Assembly (NCBI GenBank): GCA_003249035.1
Contig: QBMK01000030.1
Span: forward strand, 1 to 46,912
Length of the DNA stretch: 46,912 nt
Origin: Pseudanabaena sp.
GTDB taxonomy: Bacteria > Cyanobacteriota > Cyanobacteriia > Pseudanabaenales > Pseudanabaenaceae
Direction of reading: 5' to 3'
Shown: positions 1-46,912 of the stretch, in pieces
How positions within the stretch are numbered: position 1 is the stretch's first letter
Layout: each line of letters opens with the position of its first letter
Made by a program: the position numbers and the translations under genes
The notes under the pieces: generated by a model
Seen by the model: the letters and a program-made list of their open reading frames with translations, nothing else
Database searches by the model: none
Told to the model about the DNA's origin: nothing

Positions 1-606
1 ATTTTGGGTTTTATTAAATTATCATTCCTAAGTGACTGTAGCTATATATTCTGACAAGCCAGTCAGTTAAACTTACAAAATGATGCAAATCTTGCAATCT
101 CAAGCAAAAAAATTGATTTAGATATGGTTAAGTACCCAAACTAGAGATTCTTTAATAAAATTCATAAACAAAACAAAATATTTGTTGGAGCAATTGGGCT
201 AAAATATCTGAAGCAGGGGAACACTATATAAACTAACTTTGCAAATTCGTAAGATACCTAAGTTCTGTAATCATGGCAAACGACTAGAGCTAATCTCCCT
301 ATTGAGAAATAGATTAACCTCCAGAGTTTCGTTTCGATAAGTCGAACCTCTGTGATTTGTTTGCCTGAAACCATGACGAAATTCCGACCTTAGTTGATTT
401 GCGATTTTGATACAGCCACATGAGGCTGCTTAGAATGCGATAATTTGCTTGAATGGCTTACATTGAAGGTCTTTTAAGAAAATTATTGAGTTTTATATAA
501 GCGCAAAGCGCTGTATCTACTTTTGGTTTGTGTTCGAAGGTTGCTATTTTGTTACCCCTCGTTTGATCTACTTGCTCACCTTAAACAATTGCTCGACCTT
601 CGCCTC
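1..606. other. Leader region without recognised gene
   Basis: No convincing ORF or known RNA is recognised in this stretch. It is AT-rich. A small hairpin can form at about 322-350 (CAGAG-TTTCG paired with CGAA-CCTCTG, one mismatch). A bare palindrome AGCGCAAAGCGCT lies at 500-512 and matches the centre of the long hairpins found elsewhere in the window. The region probably carries the promoter of the RNB-family gene downstream and the end of an unseen upstream gene or RNA. Confidence 0.4.
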
Positions 607-2931
607 ATGGAATTCTCGATTAATCAACTGTTAGACAACTTCTCTGATGACAAGCTAGTTACGCCTAAGGCGATCGAAAAAAAACTTGGAATTGGTGATG
701 ACAACAAAAGTGTTCGCCGTCTTCAAGTTGCTCTAGATGCGCTTGAGAAAATCGGCATTCTCGAGAAAGACAAAGGACGATATCGCCGTATCCCAGAAGA
801 AGGGTTGGTAGAAGGTCGTTTGCGTTGCTCAAGTAAAGGTTTTTGCTTTGCGATCCAAGATGTCGAGGGTGCTGAGGATATATATATTCGCGAGAGTCGT
901 CTGAGTAATGCTTGGAATGGCGATCGCGTTTTAGTACGGGTAACAAAAGACGGCGTACGGAGGCGATCTCCTGAGGGTGAAGTCCGCTTGATCCTCGATC
1001 GATCAAATCCGACTCTGCTTTCGACAGTCAAATTAACTGACGATAGTTATCGAGCAGTGCCACTGGATGATCGCCTGTTGTTTGAAGTCGAGCTTGTGCC
1101 AGACGAGGAGACTCCCGATCTTAGTGTTGCCAATGGCAAACTAGTGCATTTAGAGATGGTGCGATTTTCCTTGGGTAATCACTTACCTTTGGGACGAATT
1201 TTGCAGGTTTTAGGCGATGATGCCGAATCAACTAATGATATAGATCTGGTGTGTTGCAAGCATAATTTGCCCAGAAGATTTAGTGCTAAAGGTATGACTG
1301 CAGCCGCAAGTTTGCCTAGAGGTGTACGAAAAGCCGATCTCAAACACCGACTTGATTTACGCAAAACTTTGACAGTCAGGATTGGTAATGCTGCTGCGAT
1401 TTCGATCGCAGAAGTTGAGACAGGGTGGGAAGTGGGTGTGCATATTCCTGATGTCGCGACCTATGTAACGTCTGGTTCACCTTTGGATTTAGAGGCGCAA
1501 AAGCGTCTGCGATCATTCTTCTTGGGTGAAACAATTTTGCCGATGCTACCTGAGATGAATGTATTTAATCAGCCTGAATATCTCACGATGTCGGTGTTGA
1601 TTAAATTGGATCGCGAAGGAAATATGATTGCTTTTGAGATTCAACCCTCAGCAATATTGGTTCGTGCTAACTTGAGTTGCCAGAGAGCGCAACAGATTCT
1701 TGATGGAAAGGTGACAGTTGATGATGATGCACCTAGCCAAGAAATTGATACAGAAGTAGAAGGGTTGGTGCATCTAATTTCTAAGGTGGGAACCTTACTG
1801 CAAGAGCGATCTAACGCAATCAGACTGGTATTGCCGCAAATCCCTTCTCAAGAAGCGGATGAGGGTGTACGAGGTTTGATAGTAGTTCCCGTTACTTTGC
1901 AAATCTCCGGCGATGTAACAGAAGTAATGATTTTGGCGAATAAAGCGATCGCTTCGCATCTACAGTCTCTATCAATTCCATCCATCTATTTACGCCAAAT
2001 TCCTCCCGATCAAGGCAAAGTCGATGACTGGATGAAATTATTAGAAAGCATGGGGATTTCAACTCAGCTAGAAACGCCTGAACAGATTCAACTTGCCGAA
2101 TTGCATCAAATTTTGGAACAGGTGGATCAGATTGAACAAGATGCGACTCGCGATATTCTCAAATATCTATTAATGTCTATGTTTAAGACTAACGAGTACC
2201 TGCTTGCCCCTTCTCCGCATTTTGGTTTGGGCCTAATCGATCTACCCTATGCCCATGGAGTGTTTCCCCAAAATCATTATGCTGATTTATTGATTCAGCG
2301 AATCTTACATACTGTATTTGAAGAAGGTCGCGATCGCCGCAGTATTAGGATTAAGGATGGCGTAAATCTGCGCAGTTCTAGCGCTCATGGTCAGGTAAAT
2401 TGGAGCGTATTACCGCCTGAAACAGAACGTCAGTTAATAGAAGATTTAGAAGCAGTTGTCCTAAAGCTCAATCAAGCAGATGCTTTGTATCATCGCTCAA
2501 TCTCCGATCTTGATGGATTGCGTAAAGCTGAATTTATGCGATCGCACACAGGTGAGAATTTCTTCGGTATTATTACCAGTGTCCAGTCCTATGGCTTCTT
2601 TGTAGAGATCGAATCTCTCCTAGTTGAAGGCTTAGTGCATGTTAGTTCGCTTAAGGATGATTGGTACGAGTTCCCATTGATCAATGGCAAAGGTAGAGCA
2701 AGAGCTTCGACTTTGTTGGTAGGTCGCCGCAGTGGTCGTCAATATTGTTTGGGCGATCGCGTTGAAGTGCAGGTCAAGGGCGTAGATTACTATCGCCAAC
2801 AAATTGATTTAGTTGCTGTCGTCAAATCTGAGGGTGATCGTGACTTGTCAAATACTTCTGAATCTAATTTAGAATTGGAAGATAACTCAGACGAATATTC
2901 TGAAGCGATCGATGAAGACAATCTTGAATAA
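607..2931 (+). CDS. RNase R/RNB-family protein, probably catalytically inactive
   Basis: About 774 residues, with the RNase R/VacB domain order: an N-terminal winged-helix-like segment starting MEFSINQLL, cold-shock OB folds, an RNB domain at about residues 245-590 and a C-terminal S1 domain (about 660-745, FGIITSVQSYGFFVEI). An upstream in-frame start at 523 would add 28 residues unlike the family, so 607 is preferred. The RNB fold is recognisable (VHIPDVATYV, ILPMLPEMNVF, PHFGLGLIDLPY). However, the aspartate cluster before VHIPDV that binds the catalytic metals in RNase II/R is replaced by RIGNAAAISI, and the TSPIRRY motif reads VFPQNHY. This suggests an RNA-binding pseudonuclease. The cyanobacterial Zam protein is also an RNB relative, and this gene could be its orthologue. 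The tail is acidic. Confidence 0.85.
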   Translation: MEFSINQLLDNFSDDKLVTPKAIEKKLGIGDDNKSVRRLQVALDALEKIGILEKDKGRYRRIPEEGLVEGRLRCSSKGFCFAIQDVEGAEDIYIRESRLSNAWNGDRVLVRVTKDGVRRRSPEGEVRLILDRSNPTLLSTVKLTDDSYRAVPLDDRLLFEVELVPDEETPDLSVANGKLVHLEMVRFSLGNHLPLGRILQVLGDDAESTNDIDLVCCKHNLPRRFSAKGMTAAASLPRGVRKADLKHRLDLRKTLTVRIGNAAAISIAEVETGWEVGVHIPDVATYVTSGSPLDLEAQKRLRSFFLGETILPMLPEMNVFNQPEYLTMSVLIKLDREGNMIAFEIQPSAILVRANLSCQRAQQILDGKVTVDDDAPSQEIDTEVEGLVHLISKVGTLLQERSNAIRLVLPQIPSQEADEGVRGLIVVPVTLQISGDVTEVMILANKAIASHLQSLSIPSIYLRQIPPDQGKVDDWMKLLESMGISTQLETPEQIQLAELHQILEQVDQIEQDATRDILKYLLMSMFKTNEYLLAPSPHFGLGLIDLPYAHGVFPQNHYADLLIQRILHTVFEEGRDRRSIRIKDGVNLRSSSAHGQVNWSVLPPETERQLIEDLEAVVLKLNQADALYHRSISDLDGLRKAEFMRSHTGENFFGIITSVQSYGFFVEIESLLVEGLVHVSSLKDDWYEFPLINGKGRARASTLLVGRRSGRQYCLGDRVEVQVKGVDYYRQQIDLVAVVKSEGDRDLSNTSESNLELEDNSDEYSEAIDEDNLE

Positions 2932-2938
2932 TCCCCAA

Positions 2939-2977
2939 AACAATATGGACTTAAGCATTATTTAAGTCCATATTGTT
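2939..2977. terminator. Hairpin downstream of RNB gene
   Basis: A perfect 16-bp stem (2939-2954 with 2962-2977) and a 7-nt loop lie 8 bp after the stop codon. No long T-run follows, so termination is inferred from position and stem strength. Confidence 0.6.
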
Positions 2978-3029
2978 AAACACTTAATTGATTTAGCTCC
3001 TCATCATTCCTCTCCAAGAGTTCTCCACC

Positions 3030-5051
3030 ATGTCGCTTTCCCGCCTATTGGTGACCGTTCTAAACCGTCTTCAGCCTTCTGCGGAGACGGTTATGCTTAT
3101 TTCTGCGATCGCGGTGGGCTTAATCAGTGGCACTGGAGTCACGCTATTTCGTAAGCTAATTTTATTTACCCAAGAATTCTATTGGCACAAACTCGCCGTA
3201 GTTCTTAGCTCCAAATGGTCTTGGGCAATCATTTTTATTCCGATGATTGGAGCGCTAGTGGTTAGCCTCCTCCGTTTCAAATTAGACCAAGCAGAAACGA
3301 ACGTTTCTAACGGTGATATGGGGCAGGCTTATTCACAGGTCCCTCTAAAAACAGTCGCAGCAGCACTTTCCCTAGGTTCAGGAGCTTCGTTGGGGCCTGA
3401 AGGACCAAGCGTTGAGTTAGGCAGTAATATTGGCTCTTTGTTGGGGCAAATGCTGCAATTTTCCAGCGAACGAATTCGGTTGCTGATTGGAGCGGGGGGA
3501 GCCGCAGGCTTAGCGGCAGGGTTTAATGCACCGATCGCTGGTGTATTTTTTGCATTAGAAGTATTGCTGCGTGATTCCTATCGCACTAATAAATCCAGCC
3601 CTAACTCAGATGTAAGTGTTGTCGTTATTGCTTCGGTCATTTCAGCGCTGGTTTCCCAGATAAGCCTCGGGGAGAGACCAGCATTTAGCTTGCCAGTCTA
3701 TGAGGTGCGCAGCTATTGGGAGTTGCCGCTATATCTCGGTTTGGGTGTGTTAGCCAGTGTCGTGGCGCTTTTGTTTACTCGCGCGATTAAGCAAGCTAAG
3801 AAGTTTTTTGCTGGAGAGTGGGCGATCGCCCCGTTTATGCGAACCCTATCTATGCCCGTAAAGCTGCTGATTGGTGGATTATGTGTTGGCATTATCTCCT
3901 TGATTTTTCCTGAAGTAATTGGGATTGGATATGAAACGGTGGAATCAATCCTGCAAGATACCCCTTTCACAATCCCTTTGTTAATTATTTTGTTAGTGAT
4001 TAAGCTTTTACTGACGGCGATTAGTTCCGCCAGTGGCTTTGTTGGAGGGATCTTTGCACCTTCGATTTTTTTAGGAGCTGTGCTGGGTAGTGTATATGGA
4101 CAAGCGATCGCTTATTTTTTGCCCGCCTCGATCCCGATCGCTGCTTCTCCTGCCTATGCTCTTGTCGGAATGGCAGCAGTTTTGGCAGGCACAGTTCGGG
4201 CACCCCTAACATCGGTGTTGCTATTGTTTGAGATGACCCGTGACTACCGCATCGTATTACCATTGATGGCAGCCGTTGGTCTCTGTGCATGGGTATTAGA
4301 CCAAATTGATAGATCAAAATCCTCAGATCGGATGATTATGCAATGGTCTGGGTTTCCCGCAGATCTAGAAGTCCTTGAAAAAATCAAGATCGCCGAAGTC
4401 ATGACTCTTAATCCAGCCTCAGTCAAATATTCGATGCCATTACTTCAAGCTGCACAGTTTATTACCAGTGGCTATCATCATAGTGCGCTTGTGTTTGATG
4501 ATATTAACCACTTGCAAGGTATTCTCACTACCCAAGATATTAAGCGAATTCTCTCTGCACCTGCTGGCGATCACCCTCTAGAGGAATTGACTGTTCAAAA
4601 TATTTGTACCAGTGAGGTGCTTTGTACATTTGCCGATGAATCCCTTGCTGAAGCTCTAAAACGCATGGCAACTAGAGACTTAAGACAAATGCCCGTGGTT
4701 GATCGTCACCAGCCCAAGCGTGTAATTGGGATGGTAGATCGACTAGCAATTACAACAGCTTATAATACAGCACTAACAAAACGAGCGATTGCTGCTAGAA
4801 TTACAGCGACTAAATCGACTGTACCTATTGCAAATAATGCTTATACGCCTATAACTACTATTGGTAGTAATGGTTCTAATAACATTTCTAGCAATAGTGC
4901 GAATGATAAGAGCAACAATAAAGACAATAATTTAAAAGATAATAATTTAAGTAATTTAAATAATTCTCTAATTAACGCTGTAGATAGTACTTTAACCAAT
5001 AACTTAAACAGAGAGTCAGATATTCAAAGTTCTGAGGCGATTTCCTCTTAA
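3030..5051 (+). CDS. CLC chloride channel/transporter with CBS pair
   Basis: 673 residues. A CLC membrane core spans about residues 1-430 and contains GSGASLGPEGPSVELG, with the gating glutamate of the G-x-E-G-P motif, and GGIFAPSIFLGA. A pair of CBS domains follows at about 450-585 (first segment IAEVMTLNPASVKYS), then an unusual Asn/Ser-rich, low-complexity tail of about 75 residues. The family moves chloride across membranes as channels or H+/Cl- exchangers, and CBS pairs often bind adenine nucleotides. At the position of the proton-carrying glutamate E203 of E. coli ClC-ec1 this protein has valine (FALEVLL), as vertebrate channels do, so the transport mode is uncertain. It lies 98 bp after the RNB gene, with a hairpin between. 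Confidence 0.9.
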   Translation: MSLSRLLVTVLNRLQPSAETVMLISAIAVGLISGTGVTLFRKLILFTQEFYWHKLAVVLSSKWSWAIIFIPMIGALVVSLLRFKLDQAETNVSNGDMGQAYSQVPLKTVAAALSLGSGASLGPEGPSVELGSNIGSLLGQMLQFSSERIRLLIGAGGAAGLAAGFNAPIAGVFFALEVLLRDSYRTNKSSPNSDVSVVVIASVISALVSQISLGERPAFSLPVYEVRSYWELPLYLGLGVLASVVALLFTRAIKQAKKFFAGEWAIAPFMRTLSMPVKLLIGGLCVGIISLIFPEVIGIGYETVESILQDTPFTIPLLIILLVIKLLLTAISSASGFVGGIFAPSIFLGAVLGSVYGQAIAYFLPASIPIAASPAYALVGMAAVLAGTVRAPLTSVLLLFEMTRDYRIVLPLMAAVGLCAWVLDQIDRSKSSDRMIMQWSGFPADLEVLEKIKIAEVMTLNPASVKYSMPLLQAAQFITSGYHHSALVFDDINHLQGILTTQDIKRILSAPAGDHPLEELTVQNICTSEVLCTFADESLAEALKRMATRDLRQMPVVDRHQPKRVIGMVDRLAITTAYNTALTKRAIAARITATKSTVPIANNAYTPITTIGSNGSNNISSNSANDKSNNKDNNLKDNNLSNLNNSLINAVDSTLTNNLNRESDIQSSEAISS

Positions 5052-5107
5052 AATTTATGCGGAGATTGTCTTAAATATCTAGTCAATTAGCCCAAATTAA
5101 GGATGTC

Positions 5108-5695
5108 ATGGATAGCGAAGAAATACTAATTGAATTTGTGGGAAATGGCGATCGCGCTAATGGTGATTCGATTAAATCGATCAGCACCACTAAAATTAAA
5201 GACAGCATTCAGAGACTTGCTAGTTTAGTTCAGCAGCTCGCTATGGACAATGCACCAAGTCAGGCTAATGGGTTGACTCTTGACGAGGTCGAAATTTCGA
5301 TTAAGCTCACAGATGCAGGTGAAGCAATCTTATTAGGCGACGGACAAAGACATGGGGCTATGACTTTGCGGTTTCGTCGCCCCAGTCAGATGGCGATCTC
5401 TAATGATGAGACACATACTCAACCACAGCCTCTTACATCTAGCACAGGAGTTGACTATACCAAGTTAAGAGATTTGCTTTCCAGTGGTAGATGGCAAGAA
5501 GCAAATCAGGAAACATGGAATGTAATGTGTCAGGCAGCGCATAAAAATATTGGTTCGGTGTTGACAGCCGATGAGATTAAACAAATTGCCTGTGATGACT
5601 TGCAAATCATTGATAACCTTTGGAGGCAACATAGCAATGGTCGCTATGGATTCAGTGCTCAAAACCAGATCTATATGTCATCAATTTTAGGATAA
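5108..5695 (+). CDS. Protein ending in the N-terminal half of a GUN4 domain
   Basis: 195 residues. Residues about 5-95 resemble the trypsin-co-occurring domain 1 (Trypco1) type: an opening beta strand, a helix, then EVEISIKLTDAGEAIL; this match is tentative. From about residue 115 the protein follows GUN4 closely: DYTKLRDLLSSGRWQEA, then DDLQIIDNLWRQHSNGRYGF and SAQNQIYMSSILG, where it stops. GUN4 binds porphyrins and activates magnesium chelatase in chlorophyll synthesis; many cyanobacterial proteins carry the domain as a sensor. The domain normally continues with a VGW...GHLP half, which is absent here. That half is found at the end of the next gene. Truncated by split rather than by sequencing edge. 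Confidence 0.85.
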   Translation: MDSEEILIEFVGNGDRANGDSIKSISTTKIKDSIQRLASLVQQLAMDNAPSQANGLTLDEVEISIKLTDAGEAILLGDGQRHGAMTLRFRRPSQMAISNDETHTQPQPLTSSTGVDYTKLRDLLSSGRWQEANQETWNVMCQAAHKNIGSVLTADEIKQIACDDLQIIDNLWRQHSNGRYGFSAQNQIYMSSILG

Positions 5696-5804
5696 ATATT
5701 TTTAGGTCGAAAAATGAAGCTCATTTCGATCTCCTATACAGTTAGAAATCTCATTTAGCAGTTTTACAATCAACTCTCAAGGTAAATCATTAGGGGTTAA
5801 TGTC

Positions 5805-6944
5805 ATGGATCAGGAAAAGCAGAAACAGATTACAGGCTATTTTATTGAGGAAGCAAAGGAACATCTTCAGACAATTGAGTCAGGGCTCCTCAATTTAGAA
5901 TCACTGATGGGTAGCTCTGAAGCCGTAAATGAGATATTCCGAGCTGCTCACTCAATTAAGGGCGGAGCAGCAATGTTGGGGTTTAGCAGCATTCAACATG
6001 TTGCCCATAACTTTGAAGACTATTTCAAAGTTATGCGTGAAAACACTAATTTCCAAATCGATCAGGATTTACAGACTCTTTTTTTACAGGCTTTTGACAA
6101 GTTACAAGAGCTTGTCGAGCATCTGCAAAGTCCTTATGGTCTGACCAAAGATGCTGTTGATAACGTTATGGCTGGTTCCGATCAAATCTTTGCGAAGCTC
6201 AAAAATCATCTTCAAAATTTAATCTCTGGAAAGGCAACCCAAGGCAATGCCATAGAGGCAGAGTCTAAGATTGATACAAGAGGTATGTTGTTAGCATTTC
6301 AGTCAGAAGTTCCGCTCAAGTTGCGAAATATGCTGGAGTTATTTAAGCAGCCTGATAGTCCTCGTAGTCGTCAAAACCTAGCAGCAATTTGTTTGCAATT
6401 GCAGCAAATAGGCGATCGCTTTGATCTAGCACCTTGGAGAGCATTGATGGAATCTGTCAGCGCTGCGACATCAAATCCTAACAATCAATTTCGCACCCTC
6501 GCACCAATTCTGATTAAGGAAATCAAACAATCTCAGGAGCAAGTTTTAGCGCAAAAAGCTCATCAAATTAAAGCCTCACCACAGTTGTTGCAATTAATCT
6601 CCGCTAGTTTAACAACAGGTTTAGACTTCACAGAGCCGCTTAAAGCACCTAAAATTGCCTCTGAGAATACTTCAGCTGATGAAGTGAGTAAGATATTTGG
6701 GGCAGTGATCGAAGAAGATAAGGCAATGAAAGGTTGGCAAACTTTTAGCGATCAGGTTGGCTGGAGACGCAATGGAGCTTGGATTGGATCTAATACCGCC
6801 ACTCCTAACACTCCGCCTGATGGGCATTTCCCAACACCACTTTGGTTGGCAAGCTGGCATCAGCCCAAGGATACTAAAGCCAAAGAGTTTCAGGCTCAGT
6901 ATGCGACTCTTTTAGCGAAGATTGCTAGCTGTAATATTAACTAA
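5805..6944 (+). CDS. Hpt phosphotransfer protein fused to C-terminal half of GUN4
   Basis: 379 residues. Residues 1-120 form a histidine phosphotransfer domain of the CheA/PilL type with the phospho-accepting H49 (AAHSIKGGAAMLGF). Residues about 145-280 are a helical region that resembles the rest of stand-alone cyanobacterial Hpt proteins. From about residue 297 the sequence becomes GUN4-like: WQTFSDQVGWRRNGAWIG, then PPDGHFPTPLWLASW. This matches the part of GUN4 that follows the point where the upstream gene stops. The two genes are 109 bp apart on the same strand and probably co-transcribed. Inference: an Hpt gene was inserted into a GUN4 gene, or the locus was rearranged, and the two products may pair to rebuild the GUN4 fold. 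Confidence 0.85.
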   Translation: MDQEKQKQITGYFIEEAKEHLQTIESGLLNLESLMGSSEAVNEIFRAAHSIKGGAAMLGFSSIQHVAHNFEDYFKVMRENTNFQIDQDLQTLFLQAFDKLQELVEHLQSPYGLTKDAVDNVMAGSDQIFAKLKNHLQNLISGKATQGNAIEAESKIDTRGMLLAFQSEVPLKLRNMLELFKQPDSPRSRQNLAAICLQLQQIGDRFDLAPWRALMESVSAATSNPNNQFRTLAPILIKEIKQSQEQVLAQKAHQIKASPQLLQLISASLTTGLDFTEPLKAPKIASENTSADEVSKIFGAVIEEDKAMKGWQTFSDQVGWRRNGAWIGSNTATPNTPPDGHFPTPLWLASWHQPKDTKAKEFQAQYATLLAKIASCNIN

Positions 6945-6953
6945 TTATCTTGT

Positions 6954-6986
6954 GAAAATGTGCGGCGCAGGTTGCCGCACATTTTC
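6954..6986. terminator. Hairpin downstream of Hpt-GUN4C gene
   Basis: A perfect 13-bp stem (6954-6966 with 6974-6986) has a GC-rich apex and a 7-nt loop. The outer ends are GAAAA and TTTTC. It starts 9 bp after the stop codon and probably ends the GUN4-N/Hpt transcript. Confidence 0.65.
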
Positions 6987-7051
6987 GTTGGGGTCTAGTT
7001 CTTAGATCTAATTTTAGGATTTTGTCATTTACTCCAGAGAGGTTTTATTAA

Positions 7052-9025
7052 GTGAGGAGTTTTTTTGCCGCAATTTTGGCAATTAGTGCCACTACATCTG
7101 TGTTGCCTGCGAACGCGAATTCGAGTAGTAATTCCATATCTAGTCAAATCGCAAAAAGCTCTATATCTGCTGACAAGATCCAGATCTCTGGCTCTAATCA
7201 ATTTGCACAGCGTTCTCTTAATCTTGCTAAACAGATTCCCGCAAATGCGATCGGCTTAGCGATGGTCGATGTCGATTTACGATCATGGCAGTTGTTTGGA
7301 TCGTCGCAAGCAACAGATCCAATTTCGGCGATTGCTAAATTCTTGATGTTTTTGGATCAATCTCCCACAATTTCAATTGTTAAGGATATTCAACCTTGGC
7401 TTGGTAAAGAAGTAGCGATCGCTTTTTTGGGTAGTACCGATGACAAATTTGAGCTATCTTTTGTAGCTTTATCGACCGTCGCAGATGGGCAGAAATTCGA
7501 TCTTTTTCTGAATAAGTTAAAAAGTCTTGATTTACCAAAACCCACAGAAACTCTATATCAAAATGTCAAAATCTTAGAATGGAAATTAGAAGAAGAAAGC
7601 GGTGGTGACGAGAAACCAGTAATCTCGCAGAAATTGAAATCACGCAATTCATTGAAGTCTTTGCTTCAGCTTAAACAAGACAGCGATCAAAATGATATTG
7701 CCCACGAAAAAAATGGTTTTGAAGCAGAAGATGAGCCAATTGAACCTAGCCTTCCTGACTTTGGTATCAAGCGATTTGCGATCGCTAAGTTGCCAAGTGG
7801 GATTGCTATAATTGCCACCGATCGCCAAGCTATCCAGAAGTTGATTGAGATATCTGCTGAGATCCCTACGCAAAAGTTGCCATCTTTGGCTGATAATCCT
7901 CTTTTTTTGAGATCGCTAAATAATCCTCTATGGAATCGCTCAGTACTAGCAGGTTATGGAGATTTTAAAGCGCTAGGTAAGATTTTTGAGCCTTTAGCAG
8001 CGGATTTACCTGATACTTCGGAAATTCCAGGGTTTAGCCGTAAAGAATATCTTGAAAGCATAAAATATACATTGGATCAATACAGTAGTGTTGATCTGTT
8101 TACATGGATAACGCCCACAGGTATTCGCAGTCAGAGTAGTAGTTATTTCTCGGAAGTGCGACTGCCCATTCCCAAAGATAATGAAACTCGCGATCGCTTG
8201 TTGTCATATTTGCCTGCAAATGTTTATGGAGCAATTACTAGTCGCAATCTCAATCGTCAATGGCAATGGTTTGTTGAGGAATCAAAACAGCAATCTACAT
8301 ACAAGATTTTTACCGAAGGCGTGCGAATGCTCTCTTCTTTGGTTATTGGTTCTGGATTTGATCTCGACATTGAGAAAGATATCATCTCTTGGATCGATGG
8401 AGAATATGCGGTTGTGGTATTCCCTAGCGATCGCTCACCTTTTCAAGAGATTGGCGTTGATCTGACCATAGGAGCGTTAATCCGTACATCGAAACCTGAT
8501 GTAGCTAATGCAACTCTTGCCAAATTAACTCAACAACTCTCCAAATTAGGTGGGGATTTCATCCAAGTCAAAAAGCGCCAAATTGGAACTACTATCCTTA
8601 CTAGTTTTGAGTTTCCAGATGAGCAAATACGTGGTAAAACACAGAGTATTTTTGCTTATGGTTGGCGCGATCGCCAAACTTTAATACTGACATTGGGAGC
8701 GAATACAGCATCAGCTTTTATCCCGATTCCCAAACCTGCTCTCGCTGAATCAGAGATGTTTCGCGATGCAATCGCGGATATGCCACAACCAAACTTTGGC
8801 TATTTTTTCCTCAATGCTCATGCGATCGCCAAACAAGTGGCTAAGTTCTATTTATTTTTCTCAGAGAGCTCTACTTCTCCTGATGAGCAGAAACAAGCAA
8901 AACCAGAAGTAGAAGTGCCTGAACTACTCCAAAAGGCAATTGATAGACTCGGTGGTTTAGTTTTTGTTTATTCTGAAACTAGCGATCGCTTCCAATCTGA
9001 TTTTTTCCTTGAGGTAAAACCTTAG
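7052..9025 (+). CDS. DUF3352 exported protein
   Basis: 657 residues, from a GTG start preceded by AGAGAGG about 10 bp upstream. The N-terminus (RSFFAAILAISATTSVLPANA) looks like a Sec signal peptide with an AxA cleavage site. The body resembles the cyanobacterial DUF3352 family, whose members are periplasmic or membrane-associated and of unknown function. Recognisable parts are the AIGLAMVDVDLRSWQLF-type opening, repeated IPANAIG/LPANVYGAI strands and a C-terminal YSETSDRFQSDFFLEV. No catalytic motif is seen. It stands alone between the Hpt-GUN4C gene and rdgB, with a hairpin on each side. Confidence 0.8.
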   Translation: MRSFFAAILAISATTSVLPANANSSSNSISSQIAKSSISADKIQISGSNQFAQRSLNLAKQIPANAIGLAMVDVDLRSWQLFGSSQATDPISAIAKFLMFLDQSPTISIVKDIQPWLGKEVAIAFLGSTDDKFELSFVALSTVADGQKFDLFLNKLKSLDLPKPTETLYQNVKILEWKLEEESGGDEKPVISQKLKSRNSLKSLLQLKQDSDQNDIAHEKNGFEAEDEPIEPSLPDFGIKRFAIAKLPSGIAIIATDRQAIQKLIEISAEIPTQKLPSLADNPLFLRSLNNPLWNRSVLAGYGDFKALGKIFEPLAADLPDTSEIPGFSRKEYLESIKYTLDQYSSVDLFTWITPTGIRSQSSSYFSEVRLPIPKDNETRDRLLSYLPANVYGAITSRNLNRQWQWFVEESKQQSTYKIFTEGVRMLSSLVIGSGFDLDIEKDIISWIDGEYAVVVFPSDRSPFQEIGVDLTIGALIRTSKPDVANATLAKLTQQLSKLGGDFIQVKKRQIGTTILTSFEFPDEQIRGKTQSIFAYGWRDRQTLILTLGANTASAFIPIPKPALAESEMFRDAIADMPQPNFGYFFLNAHAIAKQVAKFYLFFSESSTSPDEQKQAKPEVEVPELLQKAIDRLGGLVFVYSETSDRFQSDFFLEVKP

Positions 9026-9032
9026 CCCTAGT

Positions 9033-9061
9033 TTAAAGATGGCGCAAAGCGCCATCTTTAA
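9033..9061. terminator. Hairpin with GGCGCAAAGCGCC core
   Basis: A perfect 13-bp stem (9033-9045 with 9049-9061) is closed by AAA. It starts 7 bp after the DUF3352 stop and is followed by CTAAAAAAA. It belongs to the window-wide hairpin set with a GCGCAAAGCGC-like centre. Confidence 0.7.
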
Positions 9062-9142
9062 CTAAAAAAATTCCAATAATTATAAATTCAAGCCGAATAA
9101 ATGATAATTTTTATGATTCCCACAGCAATCATGATTTAAAAA

Positions 9143-9742
9143 ATGTCTGATATATCAACTCAATTAAAAAAATTAGTAATAGCCAGTGGTAATGCTGGCA
9201 AAATAAAAGAGTATAGGGATTATTTAGCAGATCTAGGTGTAACCCTAATTCTCAAACCTGACAGTATTGATGTTGAGGAAACAGGTGAAACTTTTATTGA
9301 GAATGCTCATCTCAAAGCTTCTCAAGTCGCGATCGCTACGGGAGAATGGGCGATCGCTGATGACTCTGGTCTAGAAGTTATGGCACTTAATGGTGCGCCA
9401 GGAGTACTTTCAGCAAGGTATGCCGACAATGATAGCGATCGCATTAATCGGATTTTATCTGAACTTAAGGATCAAAAAAATCGTGACGCTCAATTTGTTT
9501 GCGCGATCGCGATCGCCTCGCCTGATGGTGCGATCGTTGCTGATGCGATTGGACTTTGCAAAGGTGAGATCACCGAGGCTGCTCGAGGTAAGGGTGGATT
9601 TGGCTATGATCCGATTTTCTTAGTACCAGAGTTTCAGCAAACCTTTGGTGAAATCCCATCAGAAATCAAAGCTAAAATTAGTCATCGTGCCAATGCCCTC
9701 GCCATACTCCGCTCTAAATTGAAGCATTTCATAAATCAGTAA
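9143..9742 (+). CDS. rdgB: Non-canonical purine NTP pyrophosphatase RdgB/HAM1
   Basis: 199 residues. This enzyme hydrolyses dITP, XTP and ITP to monophosphates and PPi, keeping deaminated purines out of DNA and RNA. The family signatures are all visible: VIASGNAGKIKEY near the N-terminus, the acidic ADDSGLEV motif with the metal-binding aspartates, GAPGVLSARYA, and GKGGFGYDPIF followed by a C-terminal SHRANAL. Length fits the family. Several HIP1 octamers lie inside the gene. It is convergent with the DHH gene, and three hairpins separate them. Confidence 0.96.
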   Translation: MSDISTQLKKLVIASGNAGKIKEYRDYLADLGVTLILKPDSIDVEETGETFIENAHLKASQVAIATGEWAIADDSGLEVMALNGAPGVLSARYADNDSDRINRILSELKDQKNRDAQFVCAIAIASPDGAIVADAIGLCKGEITEAARGKGGFGYDPIFLVPEFQQTFGEIPSEIKAKISHRANALAILRSKLKHFINQ

Positions 9743-9744
9743 TC

Positions 9745-9800
9745 AAAAGCAAAAAAACAGAGTGACGGAGCTTTGCGCCGCCACTCTGCTTTTTGCTTTT
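9745..9800. terminator. Long hairpin after rdgB
   Basis: The arms AAAAGCAAAAA...CAGAGTG (9745-9764) and CACTCTG...TTTTTGCTTTT (9782-9800) pair over about 19 bp with one bulge or mismatch. The centre is GGAGCTTTGCGCC-like. The T-rich outer ends in both directions fit a bidirectional terminator for the convergent rdgB and DHH genes. Confidence 0.7.
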
Positions 9801-9894
9801 ACTCCCTTCCAAGTCTAAAAATAGACAGTAGAACCCAATAATTAGTGGTGCAGCGCTCCGCTCCGCACCACTAATTATTGGGTGAGAAGGGAGT
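9801..9894. repeat. Nested palindromic element between convergent genes
   Basis: A perfect 19-bp stem (9833-9851 with 9865-9883) has a 13-nt loop AGCGCTCCGCTCC. It is nested in a second pair of arms, ACTCCCTTC (9801-9809) and GAAGGGAGT (9886-9894). The left spacer (9810-9832) is longer than the right (9884-9885), as if extra sequence entered one arm. Could be a small non-autonomous element; no protein is encoded. Confidence 0.65.
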
Positions 9895-9994
9895 ATATCC
9901 TTCAGCGCAAATCGCAGTAGCTAGTTATTGTAACAATTCACAAAAGTGTGCCGACACTTTCGTAAATTAAAAATCAAACCCAGAGAGGTTTTTA

Positions 9995-10027
9995 AAAAGA
10001 CAAAATGGCATAGCCATCTTGTCTTTT
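9995..10027 (-). terminator. Hairpin downstream of DHH gene
   Basis: A 15-bp stem with one mismatch (9995-10009 with 10013-10027) and a 3-nt loop lies 5 bp beyond the stop of the minus-strand DHH gene. On the minus strand it ends in a U-rich tail, so it is a good intrinsic terminator. Confidence 0.7.
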
Positions 10028-10031
10028 GGTA

Positions 10032-10994
10032 TTAGAGGGAATTAACTGGTTGAGCCACATTATTCCTGGTAATGATATCAATCAGTTCTTGTTTAACTTC
10101 TTCTGCTAACTCATTGTCAATTTGACAAGTACCAGCATTAGCATGACCACCACCTTCATATCTCAGCATCAACTCACCAATATTAATCGGACAAGTGCGA
10201 TTGAGAACTGATTTGCCAACAGCAAAAACAGAATTCTGCTTTTGCCTTCCCCACATCTGATGAATAGATATATTACACTCAGGATATAGCGCGTATATCA
10301 TAAAGCGATTGCCCGCATAGATCGTTTCTTCATTCTGCAAGTTCACTATAATCAGCTTTTCGTAAACTTCTGTACAGTTTTGAATCTGCTTCTTAAATAT
10401 CTCCTGCTGAACAAAATAGAGATCTACCCGTTCCTTGACATTTGGAAGCTCCATAATTTCTTCAATGGTCATTCTTCGAAAAGCGTCCACCAATTCCATC
10501 ATCAAGGCATAGTTAGAGATTGTAAACTCACGGAATCTCCCTAAACCTGTCCGCGAATCCATCAAAAAGCTTAACAATACCCACCCTTGTGGATTGAGAA
10601 TATCTTCGATGTCAAACTGTGCTGAATCGCATTTGTCTACTGCTACCATCATGGCTTGCGGAATCTGCGGAAACTTTAATTTGCCACCATAATAGTTGTA
10701 AACAACTCTTGCTGCCGATGGTGCTTCTCCTTCGATAATATGATTCTCAGGGGTGTCATAAATTCGCATCGTTTCGCTTGTGTGGTGATCGAATACTAGA
10801 TGCGCACCTTCTATATATGGCAAGTTAGTCAAAATATCGCGATCGCAGACTTCTACTTTACCGTCTTGAACATCCTTAGGATGGACGAATAAGATCTCAT
10901 CGATCATATCTAGTTCTTTGAGCAATACGGCGCTGACCACTCCGTCAAAGTCACTACGGGTAATTAATCGATATTTTTTGGTTTCGTCTGACAT
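10032..10994 (-). CDS. DHH/DHHA1-family phosphoesterase
   Basis: About 320 residues from the ATG at 10994; an in-frame ATG at 11030 would add 12 residues. The N-terminal DHH domain has RSDFDGVVSAVLL, a CDRD segment and the hallmark HLVFDHHTSE that binds Mn2+. DKCDSAQFD follows. The C-terminus carries the DHHA1 substrate motif YEGGGHANAGTCQI. The superfamily includes exopolyphosphatases, NrnA oligoribonucleases and RecJ. Substrate cannot be assigned from motifs alone. Convergent with rdgB. The name exopolyphosphatase-like would also be defensible. Confidence 0.9.
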   Translation of the reverse strand: MSDETKKYRLITRSDFDGVVSAVLLKELDMIDEILFVHPKDVQDGKVEVCDRDILTNLPYIEGAHLVFDHHTSETMRIYDTPENHIIEGEAPSAARVVYNYYGGKLKFPQIPQAMMVAVDKCDSAQFDIEDILNPQGWVLLSFLMDSRTGLGRFREFTISNYALMMELVDAFRRMTIEEIMELPNVKERVDLYFVQQEIFKKQIQNCTEVYEKLIIVNLQNEETIYAGNRFMIYALYPECNISIHQMWGRQKQNSVFAVGKSVLNRTCPINIGELMLRYEGGGHANAGTCQIDNELAEEVKQELIDIITRNNVAQPVNSL

Positions 10995-11331
10995 AAGCTG
11001 CTGCCTTTGATAATCTTGCAAATATGACAAGTCTGTCCATAACTATAGCGCTTTGCGCTCAAGTCAAAAACACTAAGTAATATAGATCAGCTTCGAAATA
11101 ATTAATCCCAAAATTTGGTATGGCAATCTTTTGCCTGCGTAACAATTGGAGGTTTCATTGGGATCATTTACTGTTTAGAGATCTAATATAATTTTTTTGG
11201 GAATGTCTCACATGATAATCGACTCAAATCTTTTCATGGTGAGTATTTTAGGGGTAAAAGATATTTAAGCAAATTGATTGCAGGGCTACTGCGTAAGTCC
11301 TAAGATAGACGTTAGTACTAAGCAAAAAATA
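10995..11331. other. Divergent intergenic region between DHH gene and mogA
   Basis: No ORF is supported. It must hold the promoters of the two divergent genes. A TATAAT-like -10 box lies at about 11187-11192, but no clear -35 was found. A bare palindrome AGCGCTTTGCGCT (11047-11059) repeats the core of the hairpin family. An in-frame TTG at 11278 is rejected as the mogA start because the extra 18 residues match nothing in the family. Confidence 0.5.
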
Positions 11332-11847
11332 ATGAAACCGTCTCAAAACCCTTGCCCAGATCCGCCATCCTATCAAGTACATTTTGCGGTGATAACTGTC
11401 AGCGATACCCGCTCACCAGAAACCGATAAAAGCGGTAACTTTATTAAACAGTCGATGATAAATGCAGGACATCTGCTTGATTACTACGCCATAGTCAAAG
11501 ATGAACCTGACGAGATTCGCGAGCAAATGTACAAATTAGCGGCGATAGCAGATCTTGATGCGATAATTCTCAATGGTGGAACGGGGATTGCGCCACGAGA
11601 TACGACTTACGATGCGATCGCTGCTTTGCTTGAAAAGACACTTCCGGGTTTTGGCGAGATGTTTCGTTATCTGAGTTGGCAAGAAGTAGGTTCGAGGGCG
11701 ATCGCATCTAGATCTGAAGCAGGAATCTATCATGGGAAGCTAGTATTTTCTCTACCTGGATCGAGTAATGCTGTGAAATTAGCGATCGAGCAGCTAATTT
11801 TGCCAGAAATTATTCATCTTGTTCGCCAGCTAAAAGGTTTGCATTAA
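11332..11847 (+). CDS. mogA: Molybdopterin adenylyltransferase MogA/MoaB-type
   Basis: 171 residues from ATG 11332. MogA adenylylates molybdopterin before molybdate insertion in molybdenum-cofactor synthesis; cyanobacteria need the cofactor for nitrate reductase. Motifs: FAVITVSDTRSPETDKSG at the N-terminus, DAIILNGGTGIAPRDTTYDA (the GGTG nucleotide-binding loop) and the C-terminal SLPGSSNAVKLAIEQL. MoaB is a close paralogue and cannot be excluded. The last 38 bp overlap the 3' end of the convergent reductase gene. Confidence 0.92.
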   Translation: MKPSQNPCPDPPSYQVHFAVITVSDTRSPETDKSGNFIKQSMINAGHLLDYYAIVKDEPDEIREQMYKLAAIADLDAIILNGGTGIAPRDTTYDAIAALLEKTLPGFGEMFRYLSWQEVGSRAIASRSEAGIYHGKLVFSLPGSSNAVKLAIEQLILPEIIHLVRQLKGLH

Positions 11848-12628
11848 TAAATTGATAGCGCAAAAATAACTCTGACTCATGGTGATAGAGCGATCGCAAC
11901 TTGAGATTGGGTAAATCAGCACCACCTAGTCCAAAACCTGAACCGCCGATAACAGTCATATTATTGATTCCACCAACTACATGAGGAGCTAAGGTCAAAA
12001 ATAATTCGTCGGCAAGACCTTGAGAGATTAGTGAATAATTTAAGGCCGGACCGCCTTCGACTAAAAGACGCTTAATGCCAAGTTGCTCAAATAGCATTTG
12101 CAATACTTGCTTAATATTGATTTGGCGATCTTGCGTTGGGAATCGAAAAATTTGAGCTTTCTCGTTGAGCCATGATTCAATCTTGGTATCTTGACCAATT
12201 AAGGCGATTCGCAAATCTTTTCCGGCATTCCAAAAACGATGGTCGCTCGGCAGATTGCCTGAATTACTAATCACAATACCTAGGGGTTGTGGCTGTAAAA
12301 AATTCTTTTGGCGTTCATCTAAAAGTTCGGGAGGTACGGTAGGAATAAAAGCATCTTGGCGTAAGGTTGTGCCTCCAGCAAGAACAGCATCAAACTGCGA
12401 TCGTAACCTTTGCATTAGTATGCGATCGGGGCGCGAACCTAAGCCCGTAAGTTTTCCCTCATAGGTTGTTGCTTTCCCATCAATACTGGATACCATATTG
12501 AATGCTATGTATGGACGCTTATCAGGGCGATCGCCTGAATTTATCTCAAACTCTACGCCTTTAATGGGAAAAGATAATTCTTCAAAGTTATAAATGCGAT
12601 CGTGAGACGAGTAAAAACTTTGATACAT
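11810..12628 (-). CDS. RibD C-terminal-type pyrimidine reductase
   Basis: 272 residues; a stand-alone RibD_C (DHFR-like) domain without the deaminase half. Motifs: RPYIAFNMVSSIDGKATT near residue 38, a central region AVLAGGTTLRQDAF, and the C-terminal RLLVEGGPALNYSLISQGLADELFLTLAP. The family reduces the ribosylamino-pyrimidine intermediate of riboflavin synthesis with NADPH, though stand-alone members may act on other pteridine or pyrimidine substrates. The gene ends inside the 3' end of mogA, which runs the other way. Confidence 0.9.
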   Translation of the reverse strand: MYQSFYSSHDRIYNFEELSFPIKGVEFEINSGDRPDKRPYIAFNMVSSIDGKATTYEGKLTGLGSRPDRILMQRLRSQFDAVLAGGTTLRQDAFIPTVPPELLDERQKNFLQPQPLGIVISNSGNLPSDHRFWNAGKDLRIALIGQDTKIESWLNEKAQIFRFPTQDRQINIKQVLQMLFEQLGIKRLLVEGGPALNYSLISQGLADELFLTLAPHVVGGINNMTVIGGSGFGLGGADLPNLKLRSLYHHESELFLRYQFINANLLAGEQDE

Positions 12629-12721
12629 AAGCTTTTTAAATATTCTCTGGGTAACATAACCGATACTTTCTAATACCTTCTCATCAAAAGAACTCGTTGA
12701 GTTAAATTATTCTTCCTTAAT

Positions 12722-12753
12722 AAAAAAGCATCGCCTTTCGGCGGTGCTTTTTT
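12722..12753 (-). terminator. Intrinsic terminator of FKBP gene
   Basis: A 14-bp stem (12722-12735 with 12740-12753, one G-T pair) with loop TTTC is flanked by A-rich and T-rich runs. It lies 12 bp after the stop of the minus-strand FKBP gene, and it is a textbook intrinsic terminator in both directions. Confidence 0.85.
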
Positions 12754-12765
12754 TAAATTGATTTT

Positions 12766-13299
12766 CTAAGAAATACGCAATAGCTCAACATCAAAAATCA
12801 ATGTGGCATTAGGAGGTATAACTCCGCCTGCTCCACGAGCGCCATAACCAAGATCTGGCGGAATAATCAAGGTGTAGCGATCTCCAACACGCATAATCGA
12901 TAAACCTTCATCCCAGCCCTTGATCACTTGACCAACGCCAAGCTTGAACGAAAAAGGACTATTGCGATCGCGAGAACTATCGAACTTAGTACCATCTTCG
13001 AGCGTACCAGTGTAATGAACGATTACGGTGTCGCCTTTCTTAGGAGTTGCACCTGTACCGGCAGTGATCACTTTATATTTGAGACCAGTGCCAGTTTCTT
13101 TGATTTCAGAATCACTCATACTAATTAAAGGTGCTGCTGCTATTTTTACTTCTGTTTGATTTGTTGCACCTGTAGATGGTGCAACATTGCTAGCAACTGC
13201 TGGCTGTCCGCCTGTAATTTGAGCAACTACAATGACCAAAACAGCAACTGCCATAATGCCAAAGCTAATCAAAATTCCTTTCAAGGTTACATTCTCCAA
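12766..13299 (-). CDS. FKBP-type peptidyl-prolyl isomerase, membrane-anchored
   Basis: 177 residues. The N-terminus has one hydrophobic segment (about residues 8-28) that acts as signal anchor or signal peptide, so the enzyme likely works in the periplasm or thylakoid lumen. A low-complexity linker follows. The FKBP domain (about 70-177) shows [45 protein letters not shown] and [19 protein letters not shown], the last near the active site. It speeds proline cis-trans isomerisation during folding. Monocistronic, with its own terminator. Confidence 0.95.
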
Positions 13300-13426
13300 T
13301 CAATTATGTGATGACTTAGCTTTTGGAATCTTACAGCGATTTTGCATTAAAAAAAAGAAGCCATGTAATGTAATTCAGTTGCGAGCGCAAAGCGTCCACA
13401 ACTCAACTGCTTAAAGTATAACCAGC

Positions 13427-13459
13427 AAAAAAGGAAGTCACTCAGTGACTTCCTTTTTT
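13427..13459 (-). terminator. Terminator of tRNA-Phe
   Basis: A perfect 16-bp stem (13427-13442 with 13444-13459, 1-nt apex) starts 6 bp past the tRNA 3' end and has a U-run on the minus strand. It clearly ends the tRNA transcript. Confidence 0.8.
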
Positions 13460-13465
13460 TAGAGA

Positions 13466-13538
13466 TGCCAGGAACGAGATTTGAACTCGTGACACGTGGA
13501 TTTTCAGTCCACTGCTCTACCAACTGAGCTATCCCGGC
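13466..13538 (-). tRNA. tRNA-Phe (GAA)
   Basis: 73 nt. The minus strand starts GCCGGGATAGCTCAG, has the D-loop GTTGGTAGAGC, the anticodon loop ACTGAAAATC with anticodon GAA, and the T-arm GAGTTCAAATCTC. The acceptor stem closes with TCCTGGC plus discriminator A. The 3' CCA is not encoded, as in most cyanobacterial tRNA genes. Confidence 0.97.
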
Positions 13539-13692
13539 TCTGTGCGTTTTTTAGCGCTTTATTAAGATAACACCGAAAGGGATTTTCGAGCAATAGAATT
13601 TCAAAAAAATGCTAGAAGTTTGTAATATATCGCCAGATGAGCGACGCATCGCTCCACCTATCTAGTTCTGCCATTATCTTCTGCCAACTTTA

Positions 13693-14292
13693 CTACGATC
13701 CTGTGACTAACCAAACAACAGATCGCAACCCATCGCGCAGAGATTTAGCAGGATCTTCAGATTTAATAACTGAGGGAATCGTAACAGGATGCATATCAAT
13801 ACCACGACTGCCAAAAACAATTTTGCCAATAACAAGAGCACGGGGCATATGAAACTCAGAAGTTAAAACATATACATCTGTAATTTTGCGCTGCTGAAGC
13901 TCATTTACCATAATCGTAAAGTTGGTAACCGTATCTACAGCACGATAATCTAAGTGAACGCGATCGCGCTTCACACCTGCCTGATCAAACACATATTCAG
14001 CATATTCCTCAGGGCTACCAGATGATACAAAAATCGGTAGATGTGGATGCTGTAAAGCAAACTGAGCAGCAAATTTCTCGCGGGTAGGAGATCCGCCTAA
14101 TACTAAGATTGCCTGTGGCTCTCTAGTAGAAGGAATGGTGCTGATGGTTGGTAAGCATGGCAATCCAAAAATCATGCATCCAGAGCCAATTAACCCAGTT
14201 AAAGCTGTCATAGAACTTTGGTTAGGGAATGGGTTAATCATCATTATTAATGAGTTGCGAATCAGCAAAATATTATCTGCTTGTTGGAACAA
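13693..14292 (-). CDS. YdcF-family (DUF218) protein
   Basis: 199 residues. After an N-terminal hydrophobic stretch (about residues 28-45, probable membrane anchor), the DUF218 fold appears: AILVLGGSPTREKFA, LPIFVSSGSPEEYAE, VHLDYRAVDTVTNF, VYVLTSEFHMPRAL and a C-terminal ESLRD-like SLRDGLRSVVW. The family includes SanA and YdcF and is linked to envelope or exopolysaccharide functions; the reaction is not established. An internal ATG (about 14211) could be an alternative start. It sits between tRNA-Phe and recR. Confidence 0.85.
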   Translation of the reverse strand: MFQQADNILLIRNSLIMMINPFPNQSSMTALTGLIGSGCMIFGLPCLPTISTIPSTREPQAILVLGGSPTREKFAAQFALQHPHLPIFVSSGSPEEYAEYVFDQAGVKRDRVHLDYRAVDTVTNFTIMVNELQQRKITDVYVLTSEFHMPRALVIGKIVFGSRGIDMHPVTIPSVIKSEDPAKSLRDGLRSVVWLVTGS

Positions 14293-14371
14293 TATGCAAC
14301 ATATAAGTGCTAGAAAATGACATATTTAGCTGTCCGCAATTAGCAATTAGCTGACAACTAATATCTAATTG

Positions 14372-14968
14372 CTAAAAATCTAGTTCACGTCTACCTTCAA
14401 TCGCTTTGGCAAGTGTCACTTCATCTGCATATTCTAAATCACCACCCATCGGAATGCCAAAGGCAATTCGCGTAACTTTTGTAAAGGGTCTTAATAAACC
14501 GCCTACATAGAGAGTTGTAGTTTCGCCCTCAACACTTGGTGCGATCGCCATAATTACCTCAGCAACTTTGTTGCCACTTACACGACGAACTAGGCTTTGG
14601 ATATTCAGTTGCTCCGGGCTAATGCCATCCATGGGCGAAATCAGTCCTCCAAGAACATGGTATTTCCCTCGATACTCGCGAGTTTTCTCAAGAGCAATTA
14701 GATCTCGGGAATCGGCGACTACACAAATAACGGAATTATCGCGACTAGGGTGGGCGCAAATTTCACAAATTGGTTCTGCGGAAAGATGACCACATATGGT
14801 GCAACTACCAACCTGCTGCTTTGCCTGAATTAATGCGTTAGCAAGGGCTTCAACCTCTTCTGTAGGGCGTTTGAGAATATGAAGCGATAATCGTTGAGCA
14901 GTTTTTGCCCCAACACCTGGCAGGCGCTGCAATTGTTCGATGAGATTGGCTAGTGGTCGAGTATACAA
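14372..14968 (-). CDS. recR: Recombination protein RecR
   Basis: 198 residues from a TTG at 14968. The ATG at 15058 would give 228 residues, but its extra codons lie in two hairpins and family members begin near [12 protein letters not shown]. RecR works with RecF/RecO to load RecA on gapped DNA. Visible: a helix-hairpin-helix [20 protein letters not shown], the C4 zinc finger [16 protein letters not shown], and a Toprim domain ([28 protein letters not shown]). The C-terminus includes the [15 protein letters not shown] Walker-like segment. The start remains uncertain. Confidence 0.95.
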
Positions 14969-14978
14969 AACAGAGGAG

Positions 14979-15017
14979 GCATGAAGTAACGTTAACAATT
15001 TTAACGTTACTTCATGC
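14979..15017. repeat. Perfect hairpin upstream of recR
   Basis: A perfect 17-bp stem (14979-14995 with 15001-15017) and 5-nt loop. It is AT-rich and has no U-run. It lies in the recR 5' region, 10 bp before the preferred start, and could affect recR translation. Confidence 0.65.
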
Positions 15018-15024
15018 TTAAAAC

Positions 15025-15069
15025 CATAAAAGTAAATGTCGGCGCTTTGCGCCGACATTTACTTTTATG
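15025..15069 (-). terminator. Hairpin with GGCGCTTTGCGCC core after HEXXH gene
   Basis: A perfect 20-bp stem (15025-15044 with 15050-15069) and 5-nt loop. It overlaps the stop codon of the minus-strand HEXXH gene, so part of one arm is coding. It probably terminates that gene before recR. Confidence 0.7.
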
Positions 15070-15649
15070 AATTAGCTTTAGCAAAACGATTTTGTAAATC
15101 GTAAGCTTCTCTTTCCATGAGATTGTTTTCGTACTTTTGCTTGGCTCGTTTATATTCCACAAAATATTGATAACCAAATTGGTCTAGCCCACCAGTTTTT
15201 ATGCATTGGCGCACATGCACCATTTCATGAGCTAAAACTGATAATTGTTTAGCATCTTCGGGTCTGTAATCATCTCGGAGATAAATGCGATCGCAATAAG
15301 TCTGCGCGATCGACTCAACTTGACCAAAATGCACAGCCACATTGCCCAGCACCCAACGATCCATCATTTGTGAGTTGTAAATGACATGCACACGATCGAT
15401 ATAATCAATAAAATATCTTCTAAGGTAACGTTTCTGGACATTATCTAGAGGTAGACCTTCACCATTTTTAGAACGCATTGTTTTTGCAGCCGCTTGATAT
15501 GCGATCGAGCCGGCTTGTCCCCAAGCTTCTTCAGCTAAGCTTGATTTTGTTTCTGAGTCAGCAAAAAAACTCACGTCTGACATCCCTATGGTTGCAGCCA
15601 AGGCTAGAGTCAACAAAATCAAAAAGACTATTCTCCGAATGCTATTCAT
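15065..15649 (-). CDS. Exported protein with HEXXH metallopeptidase motif
   Basis: 194 residues. The N-terminal segment (RIVFLILLTLALAATIG) is a signal peptide or anchor. Residues about 138-150 contain LSVLAHEMVHVRQC, an HEXXH zinc-site motif of the type found in DUF4157-like domains. A YFVEYKRA segment follows, and a conserved ER-AYD (MEREAYDLQNRF) near the end could give the third metal ligand. Probably a periplasmic metallopeptidase-like protein; proteolysis is unproven. It is followed by recR on the same strand. Confidence 0.75.
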   Translation of the reverse strand: MNSIRRIVFLILLTLALAATIGMSDVSFFADSETKSSLAEEAWGQAGSIAYQAAAKTMRSKNGEGLPLDNVQKRYLRRYFIDYIDRVHVIYNSQMMDRWVLGNVAVHFGQVESIAQTYCDRIYLRDDYRPEDAKQLSVLAHEMVHVRQCIKTGGLDQFGYQYFVEYKRAKQKYENNLMEREAYDLQNRFAKANS

Positions 15650-15707
15650 AATGCTGTTTGGAACTTTTTAGAATAGTCAAGACCGAGCTTGCATGGATTT
15701 GCCCAGT

Positions 15708-16454
15708 CTAGTCTTCTTGAGAGTTTTGATTTAATTCGTTAGCAATAATCACTACAGTGATGTTATCGCGACCACCATGTAACTTGGCTGACTCGACTAG
15801 GGCTTGAGCAGCCTGCTGACAGTTCCCAATGCCTTTGAGATGATGTGTAATTCGCTCATCGCTCAGCTCTTCAGTTAAACCATCACTACAAATCAAGAAG
15901 CGATCGCCGATTTGCCATTCAATTTCACGGGCAGCAGTTGATTTAACGTCTTCCCTTCCCAAACATTGCAACAGCATGTGTCGCCAAGGATGGCTTTTAG
16001 CGTCTTCAGGACTAACAACCCCAGTTTGAACGGCTCGCGCAATCCATGTATGGTCGTCACTGATTTGATCGAGCTTCTCGCCCCGCAATCGATATAACCG
16101 CGAATCACCAATATGAGAATACCAAGGCTGTTCATCGCGAAATAGTAATAAGACAATGGTTGTCCCCATGTCCGCACGTATAGGATTAGCAGCTTGATCG
16201 TTAATAATTGCTTGATTTGCTTTGCTAATTGCATCTTGCATTAACTTTTGGGTGTCCGCTTCTACATCCCAAAGTGTTTCTAAACATGCTCGAATGGAAT
16301 CAACAGCAATTTGACTTGCTACCTCGCCGCCTGCATGTCCTCCCATTCCATCTGCAACTACAAAAAATCGTCCCTTAGGGTCGATATGGTAAGAATCTTG
16401 GTTGGCTGATCTGACGCAGCCAGTATCGGTTGCTCCTGCAAATAGACGCTTCAT
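15708..16454 (-). CDS. PP2C-family serine/threonine phosphatase
   Basis: 248 residues from ATG 16454, which fits family length; an ATG at 16529 adds 25 unrelated residues. Motifs of bacterial PPM/PP2C enzymes occur in order: GCVRSANQDSY, FFVVADGMGGHAGGEVAS, MGTTIVLLL, SHIGDSRLYRLR, ICSDGLTEELSD, GGRDNITVVII. The aspartates of these motifs bind two or three Mn/Mg ions. Related cyanobacterial phosphatases (PphA) dephosphorylate the PII signal protein; that link is not shown here. Cytoplasmic. It follows UbiB on the same strand, with a hairpin between. Confidence 0.95.
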   Translation of the reverse strand: MKRLFAGATDTGCVRSANQDSYHIDPKGRFFVVADGMGGHAGGEVASQIAVDSIRACLETLWDVEADTQKLMQDAISKANQAIINDQAANPIRADMGTTIVLLLFRDEQPWYSHIGDSRLYRLRGEKLDQISDDHTWIARAVQTGVVSPEDAKSHPWRHMLLQCLGREDVKSTAAREIEWQIGDRFLICSDGLTEELSDERITHHLKGIGNCQQAAQALVESAKLHGGRDNITVVIIANELNQNSQED

Positions 16455-16664
16455 GTTAGGTGGTTCGGCTCGACGTATTGAATTGACCAGTTTTGCTACA
16501 GCAATCTTTAGTTTACCCCTCACAGGCAAAAACTACAGAAATATCCATGCAATCCATATTTTAGTTATTCTATGCTGAAGCAGATGCTCATTATGAAACC
16601 AATTTCAGGGTTTGCATACACTGCTTATGGACTTGCTAAAAAATAAAGTACCAATCCAGATTTT

Positions 16665-16705
16665 CCAGAATGTTTGGGGCGGCTTTGCCGCCCCAAACAT
16701 TCTGG
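16665..16705 (-). terminator. Hairpin with GGCGGCTTTGCCGCC core
   Basis: A perfect 18-bp stem (16665-16682 with 16688-16705) and 5-nt loop. Weaker outer arms (AATAAAGTACCAA against TTGGTTCCTTATT) extend the palindrome. It lies downstream of the minus-strand UbiB gene and probably ends its transcript. A TCATTATGAAACC motif at about 16589 is shared with the element at 18571. Confidence 0.7.
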
Positions 16706-16774
16706 TTTTATATTTGGTTCCTTATTAAATCGCACAGCATTTATGTCTCAATCATTGAAAAACTAAAATACGAA

Positions 16775-18466
16775 TTATCTTTCAGGACGGTCGATTCTTG
16801 AAAGTAATCTTAATAAAACTAAGACAAATAGCCCCGCTACGATCGCGGCAATAATTGCAGGTATCTGTGCACCATTCACAAATAAAACTGTGGCACACAA
16901 CAAACAAGTCGCACCCAACAAGGCATAAATTCCGCCTATACCGACATTACTCAAGCGCCGTAATAAGCGATCGGTTTCTTGAGATTTGACGCGGACTCGA
17001 ATATCTCCGCGATCGAGCTTGGCGAGAGTGTCATCAATGCGACGGGGTAATGCGATCGCCGTATTACTTACTTGTGCAGCTTGTCTACCTAGCTCGCCGA
17101 AAAAAGCTGTGGACAAATTTCCTGATTCTTTAGCGCTACCATTTTCCATAAGATTTGTTGCGTAGGGTTTGGCTACTTCCATAAAGTTAAAGTTGGGATC
17201 GAGTCCTTTACCTAAACCTTCAAGCGTAGAAATTGCTCTAAGTACAAAGGTAAATGTGGCTGGAAATCGAAATGGTTGGTCATAAGCAATATCGTACAAA
17301 TCATCACTAATCGCTGCAACCGACTGTTTTTCCATCGGTTGTCCCATGAAATTATCGAGCATGTACTGTACCGATCGCCTGAGTGGACCAGTATCACCCG
17401 TAACCTCTAATGCTCCTAACTCGATTAATGAATTAATTACGGCTTCAGCGTCTTTTTGGGCGATCCCGAAGAAAGTCTTCAATAGTTTTTCGCGAGTGAT
17501 GGATTGGATTTGCCCCATCATGCCAAAATCATAAAAAATCAATTCGCCTTGTCCAGTCACCGCTAAGTTTCCAGGATGGGGATCTGCATGAAAAAATCCG
17601 TGATTGAGTAATTGCTCTAGATAAGCTTCTGCGCCAATTCGGGCAATAACTGTGCGATCTATGCCAGCAGCTTCTAATGCTTCATAATTGCTAACCTTAA
17701 TCCCTGGCATGTACTCTAAAGTCAGAACCCGCCGTGAGGCATAGCGCCAATATACTCGTGGAACCATAATGCGGCGATCGCTCTTGAAGTTACGGCGAAA
17801 GGTATCAGCGTTCTTGCCTTCATTTAAGTAATCCGCTTCTTCATAAAGAATTTTGCTGCATTCTTCATAAATGCCAACCCAATCCCGACCTCGTCCATGT
17901 TTAGGGTGATTTTGAAAGTATTGGGCGATTCGCTTGAGAATCCCTAAATCGATCGCAAATAATTTTAGTAACCCTGGACGTTGAACCTTAACAACGATTT
18001 CCTCTCCCGTATGCAATTGCGCTTTGTGCACTTGTCCGAGACTCGCGGCTGCGAGGGGGATCGGCTCGAAGTAACCAAACATTTCGGCGATGGATTTACC
18101 TAAATCTGCCTCAATTATTTGTTGTGCCTTGGCTGCGGTAAAAGCGGGAACTTTATCCTGTAATTTTGATAGCTCCTCTACTGACTCGGCAGGCAAAATA
18201 TCAGCGCGGGTAGATAGCAGTTGCCCGACCTTGATAAAGGTTGGGCCCAGTTGAAGCATAGACTCGCGTAACCAAACTGCGCGTTTGCGAGTGCGTTTTT
18301 TTACCTTGGCATCAGTTTTACCGCCGACATAGCTCCATTTTTTGCCATCGAACCAAACCATCCAAGAAAATGTCAGTACTGTTCGCCAAATGTCGATGCT
18401 GCGGGCGAGTTCAGAGTAGTTGTCACGACTCCAGCGATAATTGGGTTCAGAAGGTAAAGCTGGCAC
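16775..18466 (-). CDS. UbiB/ABC1-family atypical kinase
   Basis: 563 residues. ABC1/ADCK proteins are kinase-like ATPases that support quinone metabolism; in cyanobacteria they are linked to plastoquinone or tocopherol and to photosynthetic regulation. Visible: the family KxGQxxSTR segment (FIKVGQLLSTRADILP), AAASLGQVHKAQLHTGEEIVVKV with the alanine-rich nucleotide loop and lysine, LTLEYMPG, and the catalytic/metal part FFHADPHPGNLAV plus FYDFGMMGQ. Two C-terminal hydrophobic helices (about 505-550) anchor it. Exact quinone substrate cannot be read from sequence. Confidence 0.95.
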   Translation of the reverse strand: MPALPSEPNYRWSRDNYSELARSIDIWRTVLTFSWMVWFDGKKWSYVGGKTDAKVKKRTRKRAVWLRESMLQLGPTFIKVGQLLSTRADILPAESVEELSKLQDKVPAFTAAKAQQIIEADLGKSIAEMFGYFEPIPLAAASLGQVHKAQLHTGEEIVVKVQRPGLLKLFAIDLGILKRIAQYFQNHPKHGRGRDWVGIYEECSKILYEEADYLNEGKNADTFRRNFKSDRRIMVPRVYWRYASRRVLTLEYMPGIKVSNYEALEAAGIDRTVIARIGAEAYLEQLLNHGFFHADPHPGNLAVTGQGELIFYDFGMMGQIQSITREKLLKTFFGIAQKDAEAVINSLIELGALEVTGDTGPLRRSVQYMLDNFMGQPMEKQSVAAISDDLYDIAYDQPFRFPATFTFVLRAISTLEGLGKGLDPNFNFMEVAKPYATNLMENGSAKESGNLSTAFFGELGRQAAQVSNTAIALPRRIDDTLAKLDRGDIRVRVKSQETDRLLRRLSNVGIGGIYALLGATCLLCATVLFVNGAQIPAIIAAIVAGLFVLVLLRLLSRIDRPER

Positions 18467-18570
18467 GGCTCACTAACGATGGTAGGATAATTAAAAATTT
18501 GTAACAAACCTTTACATCTTAGCCTGAATCTTTACATTTTTTAGTGAAATATCTATTTGGTTAGTAATTG

Positions 18571-18683
18571 TCATTATGAAACCGATTTTGGTGTTTCCAG
18601 CGCCAAAGGGGCTGAAAACTCCAAAATCGGAGTTTTGAAAGACTGAAGTAGACGAGCTTTTAAAACTCCGATTTTTATAATGA
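18571..18683. repeat. 113-bp element with two mutually exclusive hairpins
   Basis: The ends are inverted: TCATTATGAAA at the left and TTTTTATAATGA at the right. Inside, 18582-18601 pairs with 18611-18630 (18 bp, two mismatches), while 18623-18641 pairs with 18657-18675 (18 of 19 bp). The two stems share 18623-18630, so they compete. It lies upstream of the UbiB start on the minus strand and has a MITE-like layout. Confidence 0.65.
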
Positions 18684-18907
18684 GAATTTATGCAATTGGT
18701 AATGATGATATGCATAAGTATCCACAGCCTTCATTGCTATTGATACTATTGATTGCTCTGTCAAAAATTTGTGTTGCGATGCTTCTCTAATTCCTGACTT
18801 GGAAGTGAGTAGAGGTTCCACATATTAATGGAACAAAACAAACCGATGGATAAATAAGCTCTTAAACTTCTAACGTCAATCTCAAGTTTAGTCTCCAATT
18901 TAGGTCT
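18684..18907. other. Gap without recognised gene
   Basis: A minus-strand ORF of 70 codons (18761-18973) covers part of this gap but runs into the palindromic element and has no recognised relative. Nothing else is supported. Confidence 0.4.
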
Positions 18908-19022
18908 TATAGCTATAGCCACTGTAGTTAAGACATAAACCCCAAAATAGAGTTGCGGCGCGAAGCGCCGCAACTCTATTTTGGGGTTTTGTTTTTTCCT
19001 AACGTCTTTGGCTACAGCTATA
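18908..19022. mobile_element. MITE-like palindromic element, copy 1
   Basis: 115 bp with inverted ends TATAGCTATAGCCA and TGGCTACAGCTATA (one mismatch). The centre is a perfect 25-bp stem (18937-18961 with 18965-18989) closed by GAA, with core GGCGCGAAGCGCC. It shares size, TATAGC ends and layout with 30402-30517, but the central stem sequence is different. The TA at both ends would fit TA target duplication of IS630/Tc1-mariner transposases; that is inference. It lies after the VanZ gene and may also terminate its transcript. Confidence 0.6.
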
Positions 19023-19042
19023 CAATTCAGGCAAAGGAATCA

Positions 19043-19414
19043 TCAGACTGCTCTCGGCTTGTTCATTTCTGCTAGAACATATCCAATGAAGATACCAGTG
19101 AAACTTGCAACTAAATCACCGAGATCAAAGGTTCGATTGGGCGAAAGTGATTGACATAATTCTTCGACGACAGTAAAGATGATAAAAACCGATGGAAACA
19201 GTGGTAATGACAAAGACCTCAACTTGACTATCCGCCATTTGCCAGCCATCTGTCCCAAAAAAGTAGCTAGCCCATAGAGAAAAACATGACCAGCTTTATC
19301 AATCTTTGTCAGATATTCAGGTAATGCATGGTTGTATGCAAGGACAATAATCAATGTAAATACGATCAAGTAAATGACAACAAGAACTTTCCATCTCAAC
19401 TGATTAGACTTCAT
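19043..19414 (-). CDS. VanZ-like membrane protein
   Basis: 123 residues from ATG 19414 (MKSNQLRWKVLVVIYL). The longer ORF start at 19504 falls inside a hairpin and is rejected. Three to four hydrophobic helices are predicted by eye. The VanZ features are visible: DKAGHVFLYGLATF after the first loop and a C-terminal LCQSLSPNRTFDLGDLVAS. VanZ proteins are small membrane proteins first found with glycopeptide resistance, but most homologues, including cyanobacterial ones, have unknown roles. Between asparaginase and UbiB on the same strand. Confidence 0.85.
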   Translation of the reverse strand: MKSNQLRWKVLVVIYLIVFTLIIVLAYNHALPEYLTKIDKAGHVFLYGLATFLGQMAGKWRIVKLRSLSLPLFPSVFIIFTVVEELCQSLSPNRTFDLGDLVASFTGIFIGYVLAEMNKPRAV

Positions 19415-19469
19415 GCTAAAGATTGTGCCGTAAGGGCTGTGCGATTTAATTAAGTAACATGATATAAAA

Positions 19470-19510
19470 CTAGAATTGGTGGGGCGCAGAAGTCGCCTCA
19501 CCAATTCTAG
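19470..19510 (-). terminator. Hairpin between asparaginase and VanZ genes
   Basis: A 17-bp stem (19470-19486 with 19494-19510, one mismatch/wobble) and 7-nt loop. It is upstream of VanZ and about 190 bp after the asparaginase gene, so its role as terminator is less sure. It carries a GGCG/CGCC apex like other members. Confidence 0.55.
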
Positions 19511-19700
19511 GAAATCTGGGTTGGGAATTTATTTTTTTCGCAAGTCCCTAACTTTAGTCCCAACAATTTTACCTAATGATTGCTACTGGAAATCCCTGAT
19601 TCGTTCCATTTCGTCAAAATTCCATAGGTGGCAAACATTTTGACGGAAGGCAGGCATATTCATGAGGGCATCCAGAACAATAGAGTCAATTTACCCCTAA

Positions 19701-20660
19701 CTATGCTAGCGACAAATCGCCAACAGCTTCTAAACGGCTGTATTTGCCAACAGAAAGAAAAGACTCTTCCAAACTCTGAGCAACTGTAGGATCGATCCAT
19801 CCTAATTGTTTTAACAAATGGATAGAAACCGCAGTTTTTGCTCTTTTAGATCCATCCATTACCTTAATTGCTAACCCTAATCCTTCGCCAATACGTCCAA
19901 TGCATTGCACACCTTCAGCACCAGACTTACTGACAACTTCACCATGACTAAGCCGCATTAGCTCCGTATCAAATTCCCCATTTCCAGACACCATATCAGG
20001 ATGTCTAGTCATCGCGCGAGTAATACGTTCTAGATGTAACTGGTCATGAGCAGAGAGAAGCGCGTAGAGTCGGGCAAGTTGACTAATTTCTAATAAATAG
20101 GTAGGAACGCCGCAATCATCATGGGCGCAGATAAATTCGGCAGCAGGCATATGTAATAGGTCTGCCATTAAGTTGAGCGCAAGTTGCTGCACAGGATGAT
20201 TACGATCCATGTAGGAAGAAATCTGCCATCCCTGCTGCTTACAGATGGCAATCATGCCTGCATGCTTGCCAGAACAATTATGCTGAAGCGGACTTTTTTG
20301 ACATTCTGGAACTGGACATTGCAGGGCACTTGGTTCCACATCGCATCGCCAAAGAATGCTAAAAACTTGTCTTGCTTGAGCGATCGTACCCTGGTGCGAA
20401 CCGCAAATAATGGCGAGATCGGTTTCAGATAGGTTAAACCGCTCCTGTGCGCCAGTGATCGATACGGGTAGGGCTTGAATGGGCTTAAGGCAGGAACGTG
20501 CAAAGGTCGTCGTCTGAGGATCCCCTGCTGCGGAGAGGATTCTTCCGCGCGTATCAACTACAGCAGCTTGGCAAGAGTGGGTTGATTCGACAATGCCCTC
20601 GCGTAGCAATTGGACGGTAATTTTGTTAGCGGAGAAACGATTGCGCTTGCCAAGGTTCAT
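19701..20660 (-). CDS. Asparaginase family protein (PF06089 type)
   Basis: 319 residues. The protein follows the thermostable bacterial-type L-asparaginase family related to Rhizobium AnsA, not the classical E. coli type. Visible: ESTHSCQAAVVDTRGRILSA near the N-terminus, FARSCLKPIQALPV with a likely catalytic Ser/Lys region, ICGSHQGT, LQHNCSGKHAGMIAICK and a middle HPDMVSGNGEFDTELM. The reaction would be asparagine to aspartate plus ammonia. Cytoplasmic; no signal peptide. Divergent from the ABC/MCE operon. Confidence 0.9.
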   Translation of the reverse strand: MNLGKRNRFSANKITVQLLREGIVESTHSCQAAVVDTRGRILSAAGDPQTTTFARSCLKPIQALPVSITGAQERFNLSETDLAIICGSHQGTIAQARQVFSILWRCDVEPSALQCPVPECQKSPLQHNCSGKHAGMIAICKQQGWQISSYMDRNHPVQQLALNLMADLLHMPAAEFICAHDDCGVPTYLLEISQLARLYALLSAHDQLHLERITRAMTRHPDMVSGNGEFDTELMRLSHGEVVSKSGAEGVQCIGRIGEGLGLAIKVMDGSKRAKTAVSIHLLKQLGWIDPTVAQSLEESFLSVGKYSRLEAVGDLSLA

Positions 20661-20703
20661 ATATTAGTGCTTTAGGATCGCCACCATCATCTTACGGTAA
20701 TTC

Positions 20704-20756
20704 AAAACCCAAAAACTAGAAGTGTCGCAAAGCGACGCTTCTAGTTTTTGGGTTTT
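20704..20756. repeat. 25-bp stem hairpin
   Basis: Arms 20704-20728 and 20732-20756 pair over 25 bp with one G-T pair and a 3-nt AAA loop. The centre GTCGCAAAGCGAC is of the shared core type. Outer ends AAAACCC and GGGTTTT would give a U-rich tail in either direction. Confidence 0.7.
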
Positions 20757-20776
20757 TAGGTCTAAATAACTCCAGA

Positions 20777-20815
20777 TTTTAGATTTTTAGCGCCTGCGGT
20801 ACTAAAAATCTAAAA
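20777..20815. repeat. 14-bp stem hairpin
   Basis: A perfect 14-bp AT-rich stem (20777-20790 with 20802-20815) has an 11-nt GC-rich loop CGCCTGCGGTA. It lies 20 bp after the previous hairpin. Confidence 0.6.
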
Positions 20816-20902
20816 CCTTATTTTAAAAATTAATTTCATAATGAGAATTTTGGGATTTCCATCACAAAACTGACGTATGTGGATGCACTTAATTAATTAC
20901 AC

Positions 20903-20955
20903 CCCTAAACCCTTAAGTTTGCGCCCCTGCGAGGCACAACCTTAAGGGTTTAGGG
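20903..20955. repeat. 15-bp stem hairpin
   Basis: A perfect 15-bp stem (20903-20917 with 20941-20955) has a 23-nt loop that can pair further (GCC with GGC). It is the third hairpin in the divergent gap. Confidence 0.6.
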
Positions 20956-21075
20956 AATTTATTCTGCACAGGTACTTAATAGAAATTGCTGGTTTATAGT
21001 CGTTTATTAGGGAAAGTTTCTAAAAAAATGTTAGTTTTTGGTAGAGCGAATTTTTCAATCACCAAATAAATATCG

Positions 21076-21909
21076 ATGGAGCCAGTCAGATCTCTGTTCA
21101 AAAATAGCAGCAATACAGTTACACCATTGCTGGAACTACGTGATATTCATAAAAGTTTTGGTTCTAATGCTGTGCTAAATGGAGTCGATCTCACTGTGCA
21201 TTCCGGCGAAGCGATCGCTATCATTGGTCCCTCTGGCACTGGTAAATCGACAATCTTACGGATTATTTGTGGACTAATTGCCCCTGAGCAAGGTGAACTC
21301 TATATTAATGGCAACCTTATTTCCTCTGAAGATGATATCCAAGAAGGTAACTATGGTTTAAGCGTAGGTATGGTTTTTCAAAATGCAGCCCTATTTGACT
21401 CGCTCACAGTTGCTGAGAATGTGGGGTTTTCATTATTTGAACATTCGCGCTTATCCCGTCGCGAGATCTATAGACTGGTCGAACAAAAACTCGCTATGGT
21501 CGGATTAGAAAATATTAGCGATCGCTATCCTAGCCAATTGTCTGGTGGAATGAGAAAGCGGGTTAGTTTTGCCCGTGCGATTATGGATGACCCCTCAGCG
21601 AATACGCAAACGAAAAAAGTGTTGCTTTATGACGAACCCACAGCAGGCCTAGACCCTGTGGCTTCGACTATTATCGAAGACTTGATGCGATCGCTTCGAG
21701 AGCAAAAAGTTTGTGATAGCTATGTTGTCGTTACGCACCAAGACAGCACAATCCGCCGTACCGCAGATCGCTTGATCGTTCTTTATCGCGGTTCGGTTCG
21801 CTATGCAGGAAACGTTAGTACAATTGATGCTGCTGACAATCCTTATGTCAGGCAATTTTTTAGTGGCAGTATTGAAGGTCCAATTCAACTTTTGTCTAGG
21901 GAGGTATGA
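21076..21909 (+). CDS. ABC transporter ATPase, MlaF/Mkl type
   Basis: 277 residues. ATP-binding subunit of an MCE lipid transporter. It has Walker A (IIGPSGTGKST), a Q-loop (GMVFQNAALFDSLTVAENV, typical of MlaF), the signature QLSGGMRKRVSFARA, Walker B (LLYDEPTAGLDPV) and the H-loop VVTHQD. The stop overlaps the start of the MCE gene by 4 bp (ATGA), so the two are translationally coupled. Relatives energise transfer of phospholipid or glycolipid between the inner and outer membranes. No MlaE permease gene is adjacent. Confidence 0.95.
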   Translation: MEPVRSLFKNSSNTVTPLLELRDIHKSFGSNAVLNGVDLTVHSGEAIAIIGPSGTGKSTILRIICGLIAPEQGELYINGNLISSEDDIQEGNYGLSVGMVFQNAALFDSLTVAENVGFSLFEHSRLSRREIYRLVEQKLAMVGLENISDRYPSQLSGGMRKRVSFARAIMDDPSANTQTKKVLLYDEPTAGLDPVASTIIEDLMRSLREQKVCDSYVVVTHQDSTIRRTADRLIVLYRGSVRYAGNVSTIDAADNPYVRQFFSGSIEGPIQLLSREV

Positions 21910-23246
21910 GGCTTGTGCAGCGAAAAACATTACGTGAAGGTGCGCTTGGCTTATTTATCATCGGTGGAGTCGTAGCCTTCGGGGGTGCGTTGTTTTGGTT
22001 GCGCGGTCTGCAACTAAATAATTCTAAATTTATATTCACGATCAAAATGACCGATGCTAGTGGATTAACTACTGGCTCAGTGGTTAGGTTTCGTGGAGTG
22101 GAAGTTGGACGGGTAACAGCTTTAACCGCCAAAACAGATAGCGTTGATATCCAAGTAAGTATTGCAAACTCAGGATTAATTATTCCAAAGCAATCAATCG
22201 CCGAAACCAATCAAAGTGGTTTTTTGGGTAACATCAATATCGATATTTTTCCGCCTCAAGACAAATTAGCGATCGATCCCGCAATGAATCCGATCGCAAA
22301 GGATTGCAATGGCGATCTGATTATTTGCCAAGGTGGGGAAATTGAGGGTTCTAAAGGTGTGAGCTTTGTCGCATTGCTTAGAAACATGAATTCTACGATC
22401 AGCAAATTCAACGATCAAAACCTAGTCGATAACCTTAAGGAGACTCTAGTTTCCGTAAAAGCAACGTCGCAAAGTATTCAAAAATTGACGGATTCGACAA
22501 ATCGGGTAGTCGGGAAGTTTGAAAATCAAATTGCTAAATTTGGCGATACAGCAGACGCTATTAGTGGGGCAGCAACTAAGGTTGGAAATGTGGCAAATAG
22601 CGCTCAAGACTTAATTGAGGTCAATCGTGAAAAACTAGCGCAAACCCTTGATGGTATTGCGGCTACTTCCAAAGAGGCGAGCTCACTACTAGCTAGTGTC
22701 AAGCCTTTGTTAAATGATGGTAAGTTAATCGCTAATTTGCAGCAACTTGCTGACAATGCTGCGGAGACATCCGCCAATCTTCGTAAAATATCTGGCGAGC
22801 TAAGCGATCCTGTCACCATGGCGGCATTGCGCGAAACTCTCGACTCCGCCCGTGCAACTTTTGCTAATGCTAAGAAAATTACCGCCGACCTTGATGAACT
22901 GACGGGAGACCCTAAACTACGGAGCAATATTCGTAATTTGATCAATGGTTTAGGTGGTTTACTTTCCAATGCGCCGAATCTAGACTCAATTGCGCCAACT
23001 GCAACTAATTCGCGAACTAGTGGAGTTTCAAATGTAGGCGATCGCCCCAAATCATCCTCAAAAGAAGAAGTTGCTCGCAATAAGGTGATTAAGTCTGGCA
23101 CAGATGACGATCGTGACAACCAAGAAAAAACTCTTGACTCTCAAAAAGTAAAAATTAACAGTCCCAAACCCAGTAGCACAACTGTGAAATCAGAAACATT
23201 ACCTGCTAATGTCATTCCTAATTCTGATAAATCAAGCAATCAATGA
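21906..23246 (+). CDS. MCE/MlaD-family lipid-binding protein
   Basis: 446 residues. One N-terminal transmembrane helix (about residues 13-33) is followed by a single MCE domain (about 40-120: FTIKMTDASGLTTGSVVRF, GVEVGRVTAL, QSGFLGNINIDIF). A long helical and partly coiled region (130-340) follows, then a charged Ser/Lys-rich tail. MCE proteins form hexameric rings or tubes in the periplasm that carry hydrophobic lipids. The gene overlaps both neighbours by 4 bp, so ABC-MCE-NfeD are one operon. Confidence 0.93.
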   Translation: MRLVQRKTLREGALGLFIIGGVVAFGGALFWLRGLQLNNSKFIFTIKMTDASGLTTGSVVRFRGVEVGRVTALTAKTDSVDIQVSIANSGLIIPKQSIAETNQSGFLGNINIDIFPPQDKLAIDPAMNPIAKDCNGDLIICQGGEIEGSKGVSFVALLRNMNSTISKFNDQNLVDNLKETLVSVKATSQSIQKLTDSTNRVVGKFENQIAKFGDTADAISGAATKVGNVANSAQDLIEVNREKLAQTLDGIAATSKEASSLLASVKPLLNDGKLIANLQQLADNAAETSANLRKISGELSDPVTMAALRETLDSARATFANAKKITADLDELTGDPKLRSNIRNLINGLGGLLSNAPNLDSIAPTATNSRTSGVSNVGDRPKSSSKEEVARNKVIKSGTDDDRDNQEKTLDSQKVKINSPKPSSTTVKSETLPANVIPNSDKSSNQ

Positions 23247-23680
23247 ACTTACTACCTAGTCAAGTCTGGCTGCTGATCGGTATTGCTCTTTGCGTTATTG
23301 AGCTACTAGTTCCATTGCCAACTTTTCTGATTGCAGGGGCAATGGGAATAGCAGCTTTGCTAGTAGCAGCAATCTCGCTTATCTTGCCTATCCCTGCATT
23401 ACAAATCTTGGCATGGATGTTGATCTCAGCAATGTTGGCAGTGGTTTCACGACGATTTATTCCCAAGGATTCACATCAACTTAAAGATGCAAGTGAAGGG
23501 GTTACGCTCACGGAAATTCCCGCAGGAGAAACGGGAAGAGTTAAGTATGAAGGTGGGTCATGGAAAGCCAGATGTGATGATCCGCACATTGCGATCGCCG
23601 CCCAGCAAAAAGTAATTATTCTCAGGCGACAAGGAACAACATTGATAGTTGTTCCCGAAAATTGGCTAAAACATGGATAG
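23243..23680 (+). CDS. NfeD-family membrane protein
   Basis: 145 residues. Three hydrophobic helices cover about residues 5-70, and an OB-fold NfeD domain follows at about 85-140 (LTEIPAGETGRVKYEGGSWKAR, then VIILRRQGTTLIVVP). NfeD partners stomatin-like proteins in membrane microdomains in other bacteria. Here no stomatin gene is beside it. The 4-bp overlap with the MCE gene ties it to lipid transport; the functional link is inference. Confidence 0.9.
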   Translation: MNLLPSQVWLLIGIALCVIELLVPLPTFLIAGAMGIAALLVAAISLILPIPALQILAWMLISAMLAVVSRRFIPKDSHQLKDASEGVTLTEIPAGETGRVKYEGGSWKARCDDPHIAIAAQQKVIILRRQGTTLIVVPENWLKHG

Positions 23681-24114
23681 AAAACATCGTAAAGTGTCGT
23701 TTTTTGTCGGTTGAGAGATCGCCATAAATATTAAGAAAAAAATATTTTTCAACTTAAATACTCAAAAGTTTTCCACAGGTTTTTCCACAGATATGGGGCT
23801 TTTTTCCCCAGATAAGTATTAGTTTTCCACAGGCTCATTTAAAGATTAAGATACTTGCCCCTTACTGGTTAAGGATTCGTTAATAGAATGGGGATTTCTC
23901 TTGGGAAAACTTTTTAAGTCCGCTTATTGTAAATATATGTAAACTAAATTGCATCAAAATCCAGATTCTATCAATCTCATTTTACTCCTTTGTCAATACT
24001 GCTTAATGCTTCGTTACGTTGACAAGAACCGTAGTTACACGCACAATTAAAGCCCGACCGCTGAAAATGGTTGCGTTTTTTCTATCAAACTTGTTTAAAA
24101 GTTGAGGTTTCAGC
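23681..24114. promoter_or_regulatory. AT-rich gap with three DnaA-box-like sites
   Basis: Three exact TTTTCCACA 9-mers in the same direction lie at 23769-23777, 23781-23789 and 23823-23831. TTTTCCACA is a known cyanobacterial DnaA-box form. An AT-rich run (about 23725-23768) precedes them, and a small GGGG/CCCC hairpin (about 23796-23810) lies between boxes two and three. No ORF is supported. It could be the chromosomal origin, a DnaA-controlled site or chance clustering. No dnaA or dnaN gene is in the window. Confidence 0.5.
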
Positions 24115-24354
24115 ATGAGTACGACCGTCAGTATATTGGCAGAGATTCCTGAAGAGCTACACGAAACCCTCAAGAATTACCTAGAGTCACATCCTGACTG
24201 GGATCAAGATCGCGTATTTGCCGCCGCTTTATCTTTGTTCTTGTTGCAAAATGGTGGTAATGATCGCCATGGGTCATCACATAATGCTTCCCATAGCTAC
24301 CGCAGCACTGCCAAAGTATACTTGAACGCTTTGTTTCAGCACTCAGTTTCATAG
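24115..24354 (+). CDS. DUF2811 small protein
   Basis: 79 residues. The N-terminal part, VSILAEIPEELHETLKNYLESHPDWDQDRVFAAALSL, is split here at most 20 residues: VSILAEIPEELHETLKNYLE then SHPDWDQDRVFAAALSLFLL. It matches the DUF2811 family, short cyanobacterial proteins of unknown role with a ribbon-helix-helix-like look. The remaining tail is Ser/His/Asn-rich. It stands alone between the DnaA-box gap and the oxidase gene. Confidence 0.85.
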   Translation: MSTTVSILAEIPEELHETLKNYLESHPDWDQDRVFAAALSLFLLQNGGNDRHGSSHNASHSYRSTAKVYLNALFQHSVS

Positions 24355-24434
24355 GCTTTCAAAGCTCGTACTGAGCTATAGGAGCTTAGTTGTACTAGAT
24401 GAAATTTGCTCAATTGCCCCAAGTCCTTTAAGCT

Positions 24435-25871
24435 ATGACCCTCACGCCATCTTCTGAAGAAAATCAGCCATTAGATACCCTAATCATTGGGGCAGGAATC
24501 TCAGGATTAACGATCGCTCATGAGCTAGTGATCGCTAAAAACTACCGCATTTTGGTTGCGGAGGCACAGGATCGCGTGGGTGGTGCCATAACTAGCGCCA
24601 AAAATGACGAAGGCTATCTATGGGAAGAGGGCCCAAATAGTTTTCAACCCGCACCTGAGCTATTGCGCTTAGCGGTACAAGTGGGACTCAAGGATGAATT
24701 GGTTCTAGCCGATGGCAAATTGCCCCGTTTTGTCTTTTTGAATGGCAAGTTAAATGCCTTGCCAATGAGTCCACCGACCGCGATTACTTCCAAAATCCTG
24801 ACTTGGGGCGGCAAGATTCGTCTGGCTTTGGGGGCGATCGGCTTTGCTCGTCCAGCGATGGCTGGGGAAGAATCTGTCGATCAATTCTTTTCACGTATAT
24901 TAGGCAAGCAAGCAGTTGAAAGATTGGTTGCGCCGTTTATATCTGGTGTGTATGCAGGTGATCCCAAGCGACTCAGTGCCAAGGCTGCTTTTTCAAAGAT
25001 TGCCAAACTAGAAACCTATGGAGGCTTGCTCTCAGGAGCAATATTATCCAGCAAAGAACGTAAAGCCCAAAAGCTCAACGAACCGAATATTCCCAAAACT
25101 AAAGCTGGTGAATTAGGATCGTTTCGACAAGGCATCCAGATGCTGCCAGAAGCGATCGCGTCAAAGTTAAGGGAGACAGGTACAGCAGTCAAGCAAAAAT
25201 GGACTTTGAGATCGCTAGAAAAACAAGGCGATATCTATATTTCTAAGTTCGATACACCCTCAGGTGAAGAAACTGTGACATCGCGATCGGTGGTTTTGAC
25301 TACCCCCGCCTATGTCACCGCCAAACTTTTGGAAGATTATTTGCCAGCCGCTAGCCAAGCTCTGAATGAGATTTTCTATCCTACTGTTGCTTGCGTGGTG
25401 CTTGCCTATCCAAAGAGCGAATTTGCCCATGACATGAAGGGCTTTGGCAACCTGATTCCCCGCACTCAAGGAGTGAGAACGTTAGGCACAATCTGGTCAT
25501 CAAGTTTATTTGCTGGACGTGCCCCTGAAGGTTGGCAACTATTACTAAACTTTATCGGCGGCACTCTCGATCCTGCCCTAGCCAAGCTTTCAGAATCGGA
25601 AATTATTGCTGCTGTTCATGCAGATCTAAAGAAAACAATTCTCCGACCTGATACTAAAGCCGAACCGAAGGCGATCGCAGTTCATGTATGGGATAAGGCA
25701 ATTCCACAATACGAAATCGGACATTTAGATCGACTTGCCACAGTGGAAGCAGAATTACAGAAATCACAAGGACTGTATGTAAGCGCAAACTTTATCGGAG
25801 GTGTGGCTCTTGGTGATTGCATCAAGCGGAGCTTGCAAGAAGCCAATAAAATCGATGCATTTTTAAAATGA
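24435..25871 (+). CDS. hemY: Protoporphyrinogen oxidase, HemY/PPOX type
   Basis: 478 residues. FAD-dependent oxygen-linked enzyme that converts protoporphyrinogen IX to protoporphyrin IX, the last common step before heme and chlorophyll. It has the N-terminal FAD dinucleotide motif (LIIGAGISGLTIAHEL), EAQDRVGGAITS, EEGPNSFQP, and the family segments VERLVAPFISGVYAGDP and LYVSANFIGGVALGDCI near the C-terminus. Length is typical. Most cyanobacteria use the unrelated HemJ, so the HemY type here is notable. Names hemG and hemY are both used for this family. Confidence 0.94.
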   Translation: MTLTPSSEENQPLDTLIIGAGISGLTIAHELVIAKNYRILVAEAQDRVGGAITSAKNDEGYLWEEGPNSFQPAPELLRLAVQVGLKDELVLADGKLPRFVFLNGKLNALPMSPPTAITSKILTWGGKIRLALGAIGFARPAMAGEESVDQFFSRILGKQAVERLVAPFISGVYAGDPKRLSAKAAFSKIAKLETYGGLLSGAILSSKERKAQKLNEPNIPKTKAGELGSFRQGIQMLPEAIASKLRETGTAVKQKWTLRSLEKQGDIYISKFDTPSGEETVTSRSVVLTTPAYVTAKLLEDYLPAASQALNEIFYPTVACVVLAYPKSEFAHDMKGFGNLIPRTQGVRTLGTIWSSSLFAGRAPEGWQLLLNFIGGTLDPALAKLSESEIIAAVHADLKKTILRPDTKAEPKAIAVHVWDKAIPQYEIGHLDRLATVEAELQKSQGLYVSANFIGGVALGDCIKRSLQEANKIDAFLK

Positions 25872-25962
25872 ATGGGGATTGCAAAACTTTCATTCATTGA
25901 AACAAGCGATCTCCACTGCTAAAAATCAAAAGCAGATCTGTATTCTCTGTATTCAATGATGT

Positions 25963-27318
25963 CTATTCAAGGCGAATATGAGTATTAATTGGGTTACTTG
26001 AAGTATGTTTAAACTTAAAAGCTCGATCTGCAGTCGTAATTTTATACTCGCCTTCGTAGGCACTGTCTACGATCGCATAGCCATTATTGTTAGTTTTTAG
26101 CTGGACTTCGGTGCGCCATGTTTCGTTAATAAGACGATTTAATCTTATGAATGCAGGTTTTGGTGTGCCATCTTTGTGCAGAATACCTGTTGGTGCACCA
26201 AGCCAAGCACCCAGATCGCTAAATGTCCATAGAAAGATTCCTGTTATATGGGAATAGCTATAAGCAATTCGATAAAATGATTCGAGATAATCAGCCTGTT
26301 TTAGTTCATTAATTGGATCGCTTTGCCAATCTGTATAGGTGCGGCTAAAGTCAAGATCCGGCTTAATGGCTCCTGAGAGAGAACTCACTTCAGTGAATAC
26401 AATTGGTTTCCCCAAAACAGATAGGCGCTTGATAATGGATGTTAAGCGTTCAATCGACCAGTATCCTCCAAACATATGAGCTTGCTGACCGATTGCATCA
26501 AATGGAACTTGGTGGTTTTGGAATTCCTGTAGCATTTCTGCATAGCTATTATTGGAAACAAAGTCATTAATGACGGCAAGAGTATTGGGATTGAGCTTCT
26601 TGAACTTAGTTAGGTATTCCTTGACAATTGCAATTTTGCCCTGTTCTTTAAATAAGTCGGTAAAAGGATGATCGTAATTATTCCAGTTCACTAATTCATT
26701 AAATACATCGACCTCATCAAGGTGAGGAAAAATCATTTTCGACATATGTTTCAGAACTTTATCCATTAGCGATCGCACTTTTTGAGATGTGATATCTCGA
26801 TTTTCTAACCAAGTGGGTAAACAGGCTGGATTGTGATTCCAGAATAGAGGATGACCGCGTAGATAGAATCTATGTTGTTGAAGCCAATCGATCTTTTTTA
26901 GTAATGCTGCGTCAGCATATTGATTTTCCTGCGGTTCGTAATAGCGCCAGTAGAAAGTTACGGTTGCAGCATTAAAAAGTTGCAGAAAATATTCACGATG
27001 GAGAAGCTCGCTTTTGCTCTCGTTATCATTTTGAGTGTTTTTGGGACTTAGATCTGCATGATAGGCAGCACCAAAGTTAAATAGGTGTCGTATATGCTCT
27101 ACTTGAACGATTTGGTTCGTAATCGGGATGCTCGTCCGATCAAGTAATAGTAATTTTATCGGAGCAGTCCGTAATACTTGAATACGGCGATCGCATTTCT
27201 GGATCGTTGCTTGCAAAGTTTCTGCCTCACTATTCTTATGTCCAAAAACTGTTGCTAGAAATGTACTGATTCCTAACGTACTGACTTTTTGGATAAAGTG
27301 ACGGCGTTTGCATTCCAT
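25963..27318 (-). CDS. GH10-family glycosidase (xylanase-like)
   Basis: 451 residues. The N-terminus KRRHFIQKVSTLGISTFLA resembles a twin-arginine signal, so export is likely. A leading region of about 60 residues precedes the GH10 barrel: LRGHPLFWNHNPA, DEVDVFNELVNWN (probable acid/base E208), AIGQQAHMFGGYW and KPIVFTEVSSLSG (probable nucleophile E310), then GIFLWTFSDLGAWLGAPTG near the end. GH10 enzymes cut beta-1,4-xylan and related chains. The substrate here is unknown; self-polysaccharide turnover is possible. Neighbours give no pathway link. Confidence 0.9.
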   Translation of the reverse strand: MECKRRHFIQKVSTLGISTFLATVFGHKNSEAETLQATIQKCDRRIQVLRTAPIKLLLLDRTSIPITNQIVQVEHIRHLFNFGAAYHADLSPKNTQNDNESKSELLHREYFLQLFNAATVTFYWRYYEPQENQYADAALLKKIDWLQQHRFYLRGHPLFWNHNPACLPTWLENRDITSQKVRSLMDKVLKHMSKMIFPHLDEVDVFNELVNWNNYDHPFTDLFKEQGKIAIVKEYLTKFKKLNPNTLAVINDFVSNNSYAEMLQEFQNHQVPFDAIGQQAHMFGGYWSIERLTSIIKRLSVLGKPIVFTEVSSLSGAIKPDLDFSRTYTDWQSDPINELKQADYLESFYRIAYSYSHITGIFLWTFSDLGAWLGAPTGILHKDGTPKPAFIRLNRLINETWRTEVQLKTNNNGYAIVDSAYEGEYKITTADRAFKFKHTSSNPINTHIRLE

Positions 27319-27442
27319 AAGAAAAGTTTAAAATCGCATCAGCACTGGGATTTTCGTGAACATAGATAGGAGCAATGGGGCAGCGCCAATCAATTCTTGG
27401 AGTACATGGCGACAGCTACAAGGCACGCAAAGTCATTGCATC

Positions 27443-28387
27443 TTAAGCGCGATAATTTCGATAGGAGATACTACCGTCAGGCAGTATTGTCTGGCAGATT
27501 CTCGACTCATCCATCCATCCCAAATCTAACACTGCATGTTTTAAATTAGCGCCTTCAAAGTTTACACCGCGTAAATCGGCTCCAGTTAAATCGGCTCCAG
27601 TTAAGTCAGCATTCTTTAAATCAGCATTCCATAGATTTGCCCCTTTAAAACAAGCCCCGCGCAAAATCGTGCCGTGCATAATTGCTTTGCTTAAATTGCT
27701 GCTGATAAATTTTACATTGCTCAAGTTTAGTCCGCTTAAATTTGCTAAACGAAGATTAATCTCGCTGAAATCTATACGATCAAGATCCGCCTCGCGTAAA
27801 TCAACTTCACTCAAATTAGCACCCTTTAAATTTGCCCCATGTAAGCTTGATTCACTCAGATCGGCTTCACTCAGTTCGGCATTTTGTAAATTGGAGCGAC
27901 TCAAATTTGCCCGAAACAAAAAAGCATGGTGCAAATTAGCATGACTTAAATCTGTATTAGAAAGATTAGTTTCAAGAAGATAAGCTTTTTGTAAATTTGC
28001 CCCTTGAAAATTCATTCCATGTAAATTCGTACAATTTAATATCGCTAGCCGAAAGTTAGCACTATTAAATTTTACATTTGTAAATCTTGCACCACTAAGC
28101 CCTGCATAGCTAAAATTAGTACGGGTGATGTTCGCATTGCTAAAATTTGAGTCTAACAACGATGCTCCACATAGGTCAGCATCGGACAAATTTGCTCCTG
28201 ATAAATCGGCGTCACAGAGAGTCGCCTCCCATAGATTCGCAAAAGCTAGATTTGTGTTGCGTAAAATCGAATTACTAAGGTCAACTTTACTCAAATCTAC
28301 GCCCTTCAAATCCCATCCCTCAAAGTTTCGTTCTCCTTGGGAATAAAGTTCTATCAAATTGCGTTTCTTAGCAATGTGATTCAACAT
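27443..28387 (-). CDS. Pentapeptide-repeat protein
   Basis: About 314 residues from ATG 28387; an in-frame ATG at 28441 would add 18. Nearly the whole chain (about residues 25-300) consists of A(D/N)LXX pentapeptides, giving a right-handed quadrilateral beta-helix. Examples are ANLWEATLCDADLSGANLSD and GADLTGADLRGVNFEGANL. Such proteins are very common in cyanobacteria and some mimic DNA to inhibit gyrase, but most have unknown roles. There is no signal peptide. The 945-bp repeat region may vary between strains. Confidence 0.93.
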   Translation of the reverse strand: MLNHIAKKRNLIELYSQGERNFEGWDLKGVDLSKVDLSNSILRNTNLAFANLWEATLCDADLSGANLSDADLCGASLLDSNFSNANITRTNFSYAGLSGARFTNVKFNSANFRLAILNCTNLHGMNFQGANLQKAYLLETNLSNTDLSHANLHHAFLFRANLSRSNLQNAELSEADLSESSLHGANLKGANLSEVDLREADLDRIDFSEINLRLANLSGLNLSNVKFISSNLSKAIMHGTILRGACFKGANLWNADLKNADLTGADLTGADLRGVNFEGANLKHAVLDLGWMDESRICQTILPDGSISYRNYRA

Positions 28388-28466
28388 AGAAATAATATGC
28401 TTATAGCAAAAAGAACTTATGGGTCTCTTACATACACCCATCTATGATGAGGCTATGCAAGCAATT

Positions 28467-28516
28467 ACCCAAATTGGAATTTTTAACGCCTAAGTCGCAA
28501 AAATTCCAATTTGGGT
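28467..28516 (-). terminator. Hairpin downstream of ABC-F gene
   Basis: A perfect 18-bp stem (28467-28484 with 28499-28516) and 14-nt loop, starting 30 bp past the stop of the minus-strand ABC-F gene. Probably its terminator. Confidence 0.65.
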
Positions 28517-28545
28517 TTGATGAAAGCATCGTCGATAATCGCATA

Positions 28546-30282
28546 TTACTTTGCTTTCACCTTTTGTTGTTGTTTTTCTTGACGTTTTTCTGCTTGTTTT
28601 ACTTTTTCTTTTTCTTTTCTTACAGCATCTTTTGCTGCCTTCGCCGCCATTTCCGCTTTATATTTAGCTTCTCTTGTTTCTTCCTCTCTTTTTTCTTGAT
28701 AGTAGGCATATTCACCTGCATATACACATAGATCGCCGTCACGAATTTCAACGATTTTATTGGCGACTTGCGAGATGAAATAGCGATCGTGAGATATAAC
28801 TGCCACGGTGCCTTCGTATTCACGCAAAGCTGCTTCTAGCATCTCCTTGGCAGGAATATCAAGGTGATTTGTCGGCTCATCTAAGATGAGGAAATTCACT
28901 GGGGTAAGTAACATCTTTGCGAGGGCAAGCCTTGCCTTTTCGCCTCCACTGAGGTCGCGCACTTGTTTAAATACCGTGTCTCCACTAAATAAGAACTTAC
29001 CTAGAACCCCCCTGACTTCTTCATGGGTCATCTTCGGGAAGTCATCATGGATCGTATCAAAAACATTTTTATGTAAGTCAAGAGCTTCAGCTTGATTCTG
29101 CTCAAAGTACCCAATTAAAACATTATGACCGAGGACGATTTCACCTTCGTTATAGGCTTCTTTGCCCACTACCATTTTTAATAAGGTCGATTTTCCTGCC
29201 CCATTGGGCCCAAGGAAAGCAACGCGATCGCCTCTTTCGATTTCCAGATTTGCTCCTAAAAATAGGATTTGGTCACCATAAGCATGGGTAAGATCTTTAA
29301 TCTGAACGCTAACCCGTCCACTCCGAGATGCAGGTGGAAAATGGAATTTTAGAGTTCGGACATCACTATCTGGGGCTTCGATGCGATCGATTTTGTCCAG
29401 TTGTTTTTCACGGCTCTTGGCTTGGGTACTGCGGGTAGCACTAGCACGGAAGCGATCGACGAATACCTGTTGTTTCTCAATATATTTTTGCTGACGTTCA
29501 AAGGCGGCTCCCTGAGCAGCTTTAGCTTCAGCTTTCTGAGCCAGATAAGATGAGTAATTACCTAAATAAGTTGTGGATACGCCGCGTTCGGTTTCCACAA
29601 TCGATGTACAAAGGCGATCCAAAAATTCACGGTCATGGGAGACGATCACCATAGGTGTGCTAAGCGATCGCAAATATTTCTCTAGCCATTCAATTGTTTC
29701 TAAATCTAAATGGTTAGTCGGCTCATCCAACAATAACAAGTCTGGCGATTGCAGCAAAATTTTTCCTAAGCCCATTCGCATCTGCCAACCGCCACTATAT
29801 TCGCTGACAAAGCGATCGCCATCGTCAGCTTTAAATCCTAGCTCTGGCAATAGTTTGTCAATGCGGCTTTCAAGCTCGTAGCCATTATGGTCTTCAAACT
29901 GGCGCTGAAGGCGATCCATTTTTTTGAGAATCGGTTCATAGTCCTCACCATCTTTTAAATTTTCTAAATGATGATGGACTACTGCTAATTCTTTCTGAAT
30001 TTCGCGTACTTCATGAAATGCTTGCCACATCTCTTGTTTGACTGTACGCGTCTCTTCGATATCAAATTCTTGACTGAGATAGGCGATTTTGAGACTATTC
30101 GGACGTACAACCTGTCCTGATGTGGGTTCTATTTCCCCTGCAATAATTTTTAATTGTGTTGATTTCCCTGCGCCATTTACGCCGACTAAACCAATGCGAT
30201 CGCCAGTTTTGACTTCCCAGTTAACGTCTTTGAGGACTTCGCCAGTGGGATATATTTTCTGTACATGTTCGAGACGAAGCAT
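28546..30282 (-). CDS. ABC-F family ATPase
   Basis: 578 residues, with two ABC ATPase domains and no membrane segment. Domain 1 has Walker A GVNGAGKST, signature YSGGWQMRM and Walker B LLLLDEPTNHLDLETIEWLE. A charged linker follows at about residues 240-310. Domain 2 has Walker A GPNGAGKST, signature LSGGEKARLALAK and DEPTNHLDIPAKEML. The C-terminus is Lys/Glu/Gln-rich and coiled-coil-like. ABC-F proteins act on the ribosome (translation and antibiotic-resistance roles) rather than in transport. It is close to the Uup/YheS/YkpA branch, but the sub-branch is not determined. Confidence 0.95.
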   Translation of the reverse strand: MLRLEHVQKIYPTGEVLKDVNWEVKTGDRIGLVGVNGAGKSTQLKIIAGEIEPTSGQVVRPNSLKIAYLSQEFDIEETRTVKQEMWQAFHEVREIQKELAVVHHHLENLKDGEDYEPILKKMDRLQRQFEDHNGYELESRIDKLLPELGFKADDGDRFVSEYSGGWQMRMGLGKILLQSPDLLLLDEPTNHLDLETIEWLEKYLRSLSTPMVIVSHDREFLDRLCTSIVETERGVSTTYLGNYSSYLAQKAEAKAAQGAAFERQQKYIEKQQVFVDRFRASATRSTQAKSREKQLDKIDRIEAPDSDVRTLKFHFPPASRSGRVSVQIKDLTHAYGDQILFLGANLEIERGDRVAFLGPNGAGKSTLLKMVVGKEAYNEGEIVLGHNVLIGYFEQNQAEALDLHKNVFDTIHDDFPKMTHEEVRGVLGKFLFSGDTVFKQVRDLSGGEKARLALAKMLLTPVNFLILDEPTNHLDIPAKEMLEAALREYEGTVAVISHDRYFISQVANKIVEIRDGDLCVYAGEYAYYQEKREEETREAKYKAEMAAKAAKDAVRKEKEKVKQAEKRQEKQQQKVKAK

Positions 30283-30401
30283 AGATTTAGGGTAGCAACA
30301 AAACTTAACTTTTTATTAAGATTAACAGTTTTTTGTAACAAATACAAAAAACAAGAAGGATGCTAGTAACTCGCATTGAAATAGACATGTCTTATTAGAT
30401 T

Positions 30402-30517
30402 TATAGCAATGAAAGAGATAGCTAGGACAAATCAAAAACCAAATAAATGAAGGCGGTGCTTCGCGCCGCCTTCATTTATTTGGTTTTTATGTCCTAAGCA
30501 AAACTTTCATTGCTATA
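30402..30517. mobile_element. MITE-like palindromic element, copy 2
   Basis: 116 bp with perfect 14-bp inverted ends TATAGCAATGAAAG and CTTTCATTGCTATA. The centre is a perfect 23-bp stem (30434-30456 with 30466-30488) and 9-nt loop TGCTTCGCG. Further arms GCTAGGAC and GTCCTAAGC lie between. The layout and length match 18908-19022, though the central stem differs. It lies downstream of the LRR gene, upstream of ABC-F, and may terminate the LRR transcript. Confidence 0.65.
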
Positions 30518-30668
30518 GATAAAATCAAGCTGTAGAGTGCTTTTCAGACCAAGCCTTAGCCAAGATGTATAATGGTTTTACTCATTTCCTGCTATCAACT
30601 CACAAACTCCCTTCCCCAAAAAGAGTAGATGTTTTCCAGTGAGAAAATTAAGACGTAAAATTTGAGTT

Positions 30669-31421
30669 TTAGATTAAGACCATGCCATTTTTGAGATCAG
30701 TTAAGGATGATGCTTCGATAGAGTTACCTCTTAAATCTATACGAGTAAGATTCTTGAGCTTTGAGATTTCAGAAGGCAGAGTTGTTAGCTGATTAAAAGA
30801 CAAATCTAGTTCTGTGATGTTTCTAAGATTGCCAATACTTGCTGGAAGATATCTCAATTGGTTATTTGCAAGGTATAGATCGGTTAGTTCAGAGAGAGAG
30901 CCAATTTCATCTGGCAAAGTTGTGAGATTATTTTTTCGTAAATCTAACTCTGTCAAATTTGTAAGGTGTGAAATTTCTATAGGAAGGCTTTCAAGCTCAT
31001 TTTCGCTTAAATCAAGCCATGTCAAAAACTTGAGCAGTCCAATTTCAGGAGGCAAGTTTCTTAAAGAATTATTGTTAACATCAAGCCTTGCTAGATTTGA
31101 TAATTTGCCAAGATCTGATGGCAAACTAGCGATTTGATTTTCAGCTAAATTAAGAACCGTGAGATTTTTTAGCTTCATGACTGCATCAGGAATTTGCGAC
31201 AATTGATTGGATTCGAGATGTAGCCAAGTTAGTTTTTGTAAATTACCGATCGCCTCTGGTAGAGAGGTCAATTCATTCTCGCTGAGGTATAGCCAAACTA
31301 AATGGATCAACTTGCCAATCTCTTCAGGAACTGCCACCATCTGAAGTTCACTAAGATAAAGAGATGTTGATTCTGAAACTCTGGCGCTCTCAATTTCTAT
31401 CAAGATTTCCTGTTCGTTCAT
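30669..31421 (-). CDS. Leucine-rich-repeat protein
   Basis: 250 residues, made of about nine LRR units of 23 residues with the pattern LxxLxLxxNxLxxLPxxIGxL, from about residue 20 to 240. There is no signal peptide or other domain, so it is probably a cytoplasmic protein-binding scaffold. Its start is only 23 bp from the start of the divergent MenH-like gene, so at least one of the two promoters must lie inside the other gene. Confidence 0.93.
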   Translation of the reverse strand: MNEQEILIEIESARVSESTSLYLSELQMVAVPEEIGKLIHLVWLYLSENELTSLPEAIGNLQKLTWLHLESNQLSQIPDAVMKLKNLTVLNLAENQIASLPSDLGKLSNLARLDVNNNSLRNLPPEIGLLKFLTWLDLSENELESLPIEISHLTNLTELDLRKNNLTTLPDEIGSLSELTDLYLANNQLRYLPASIGNLRNITELDLSFNQLTTLPSEISKLKNLTRIDLRGNSIEASSLTDLKNGMVLI

Positions 31422-31444
31422 AGTCTCGCTTGCATTGTTTGGTT

Positions 31445-32284
31445 ATGGTACTCAAGGTGCAAATTGATAATTATTGGGTTAGCTATTGCTTAAATGGCGA
31501 TTGTAACCATCCGGCAATTTTGTTTTTGCATGGATTTATTGGCGATCGCAGGGAATTTGAACAAGCGATCGCTTATTTTTGCGAGCAGTTTTACTGTGTT
31601 GCGATCGATTTGCCTGGGCATGGCAAGACCTATGCCATAGATCGAAGCCGAGATCGAGATGACAACTACACAATACAGTCCATAGCCAATCTTGTCATTA
31701 AATTTTTGGATTTACTTCGTGTGGATCGCTGCTTTTTAGTTGGTTACTCTATGGGCGGTAGATTAGCACTATATTTAACAATCCATTTTCCAAAATATTT
31801 TCATGGAGTTGTTCTCGAATCAGCATCCGCAGGTATAGCATCCGCCGATGCAAGAAGCGATCGCATTACCAAGGATAGGCAACTTGCCGCAAAGTTGGAA
31901 GCTATTGATTTTCGGGCATTCTTGGAGGATTGGTATCAGCAGCCCATTTTTGCGAATTTGCGATCGCATCCAAATTTTTCCCACTTGATAACACAAAGGT
32001 TAGATAATTCACCCGCAAACTTAGCCAAATCCTTGCGCAATCTCAGTACAGGAATGCAACCGTCATTATGGGGAAATCTTTCGGGAAATCAGATTCCATT
32101 GTTGTTAATTGTAGGAGCGTTAGATCCTAAATTTGTTCAAATAAATCGAAAAATGCAACAGCTAACTAAGAAATCACAATTAGAGATTATTCCTAACTGT
32201 AGCCACAATATTCATTTCGAGAATCCTCATCTATTTATTGAGAAGATTAGCTTTTTTTTGTTGCCTCTAGTCCATTCTGAATGA
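31445..32284 (+). CDS. menH: Alpha/beta hydrolase, MenH-like
   Basis: 279 residues from ATG 31445; an ATG-like start at 31430 adds 5. The alpha/beta-hydrolase features are present: oxyanion region LFLHGFIGDRREF, FLVGYSMGGRLAL with the nucleophile serine, VGALDPKF with the acid, and NCSHNIHFENP with the histidine. MenH (2-succinyl-6-hydroxy-2,4-cyclohexadiene-1-carboxylate synthase) works in phylloquinone synthesis in cyanobacteria. The match is by motif order and length, so another hydrolase role remains possible. There is no signal peptide. The gene runs towards the MFS transporter. Confidence 0.8.
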   Translation: MVLKVQIDNYWVSYCLNGDCNHPAILFLHGFIGDRREFEQAIAYFCEQFYCVAIDLPGHGKTYAIDRSRDRDDNYTIQSIANLVIKFLDLLRVDRCFLVGYSMGGRLALYLTIHFPKYFHGVVLESASAGIASADARSDRITKDRQLAAKLEAIDFRAFLEDWYQQPIFANLRSHPNFSHLITQRLDNSPANLAKSLRNLSTGMQPSLWGNLSGNQIPLLLIVGALDPKFVQINRKMQQLTKKSQLEIIPNCSHNIHFENPHLFIEKISFFLLPLVHSE

Positions 32285-32382
32285 AGGTTCACAATAATTA
32301 AAGCTTGGAATACTTACATAGCAAAGGCTTCATCTTTCGTAGTCTAATATCTGTAGCAAATGCGCCGTAACAAGGCTGTAGT

Positions 32383-33621
32383 ATGGACAAGGACTATACG
32401 AGATCGCCTAAGCGAATGAATCGTAAATTTTGGATTATTGCCCTCATTTCTTTCACTAACTCCCTGAGTTTTACGATTCTGATTCCTGTTTTGTATCTCT
32501 ATGGAAGACAGTTTAAGCTAGATGATTTTCAGACCAGCTTTCTCTTTGCGATTTATGCGATCTCCCAATTTTTTGCCACACCAATCATCGGAAAACTTTC
32601 CGATCGTTTTGGACGTAAGCCATTATTGATTATCAGTTTGGCGGGGACTGTGATCGCAAACCTGATGGCTGGAACAGCAGCAAGTGCAGCCGTTTTGTTC
32701 TTTGCCAGATTTCTCGATGGAATTACAGGTGGTAATGCTTCGGTTGCCCAAGCCGTAATTTCCGATGTCACCACACCTGAAACTCGCGCCAAAGCTTTTG
32801 GCATTAATGGAGCTGCTTTTGGTTTAGGTTTTATCCTTGGTCCTGCGATCAGTTTACTCGCTCAAAAGGCAGCACTGAATACCCCTCTAGGTAAATCATT
32901 CGGTGCTTCTTTTCTAGTATCGGGAATGATCGCTGCGATCGCCTTATTAATGACAATTTTCCTTCTGCCGGAAACCCTCAAGACCAAAGCCAAAAAAGCT
33001 CAAAACATCTTTGATATTGGCTTAGACAAGCTGATCACAGGTTTGTTTATGCCTAAAATCGGTATTTTATTAATCATTAATTTCCTGACAGGAATGACAT
33101 TCACGCTGTTTACTTTCGCTTTTCAGCCCTATTTTCTTACAGTTCTTAAACAGAATAGTGATTCTCTTACTCTAATGTTTTTGCTGTTTGGGATACTAGG
33201 AGTGATCATGCAGACTTTAGGCATTTCTCAAATGACAAAACGATTGCAACTAGTCCAGATTCTCTTCTTAGGATTATTTGTCCGCAGTCTTTCTTTCGTT
33301 TTGATGCCGATTTGGGAGAATGTATATTACTTTGTCGCCGTTTGCGTTCTCTTCTCATTACTAAACTCAGTCGTACAGCCGATGATTAGTGCGTTGATTT
33401 CTCTAAATACTAGCCCTGAAGAACAAGGGACAATTTTAGGACTAAACTCCTCTTATCTCAGTATATCGAACGCTTTTGGCCCCATAATCGCAGGACTAGT
33501 TGTAAATCAAAATAATCCTTCTTCCTATGGTTATCCACTATTTTTAGCGGGGATTTGCACATTTCTTGTTTTGATTTTTGCATTTATCAAACGTAAGAGT
33601 TATGCGGTCAAGACAATATAG
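32383..33621 (+). CDS. Major facilitator superfamily transporter
   Basis: 412 residues with 12 apparent transmembrane helices. Motif A occurs after helix 2 (GKLSDRFGRKPLL), and a proline/glycine-rich segment follows in helix 5 (GFILGPAISLL). The best fit is the TetA/MdtG-like drug:H+ antiporter group. Lengths of loops and the missing cytoplasmic domain fit this class. No substrate can be named. It is followed by an RND pair on the same strand; a joint efflux role is inferred from position only. Confidence 0.9.
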   Translation: MDKDYTRSPKRMNRKFWIIALISFTNSLSFTILIPVLYLYGRQFKLDDFQTSFLFAIYAISQFFATPIIGKLSDRFGRKPLLIISLAGTVIANLMAGTAASAAVLFFARFLDGITGGNASVAQAVISDVTTPETRAKAFGINGAAFGLGFILGPAISLLAQKAALNTPLGKSFGASFLVSGMIAAIALLMTIFLLPETLKTKAKKAQNIFDIGLDKLITGLFMPKIGILLIINFLTGMTFTLFTFAFQPYFLTVLKQNSDSLTLMFLLFGILGVIMQTLGISQMTKRLQLVQILFLGLFVRSLSFVLMPIWENVYYFVAVCVLFSLLNSVVQPMISALISLNTSPEEQGTILGLNSSYLSISNAFGPIIAGLVVNQNNPSSYGYPLFLAGICTFLVLIFAFIKRKSYAVKTI

Positions 33622-33780
33622 AGAAGTCCATGCAAAGACAATTTATTAAATCTTCAGCTCATTGCCACTTCCGCGATTGCGGCAACAATTAAAGCTTTTA
33701 CCAAACAAAACAAGAATTTGAAGATATTAACGATTACAGCTAGACTATCTAGCGTGAGATATCGGGTTAAACCTATCGCT

Positions 33781-35034
33781 ATGCTGATCAAAATGCCCAG
33801 AAATTTTTTGCCTGTAGTTTTAGCTGTGTCGATTTCTCTTAGTGCTTGTGGACAAGCTGGGAAGTCTCCCCAAGAAGGTGGTGCTGCCAGTGTCAAAATC
33901 GAAAGTCTTGTCTCTGGAACTGTCACCGATAGTTCGGACTATGTGGCAAGTTTGCAGTCTCGCAAGTCAGTTACCTTACAACCCAGAGTTGACGGTCAAA
34001 TTTTAAAGATTTTTGTCAAACCGGGCGATCGCGTCGAAGCAGGTGCGCCTCTATTGCAAATCGATCCAGCTAAACAGCAAGCAACGGTCACTAGCTTTAG
34101 CGCCTCGGTGCTATCGTCGCAAGCAGATGTAGAGAATGCTAAAGCTACGCTAATCAACCTAAAAGCGGAACGTGCTTCTAAAGAGTCAGAACTATTATTT
34201 AATCAAAAAGAATTTCAGCGCTATACAGATCTCACCAAAGAAGGGGCGACCGCCCAACAAAAGCTAGACGATACTGCTAACAAACTCAGGACTGCTCAAG
34301 CTGATATATTGGCGATCGATGCGCGGATTCGCGCTCAAGTGGCAAGTATTGACAGTGCCGAGACCAGAGTATCGAGATCGGAAGCAGACATGTTACAGCA
34401 GGAAGTTCAGCTTCAGTTCTATACGATCTCAGCCCCCTTTGCAGGCGTAGTGAGTGATATTCCTGTGAAAGTGGGTGATTTTGTTAACAATGCCACACAA
34501 TTGACTAAGGTGACTGAAAATCGTGCCTTAGAAGTACAGATCGCAGTGCCTGTTGAAAAAGCGCCACAACTTCGCATTGGCTTACCTGTAGAATTGATCG
34601 ATGGACAAGACCAAAAAATTTCGGAAGGAACCGTTTCTTTTATTGCGCCGAATATCAATGTGCAAAGTCAGTCGATCTTAGTCAAAGCGAATTTTGATAA
34701 CAGTAAAAATACTCTTCGTGCCGATCAGTTTGTCAGAGCCAGATTGATTTGGTCAAGCAAACCTGCGGTTTTAGTCCCAGTTTCAGCGATCGCGCGTGTT
34801 GGCGGTCAGAATTTTGTTTTTGTGGCAAATACCCAAACTATAAAGGACAAGCCCTCCCTCGTAGCCAAGCAACAGCTCGTAAAACTTGGAAGGATTGTTG
34901 GTAATCAACAGCAAGTATTAGAAGGGTTAAAACCTACCGACCAAATTGTCGTTGCGGGGATTTTGACACTGCGGGATGGGGTTCCGATTATGAATGCCTC
35001 CAAATCCGATCCAGAAAATCAGCCTAAAAAATAA
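33781..35034 (+). CDS. RND efflux periplasmic adaptor (AcrA/MexA type)
   Basis: 417 residues from ATG 33781. The N-terminus (FLPVVLAVSISLSACGQ) has a lipobox LSAC, so it is a probable lipoprotein anchored in the inner membrane. Then follow a lipoyl/biotinyl half-motif (KIFVKPGDRVEAGAPLLQID), a long alpha-helical hairpin (about 90-205), the second lipoyl half (ISAPFAGVVSDIPVKVGDFV) and a beta-barrel/membrane-proximal part. It couples the RND pump to an outer-membrane TolC-type channel, which is not in the window. It precedes the pump gene by 152 bp. Confidence 0.93.
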   Translation: MLIKMPRNFLPVVLAVSISLSACGQAGKSPQEGGAASVKIESLVSGTVTDSSDYVASLQSRKSVTLQPRVDGQILKIFVKPGDRVEAGAPLLQIDPAKQQATVTSFSASVLSSQADVENAKATLINLKAERASKESELLFNQKEFQRYTDLTKEGATAQQKLDDTANKLRTAQADILAIDARIRAQVASIDSAETRVSRSEADMLQQEVQLQFYTISAPFAGVVSDIPVKVGDFVNNATQLTKVTENRALEVQIAVPVEKAPQLRIGLPVELIDGQDQKISEGTVSFIAPNINVQSQSILVKANFDNSKNTLRADQFVRARLIWSSKPAVLVPVSAIARVGGQNFVFVANTQTIKDKPSLVAKQQLVKLGRIVGNQQQVLEGLKPTDQIVVAGILTLRDGVPIMNASKSDPENQPKK

Positions 35035-35109
35035 ACTGACTTTATTGCGTGTTCTTGGCTATTCGGAAGTCCCAGACAGTTAAATAAATTACCGATCGCT
35101 GATTCATCT

Positions 35110-35165
35110 AAGCCTAATTATTAAAGCCTAATTATTAAAGCCTAGCTATCAAAGCCTAGTCGTTC
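35110..35165. repeat. 14-bp tandem repeat, about four units
   Basis: Units AAGCCTAATTATTA (35110-35123, 35124-35137), AAGCCTAGCTATCA (35138-35151) and AAGCCTAGTCGTTC (35152-35165) share AAGCCTA; the first two are identical. It sits between the adaptor and pump genes, 21 bp before the pump start. A 14-bp period equals two 7-mers, as in cyanobacterial short tandem repeats. Confidence 0.8.
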
Positions 35166-35186
35166 ACTCCCAAAAAACTAGCTCCC

Positions 35187-38100
35187 ATGATTTTATCTAT
35201 TGCTGACTTTTTTATCAGGCGACCTGTGTTTGCAACAGTTTGCTCAATTATTGTGACTTTGGTTGGTGCAACCTGTATCTTTATTCTGCCGATTGCCCAA
35301 TACCCTGAGATTGTGCCACCTCAGGTGAATGTTGTCTCCAACTATACGGGTGCAGATGCCCTGACCGTAGAGACAACCGTCACCACAATCTTAGAGCGCG
35401 AATTGAACGGCATTGAAGCTGCAAAATATATCACCTCTAGCAGTTCCAATGATGGCACGAGTAATATAAGTGTCACTTTCAATCTAGGACGCAATCAAGA
35501 TCTGGCTGCCGTAGATGTGCAAAATCGGGTGTCTTCTGTCCTTTCGCAATTGCCCCCTGAAGTGCAACAAACTGGGGTCAGAGTCAGAAAGCAAAGTACG
35601 GGCTTTTTACTAGCGATCGGAGTTTATTCAGACAAAGATGAGAATGGAAAACTCAAATACGATAATATCTATCTCAGCAACTACGCCGATCTCTACATCA
35701 CGGACGTAATCAAGCGTGCCAAAGGTGTCAGCGATGTCACAATCTTTGGCGAACGCAAATATGCTATGCGGTTGTGGCTTGACCCAAACCGTTTAGCTGC
35801 CCGCAAACTCACAGCGCAAGATGTTGCTACTGCTCTACAGCAACAAAATCTTCAGGTGGGAGCAGGACAAATTGGACAGCAACCTGCACCCGCAGATCAA
35901 GCCTATCAACTTTCAATTTTGGCGCAAGGCCGCCTCAAGGAAGCCAATGAATTTGAGGACATCGTGATCAAGACATTTGACGACGGTTCGTTGATTAGGG
36001 TGCGAGATATTGGCAGAGCTGAGCTTGGAGCAGAAAATTATGGCACGGTACTAAGGTTTAATGGAATTCAGGGCGTGGGTTTGGGTGTGAGCCAGCTACC
36101 CGATGCTAATGCATTGGATGTGGCACATGCTGTCAAAAAGGAAATGGAAGAATTATCACTGAGCTTCCCACCGGGTTTACACTATCAAGTTGCCTATGAC
36201 ACGACGCTATTTGTGGAAGCAGGAGCAGAAGAAGTAATTGTCTCACTATTTTTGTCCGTAGGCTTGGTGGTGGTGATCATCTTCCTGTTTTTGCAGAATT
36301 GGCGAGCCACGTTGATTCCAGCCTTGGCAATTCCCGTGGCGTTGATCGGTACTTTTATCTTTGTAAAGCTACTGAACTTTAACATCAACACTCTTACCCT
36401 GTTTGGTCTGACCTTAGCCACAGGATTAGTGGTAGATGATGCGATCGTGGTGGTCGAAGATATAACTAGGCGGATTCAAGATGATGGGATGAACCCAATT
36501 GCAGCCGCAATCAAATCGATGAATGAGTTACTTAGCGCTGTAATTGCCAGTTCTCTGGTTTTAATTGCGGTGTTTATTCCAGTTGCCTTTTTCCCAGGAA
36601 CAACGGGTCAGCTTTATAAGCAATTTGCTTTGACGATCGCATTTTCAATTACTGTTTCCACCTTTAATGCGATTACGTTTACACCAATGCTTTCAGCACA
36701 ACTTTTGAGAAGGGGGCAAGTACCGAATAACTGGTTTTTTAATGGGATTAACTGGGTGATTGACAATACCAGATCCAACTATGATTGGGCGGTAAGAAAA
36801 GTCACGCATCTAAAGGGAGTGGTACTGGTTTTATTTGTAGTAGGTTTATTCCTTACCTACATTGCTAATAGCACTATTCCTACAGGTTTCTTGCCCGAAG
36901 AAGACCAAGGTTACTTTATTACGATTGTGCAGGCTCCCGATGGTGTTTCGATTAACTACACCGAGAAAATCTTAGAGCAAGTTGAAGCGATCGTTCAAAC
37001 TGAACCTAGTGTGCAAGATATCTTTGCGATCGGTGGATTTAGCTTTAGTGGTAATACACCCAATAACGGGATTATTTTTACAACACTCAAGCCTTGGGGA
37101 GAACGCAAGAGTGCAGATCAATCGGCAGCAGGAATCATGGCTAGACTCAGACCCCAGTTTAGAGCGATTAAGGAAGGTTTTGTGATTCCATTCCCACCAC
37201 CAGCAATTCAGGGGATTGGAAGTACTGGAGGATTTCAATATCAGTTACAGGATAAAAACAACCAAGACTTTAGGGTGTTGGAGCAAACCATGGGACAGTT
37301 GCTGGCTCGAGCCAGTACCTACCCCGATCCCCAGCAGCAGCCAAAAATTGTAGGTGTTCGTCCCAGCTTTAATGGCAACACTCCGCAACTGAGCGTGGAA
37401 GTCGATCGCGAAAAAGCCAATGCCCTACAAATCTCCCCACAGGACATCTTTAGTACGCTGCAAGCCTTTTTGGGTTCAAGGTATGTAAACGACTTTAATG
37501 CTTTTGGACGCAGCTATCGGGTTTACATTCAAGCCGATCAACAGTTCCGTTCAAACCCCGAAGATATTAGTAGGCTGTACGTGCGATCGCGAACTGGACA
37601 AATGATTTCGATGGGAAATCTAATCAAGGTCACACCGATCATCGCGCCCTCAATTATTAATCACTTCAACCTCTTTCGTTCGATTGAAATTACGGGTAAC
37701 CCCGCTCCGGGAGTTAGCTCTGGTGAAGCAATTGGAATTATGGAAAAGCTGTCTAAGGAATTACCGCGCAGCTTTAGCCATGAGTGGTCTGGGCTCTCTT
37801 TAGAAGAGCGAAGCTCGGGTGCTGCTGCTCTTGTGATTTTTAGTTTAGGGATTGTGATGGTGTTTCTGGTGATGGCTGCCCAGTATGAAAACTATATCGA
37901 TCCGCTAATTATTATGTTGACAGTGCCATTAGCGATCTTGGGCGCACTCTTGGCGATTAAACTGCGGAACTTCTCGAACGATGTCTATACCCAAATTGGA
38001 TTTGTGATGTTGATCGGCATGGCAAGTAAAAATGCGATTCTCATTGTAGAGTTTGCGAACCAATTACGTGAAAAAGGAGCAAGTATCACACAGGCTGTGG

Positions 38101-38546
38101 TGGCTGCGAGTGGAGAACGTCTCCGCCCGATCTTGATGACCGCTTTGTCAACAATTATTGGCGCTTTCCCCTTAGCGATCGCCTCAGGGGCAGGTGCGGC
38201 TTCGCGGCAGTCTTTAGGAACTACGATTATCGGCGGCATGATTGTGGCAACCGTGTTGAGTCTGTTTGTTGTCCCCGTGTTGTATATCACAATCAAAACC
38301 ATTGAAGATCGCTTCAAACGTGGGCTTTATACTCCACAACCCGCATTGGTTGGTGACGGTGGCGAAGTAAATGCTGAGGTAAATCCAAATATCAATCTGA
38401 ATGGAGAATCGCATCCTGAGTCTGAGGAGAATAGCGATCGCAAAGCGCTCAGATCTTCTCAAGAATCCGACCTAGATCGTGACAACAACGATCCTAGTGA
38501 GGATTTAGACGTTCCTCCTAAGCAAGAGAGAGGGAAAGATGATTAA
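35187..38546 (+). CDS. RND efflux pump (HAE1/AcrB family)
   Basis: 1119 residues. Proton-driven inner-membrane pump for drugs, detergents or bile-like compounds. Features: N-terminal helix with FFIRRPVFATVCSIIVT, PEIVPPQVNV porter strands, the TM4 proton-relay motif GLVVDDAIVVVEDI (about residue 413-427), and the second repeat with GMASKNAILIVEFANQLREKG. Twelve TM helices and two large periplasmic loops are apparent. The C-terminal tail of about 80 residues is acidic and Ser/Glu/Asp-rich, longer than usual for AcrB. Pairs with the adaptor upstream; an outer-membrane partner must be elsewhere. Confidence 0.96.
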   Translation: MILSIADFFIRRPVFATVCSIIVTLVGATCIFILPIAQYPEIVPPQVNVVSNYTGADALTVETTVTTILERELNGIEAAKYITSSSSNDGTSNISVTFNLGRNQDLAAVDVQNRVSSVLSQLPPEVQQTGVRVRKQSTGFLLAIGVYSDKDENGKLKYDNIYLSNYADLYITDVIKRAKGVSDVTIFGERKYAMRLWLDPNRLAARKLTAQDVATALQQQNLQVGAGQIGQQPAPADQAYQLSILAQGRLKEANEFEDIVIKTFDDGSLIRVRDIGRAELGAENYGTVLRFNGIQGVGLGVSQLPDANALDVAHAVKKEMEELSLSFPPGLHYQVAYDTTLFVEAGAEEVIVSLFLSVGLVVVIIFLFLQNWRATLIPALAIPVALIGTFIFVKLLNFNINTLTLFGLTLATGLVVDDAIVVVEDITRRIQDDGMNPIAAAIKSMNELLSAVIASSLVLIAVFIPVAFFPGTTGQLYKQFALTIAFSITVSTFNAITFTPMLSAQLLRRGQVPNNWFFNGINWVIDNTRSNYDWAVRKVTHLKGVVLVLFVVGLFLTYIANSTIPTGFLPEEDQGYFITIVQAPDGVSINYTEKILEQVEAIVQTEPSVQDIFAIGGFSFSGNTPNNGIIFTTLKPWGERKSADQSAAGIMARLRPQFRAIKEGFVIPFPPPAIQGIGSTGGFQYQLQDKNNQDFRVLEQTMGQLLARASTYPDPQQQPKIVGVRPSFNGNTPQLSVEVDREKANALQISPQDIFSTLQAFLGSRYVNDFNAFGRSYRVYIQADQQFRSNPEDISRLYVRSRTGQMISMGNLIKVTPIIAPSIINHFNLFRSIEITGNPAPGVSSGEAIGIMEKLSKELPRSFSHEWSGLSLEERSSGAAALVIFSLGIVMVFLVMAAQYENYIDPLIIMLTVPLAILGALLAIKLRNFSNDVYTQIGFVMLIGMASKNAILIVEFANQLREKGASITQAVVAASGERLRPILMTALSTIIGAFPLAIASGAGAASRQSLGTTIIGGMIVATVLSLFVVPVLYITIKTIEDRFKRGLYTPQPALVGDGGEVNAEVNPNINLNGESHPESEENSDRKALRSSQESDLDRDNNDPSEDLDVPPKQERGKDD

Positions 38547-38786
38547 TTTATCGTCATGTCCCGATCAATCAACTTCGGGTATGGCGACGATTCGCGTAAA
38601 ACTTTATCGCGAGATGGTTGAGATGAAGATACAGTAATGTTTGCAGAGACTAGCTTTTTACAGCCTTGATTGACTATTTTAGAACGTAAGAATACAGTTT
38701 CGAGTTACGCTAAAGCTAGAGAAAAAGGCTTCATGATAAAAAATATATGAATTGTTGTCATTTTGAAACACTACCAATTAAGTCTC

Positions 38787-38999
38787 ATGAATCTTCAACC
38801 TAAATCTTGGATACTTTTAGCAGCAATCATCTTGGTATGCATGGGGCTAGGACTCTACTTTTATACAACTACGCAGACGAATCGTAGAAAGTTGGAAATG
38901 AATAAATGCCGTAATGAATTGATGGAGATGAAGAAAAACTCTCAATATAGTCAAAAAGAAATCGAGCTTGTCTGTAAGCAACGTGTTTACGGGGGATGA
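38787..38999 (+). CDS. Small single-pass membrane protein
   Basis: About 70 residues from ATG 38787 (a TTG at 38763 would add 8). One transmembrane helix (WILLAAIILVCMGLGLYFY) is followed by a charged, basic tail with two cysteines (MNKCRNELMEMKK, ELVCKQ). No family is recognised. It could be a stand-alone regulator or a small exported protein. Convergent with the minus-strand cluster. Support is moderate: it has a sensible topology, but homologues are unknown. Confidence 0.5.
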   Translation: MNLQPKSWILLAAIILVCMGLGLYFYTTTQTNRRKLEMNKCRNELMEMKKNSQYSQKEIELVCKQRVYGG

Positions 39000-39237
39000 T
39001 TACAGAGTAGATACAGGACTGTAAGATAGTTTTTAAACCTATACATAAAGAGGATTTCAAGAATATTTTTTTAGTTTATTAATGAGGTTATCGCATTAAG
39101 ATTCTGTTAACTTTTGAATTTGAGAGGCTAACAGAATCATTGAGATCGCAAAAAATAGGAAGTCTTAATCCAAACCTCACAACGCAGAGACAATTTGTCG
39201 ATAAACCCGATGAGGGGTTAACATTTGCCAAGAAAAA

Positions 39238-40626
39238 CTATAGCTTCCTTAATTTGGTAGTGTAGCTGAGAGGTATCTCACCTTCGCGATCATCCAGCCA
39301 TTCTGGTCGATTTTGGTTGCTTAGAGAAATTGTCATTGCCTCACCATCGGCGGAAGGTTGATAGACGTAGCGAAGATTTTTGCAAATTACAGAAGAATCT
39401 ATTCCTGATAAGGTCTGAGGAAATTTACCCGATTGAGATGCGACCTCGCGTAATCTTAGGATTTTCTGCGTTAATTCCATATCGATTTGCCGCTTAGTTA
39501 ATTTGTATCCTTGCAAGCCAGAGGGGGGTGATCCGACAAAGCCTAGGATATTCCATGAAGAAAGTTGAGGCAAATCCTCATAAGAAATTGAAATACAAGG
39601 ATCTTGATTAAAGCTCAGATCAAGATTTCGCATTGCTACTTGCCAAGTATCTACAGCAGAAAGTGTAAAATATGGTTGAACAAAAGGATGTAAAAAACGG
39701 TTAAAGAGAGAAGAAGACTGTTCATCCTGCTCTGAGCCTCCCTTCCTTAAGGGGAAATTTCGTCTGATTCCATATTGCTTAAAGATATCAAATTTTAAGG
39801 CAGTTAAAAACAACTTACTTTGGTCAAAAGAGATTAATCTTTTTTGCCAGACGGGAGAAGCAAGGTCAAGTTTGCGTAGCCCACGAACCTGAACCCCATC
39901 GGTAATATTTGCAACCAATTGAGAGAGAAGACTAGGGCGTTCTTTCATGGATTGATTGAGTCTCCAAGAAAATTCTAAAGAGTCGATCGCAGTTTGGGAA
40001 TTTCCAAGGCGAGAATTGTTAATAGCATCAGCTATTAAGAGGCGATGTAAATCAGCTACTCCGAGAAAACTCTCTGTAGCCATAGATGATTTGCCGAGTT
40101 CCATATTTATGTCAAGTGTCTCCCAGCGTGGAATGTCACTTTTTATTATGTGGGCACGAATCACCGCTAAATCCGCTGAATGGGTCGAAAGATATTGTTG
40201 TAAGGGTTTAGAAGGTACTGAAGAAGTGGAGTCTTCTAAATATCTCAATAGATCGGCTCTGATTTGATTAAATTCTTTTTGAGATGCTTCGGTTGGAACA
40301 TAGAGATCGTCATTACGATTTCGAGCTTTGACTAGCAAATTGATACCCAGCTTAGCACTTAGCTCCTCTAATTTTAGTGCAGAAGCATTGGTCTCAATTT
40401 TTGGGAACTTATGAACCAGCTCAGCTTTTGCTATCAAGACTGGTTGCTCTAGCTGGAATGCAGCAAAGTTACCAATAACAATCCATAGCACCAAAAAGCT
40501 AACACTGATAATATTAAACCAATGTAAGATAAAGCGAAATCTGTTTCTTTTGTCTTTGTGTAGTTTAGGAGAAGGACTATCAATATTGGCAAGTTTATTA
40601 GGCATATGTTTCTTAACTTTATTCAA
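39238..40626 (-). CDS. Membrane-anchored protein of unknown function
   Basis: 462 residues. A basic N-terminal tail is followed by one transmembrane helix (about residues 33-57, LHWFNIISVSFLVLWIVIGN). The rest (58-462) lies probably outside the membrane on the periplasmic side and has no recognised motif. Three cysteines are spread out. It is the last gene of a same-strand run after the cyclase-NACHT gene and its C-terminal partner, 54 bp from the latter. Its role in that run is unknown. Confidence 0.75.
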   Translation of the reverse strand: MNKVKKHMPNKLANIDSPSPKLHKDKRNRFRFILHWFNIISVSFLVLWIVIGNFAAFQLEQPVLIAKAELVHKFPKIETNASALKLEELSAKLGINLLVKARNRNDDLYVPTEASQKEFNQIRADLLRYLEDSTSSVPSKPLQQYLSTHSADLAVIRAHIIKSDIPRWETLDINMELGKSSMATESFLGVADLHRLLIADAINNSRLGNSQTAIDSLEFSWRLNQSMKERPSLLSQLVANITDGVQVRGLRKLDLASPVWQKRLISFDQSKLFLTALKFDIFKQYGIRRNFPLRKGGSEQDEQSSSLFNRFLHPFVQPYFTLSAVDTWQVAMRNLDLSFNQDPCISISYEDLPQLSSWNILGFVGSPPSGLQGYKLTKRQIDMELTQKILRLREVASQSGKFPQTLSGIDSSVICKNLRYVYQPSADGEAMTISLSNQNRPEWLDDREGEIPLSYTTKLRKL

Positions 40627-40679
40627 TCAAAGCTTTAACTTCAAAATTTAAATATGCGAACGACAGTATCTCTATAGAA

Positions 40680-41450
40680 CTAATTAGGAGCAAGGATTTT
40701 GGGTCGAGATATCGTTGGCAATGGTTTTCCTTCTTCTACTAGTTTCCGCATTTCTTCACAATCTGTATTTGGTGCAAAGGTAGCAGTCCGAACAACACCT
40801 TTTCTTGTCTCAGATGTAGTGCCGATCGTACATTCAGTAGGAATGCCGTTACTGCCAAGCCAAGATTGCCATCCGTTCCAAGCGATCGCTAAACTAATCA
40901 AAATAAGAACAGTTGATATTAAGCTCTTTCCTTTTTTGAATGTAGTTTCGCTCGATTGATTTTGATGACTAATACTGTAACCAATGGGAAGAGATGCAAA
41001 ATGCTCTAACAAACTCCTATGAACAAATATGTATCCACCACCAATTCTTTGGAGAAGAACACTATTTACAGAATAGTTTAAAAACTTAGCATAGTTCCAA
41101 GGACTCCAGCTGCCAACAAAAAGAACTAACCTTAGAACTAAATGTTTTAAGGCGGCTTCTAATGCAAATAAACCAAGCAATAGTCCCAAAAACATTCCTA
41201 TTGAGCTTGGTAAACCAAATAGAGAAAATATAACTGAAAGGAAAAATGAACCAATAACAGCCAAGATCAAACCGTTAGAGAGCGACTGTCTTATCCCCTG
41301 ATTGGGAAATGTACTTCGCTCGATCTCTGACCCAGCAAGTCCTGCAAGTGACCCGCTAATTAAAGCTCCAATTAGCTGACCAATAAGTCCGCAGACTAAT
41401 AAATTAATTAGCATTAAGAATAATAAGGAGAGAATATGGGATAAAGTCAT
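40680..41450 (-). CDS. Separate ORF resembling the C-terminal part of cyanobacterial NACHT membrane proteins
   Basis: 256 residues. The first 100 residues hold four hydrophobic helices with small residues. Then comes ALKHLVLRLVLFVG, SPWNYAKFLNYSV, LLQRIGGGYIFVHRSLLEHF, which resembles the end of large cyanobacterial NACHT-TM proteins (pattern LRxxL...PWNYxxFLxY...LLQ+xGGGYxFxHRxLLEHFA). A short anchor (SLISTVLILISLAIAWNG) and a tail follow. In such proteins this module follows the helices in the same chain; here it starts 65 bp after the upstream gene's stop and in another frame. Whether both products form one complex is inference. Confidence 0.75.
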   Translation of the reverse strand: MTLSHILSLLFLMLINLLVCGLIGQLIGALISGSLAGLAGSEIERSTFPNQGIRQSLSNGLILAVIGSFFLSVIFSLFGLPSSIGMFLGLLLGLFALEAALKHLVLRLVLFVGSWSPWNYAKFLNYSVNSVLLQRIGGGYIFVHRSLLEHFASLPIGYSISHQNQSSETTFKKGKSLISTVLILISLAIAWNGWQSWLGSNGIPTECTIGTTSETRKGVVRTATFAPNTDCEEMRKLVEEGKPLPTISRPKILAPN

Positions 41451-41515
41451 ATTTATATTGGGTAGGTAGTTTGATTATAAATAAGGATTGAAACTTTTAA
41501 ATTAAATAATGGAGG

Positions 41516-43750
41516 CTAATTCATCACACTAGTTAAACTTAGAAATACCGAAATATCAATTAACGTTATAAGTACTCCAGCAATTAATCCAAATGCTAGT
41601 CCAAGACCTCTCCCAGTAACCAAATTTTCTTTAAAAGATTTCCAAGACCATTTTAATATTTCAGTTGGTATAATTGGTCTTTCTAGTATGTCAAAAACCA
41701 TGAAACTAATTAGAAAGCCCAATAGAAAAAACAAGAATATCCAGAGTGGACTGCTTATTATATGAGCGATTCCTAGTCCACAAACTATGAGTGAGCAAGC
41801 CAAAGAGCGGATAAGAATGTCGATTTTACTAATTTTTTTGTCATTGAATCTAATAGTAAATCCCCACAATATCGCAATAACAAATCCAATTAGAAGAGAA
41901 CCAGAATGGACTCCAAAATATAATCGCTCTTTATCTGTAAGTATAAACATTGCAGCAACTGGGGGAAGTTCACCCCCAAGGCTCCTATAAATTTTATCTG
42001 CTTCAGCTAGAATATTTGATGTTGTTAGTTGAATTAATATTCCGATAGAGCTAGGCAAAACAATCAGGGAAATAATCGGAGCTATAATGATCGCTGTTAA
42101 GGCAGCATAAATTGCTCTGGCATTTCCAGTTAACCAACTCGGCTGGATTCTCTCAATCAAAAACACAGTTTGCGACTCATTCTTTAACTGCCTAGCCAGA
42201 AACCCCAACCACCGCTTCACCTTACTTGGTGAATAACTCTTGTCAGGTCGCCGCCTCAGCATACGGTCGATATAAGTATCAAATAAATGCTGCACATGAT
42301 TTTCAGAGAGACTCATCTTAATCAAATCTGTCACCGACATACCGCGATAAGCGATCGCCATAATATTTGCCATCAAAGGAGTCTTCGCCAATTCCAATAA
42401 CTTCTCATCCGTGGTCAGCATTTCCCGTACACCCTCCAACTCAGCACCAAGGCGATCGAAGTATTCAAATACCTGCACTTCCTCTAAGGGCTGAATGAAA
42501 ATCGCACCTTGAAACTGCAATCGTTGCGCCAGAGACTCGTAGTCCTTCATCCGGCTGCAAACCACGATTTCCGTCTGTCCATATTCACTATGAAAGCGAT
42601 TGATTGCCTCCACACAGGCATTGCGGCGTTCTACTCTCACCTCATCCAAACCATCCAACATCGGTAGGATCTGCTGTTCGATCACCCATGCTTTCCCAAT
42701 CTTTTTCGGCACTTGGTATTTCGTGTTCAGTTCCAACACCATCCAGTCCGCTAAACTTTGCTTTTCTTGCCATGACGAAAGGTTAAACACAATCGGCATC
42801 GGCAGTTCAATATCGCGCTCAGCTCGGACAATCAATTCTCGCGTCAATTCCAACAGCGTCGTCGTTTTCCCAGCACCAGGATCGCCTAAAATCAAAAGGG
42901 TGCGACCAGTGCCGAGACGATCGAATTGATTAATTGCTTTAGTCCCTGTTGGCAAAGGTTTCCTTGCTTCATCAGATGTCGCCCATTCCATTTGCCACGG
43001 ATGCGCGATCGCATCGAGCCTTGTTTGTAGACCTAATTCGATCAGTGCCTTATCATGAATTGATGTCTCTAAAACACCCTCAACCCAAAAGTTTCGCACT
43101 TTATTTAGCATGATTTGGCGATCGCGATAGCCTTGTTGAGTTAGCTGTCGGGATGATTTGGGAGATTTAGCAGCTATATCTTGGCGATCGCTATGCAATG
43201 AAGGATCTAAAAAAGGAATTAAAACGTTATAAGCGGGAATTTGTTCTTGAATATTTTTTAGTTCTAATTCACCCAGATAAGTAACATCTAGCTCTAGGCG
43301 ATTCTTAACAACATCATAGACAGTTTGAGAAATGCAAATACCGCCAACCTCAGCTTTTGCCTGAAGCCGCGCCGCGATGTTTACTCCATTACCCATTACA
43401 TCGGTTTCATTAAAGAACACATCACCCAAATGAATACCAATACGATGTGCGAGGACATCATTTTTAGGCAAAATATTCGCAGACTTCGCAAACTCAGTTT
43501 GCATCTCGCGAGTACAATCAACGGCTTGGACAGCACTAACAAAATACATGAGCAAACCGTCCCCAGTAGTTTTTAATACCTTGCCAGCAAACTTTTGGCA
43601 GAGGTCAGTCATAAACTGAAAGTCTCGCTCTACTAAGCTCAACGTATGTTCTTCGTCTCGCCCCATACGAGCACTAAATCCAACGATGTCGCTAAACGCG
43701 ATCGCTGCTAGAGTTTGCTGCCCTTTTGAATGGGAAAGTGGTGTATCCAT
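41516..43750 (-). CDS. Class III nucleotide cyclase-NACHT NTPase membrane protein
   Basis: 744 residues. Residues 10-180 form a class III adenylate/guanylate cyclase domain: IAFSDIVGFSARM with metal-binding D21, TTGDGLLMYF with D64, and GNGVNIAARL with the transition-state N124 and R128. Residues 280-470 are a NACHT NTPase: Walker A GDPGAGKTT (289-297), Walker B LPMLDGLDE (about 363-370), and a downstream arginine finger region (SRMKD). From about residue 545, four to five transmembrane helices follow, and the C-terminus stops in one (ISVFLSLTSVMN). The key residues for both activities are present. It may sense a signal and make cAMP or cGMP. The C-terminal winding module seems to be in the next gene. 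Confidence 0.9.
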   Translation of the reverse strand: MDTPLSHSKGQQTLAAIAFSDIVGFSARMGRDEEHTLSLVERDFQFMTDLCQKFAGKVLKTTGDGLLMYFVSAVQAVDCTREMQTEFAKSANILPKNDVLAHRIGIHLGDVFFNETDVMGNGVNIAARLQAKAEVGGICISQTVYDVVKNRLELDVTYLGELELKNIQEQIPAYNVLIPFLDPSLHSDRQDIAAKSPKSSRQLTQQGYRDRQIMLNKVRNFWVEGVLETSIHDKALIELGLQTRLDAIAHPWQMEWATSDEARKPLPTGTKAINQFDRLGTGRTLLILGDPGAGKTTTLLELTRELIVRAERDIELPMPIVFNLSSWQEKQSLADWMVLELNTKYQVPKKIGKAWVIEQQILPMLDGLDEVRVERRNACVEAINRFHSEYGQTEIVVCSRMKDYESLAQRLQFQGAIFIQPLEEVQVFEYFDRLGAELEGVREMLTTDEKLLELAKTPLMANIMAIAYRGMSVTDLIKMSLSENHVQHLFDTYIDRMLRRRPDKSYSPSKVKRWLGFLARQLKNESQTVFLIERIQPSWLTGNARAIYAALTAIIIAPIISLIVLPSSIGILIQLTTSNILAEADKIYRSLGGELPPVAAMFILTDKERLYFGVHSGSLLIGFVIAILWGFTIRFNDKKISKIDILIRSLACSLIVCGLGIAHIISSPLWIFLFFLLGFLISFMVFDILERPIIPTEILKWSWKSFKENLVTGRGLGLAFGLIAGVLITLIDISVFLSLTSVMN

Positions 43751-43920
43751 AGCGCTTGGTGATTTGTACTTATGTCAAAGTATCATGTCTTTCTTGTCGT
43801 TGTATGATGAGAGATATCACTTAAAAATGAGATCCTTATCACAATGTGGAAAACCTAATGTGCCCGAAAACAGTCCTTGAGAGCGACCTTGCAGTTTTTT
43901 AATGTATTTTGTAGCTATGT
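43751..43920. other. Gap between TPR-CHAT and cyclase-NACHT genes
   Basis: 170 bp without an ORF. A TGTGGAAAA 9-mer (reverse of TTTTCCACA) lies at about 43849-43857, a single DnaA-box-like match that is not clustered. No terminator hairpin is obvious, so the genes on either side could be co-transcribed. Confidence 0.35.
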
Positions 43921-46710
43921 CTATAAACCATTACCGATCGCAAAAAATGCTGACCAGTATTTGGGATGATTAAACTCTGAAGAACGAATCAAGGAAACTT
44001 GCGCCCTTTGTAAAGCTTCAGTAGTCGTGACATTGTCTTTTTTGAGTTCTTGATAAAATGCTGCCATGAGAGCCTGCGTGCCAGCATCATCGACCAACCA
44101 GAGAGAGGCGATCGCATTTTTTGCTCCTGCTTTCTGAACTTGATAGCCAAAACCCAAGATTTCCACACCATCACCGAGTTTGCCCACGCCAGTCTGACAG
44201 GCACTCAGCACGATCAAATCTATATTCGGAATTTGCCAATCGGTGATTTCATTGAGAAGGATTTTGTCGCCATTGCCGAAGATGATGAAGGAGTTCTCTG
44301 GTCTACCAATATTAAACGAAGCATGGGTAGCAAGATGGAGAATGTTGTAATTTTTAAATTTTGATTCGATCGCTTGTCGGCTAAATTTATCTTCAGTTAA
44401 GGTGACTGAGTTTTGGAACGAATTTGCGATCGCTTGAACTTCTTTTAGCGTCGCAGGTAATGCATTTTGTCCAAACTTTTTCTCGCCTGCTTTGCCACCA
44501 AATGCGGCTGCGAGGATGTTGGGCTGAGTCTTTAGCCTTGGCGCAAAGTCGAAGAGGCTGTAGGCGATCAAGTTACTAATGCGGTATTTCTCTGCTAGCC
44601 ATTGTTTGCCGTCATAGAGTGCGGCAATGGGAATATAGCGCAAGATGCCATCGGGTGCATAGAGAATTGTGGTGGCTTTGGCTTGGATGAGTTCGATTTC
44701 GATGGGCTTAATCAGCAATTTGTAGAGTTGTGCCGCAGGTTCTTTGTAATCTTCGGAGCCTGCATCGAGAAGTGCCGCTTTAAAATCAATCACTAGGTTT
44801 TCTAGTTCTTTTTGGGAGATTTTGACGGTGCGGCTGATGGGGATGGTGTTGGGTGAGAAGAGGATGATTTCGAGGTGATCGCTAAGAATCAAGGGATACA
44901 GTAAAGCGGTTCCTTGAGGAATTTTTTGGAGATAGTCTGGTACTTTGTTGATTTCTGATTTGGGAAGTTGTTGGATTTTGTTAGCAAGTTGGCTGTTAAT
45001 TTCAGGACTATTCTCAAAGCTAATTGCTAACAACTTATCGTTCATAGCTTTCTCGGGTTCTAGAAGTCGGACACCTTGCGCCGATCTGTCGCTGCCTTTG
45101 ATGTTTTTGAGATAGTCTTCGAGTTCTTGGACTTTGAGGAGATCGAGGACTTGTAGGGCTTCCACGATGCGACCTTGCTGAATCAGTAGGTCGGCGAGGC
45201 GTTTATAGCTGCTAGAAACTCTTTCTAAATAGGATTTTTGGATGTCTTTATCGAGTTTACGGATATCTTTGCGAATCGCTTCGCGGACGTTGATTGATTG
45301 TTTGTAAAAGAGAATCGCTAGTTCGGGTTGATCTAGTTTGGAAATAATATAACCAAATCTGCTTAGAACTCTCCCTTCAGCCTCACGATCTCCAATTTGT
45401 CTAAATATAGTTAAAGCTTTCTGATAGTAATCAATCGCTTTGGGAGACTGATTTAGATTGTTGTAGGCATTACCCAAAGCATTTAATGACCTAGCTTGCC
45501 CCTGTGAGTCATTGATTTGTTCTTTTATACCTAAAGCCTGACTATAAACTTCAATTGAGCGTTCATATTGACCTAAATTTTGGAAGACATTGCCCATATT
45601 GTTCAAAGTGTTAGCTTCGCTCTGAAGATCGCCAATTTGTTTGAAAATGGGCAGAGATTGGTCATAAAACATAAGAGAACGCTCAAATTGCCCCAAATTA
45701 CTATAAGAAATGCCTAGACCATTTAAACTTAAACCTTCGCTCTGACGATCTCCAATTTGTCTAAATATGTTGAGAGACTGACTGTAAAAATCAATTGCTT
45801 TCTGGTACTGCCCCAAACTGCGGTAAATAAATCCCTGTATACCTAATGAATTAGCTTCACCTTGAAGATCATGAATGTGTTTGGCAATTTCTAGTGACTG
45901 CTGAGAAAGTGCGATCGCTTGTTGATATTGACTCAGATTGCGATATACGATTCCTAGATTATTAAGTAACTTGGCTTCATTAAGGCGATCGCTAGATTGC
46001 CTAAAAATCACAAGAGCTTGCTGATAGAAAGTAACGCTCTCATGAAACTTGCCCAAATAGTCATAAACAATTCCTAAACTATTCAAGGCCATCGCTTCTC
46101 CATCACGATCTGCAATTTGTCGAAATATTGACAAGGCTTGCTGTGATAAATCTACAGATTTTTTAAAGTCTCCCAAGTCCCCATAAACACCACCAATATT
46201 GTTCAAAGAGTCAGCTTGACAGCCTAAACTATTATTCCGCTGCTTTAATTCTTGTGATTGCTGATGATATGCAAAAGCTTGTTGAGAATCAATTAGGTGT
46301 TTATAAAAAGTTTTTAGAGTAGCTAGTGCTTTAGCCTCTCGGTTTGGAACATTCACTTTTTCACATATAGATAAAGCTTCCTGATGTAAGTCCAGAGCTA
46401 ATTTATATTCACTCAAATTACGGTAAGCTCTACCAATATTATTTAATGTACTGGCTTCTCCAACTGGATTATGATCTTCACGGTATAGATCTAGTGATTT
46501 TTGCCAAAACTGGATAGCTTTTTTGTAATCACTGAATTGATACTCACGATTTCCTTGCTCTATAAAACTTTCTACTTCCAAATTGCGATTCTGTAATGTC
46601 GTCGCTTCGGTAGTCCTGAGATTAATGTCATGCGGTAATATCAAGCCAAAAACACTAATAATTACTGCCGTCAAACATGCCATGACGAGTAAGTAGATCC
46701 GAGAAGCCAT
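43921..46710 (-). CDS. TPR-CHAT caspase-like protein
   Basis: 929 residues. An N-terminal hydrophobic segment (about 5-25, YLLVMACLTAVIISVFGL) is a signal or anchor. About ten TPR-type repeats of 40 residues follow (residues 45-460, units such as SLNNIGRAYRNLSEYKLAL), then a linker and a C-terminal CHAT domain (about 640-929) with the caspase-like dyad H796 (LHLATHASF) and C838 (VLSACQTGVG). CHAT proteins are cysteine peptidases or peptidase-like effectors in bacterial conflict systems and in signalling. The TPR repeats would bind partners. A near-identical gene ends just upstream in transcription order, so this is a tandem duplicate. Confidence 0.93.
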   Translation of the reverse strand: MASRIYLLVMACLTAVIISVFGLILPHDINLRTTEATTLQNRNLEVESFIEQGNREYQFSDYKKAIQFWQKSLDLYREDHNPVGEASTLNNIGRAYRNLSEYKLALDLHQEALSICEKVNVPNREAKALATLKTFYKHLIDSQQAFAYHQQSQELKQRNNSLGCQADSLNNIGGVYGDLGDFKKSVDLSQQALSIFRQIADRDGEAMALNSLGIVYDYLGKFHESVTFYQQALVIFRQSSDRLNEAKLLNNLGIVYRNLSQYQQAIALSQQSLEIAKHIHDLQGEANSLGIQGFIYRSLGQYQKAIDFYSQSLNIFRQIGDRQSEGLSLNGLGISYSNLGQFERSLMFYDQSLPIFKQIGDLQSEANTLNNMGNVFQNLGQYERSIEVYSQALGIKEQINDSQGQARSLNALGNAYNNLNQSPKAIDYYQKALTIFRQIGDREAEGRVLSRFGYIISKLDQPELAILFYKQSINVREAIRKDIRKLDKDIQKSYLERVSSSYKRLADLLIQQGRIVEALQVLDLLKVQELEDYLKNIKGSDRSAQGVRLLEPEKAMNDKLLAISFENSPEINSQLANKIQQLPKSEINKVPDYLQKIPQGTALLYPLILSDHLEIILFSPNTIPISRTVKISQKELENLVIDFKAALLDAGSEDYKEPAAQLYKLLIKPIEIELIQAKATTILYAPDGILRYIPIAALYDGKQWLAEKYRISNLIAYSLFDFAPRLKTQPNILAAAFGGKAGEKKFGQNALPATLKEVQAIANSFQNSVTLTEDKFSRQAIESKFKNYNILHLATHASFNIGRPENSFIIFGNGDKILLNEITDWQIPNIDLIVLSACQTGVGKLGDGVEILGFGYQVQKAGAKNAIASLWLVDDAGTQALMAAFYQELKKDNVTTTEALQRAQVSLIRSSEFNHPKYWSAFFAIGNGL

Positions 46711-46820
46711 AAGACTACCTTTGAGTTGGAATAGTGACTTTATATTTTAACCAGATTATAGTTATGGGAAGACCAAAGCTATTCCACTTCCATACTTTTG
46801 GCTGCTTCCAACCCATCATT
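46711..46820. other. Gap between two TPR-CHAT genes
   Basis: 110 bp with no ORF or clear hairpin. It must carry the 5' region of the 929-residue gene and the end of its upstream copy. Confidence 0.4.
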
Positions 46821-46912
46821 TCACAAACCATTACCGATCGCAAAAAATGCCGACCAGTATTTGGGATGATTAAACTCTGAAGAACGAATCAAGGAAACTT
46901 GCGCCCTTTGTA
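46821..46912 (-). CDS. Partial second TPR-CHAT gene (3' end)
   Basis: Last 30 codons of a gene that continues beyond the window. The 88 bp from 46825 to 46912 equal 43925-44012 with a single difference (T at 43951, C at 46851), exactly 2,900 bp apart. The protein end is the same (SAFFAIGNGL), but the stop codon is TGA instead of TAG. This shows a recent tandem duplication or gene conversion between CHAT genes. Confidence 0.9.
   Translation of the reverse strand, partial: QRAQVSLIRSSEFNHPKYWSAFFAIGNGL

Follow-up and report, generated by a model that had tools for sequence, protein, structure and literature searches.

A GUN4 domain split between two adjacent genes of Pseudanabaenaceae, one of which encodes a CheA-type Hpt protein

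Two adjacent genes of Pseudanabaena sp. (assembly GCA_003249035.1, genome size 4.55 Mb) together encode one GUN4 domain, with the N-terminal half at the end of the upstream gene A and the C-terminal half at the end of the downstream gene B. Both are located on the 46,912-nucleotide contig QBMK01000030.1 (C23), the whole of which is referred to as the window. The split is conserved in all Pseudanabaenaceae genomes searched, the halves are encoded as two chains, and both are under purifying selection. It is considered likely that A and B represent a co-inherited and probably co-transcribed pair, in which an old split GUN4 domain docks A onto a phosphotransfer protein. GUN4 (Gun4; PF05419) is known as a cofactor of Mg-chelatase, and canonical GUN4 binds porphyrins and bilins; binding of ChlH and stimulation of Mg-chelatase characterize the bilin-binding orthologs.

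Gene A (positions 5108..5695, plus strand; defined by open reading frame and Pfam analysis) encodes 195 amino acids. As proposed in a preliminary description of this DNA, it ends in the N-terminal half of GUN4: region 5438..5680 on the plus strand covers profile positions 2-84 of 141 of PF05419 (E 1.9e-24), all 35 A proteins of the family analyzed match likewise, and the stop codon directly follows GFSAQNQIYMSSILG. Moreover, the profile of A aligned with residues 92-175 of the Thermosynechococcus elongatus (T. elongatus) Gun4 structure 1z3x at E 6e-15. Pfam analysis additionally revealed a Pepco domain (PF24393; residues 20-91, 5165..5380, plus strand; E 1.8e-8), which was missing from the preliminary description and was matched at E<=1 in 33/35 A proteins. 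No kinase domain was detected in A by Pfam. A defence role, indicated by the PADLOC model PD-T4-6 (E 6.4e-29), was rejected because the match is confined to the GUN4 half of A (model positions 295-385 of 450 only, corresponding to A residues 101-191) and no kinase is present. Since PD-T4-6 matches A via the GUN4 half alone, this model may also flag other GUN4 proteins as defence kinases.

An intergenic gap of 109 bases (5696..5804, plus strand) separates A from B. Ahead of the start codon (ATG) of B, it contains AGGGG (5792-5796), which resembles a Shine-Dalgarno sequence; of the 22 named loci of the family, 15 show this motif no more than 20 bases upstream of B. No terminator-like site was found within 4950-7100, and a promoter scan returned five sites vs 4.4 in shuffled sequences. 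Upstream of A, an RNase-like gene (our own label) and a ClC-like gene (assigned by NCBIfam) are kept in 21/22 named family loci, while the remaining one, L102, shows the RNase match only. In the window, the ClC-type chloride channel gene occupies 3030-5051 and has an Asn/Ser-rich tail. Among the four neighbouring genes examined, none was a chemotaxis gene. NCBIfam provided no name for A or B, and B matched CheA models only in their initial part, with scores far under the cut-off.

Gene B (5805..6944, plus strand; open reading frame, Pfam and class search) encodes 379 amino acids, and the reading frames of both genes proved intact, as had been described. It was correctly recognized as an Hpt protein with H49: the Hpt domain spans residues 11-105 (5835..6119, plus strand; E 3.3e-17), and the presumed phospho-acceptor His49 (5949-5951) is invariant in 35 aligned rows. 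This histidine and the four-helix P1 fold of the predicted structure identify the domain as the CheA type (P1), with CheA P1 1i5n as structural match (Z 16.4, 2.3 A). A second four-helix, Hpt-like bundle follows at residues of about 153-251 (6261..6557, plus strand). It matched the YojN Hpt 1sr2 at Z 10.0 and 3.1 A over 89 aligned residues, a score that bundles can reach by arrangement alone, and showed dN/dS values of 0.07-0.16 in the three comparisons where these were computable. CheA dimerisation, ATPase and CheW domains did not appear among the Pfam matches for B of the window or among the families listed for the 35 B proteins.

The C-terminal GUN4 half was assigned to 6723..6941 (plus strand), comprising profile positions 85-124 (6723-6836) and a C-terminal helix extending to 6941, on the basis of a weak DNA-level match, family-level profiles and a fold model. 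The proposal that the second gene ends in this half was thus supported at the level of the family, but not by Pfam for the window's own B, for which hmmscan reported no GUN4 row at E<=10 and the DNA-level profile search reached only 13.1 bits (E 0.25; positions 85-124). A Pfam scan of the 35 aligned B proteins returned GUN4 at E<=1 for 34 of them (best 6e-7); only the window's protein, in which GUN4 is too diverged for recognition by Pfam, gave no such match. In other genera, the C-terminus of B reads near the GUN4 consensus. A profile of B C-termini from 14/35 loci aligned with residues 180-216 of 1z3x (E 0.0032), the same profile found Synechocystis Gun4 only at E 0.33, amid chance hits, and the full B profile was weaker against the Gun4 structure chain (E 0.58-1).

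The strongest evidence for the C-half comes from the converse comparison. An HMM built from B C-termini alone was applied to 2151 ORFs of 59 loci that had been fetched for their likeness to the N-half, and it matched at most 35 amino acids downstream of the N-half in 55/65 GUN4 domains of these other loci, in 37 of the 55 at E<1e-5. Just two matches occurred elsewhere among the 2151 ORFs, one at the edge of locus L151 and one in L135, the latter immediately downstream of an ORF for an N-half, from which a single in-frame stop separates it. L135 (2350-2841) originates from an Okeania sp. MAG and contains a GUN4 domain with a single in-frame stop between its N- and C-half, near the split site; this stop could represent decay or a sequencing error. 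The two halves were described as complementary and in the right order, which agrees with profile positions 2-84 in A and 85-124 in B as well as with residues 92-175 and 180-216 of 1z3x. Neither A nor B contains a complete GUN4 domain; in 38/38 genomes the domain is split between the two.

In order to evaluate the structure of the composite, one A+B pair (L088, Pseudanabaena frigida) was modelled with AlphaFold2 as a synthetic chain read through the intergenic stops, using an alignment of 39 rows, 7 of which were joined pairs. The model showed a mean pLDDT of 77 and a pTM of 0.37. With VIA-align 2, its residues 107..611 were superimposed on residues 79..233 of the 4xkc chain (Z 17.1, 2.3 A, 144 residues), and Z values of 15-17 were obtained across 1y6i, 1z3x, 4xkc, 7e2t, 4ykb and 7e2r, a set comprising GUN4 of Synechocystis, T. 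elongatus, Chlamydomonas and Arabidopsis. The match extends to the last residue of the model; A contributes only the model residues up to 196, so that no fewer than 54 of the aligned residues lie beyond A. The halves of A and B are accordingly modelled, and hence only predicted, to form a complete GUN4 core fold, in a covalently tethered single pair with an artificial linker, and this prediction could lean on remembered GUN4 folds. Blockwise pLDDT of the C-half amounted to 43-65 in the window's B alone (residues 311-379) vs 56-84 in A+B (541-610), and a GUN4 row was absent from the top 50 of the VIA-align search with B alone; this control is indicative only because its sequence and alignment differ from those of the A+B model. 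There is good support for the suggestion that the pieces may still join, since the halves are complementary, intact, under selection and modelled as one GUN4 fold.

A search for the same arrangement in related genomes had been suggested, and A and B were indeed neighbours in 38/38 Pseudanabaenaceae genomes searched. In 35/35 of the primary set (G000-G034; 26 of the genus, nine of other genera), A is followed by B on one strand with a gap of 8-201 bases. The order search covered 38 genomes of this one family from eight genera; A was found in 38/38, and the three extra genomes also possess B beside A (3/3). An assembly error at 5.7-6.7 kb is consequently rejected, as the pair is adjacent in all of these genomes. 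The named family loci agree on the pair in 22/22 cases, largely representing the same assemblies again, after omission of L065 and L066 as duplicates of L073 and L068 before counting. In a class search of 388 genomes, the B profile was matched to its end (366-369 of 369) in 38/38 genomes of the family; among the matches listed for the other 350 genomes, none extended past 336 and most ended before 300. For the latter, a match at 1e-60 was obtained in 258/350 genomes, with at most five candidates scored per genome. No Hpt-GUN4 fusion occurred among the matches listed from these 350 genomes of other families and no Pepco-GUN4 fusion among those listed from 23 other-family genomes, in which matches to A begin at residue 78 or later. 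Since all eight genera searched share the split, its origin most likely predates their divergence.

In 24/35 pairs, A and B occupy different reading frames, which precludes joint translation in these pairs and indicates two chains; joining by read-through or frameshifting was rejected on the same grounds. Nine in-frame pairs were translated through, of which seven contain further stops and two (L064, L068) only the stop of A itself. In L068 (2047-2061; genome G033), the coding part of A is followed by nothing but TAA GGG GGG GAT before the start codon ATG of B, which is in the same frame; this gene boundary is minimal and includes a G-rich, Shine-Dalgarno-like stretch. Compared with four congeners (NG86 on short segments, with saturated values excluded), dN/dS amounted to 0.04-0.10 for the N-half in four comparisons, 0.05-0.18 for the C-half and 0.07-0.84 for the linkers where computable. 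Both halves are under purifying selection, with dN/dS values that are low and mostly below those of the linkers; the exception is the comparison with L088, where linker 2 has the lower value (0.072, vs 0.123 for the C-half).

Regarding the origin of the split, the entry of an Hpt gene into a single GUN4 gene, as originally suggested, is plausible, but the donor was more likely a 5' fragment of a cheA-like gene. In a tree of the first 268 residues, the Hpt part of B falls together with N-terminal regions of long ORFs resembling CheA, which makes such a fragment likelier as donor than a free-standing Hpt gene. The B rows form one clade (support 95/96) on the side of the long-ORF N-termini, whereas the main solo-Hpt clade (11/14 solo rows, 100/99) excludes B and the other three solo rows are placed on B's side. 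This tree comprised 13/35 B rows and 35 rows picked by us from a search, Hik36 not being among them; its inner support is uneven, and of the long ORFs only the window genome's own was examined as a CheA. In six solo Hpt proteins inspected, the matches to B end at residue 264-295 and the C-termini differ. In the simplest history, which is a possible one, a 5' cheA fragment would have been inserted into one Pepco-GUN4 gene. In loci L104 (3673-5531) and L159 (3802-5306), a Pepco gene is the immediate neighbour of a gene for a caspase-GUN4 and a CHAT-GUN4 protein, respectively, and the combination of Pepco with GUN4 in A may have arisen from such neighbourhoods.

Tentatively, two different GUN4 genes may instead have met, with the C-half being lost from the upstream gene and the N-half from a gene for an Hpt-GUN4 protein. 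This is consistent with half-domain trees in which the N-half of A groups with kinase-linked GUN4s (100/99; bootstrap not settled, 'kinase-linked' being set by a motif) whereas the C-half does not, having no supported place (60/70). Furthermore, the similarities of N-half and C-half to single-chain GUN4s are anticorrelated (Spearman -0.52, 62 domains; from 65 N-half domains, three were dropped for short tails, and 11/35 split pairs were used). Against a two-gene origin, the C-half tree is short and poorly supported, with most kinase-linked C-halves on a long branch of their own, a full-length Hpt-GUN4 protein is absent among the matches listed, and interruption of one gene takes fewer steps.

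Elsewhere in the genome, four other GUN4 matches exceeded the cut-off. The one at C11:37998 is a complete GUN4 (210 bits, profile 2-141, 242-aa frame) that looks like the canonical Gun4, and the remaining ones reside in frames of 511-807 aa. In relation to canonical GUN4, both halves of the pair are homologous and the whole core is covered by the superimposed model of the composite, but A and B are separate genes yielding separate chains, in which the halves are fused to Pepco and Hpt parts and the LxNxLR motif is absent. With kinase-, caspase- and CHAT-GUN4 proteins, A shares the grouping of its N-half (the kinase was confirmed by Pfam in the four kinase-linked proteins scanned); in those proteins, however, GUN4 is single-chain, while A and B contain neither kinase nor peptidase. 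Loci fetched during the analysis further included three GUN4 domains in a row within one ORF (L118, 3867-6569), two each in L160 and L132, and three GUN4 ORFs within 7 kb in L151 (Arthrospira). Moreover, a GUN4-like ORF of 212 codons was located on a 113.6 kb IMG/VR contig (L161, 2899-3534), the one relative obtained from the viral-contig scan.

For the Hpt part, the excerpted text of PMC7656254 describes the split CheA of Synechocystis, PilL-N/PilL-C (Hik36/Hik43), in which a CheA-type Hpt protein is likewise apart from the kinase part; there, however, the cut lies between domains and not inside a domain as in A and B. In addition, B ends in half a GUN4 and is placed outside the main solo-Hpt clade. 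An assignment of B as a PilL-N ortholog is disfavoured, since the tree, with its uneven support, places B with the N-terminal parts of long CheA-like ORFs. According to the same excerpt, a two-hybrid test showed interaction among Hik36, Hik43 and Rre6, an example of a kinase system that includes a separate Hpt protein (PMC7656254). In the N-terminus of a Tfp-class CheA (ChpA/PilL), an Hpt is reported to be followed by a further Hpt-like domain, as in B (excerpt of PMC10782961), whereas B lacks the dimerisation, ATPase and CheW parts and carries the GUN4 C-half in their place.

A mechanism can be proposed in which A would provide the first five helices and B the rest, completing one GUN4 domain and binding the two proteins to each other. 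The composite GUN4 would serve as a dock that holds the Pepco domain of A beside the CheA-type Hpt of B. Because B has no kinase, its His49 would most likely be phosphorylated in trans by a CheA-like kinase of the genome and then pass the phosphate to a receiver domain, and A, together with whatever the composite GUN4 pocket or Pepco senses, may set whether B is engaged. Partner kinase and receiver are guesses at this stage. The genome encodes three CheA-like proteins, with H-kinase_dim over the cut-off in one and below it in two; by eye, all three feature an N-terminal Hpt-like motif.

Sensing of porphyrins or bilins, as put forward initially, is not supported so far. In a reading regarded as rather unlikely, the composite would be a ligand-gated split sensor, with a tetrapyrrole bridging the half-pockets and joining A and B only in the presence of ligand. 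It is somewhat less likely again that a pigment precursor stitches the Pepco protein onto the phosphotransfer protein and thereby couples tetrapyrrole status to CheA-type signalling. Ligand gating would be in line with the porphyrin and bilin binding of canonical GUN4 and with the presence of both core halves in the A+B model; docking, however, may need no ligand, and the LxNxLR motif of bilin binding is missing. The sequence that follows GHxP in the family is mostly [A/T]-P-x-W-L, without Asn211 or Arg214 and with the second Leu alone mostly kept, as compared by eye between the family alignment, Asn211 as given in PMC10156173 and the GHLP ending at residue 208 of 1y6i. The absence of LxNxLR makes porphyrin, or none, the more likely ligand. 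For GUN4 paralogs, this motif is reported to be absent (excerpt of PMC10156173), and tetrapyrrole level was proposed as regulator of enzymes linked to GUN4 domains, such as kinases, caspases and the like (excerpt of PMC7159879), which also favours a ligand-gated sensor.

It is improbable that the halves no longer form one domain and that each was conserved for a new role as an independent small interaction module. Although the C-half is weak or unseen by Pfam in the window and the model confidence is modest, the co-occurrence and adjacency in 38/38 genomes, the complementary boundaries, the model Z of 17 and the lower confidence of the C-half without A argue for a shared domain. A broken domain is also the first look of decay, but a decaying pseudogene or an assembly artefact is ruled out for practical purposes by conservation of the pair in 38 genomes and by dN/dS values of the two halves that are far under 1.

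Among the open-licence papers listed in literature searches, judged by title and abstract start, none describes a divided GUN4 domain or a protein combining Hpt with GUN4. GUN4 orthologs and paralogs were surveyed in PMC10156173, the excerpted text of which uses 'split' once, about another matter, while 'fused', 'truncated' and 'histidine' are absent from its main text.

Genes split between domains are common. One globular domain cut inside its fold, with its halves on different signalling parts and kept family-wide, is unusual, and Pseudanabaenaceae represent a deep-branching cyanobacterial family that keeps such a split GUN4. The A-B pair is a natural counterpart of engineered split-protein sensors, and it offers a concrete interaction to test. 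For the family, it suggests that GUN4-type domains may be connected with two-component phosphotransfer.
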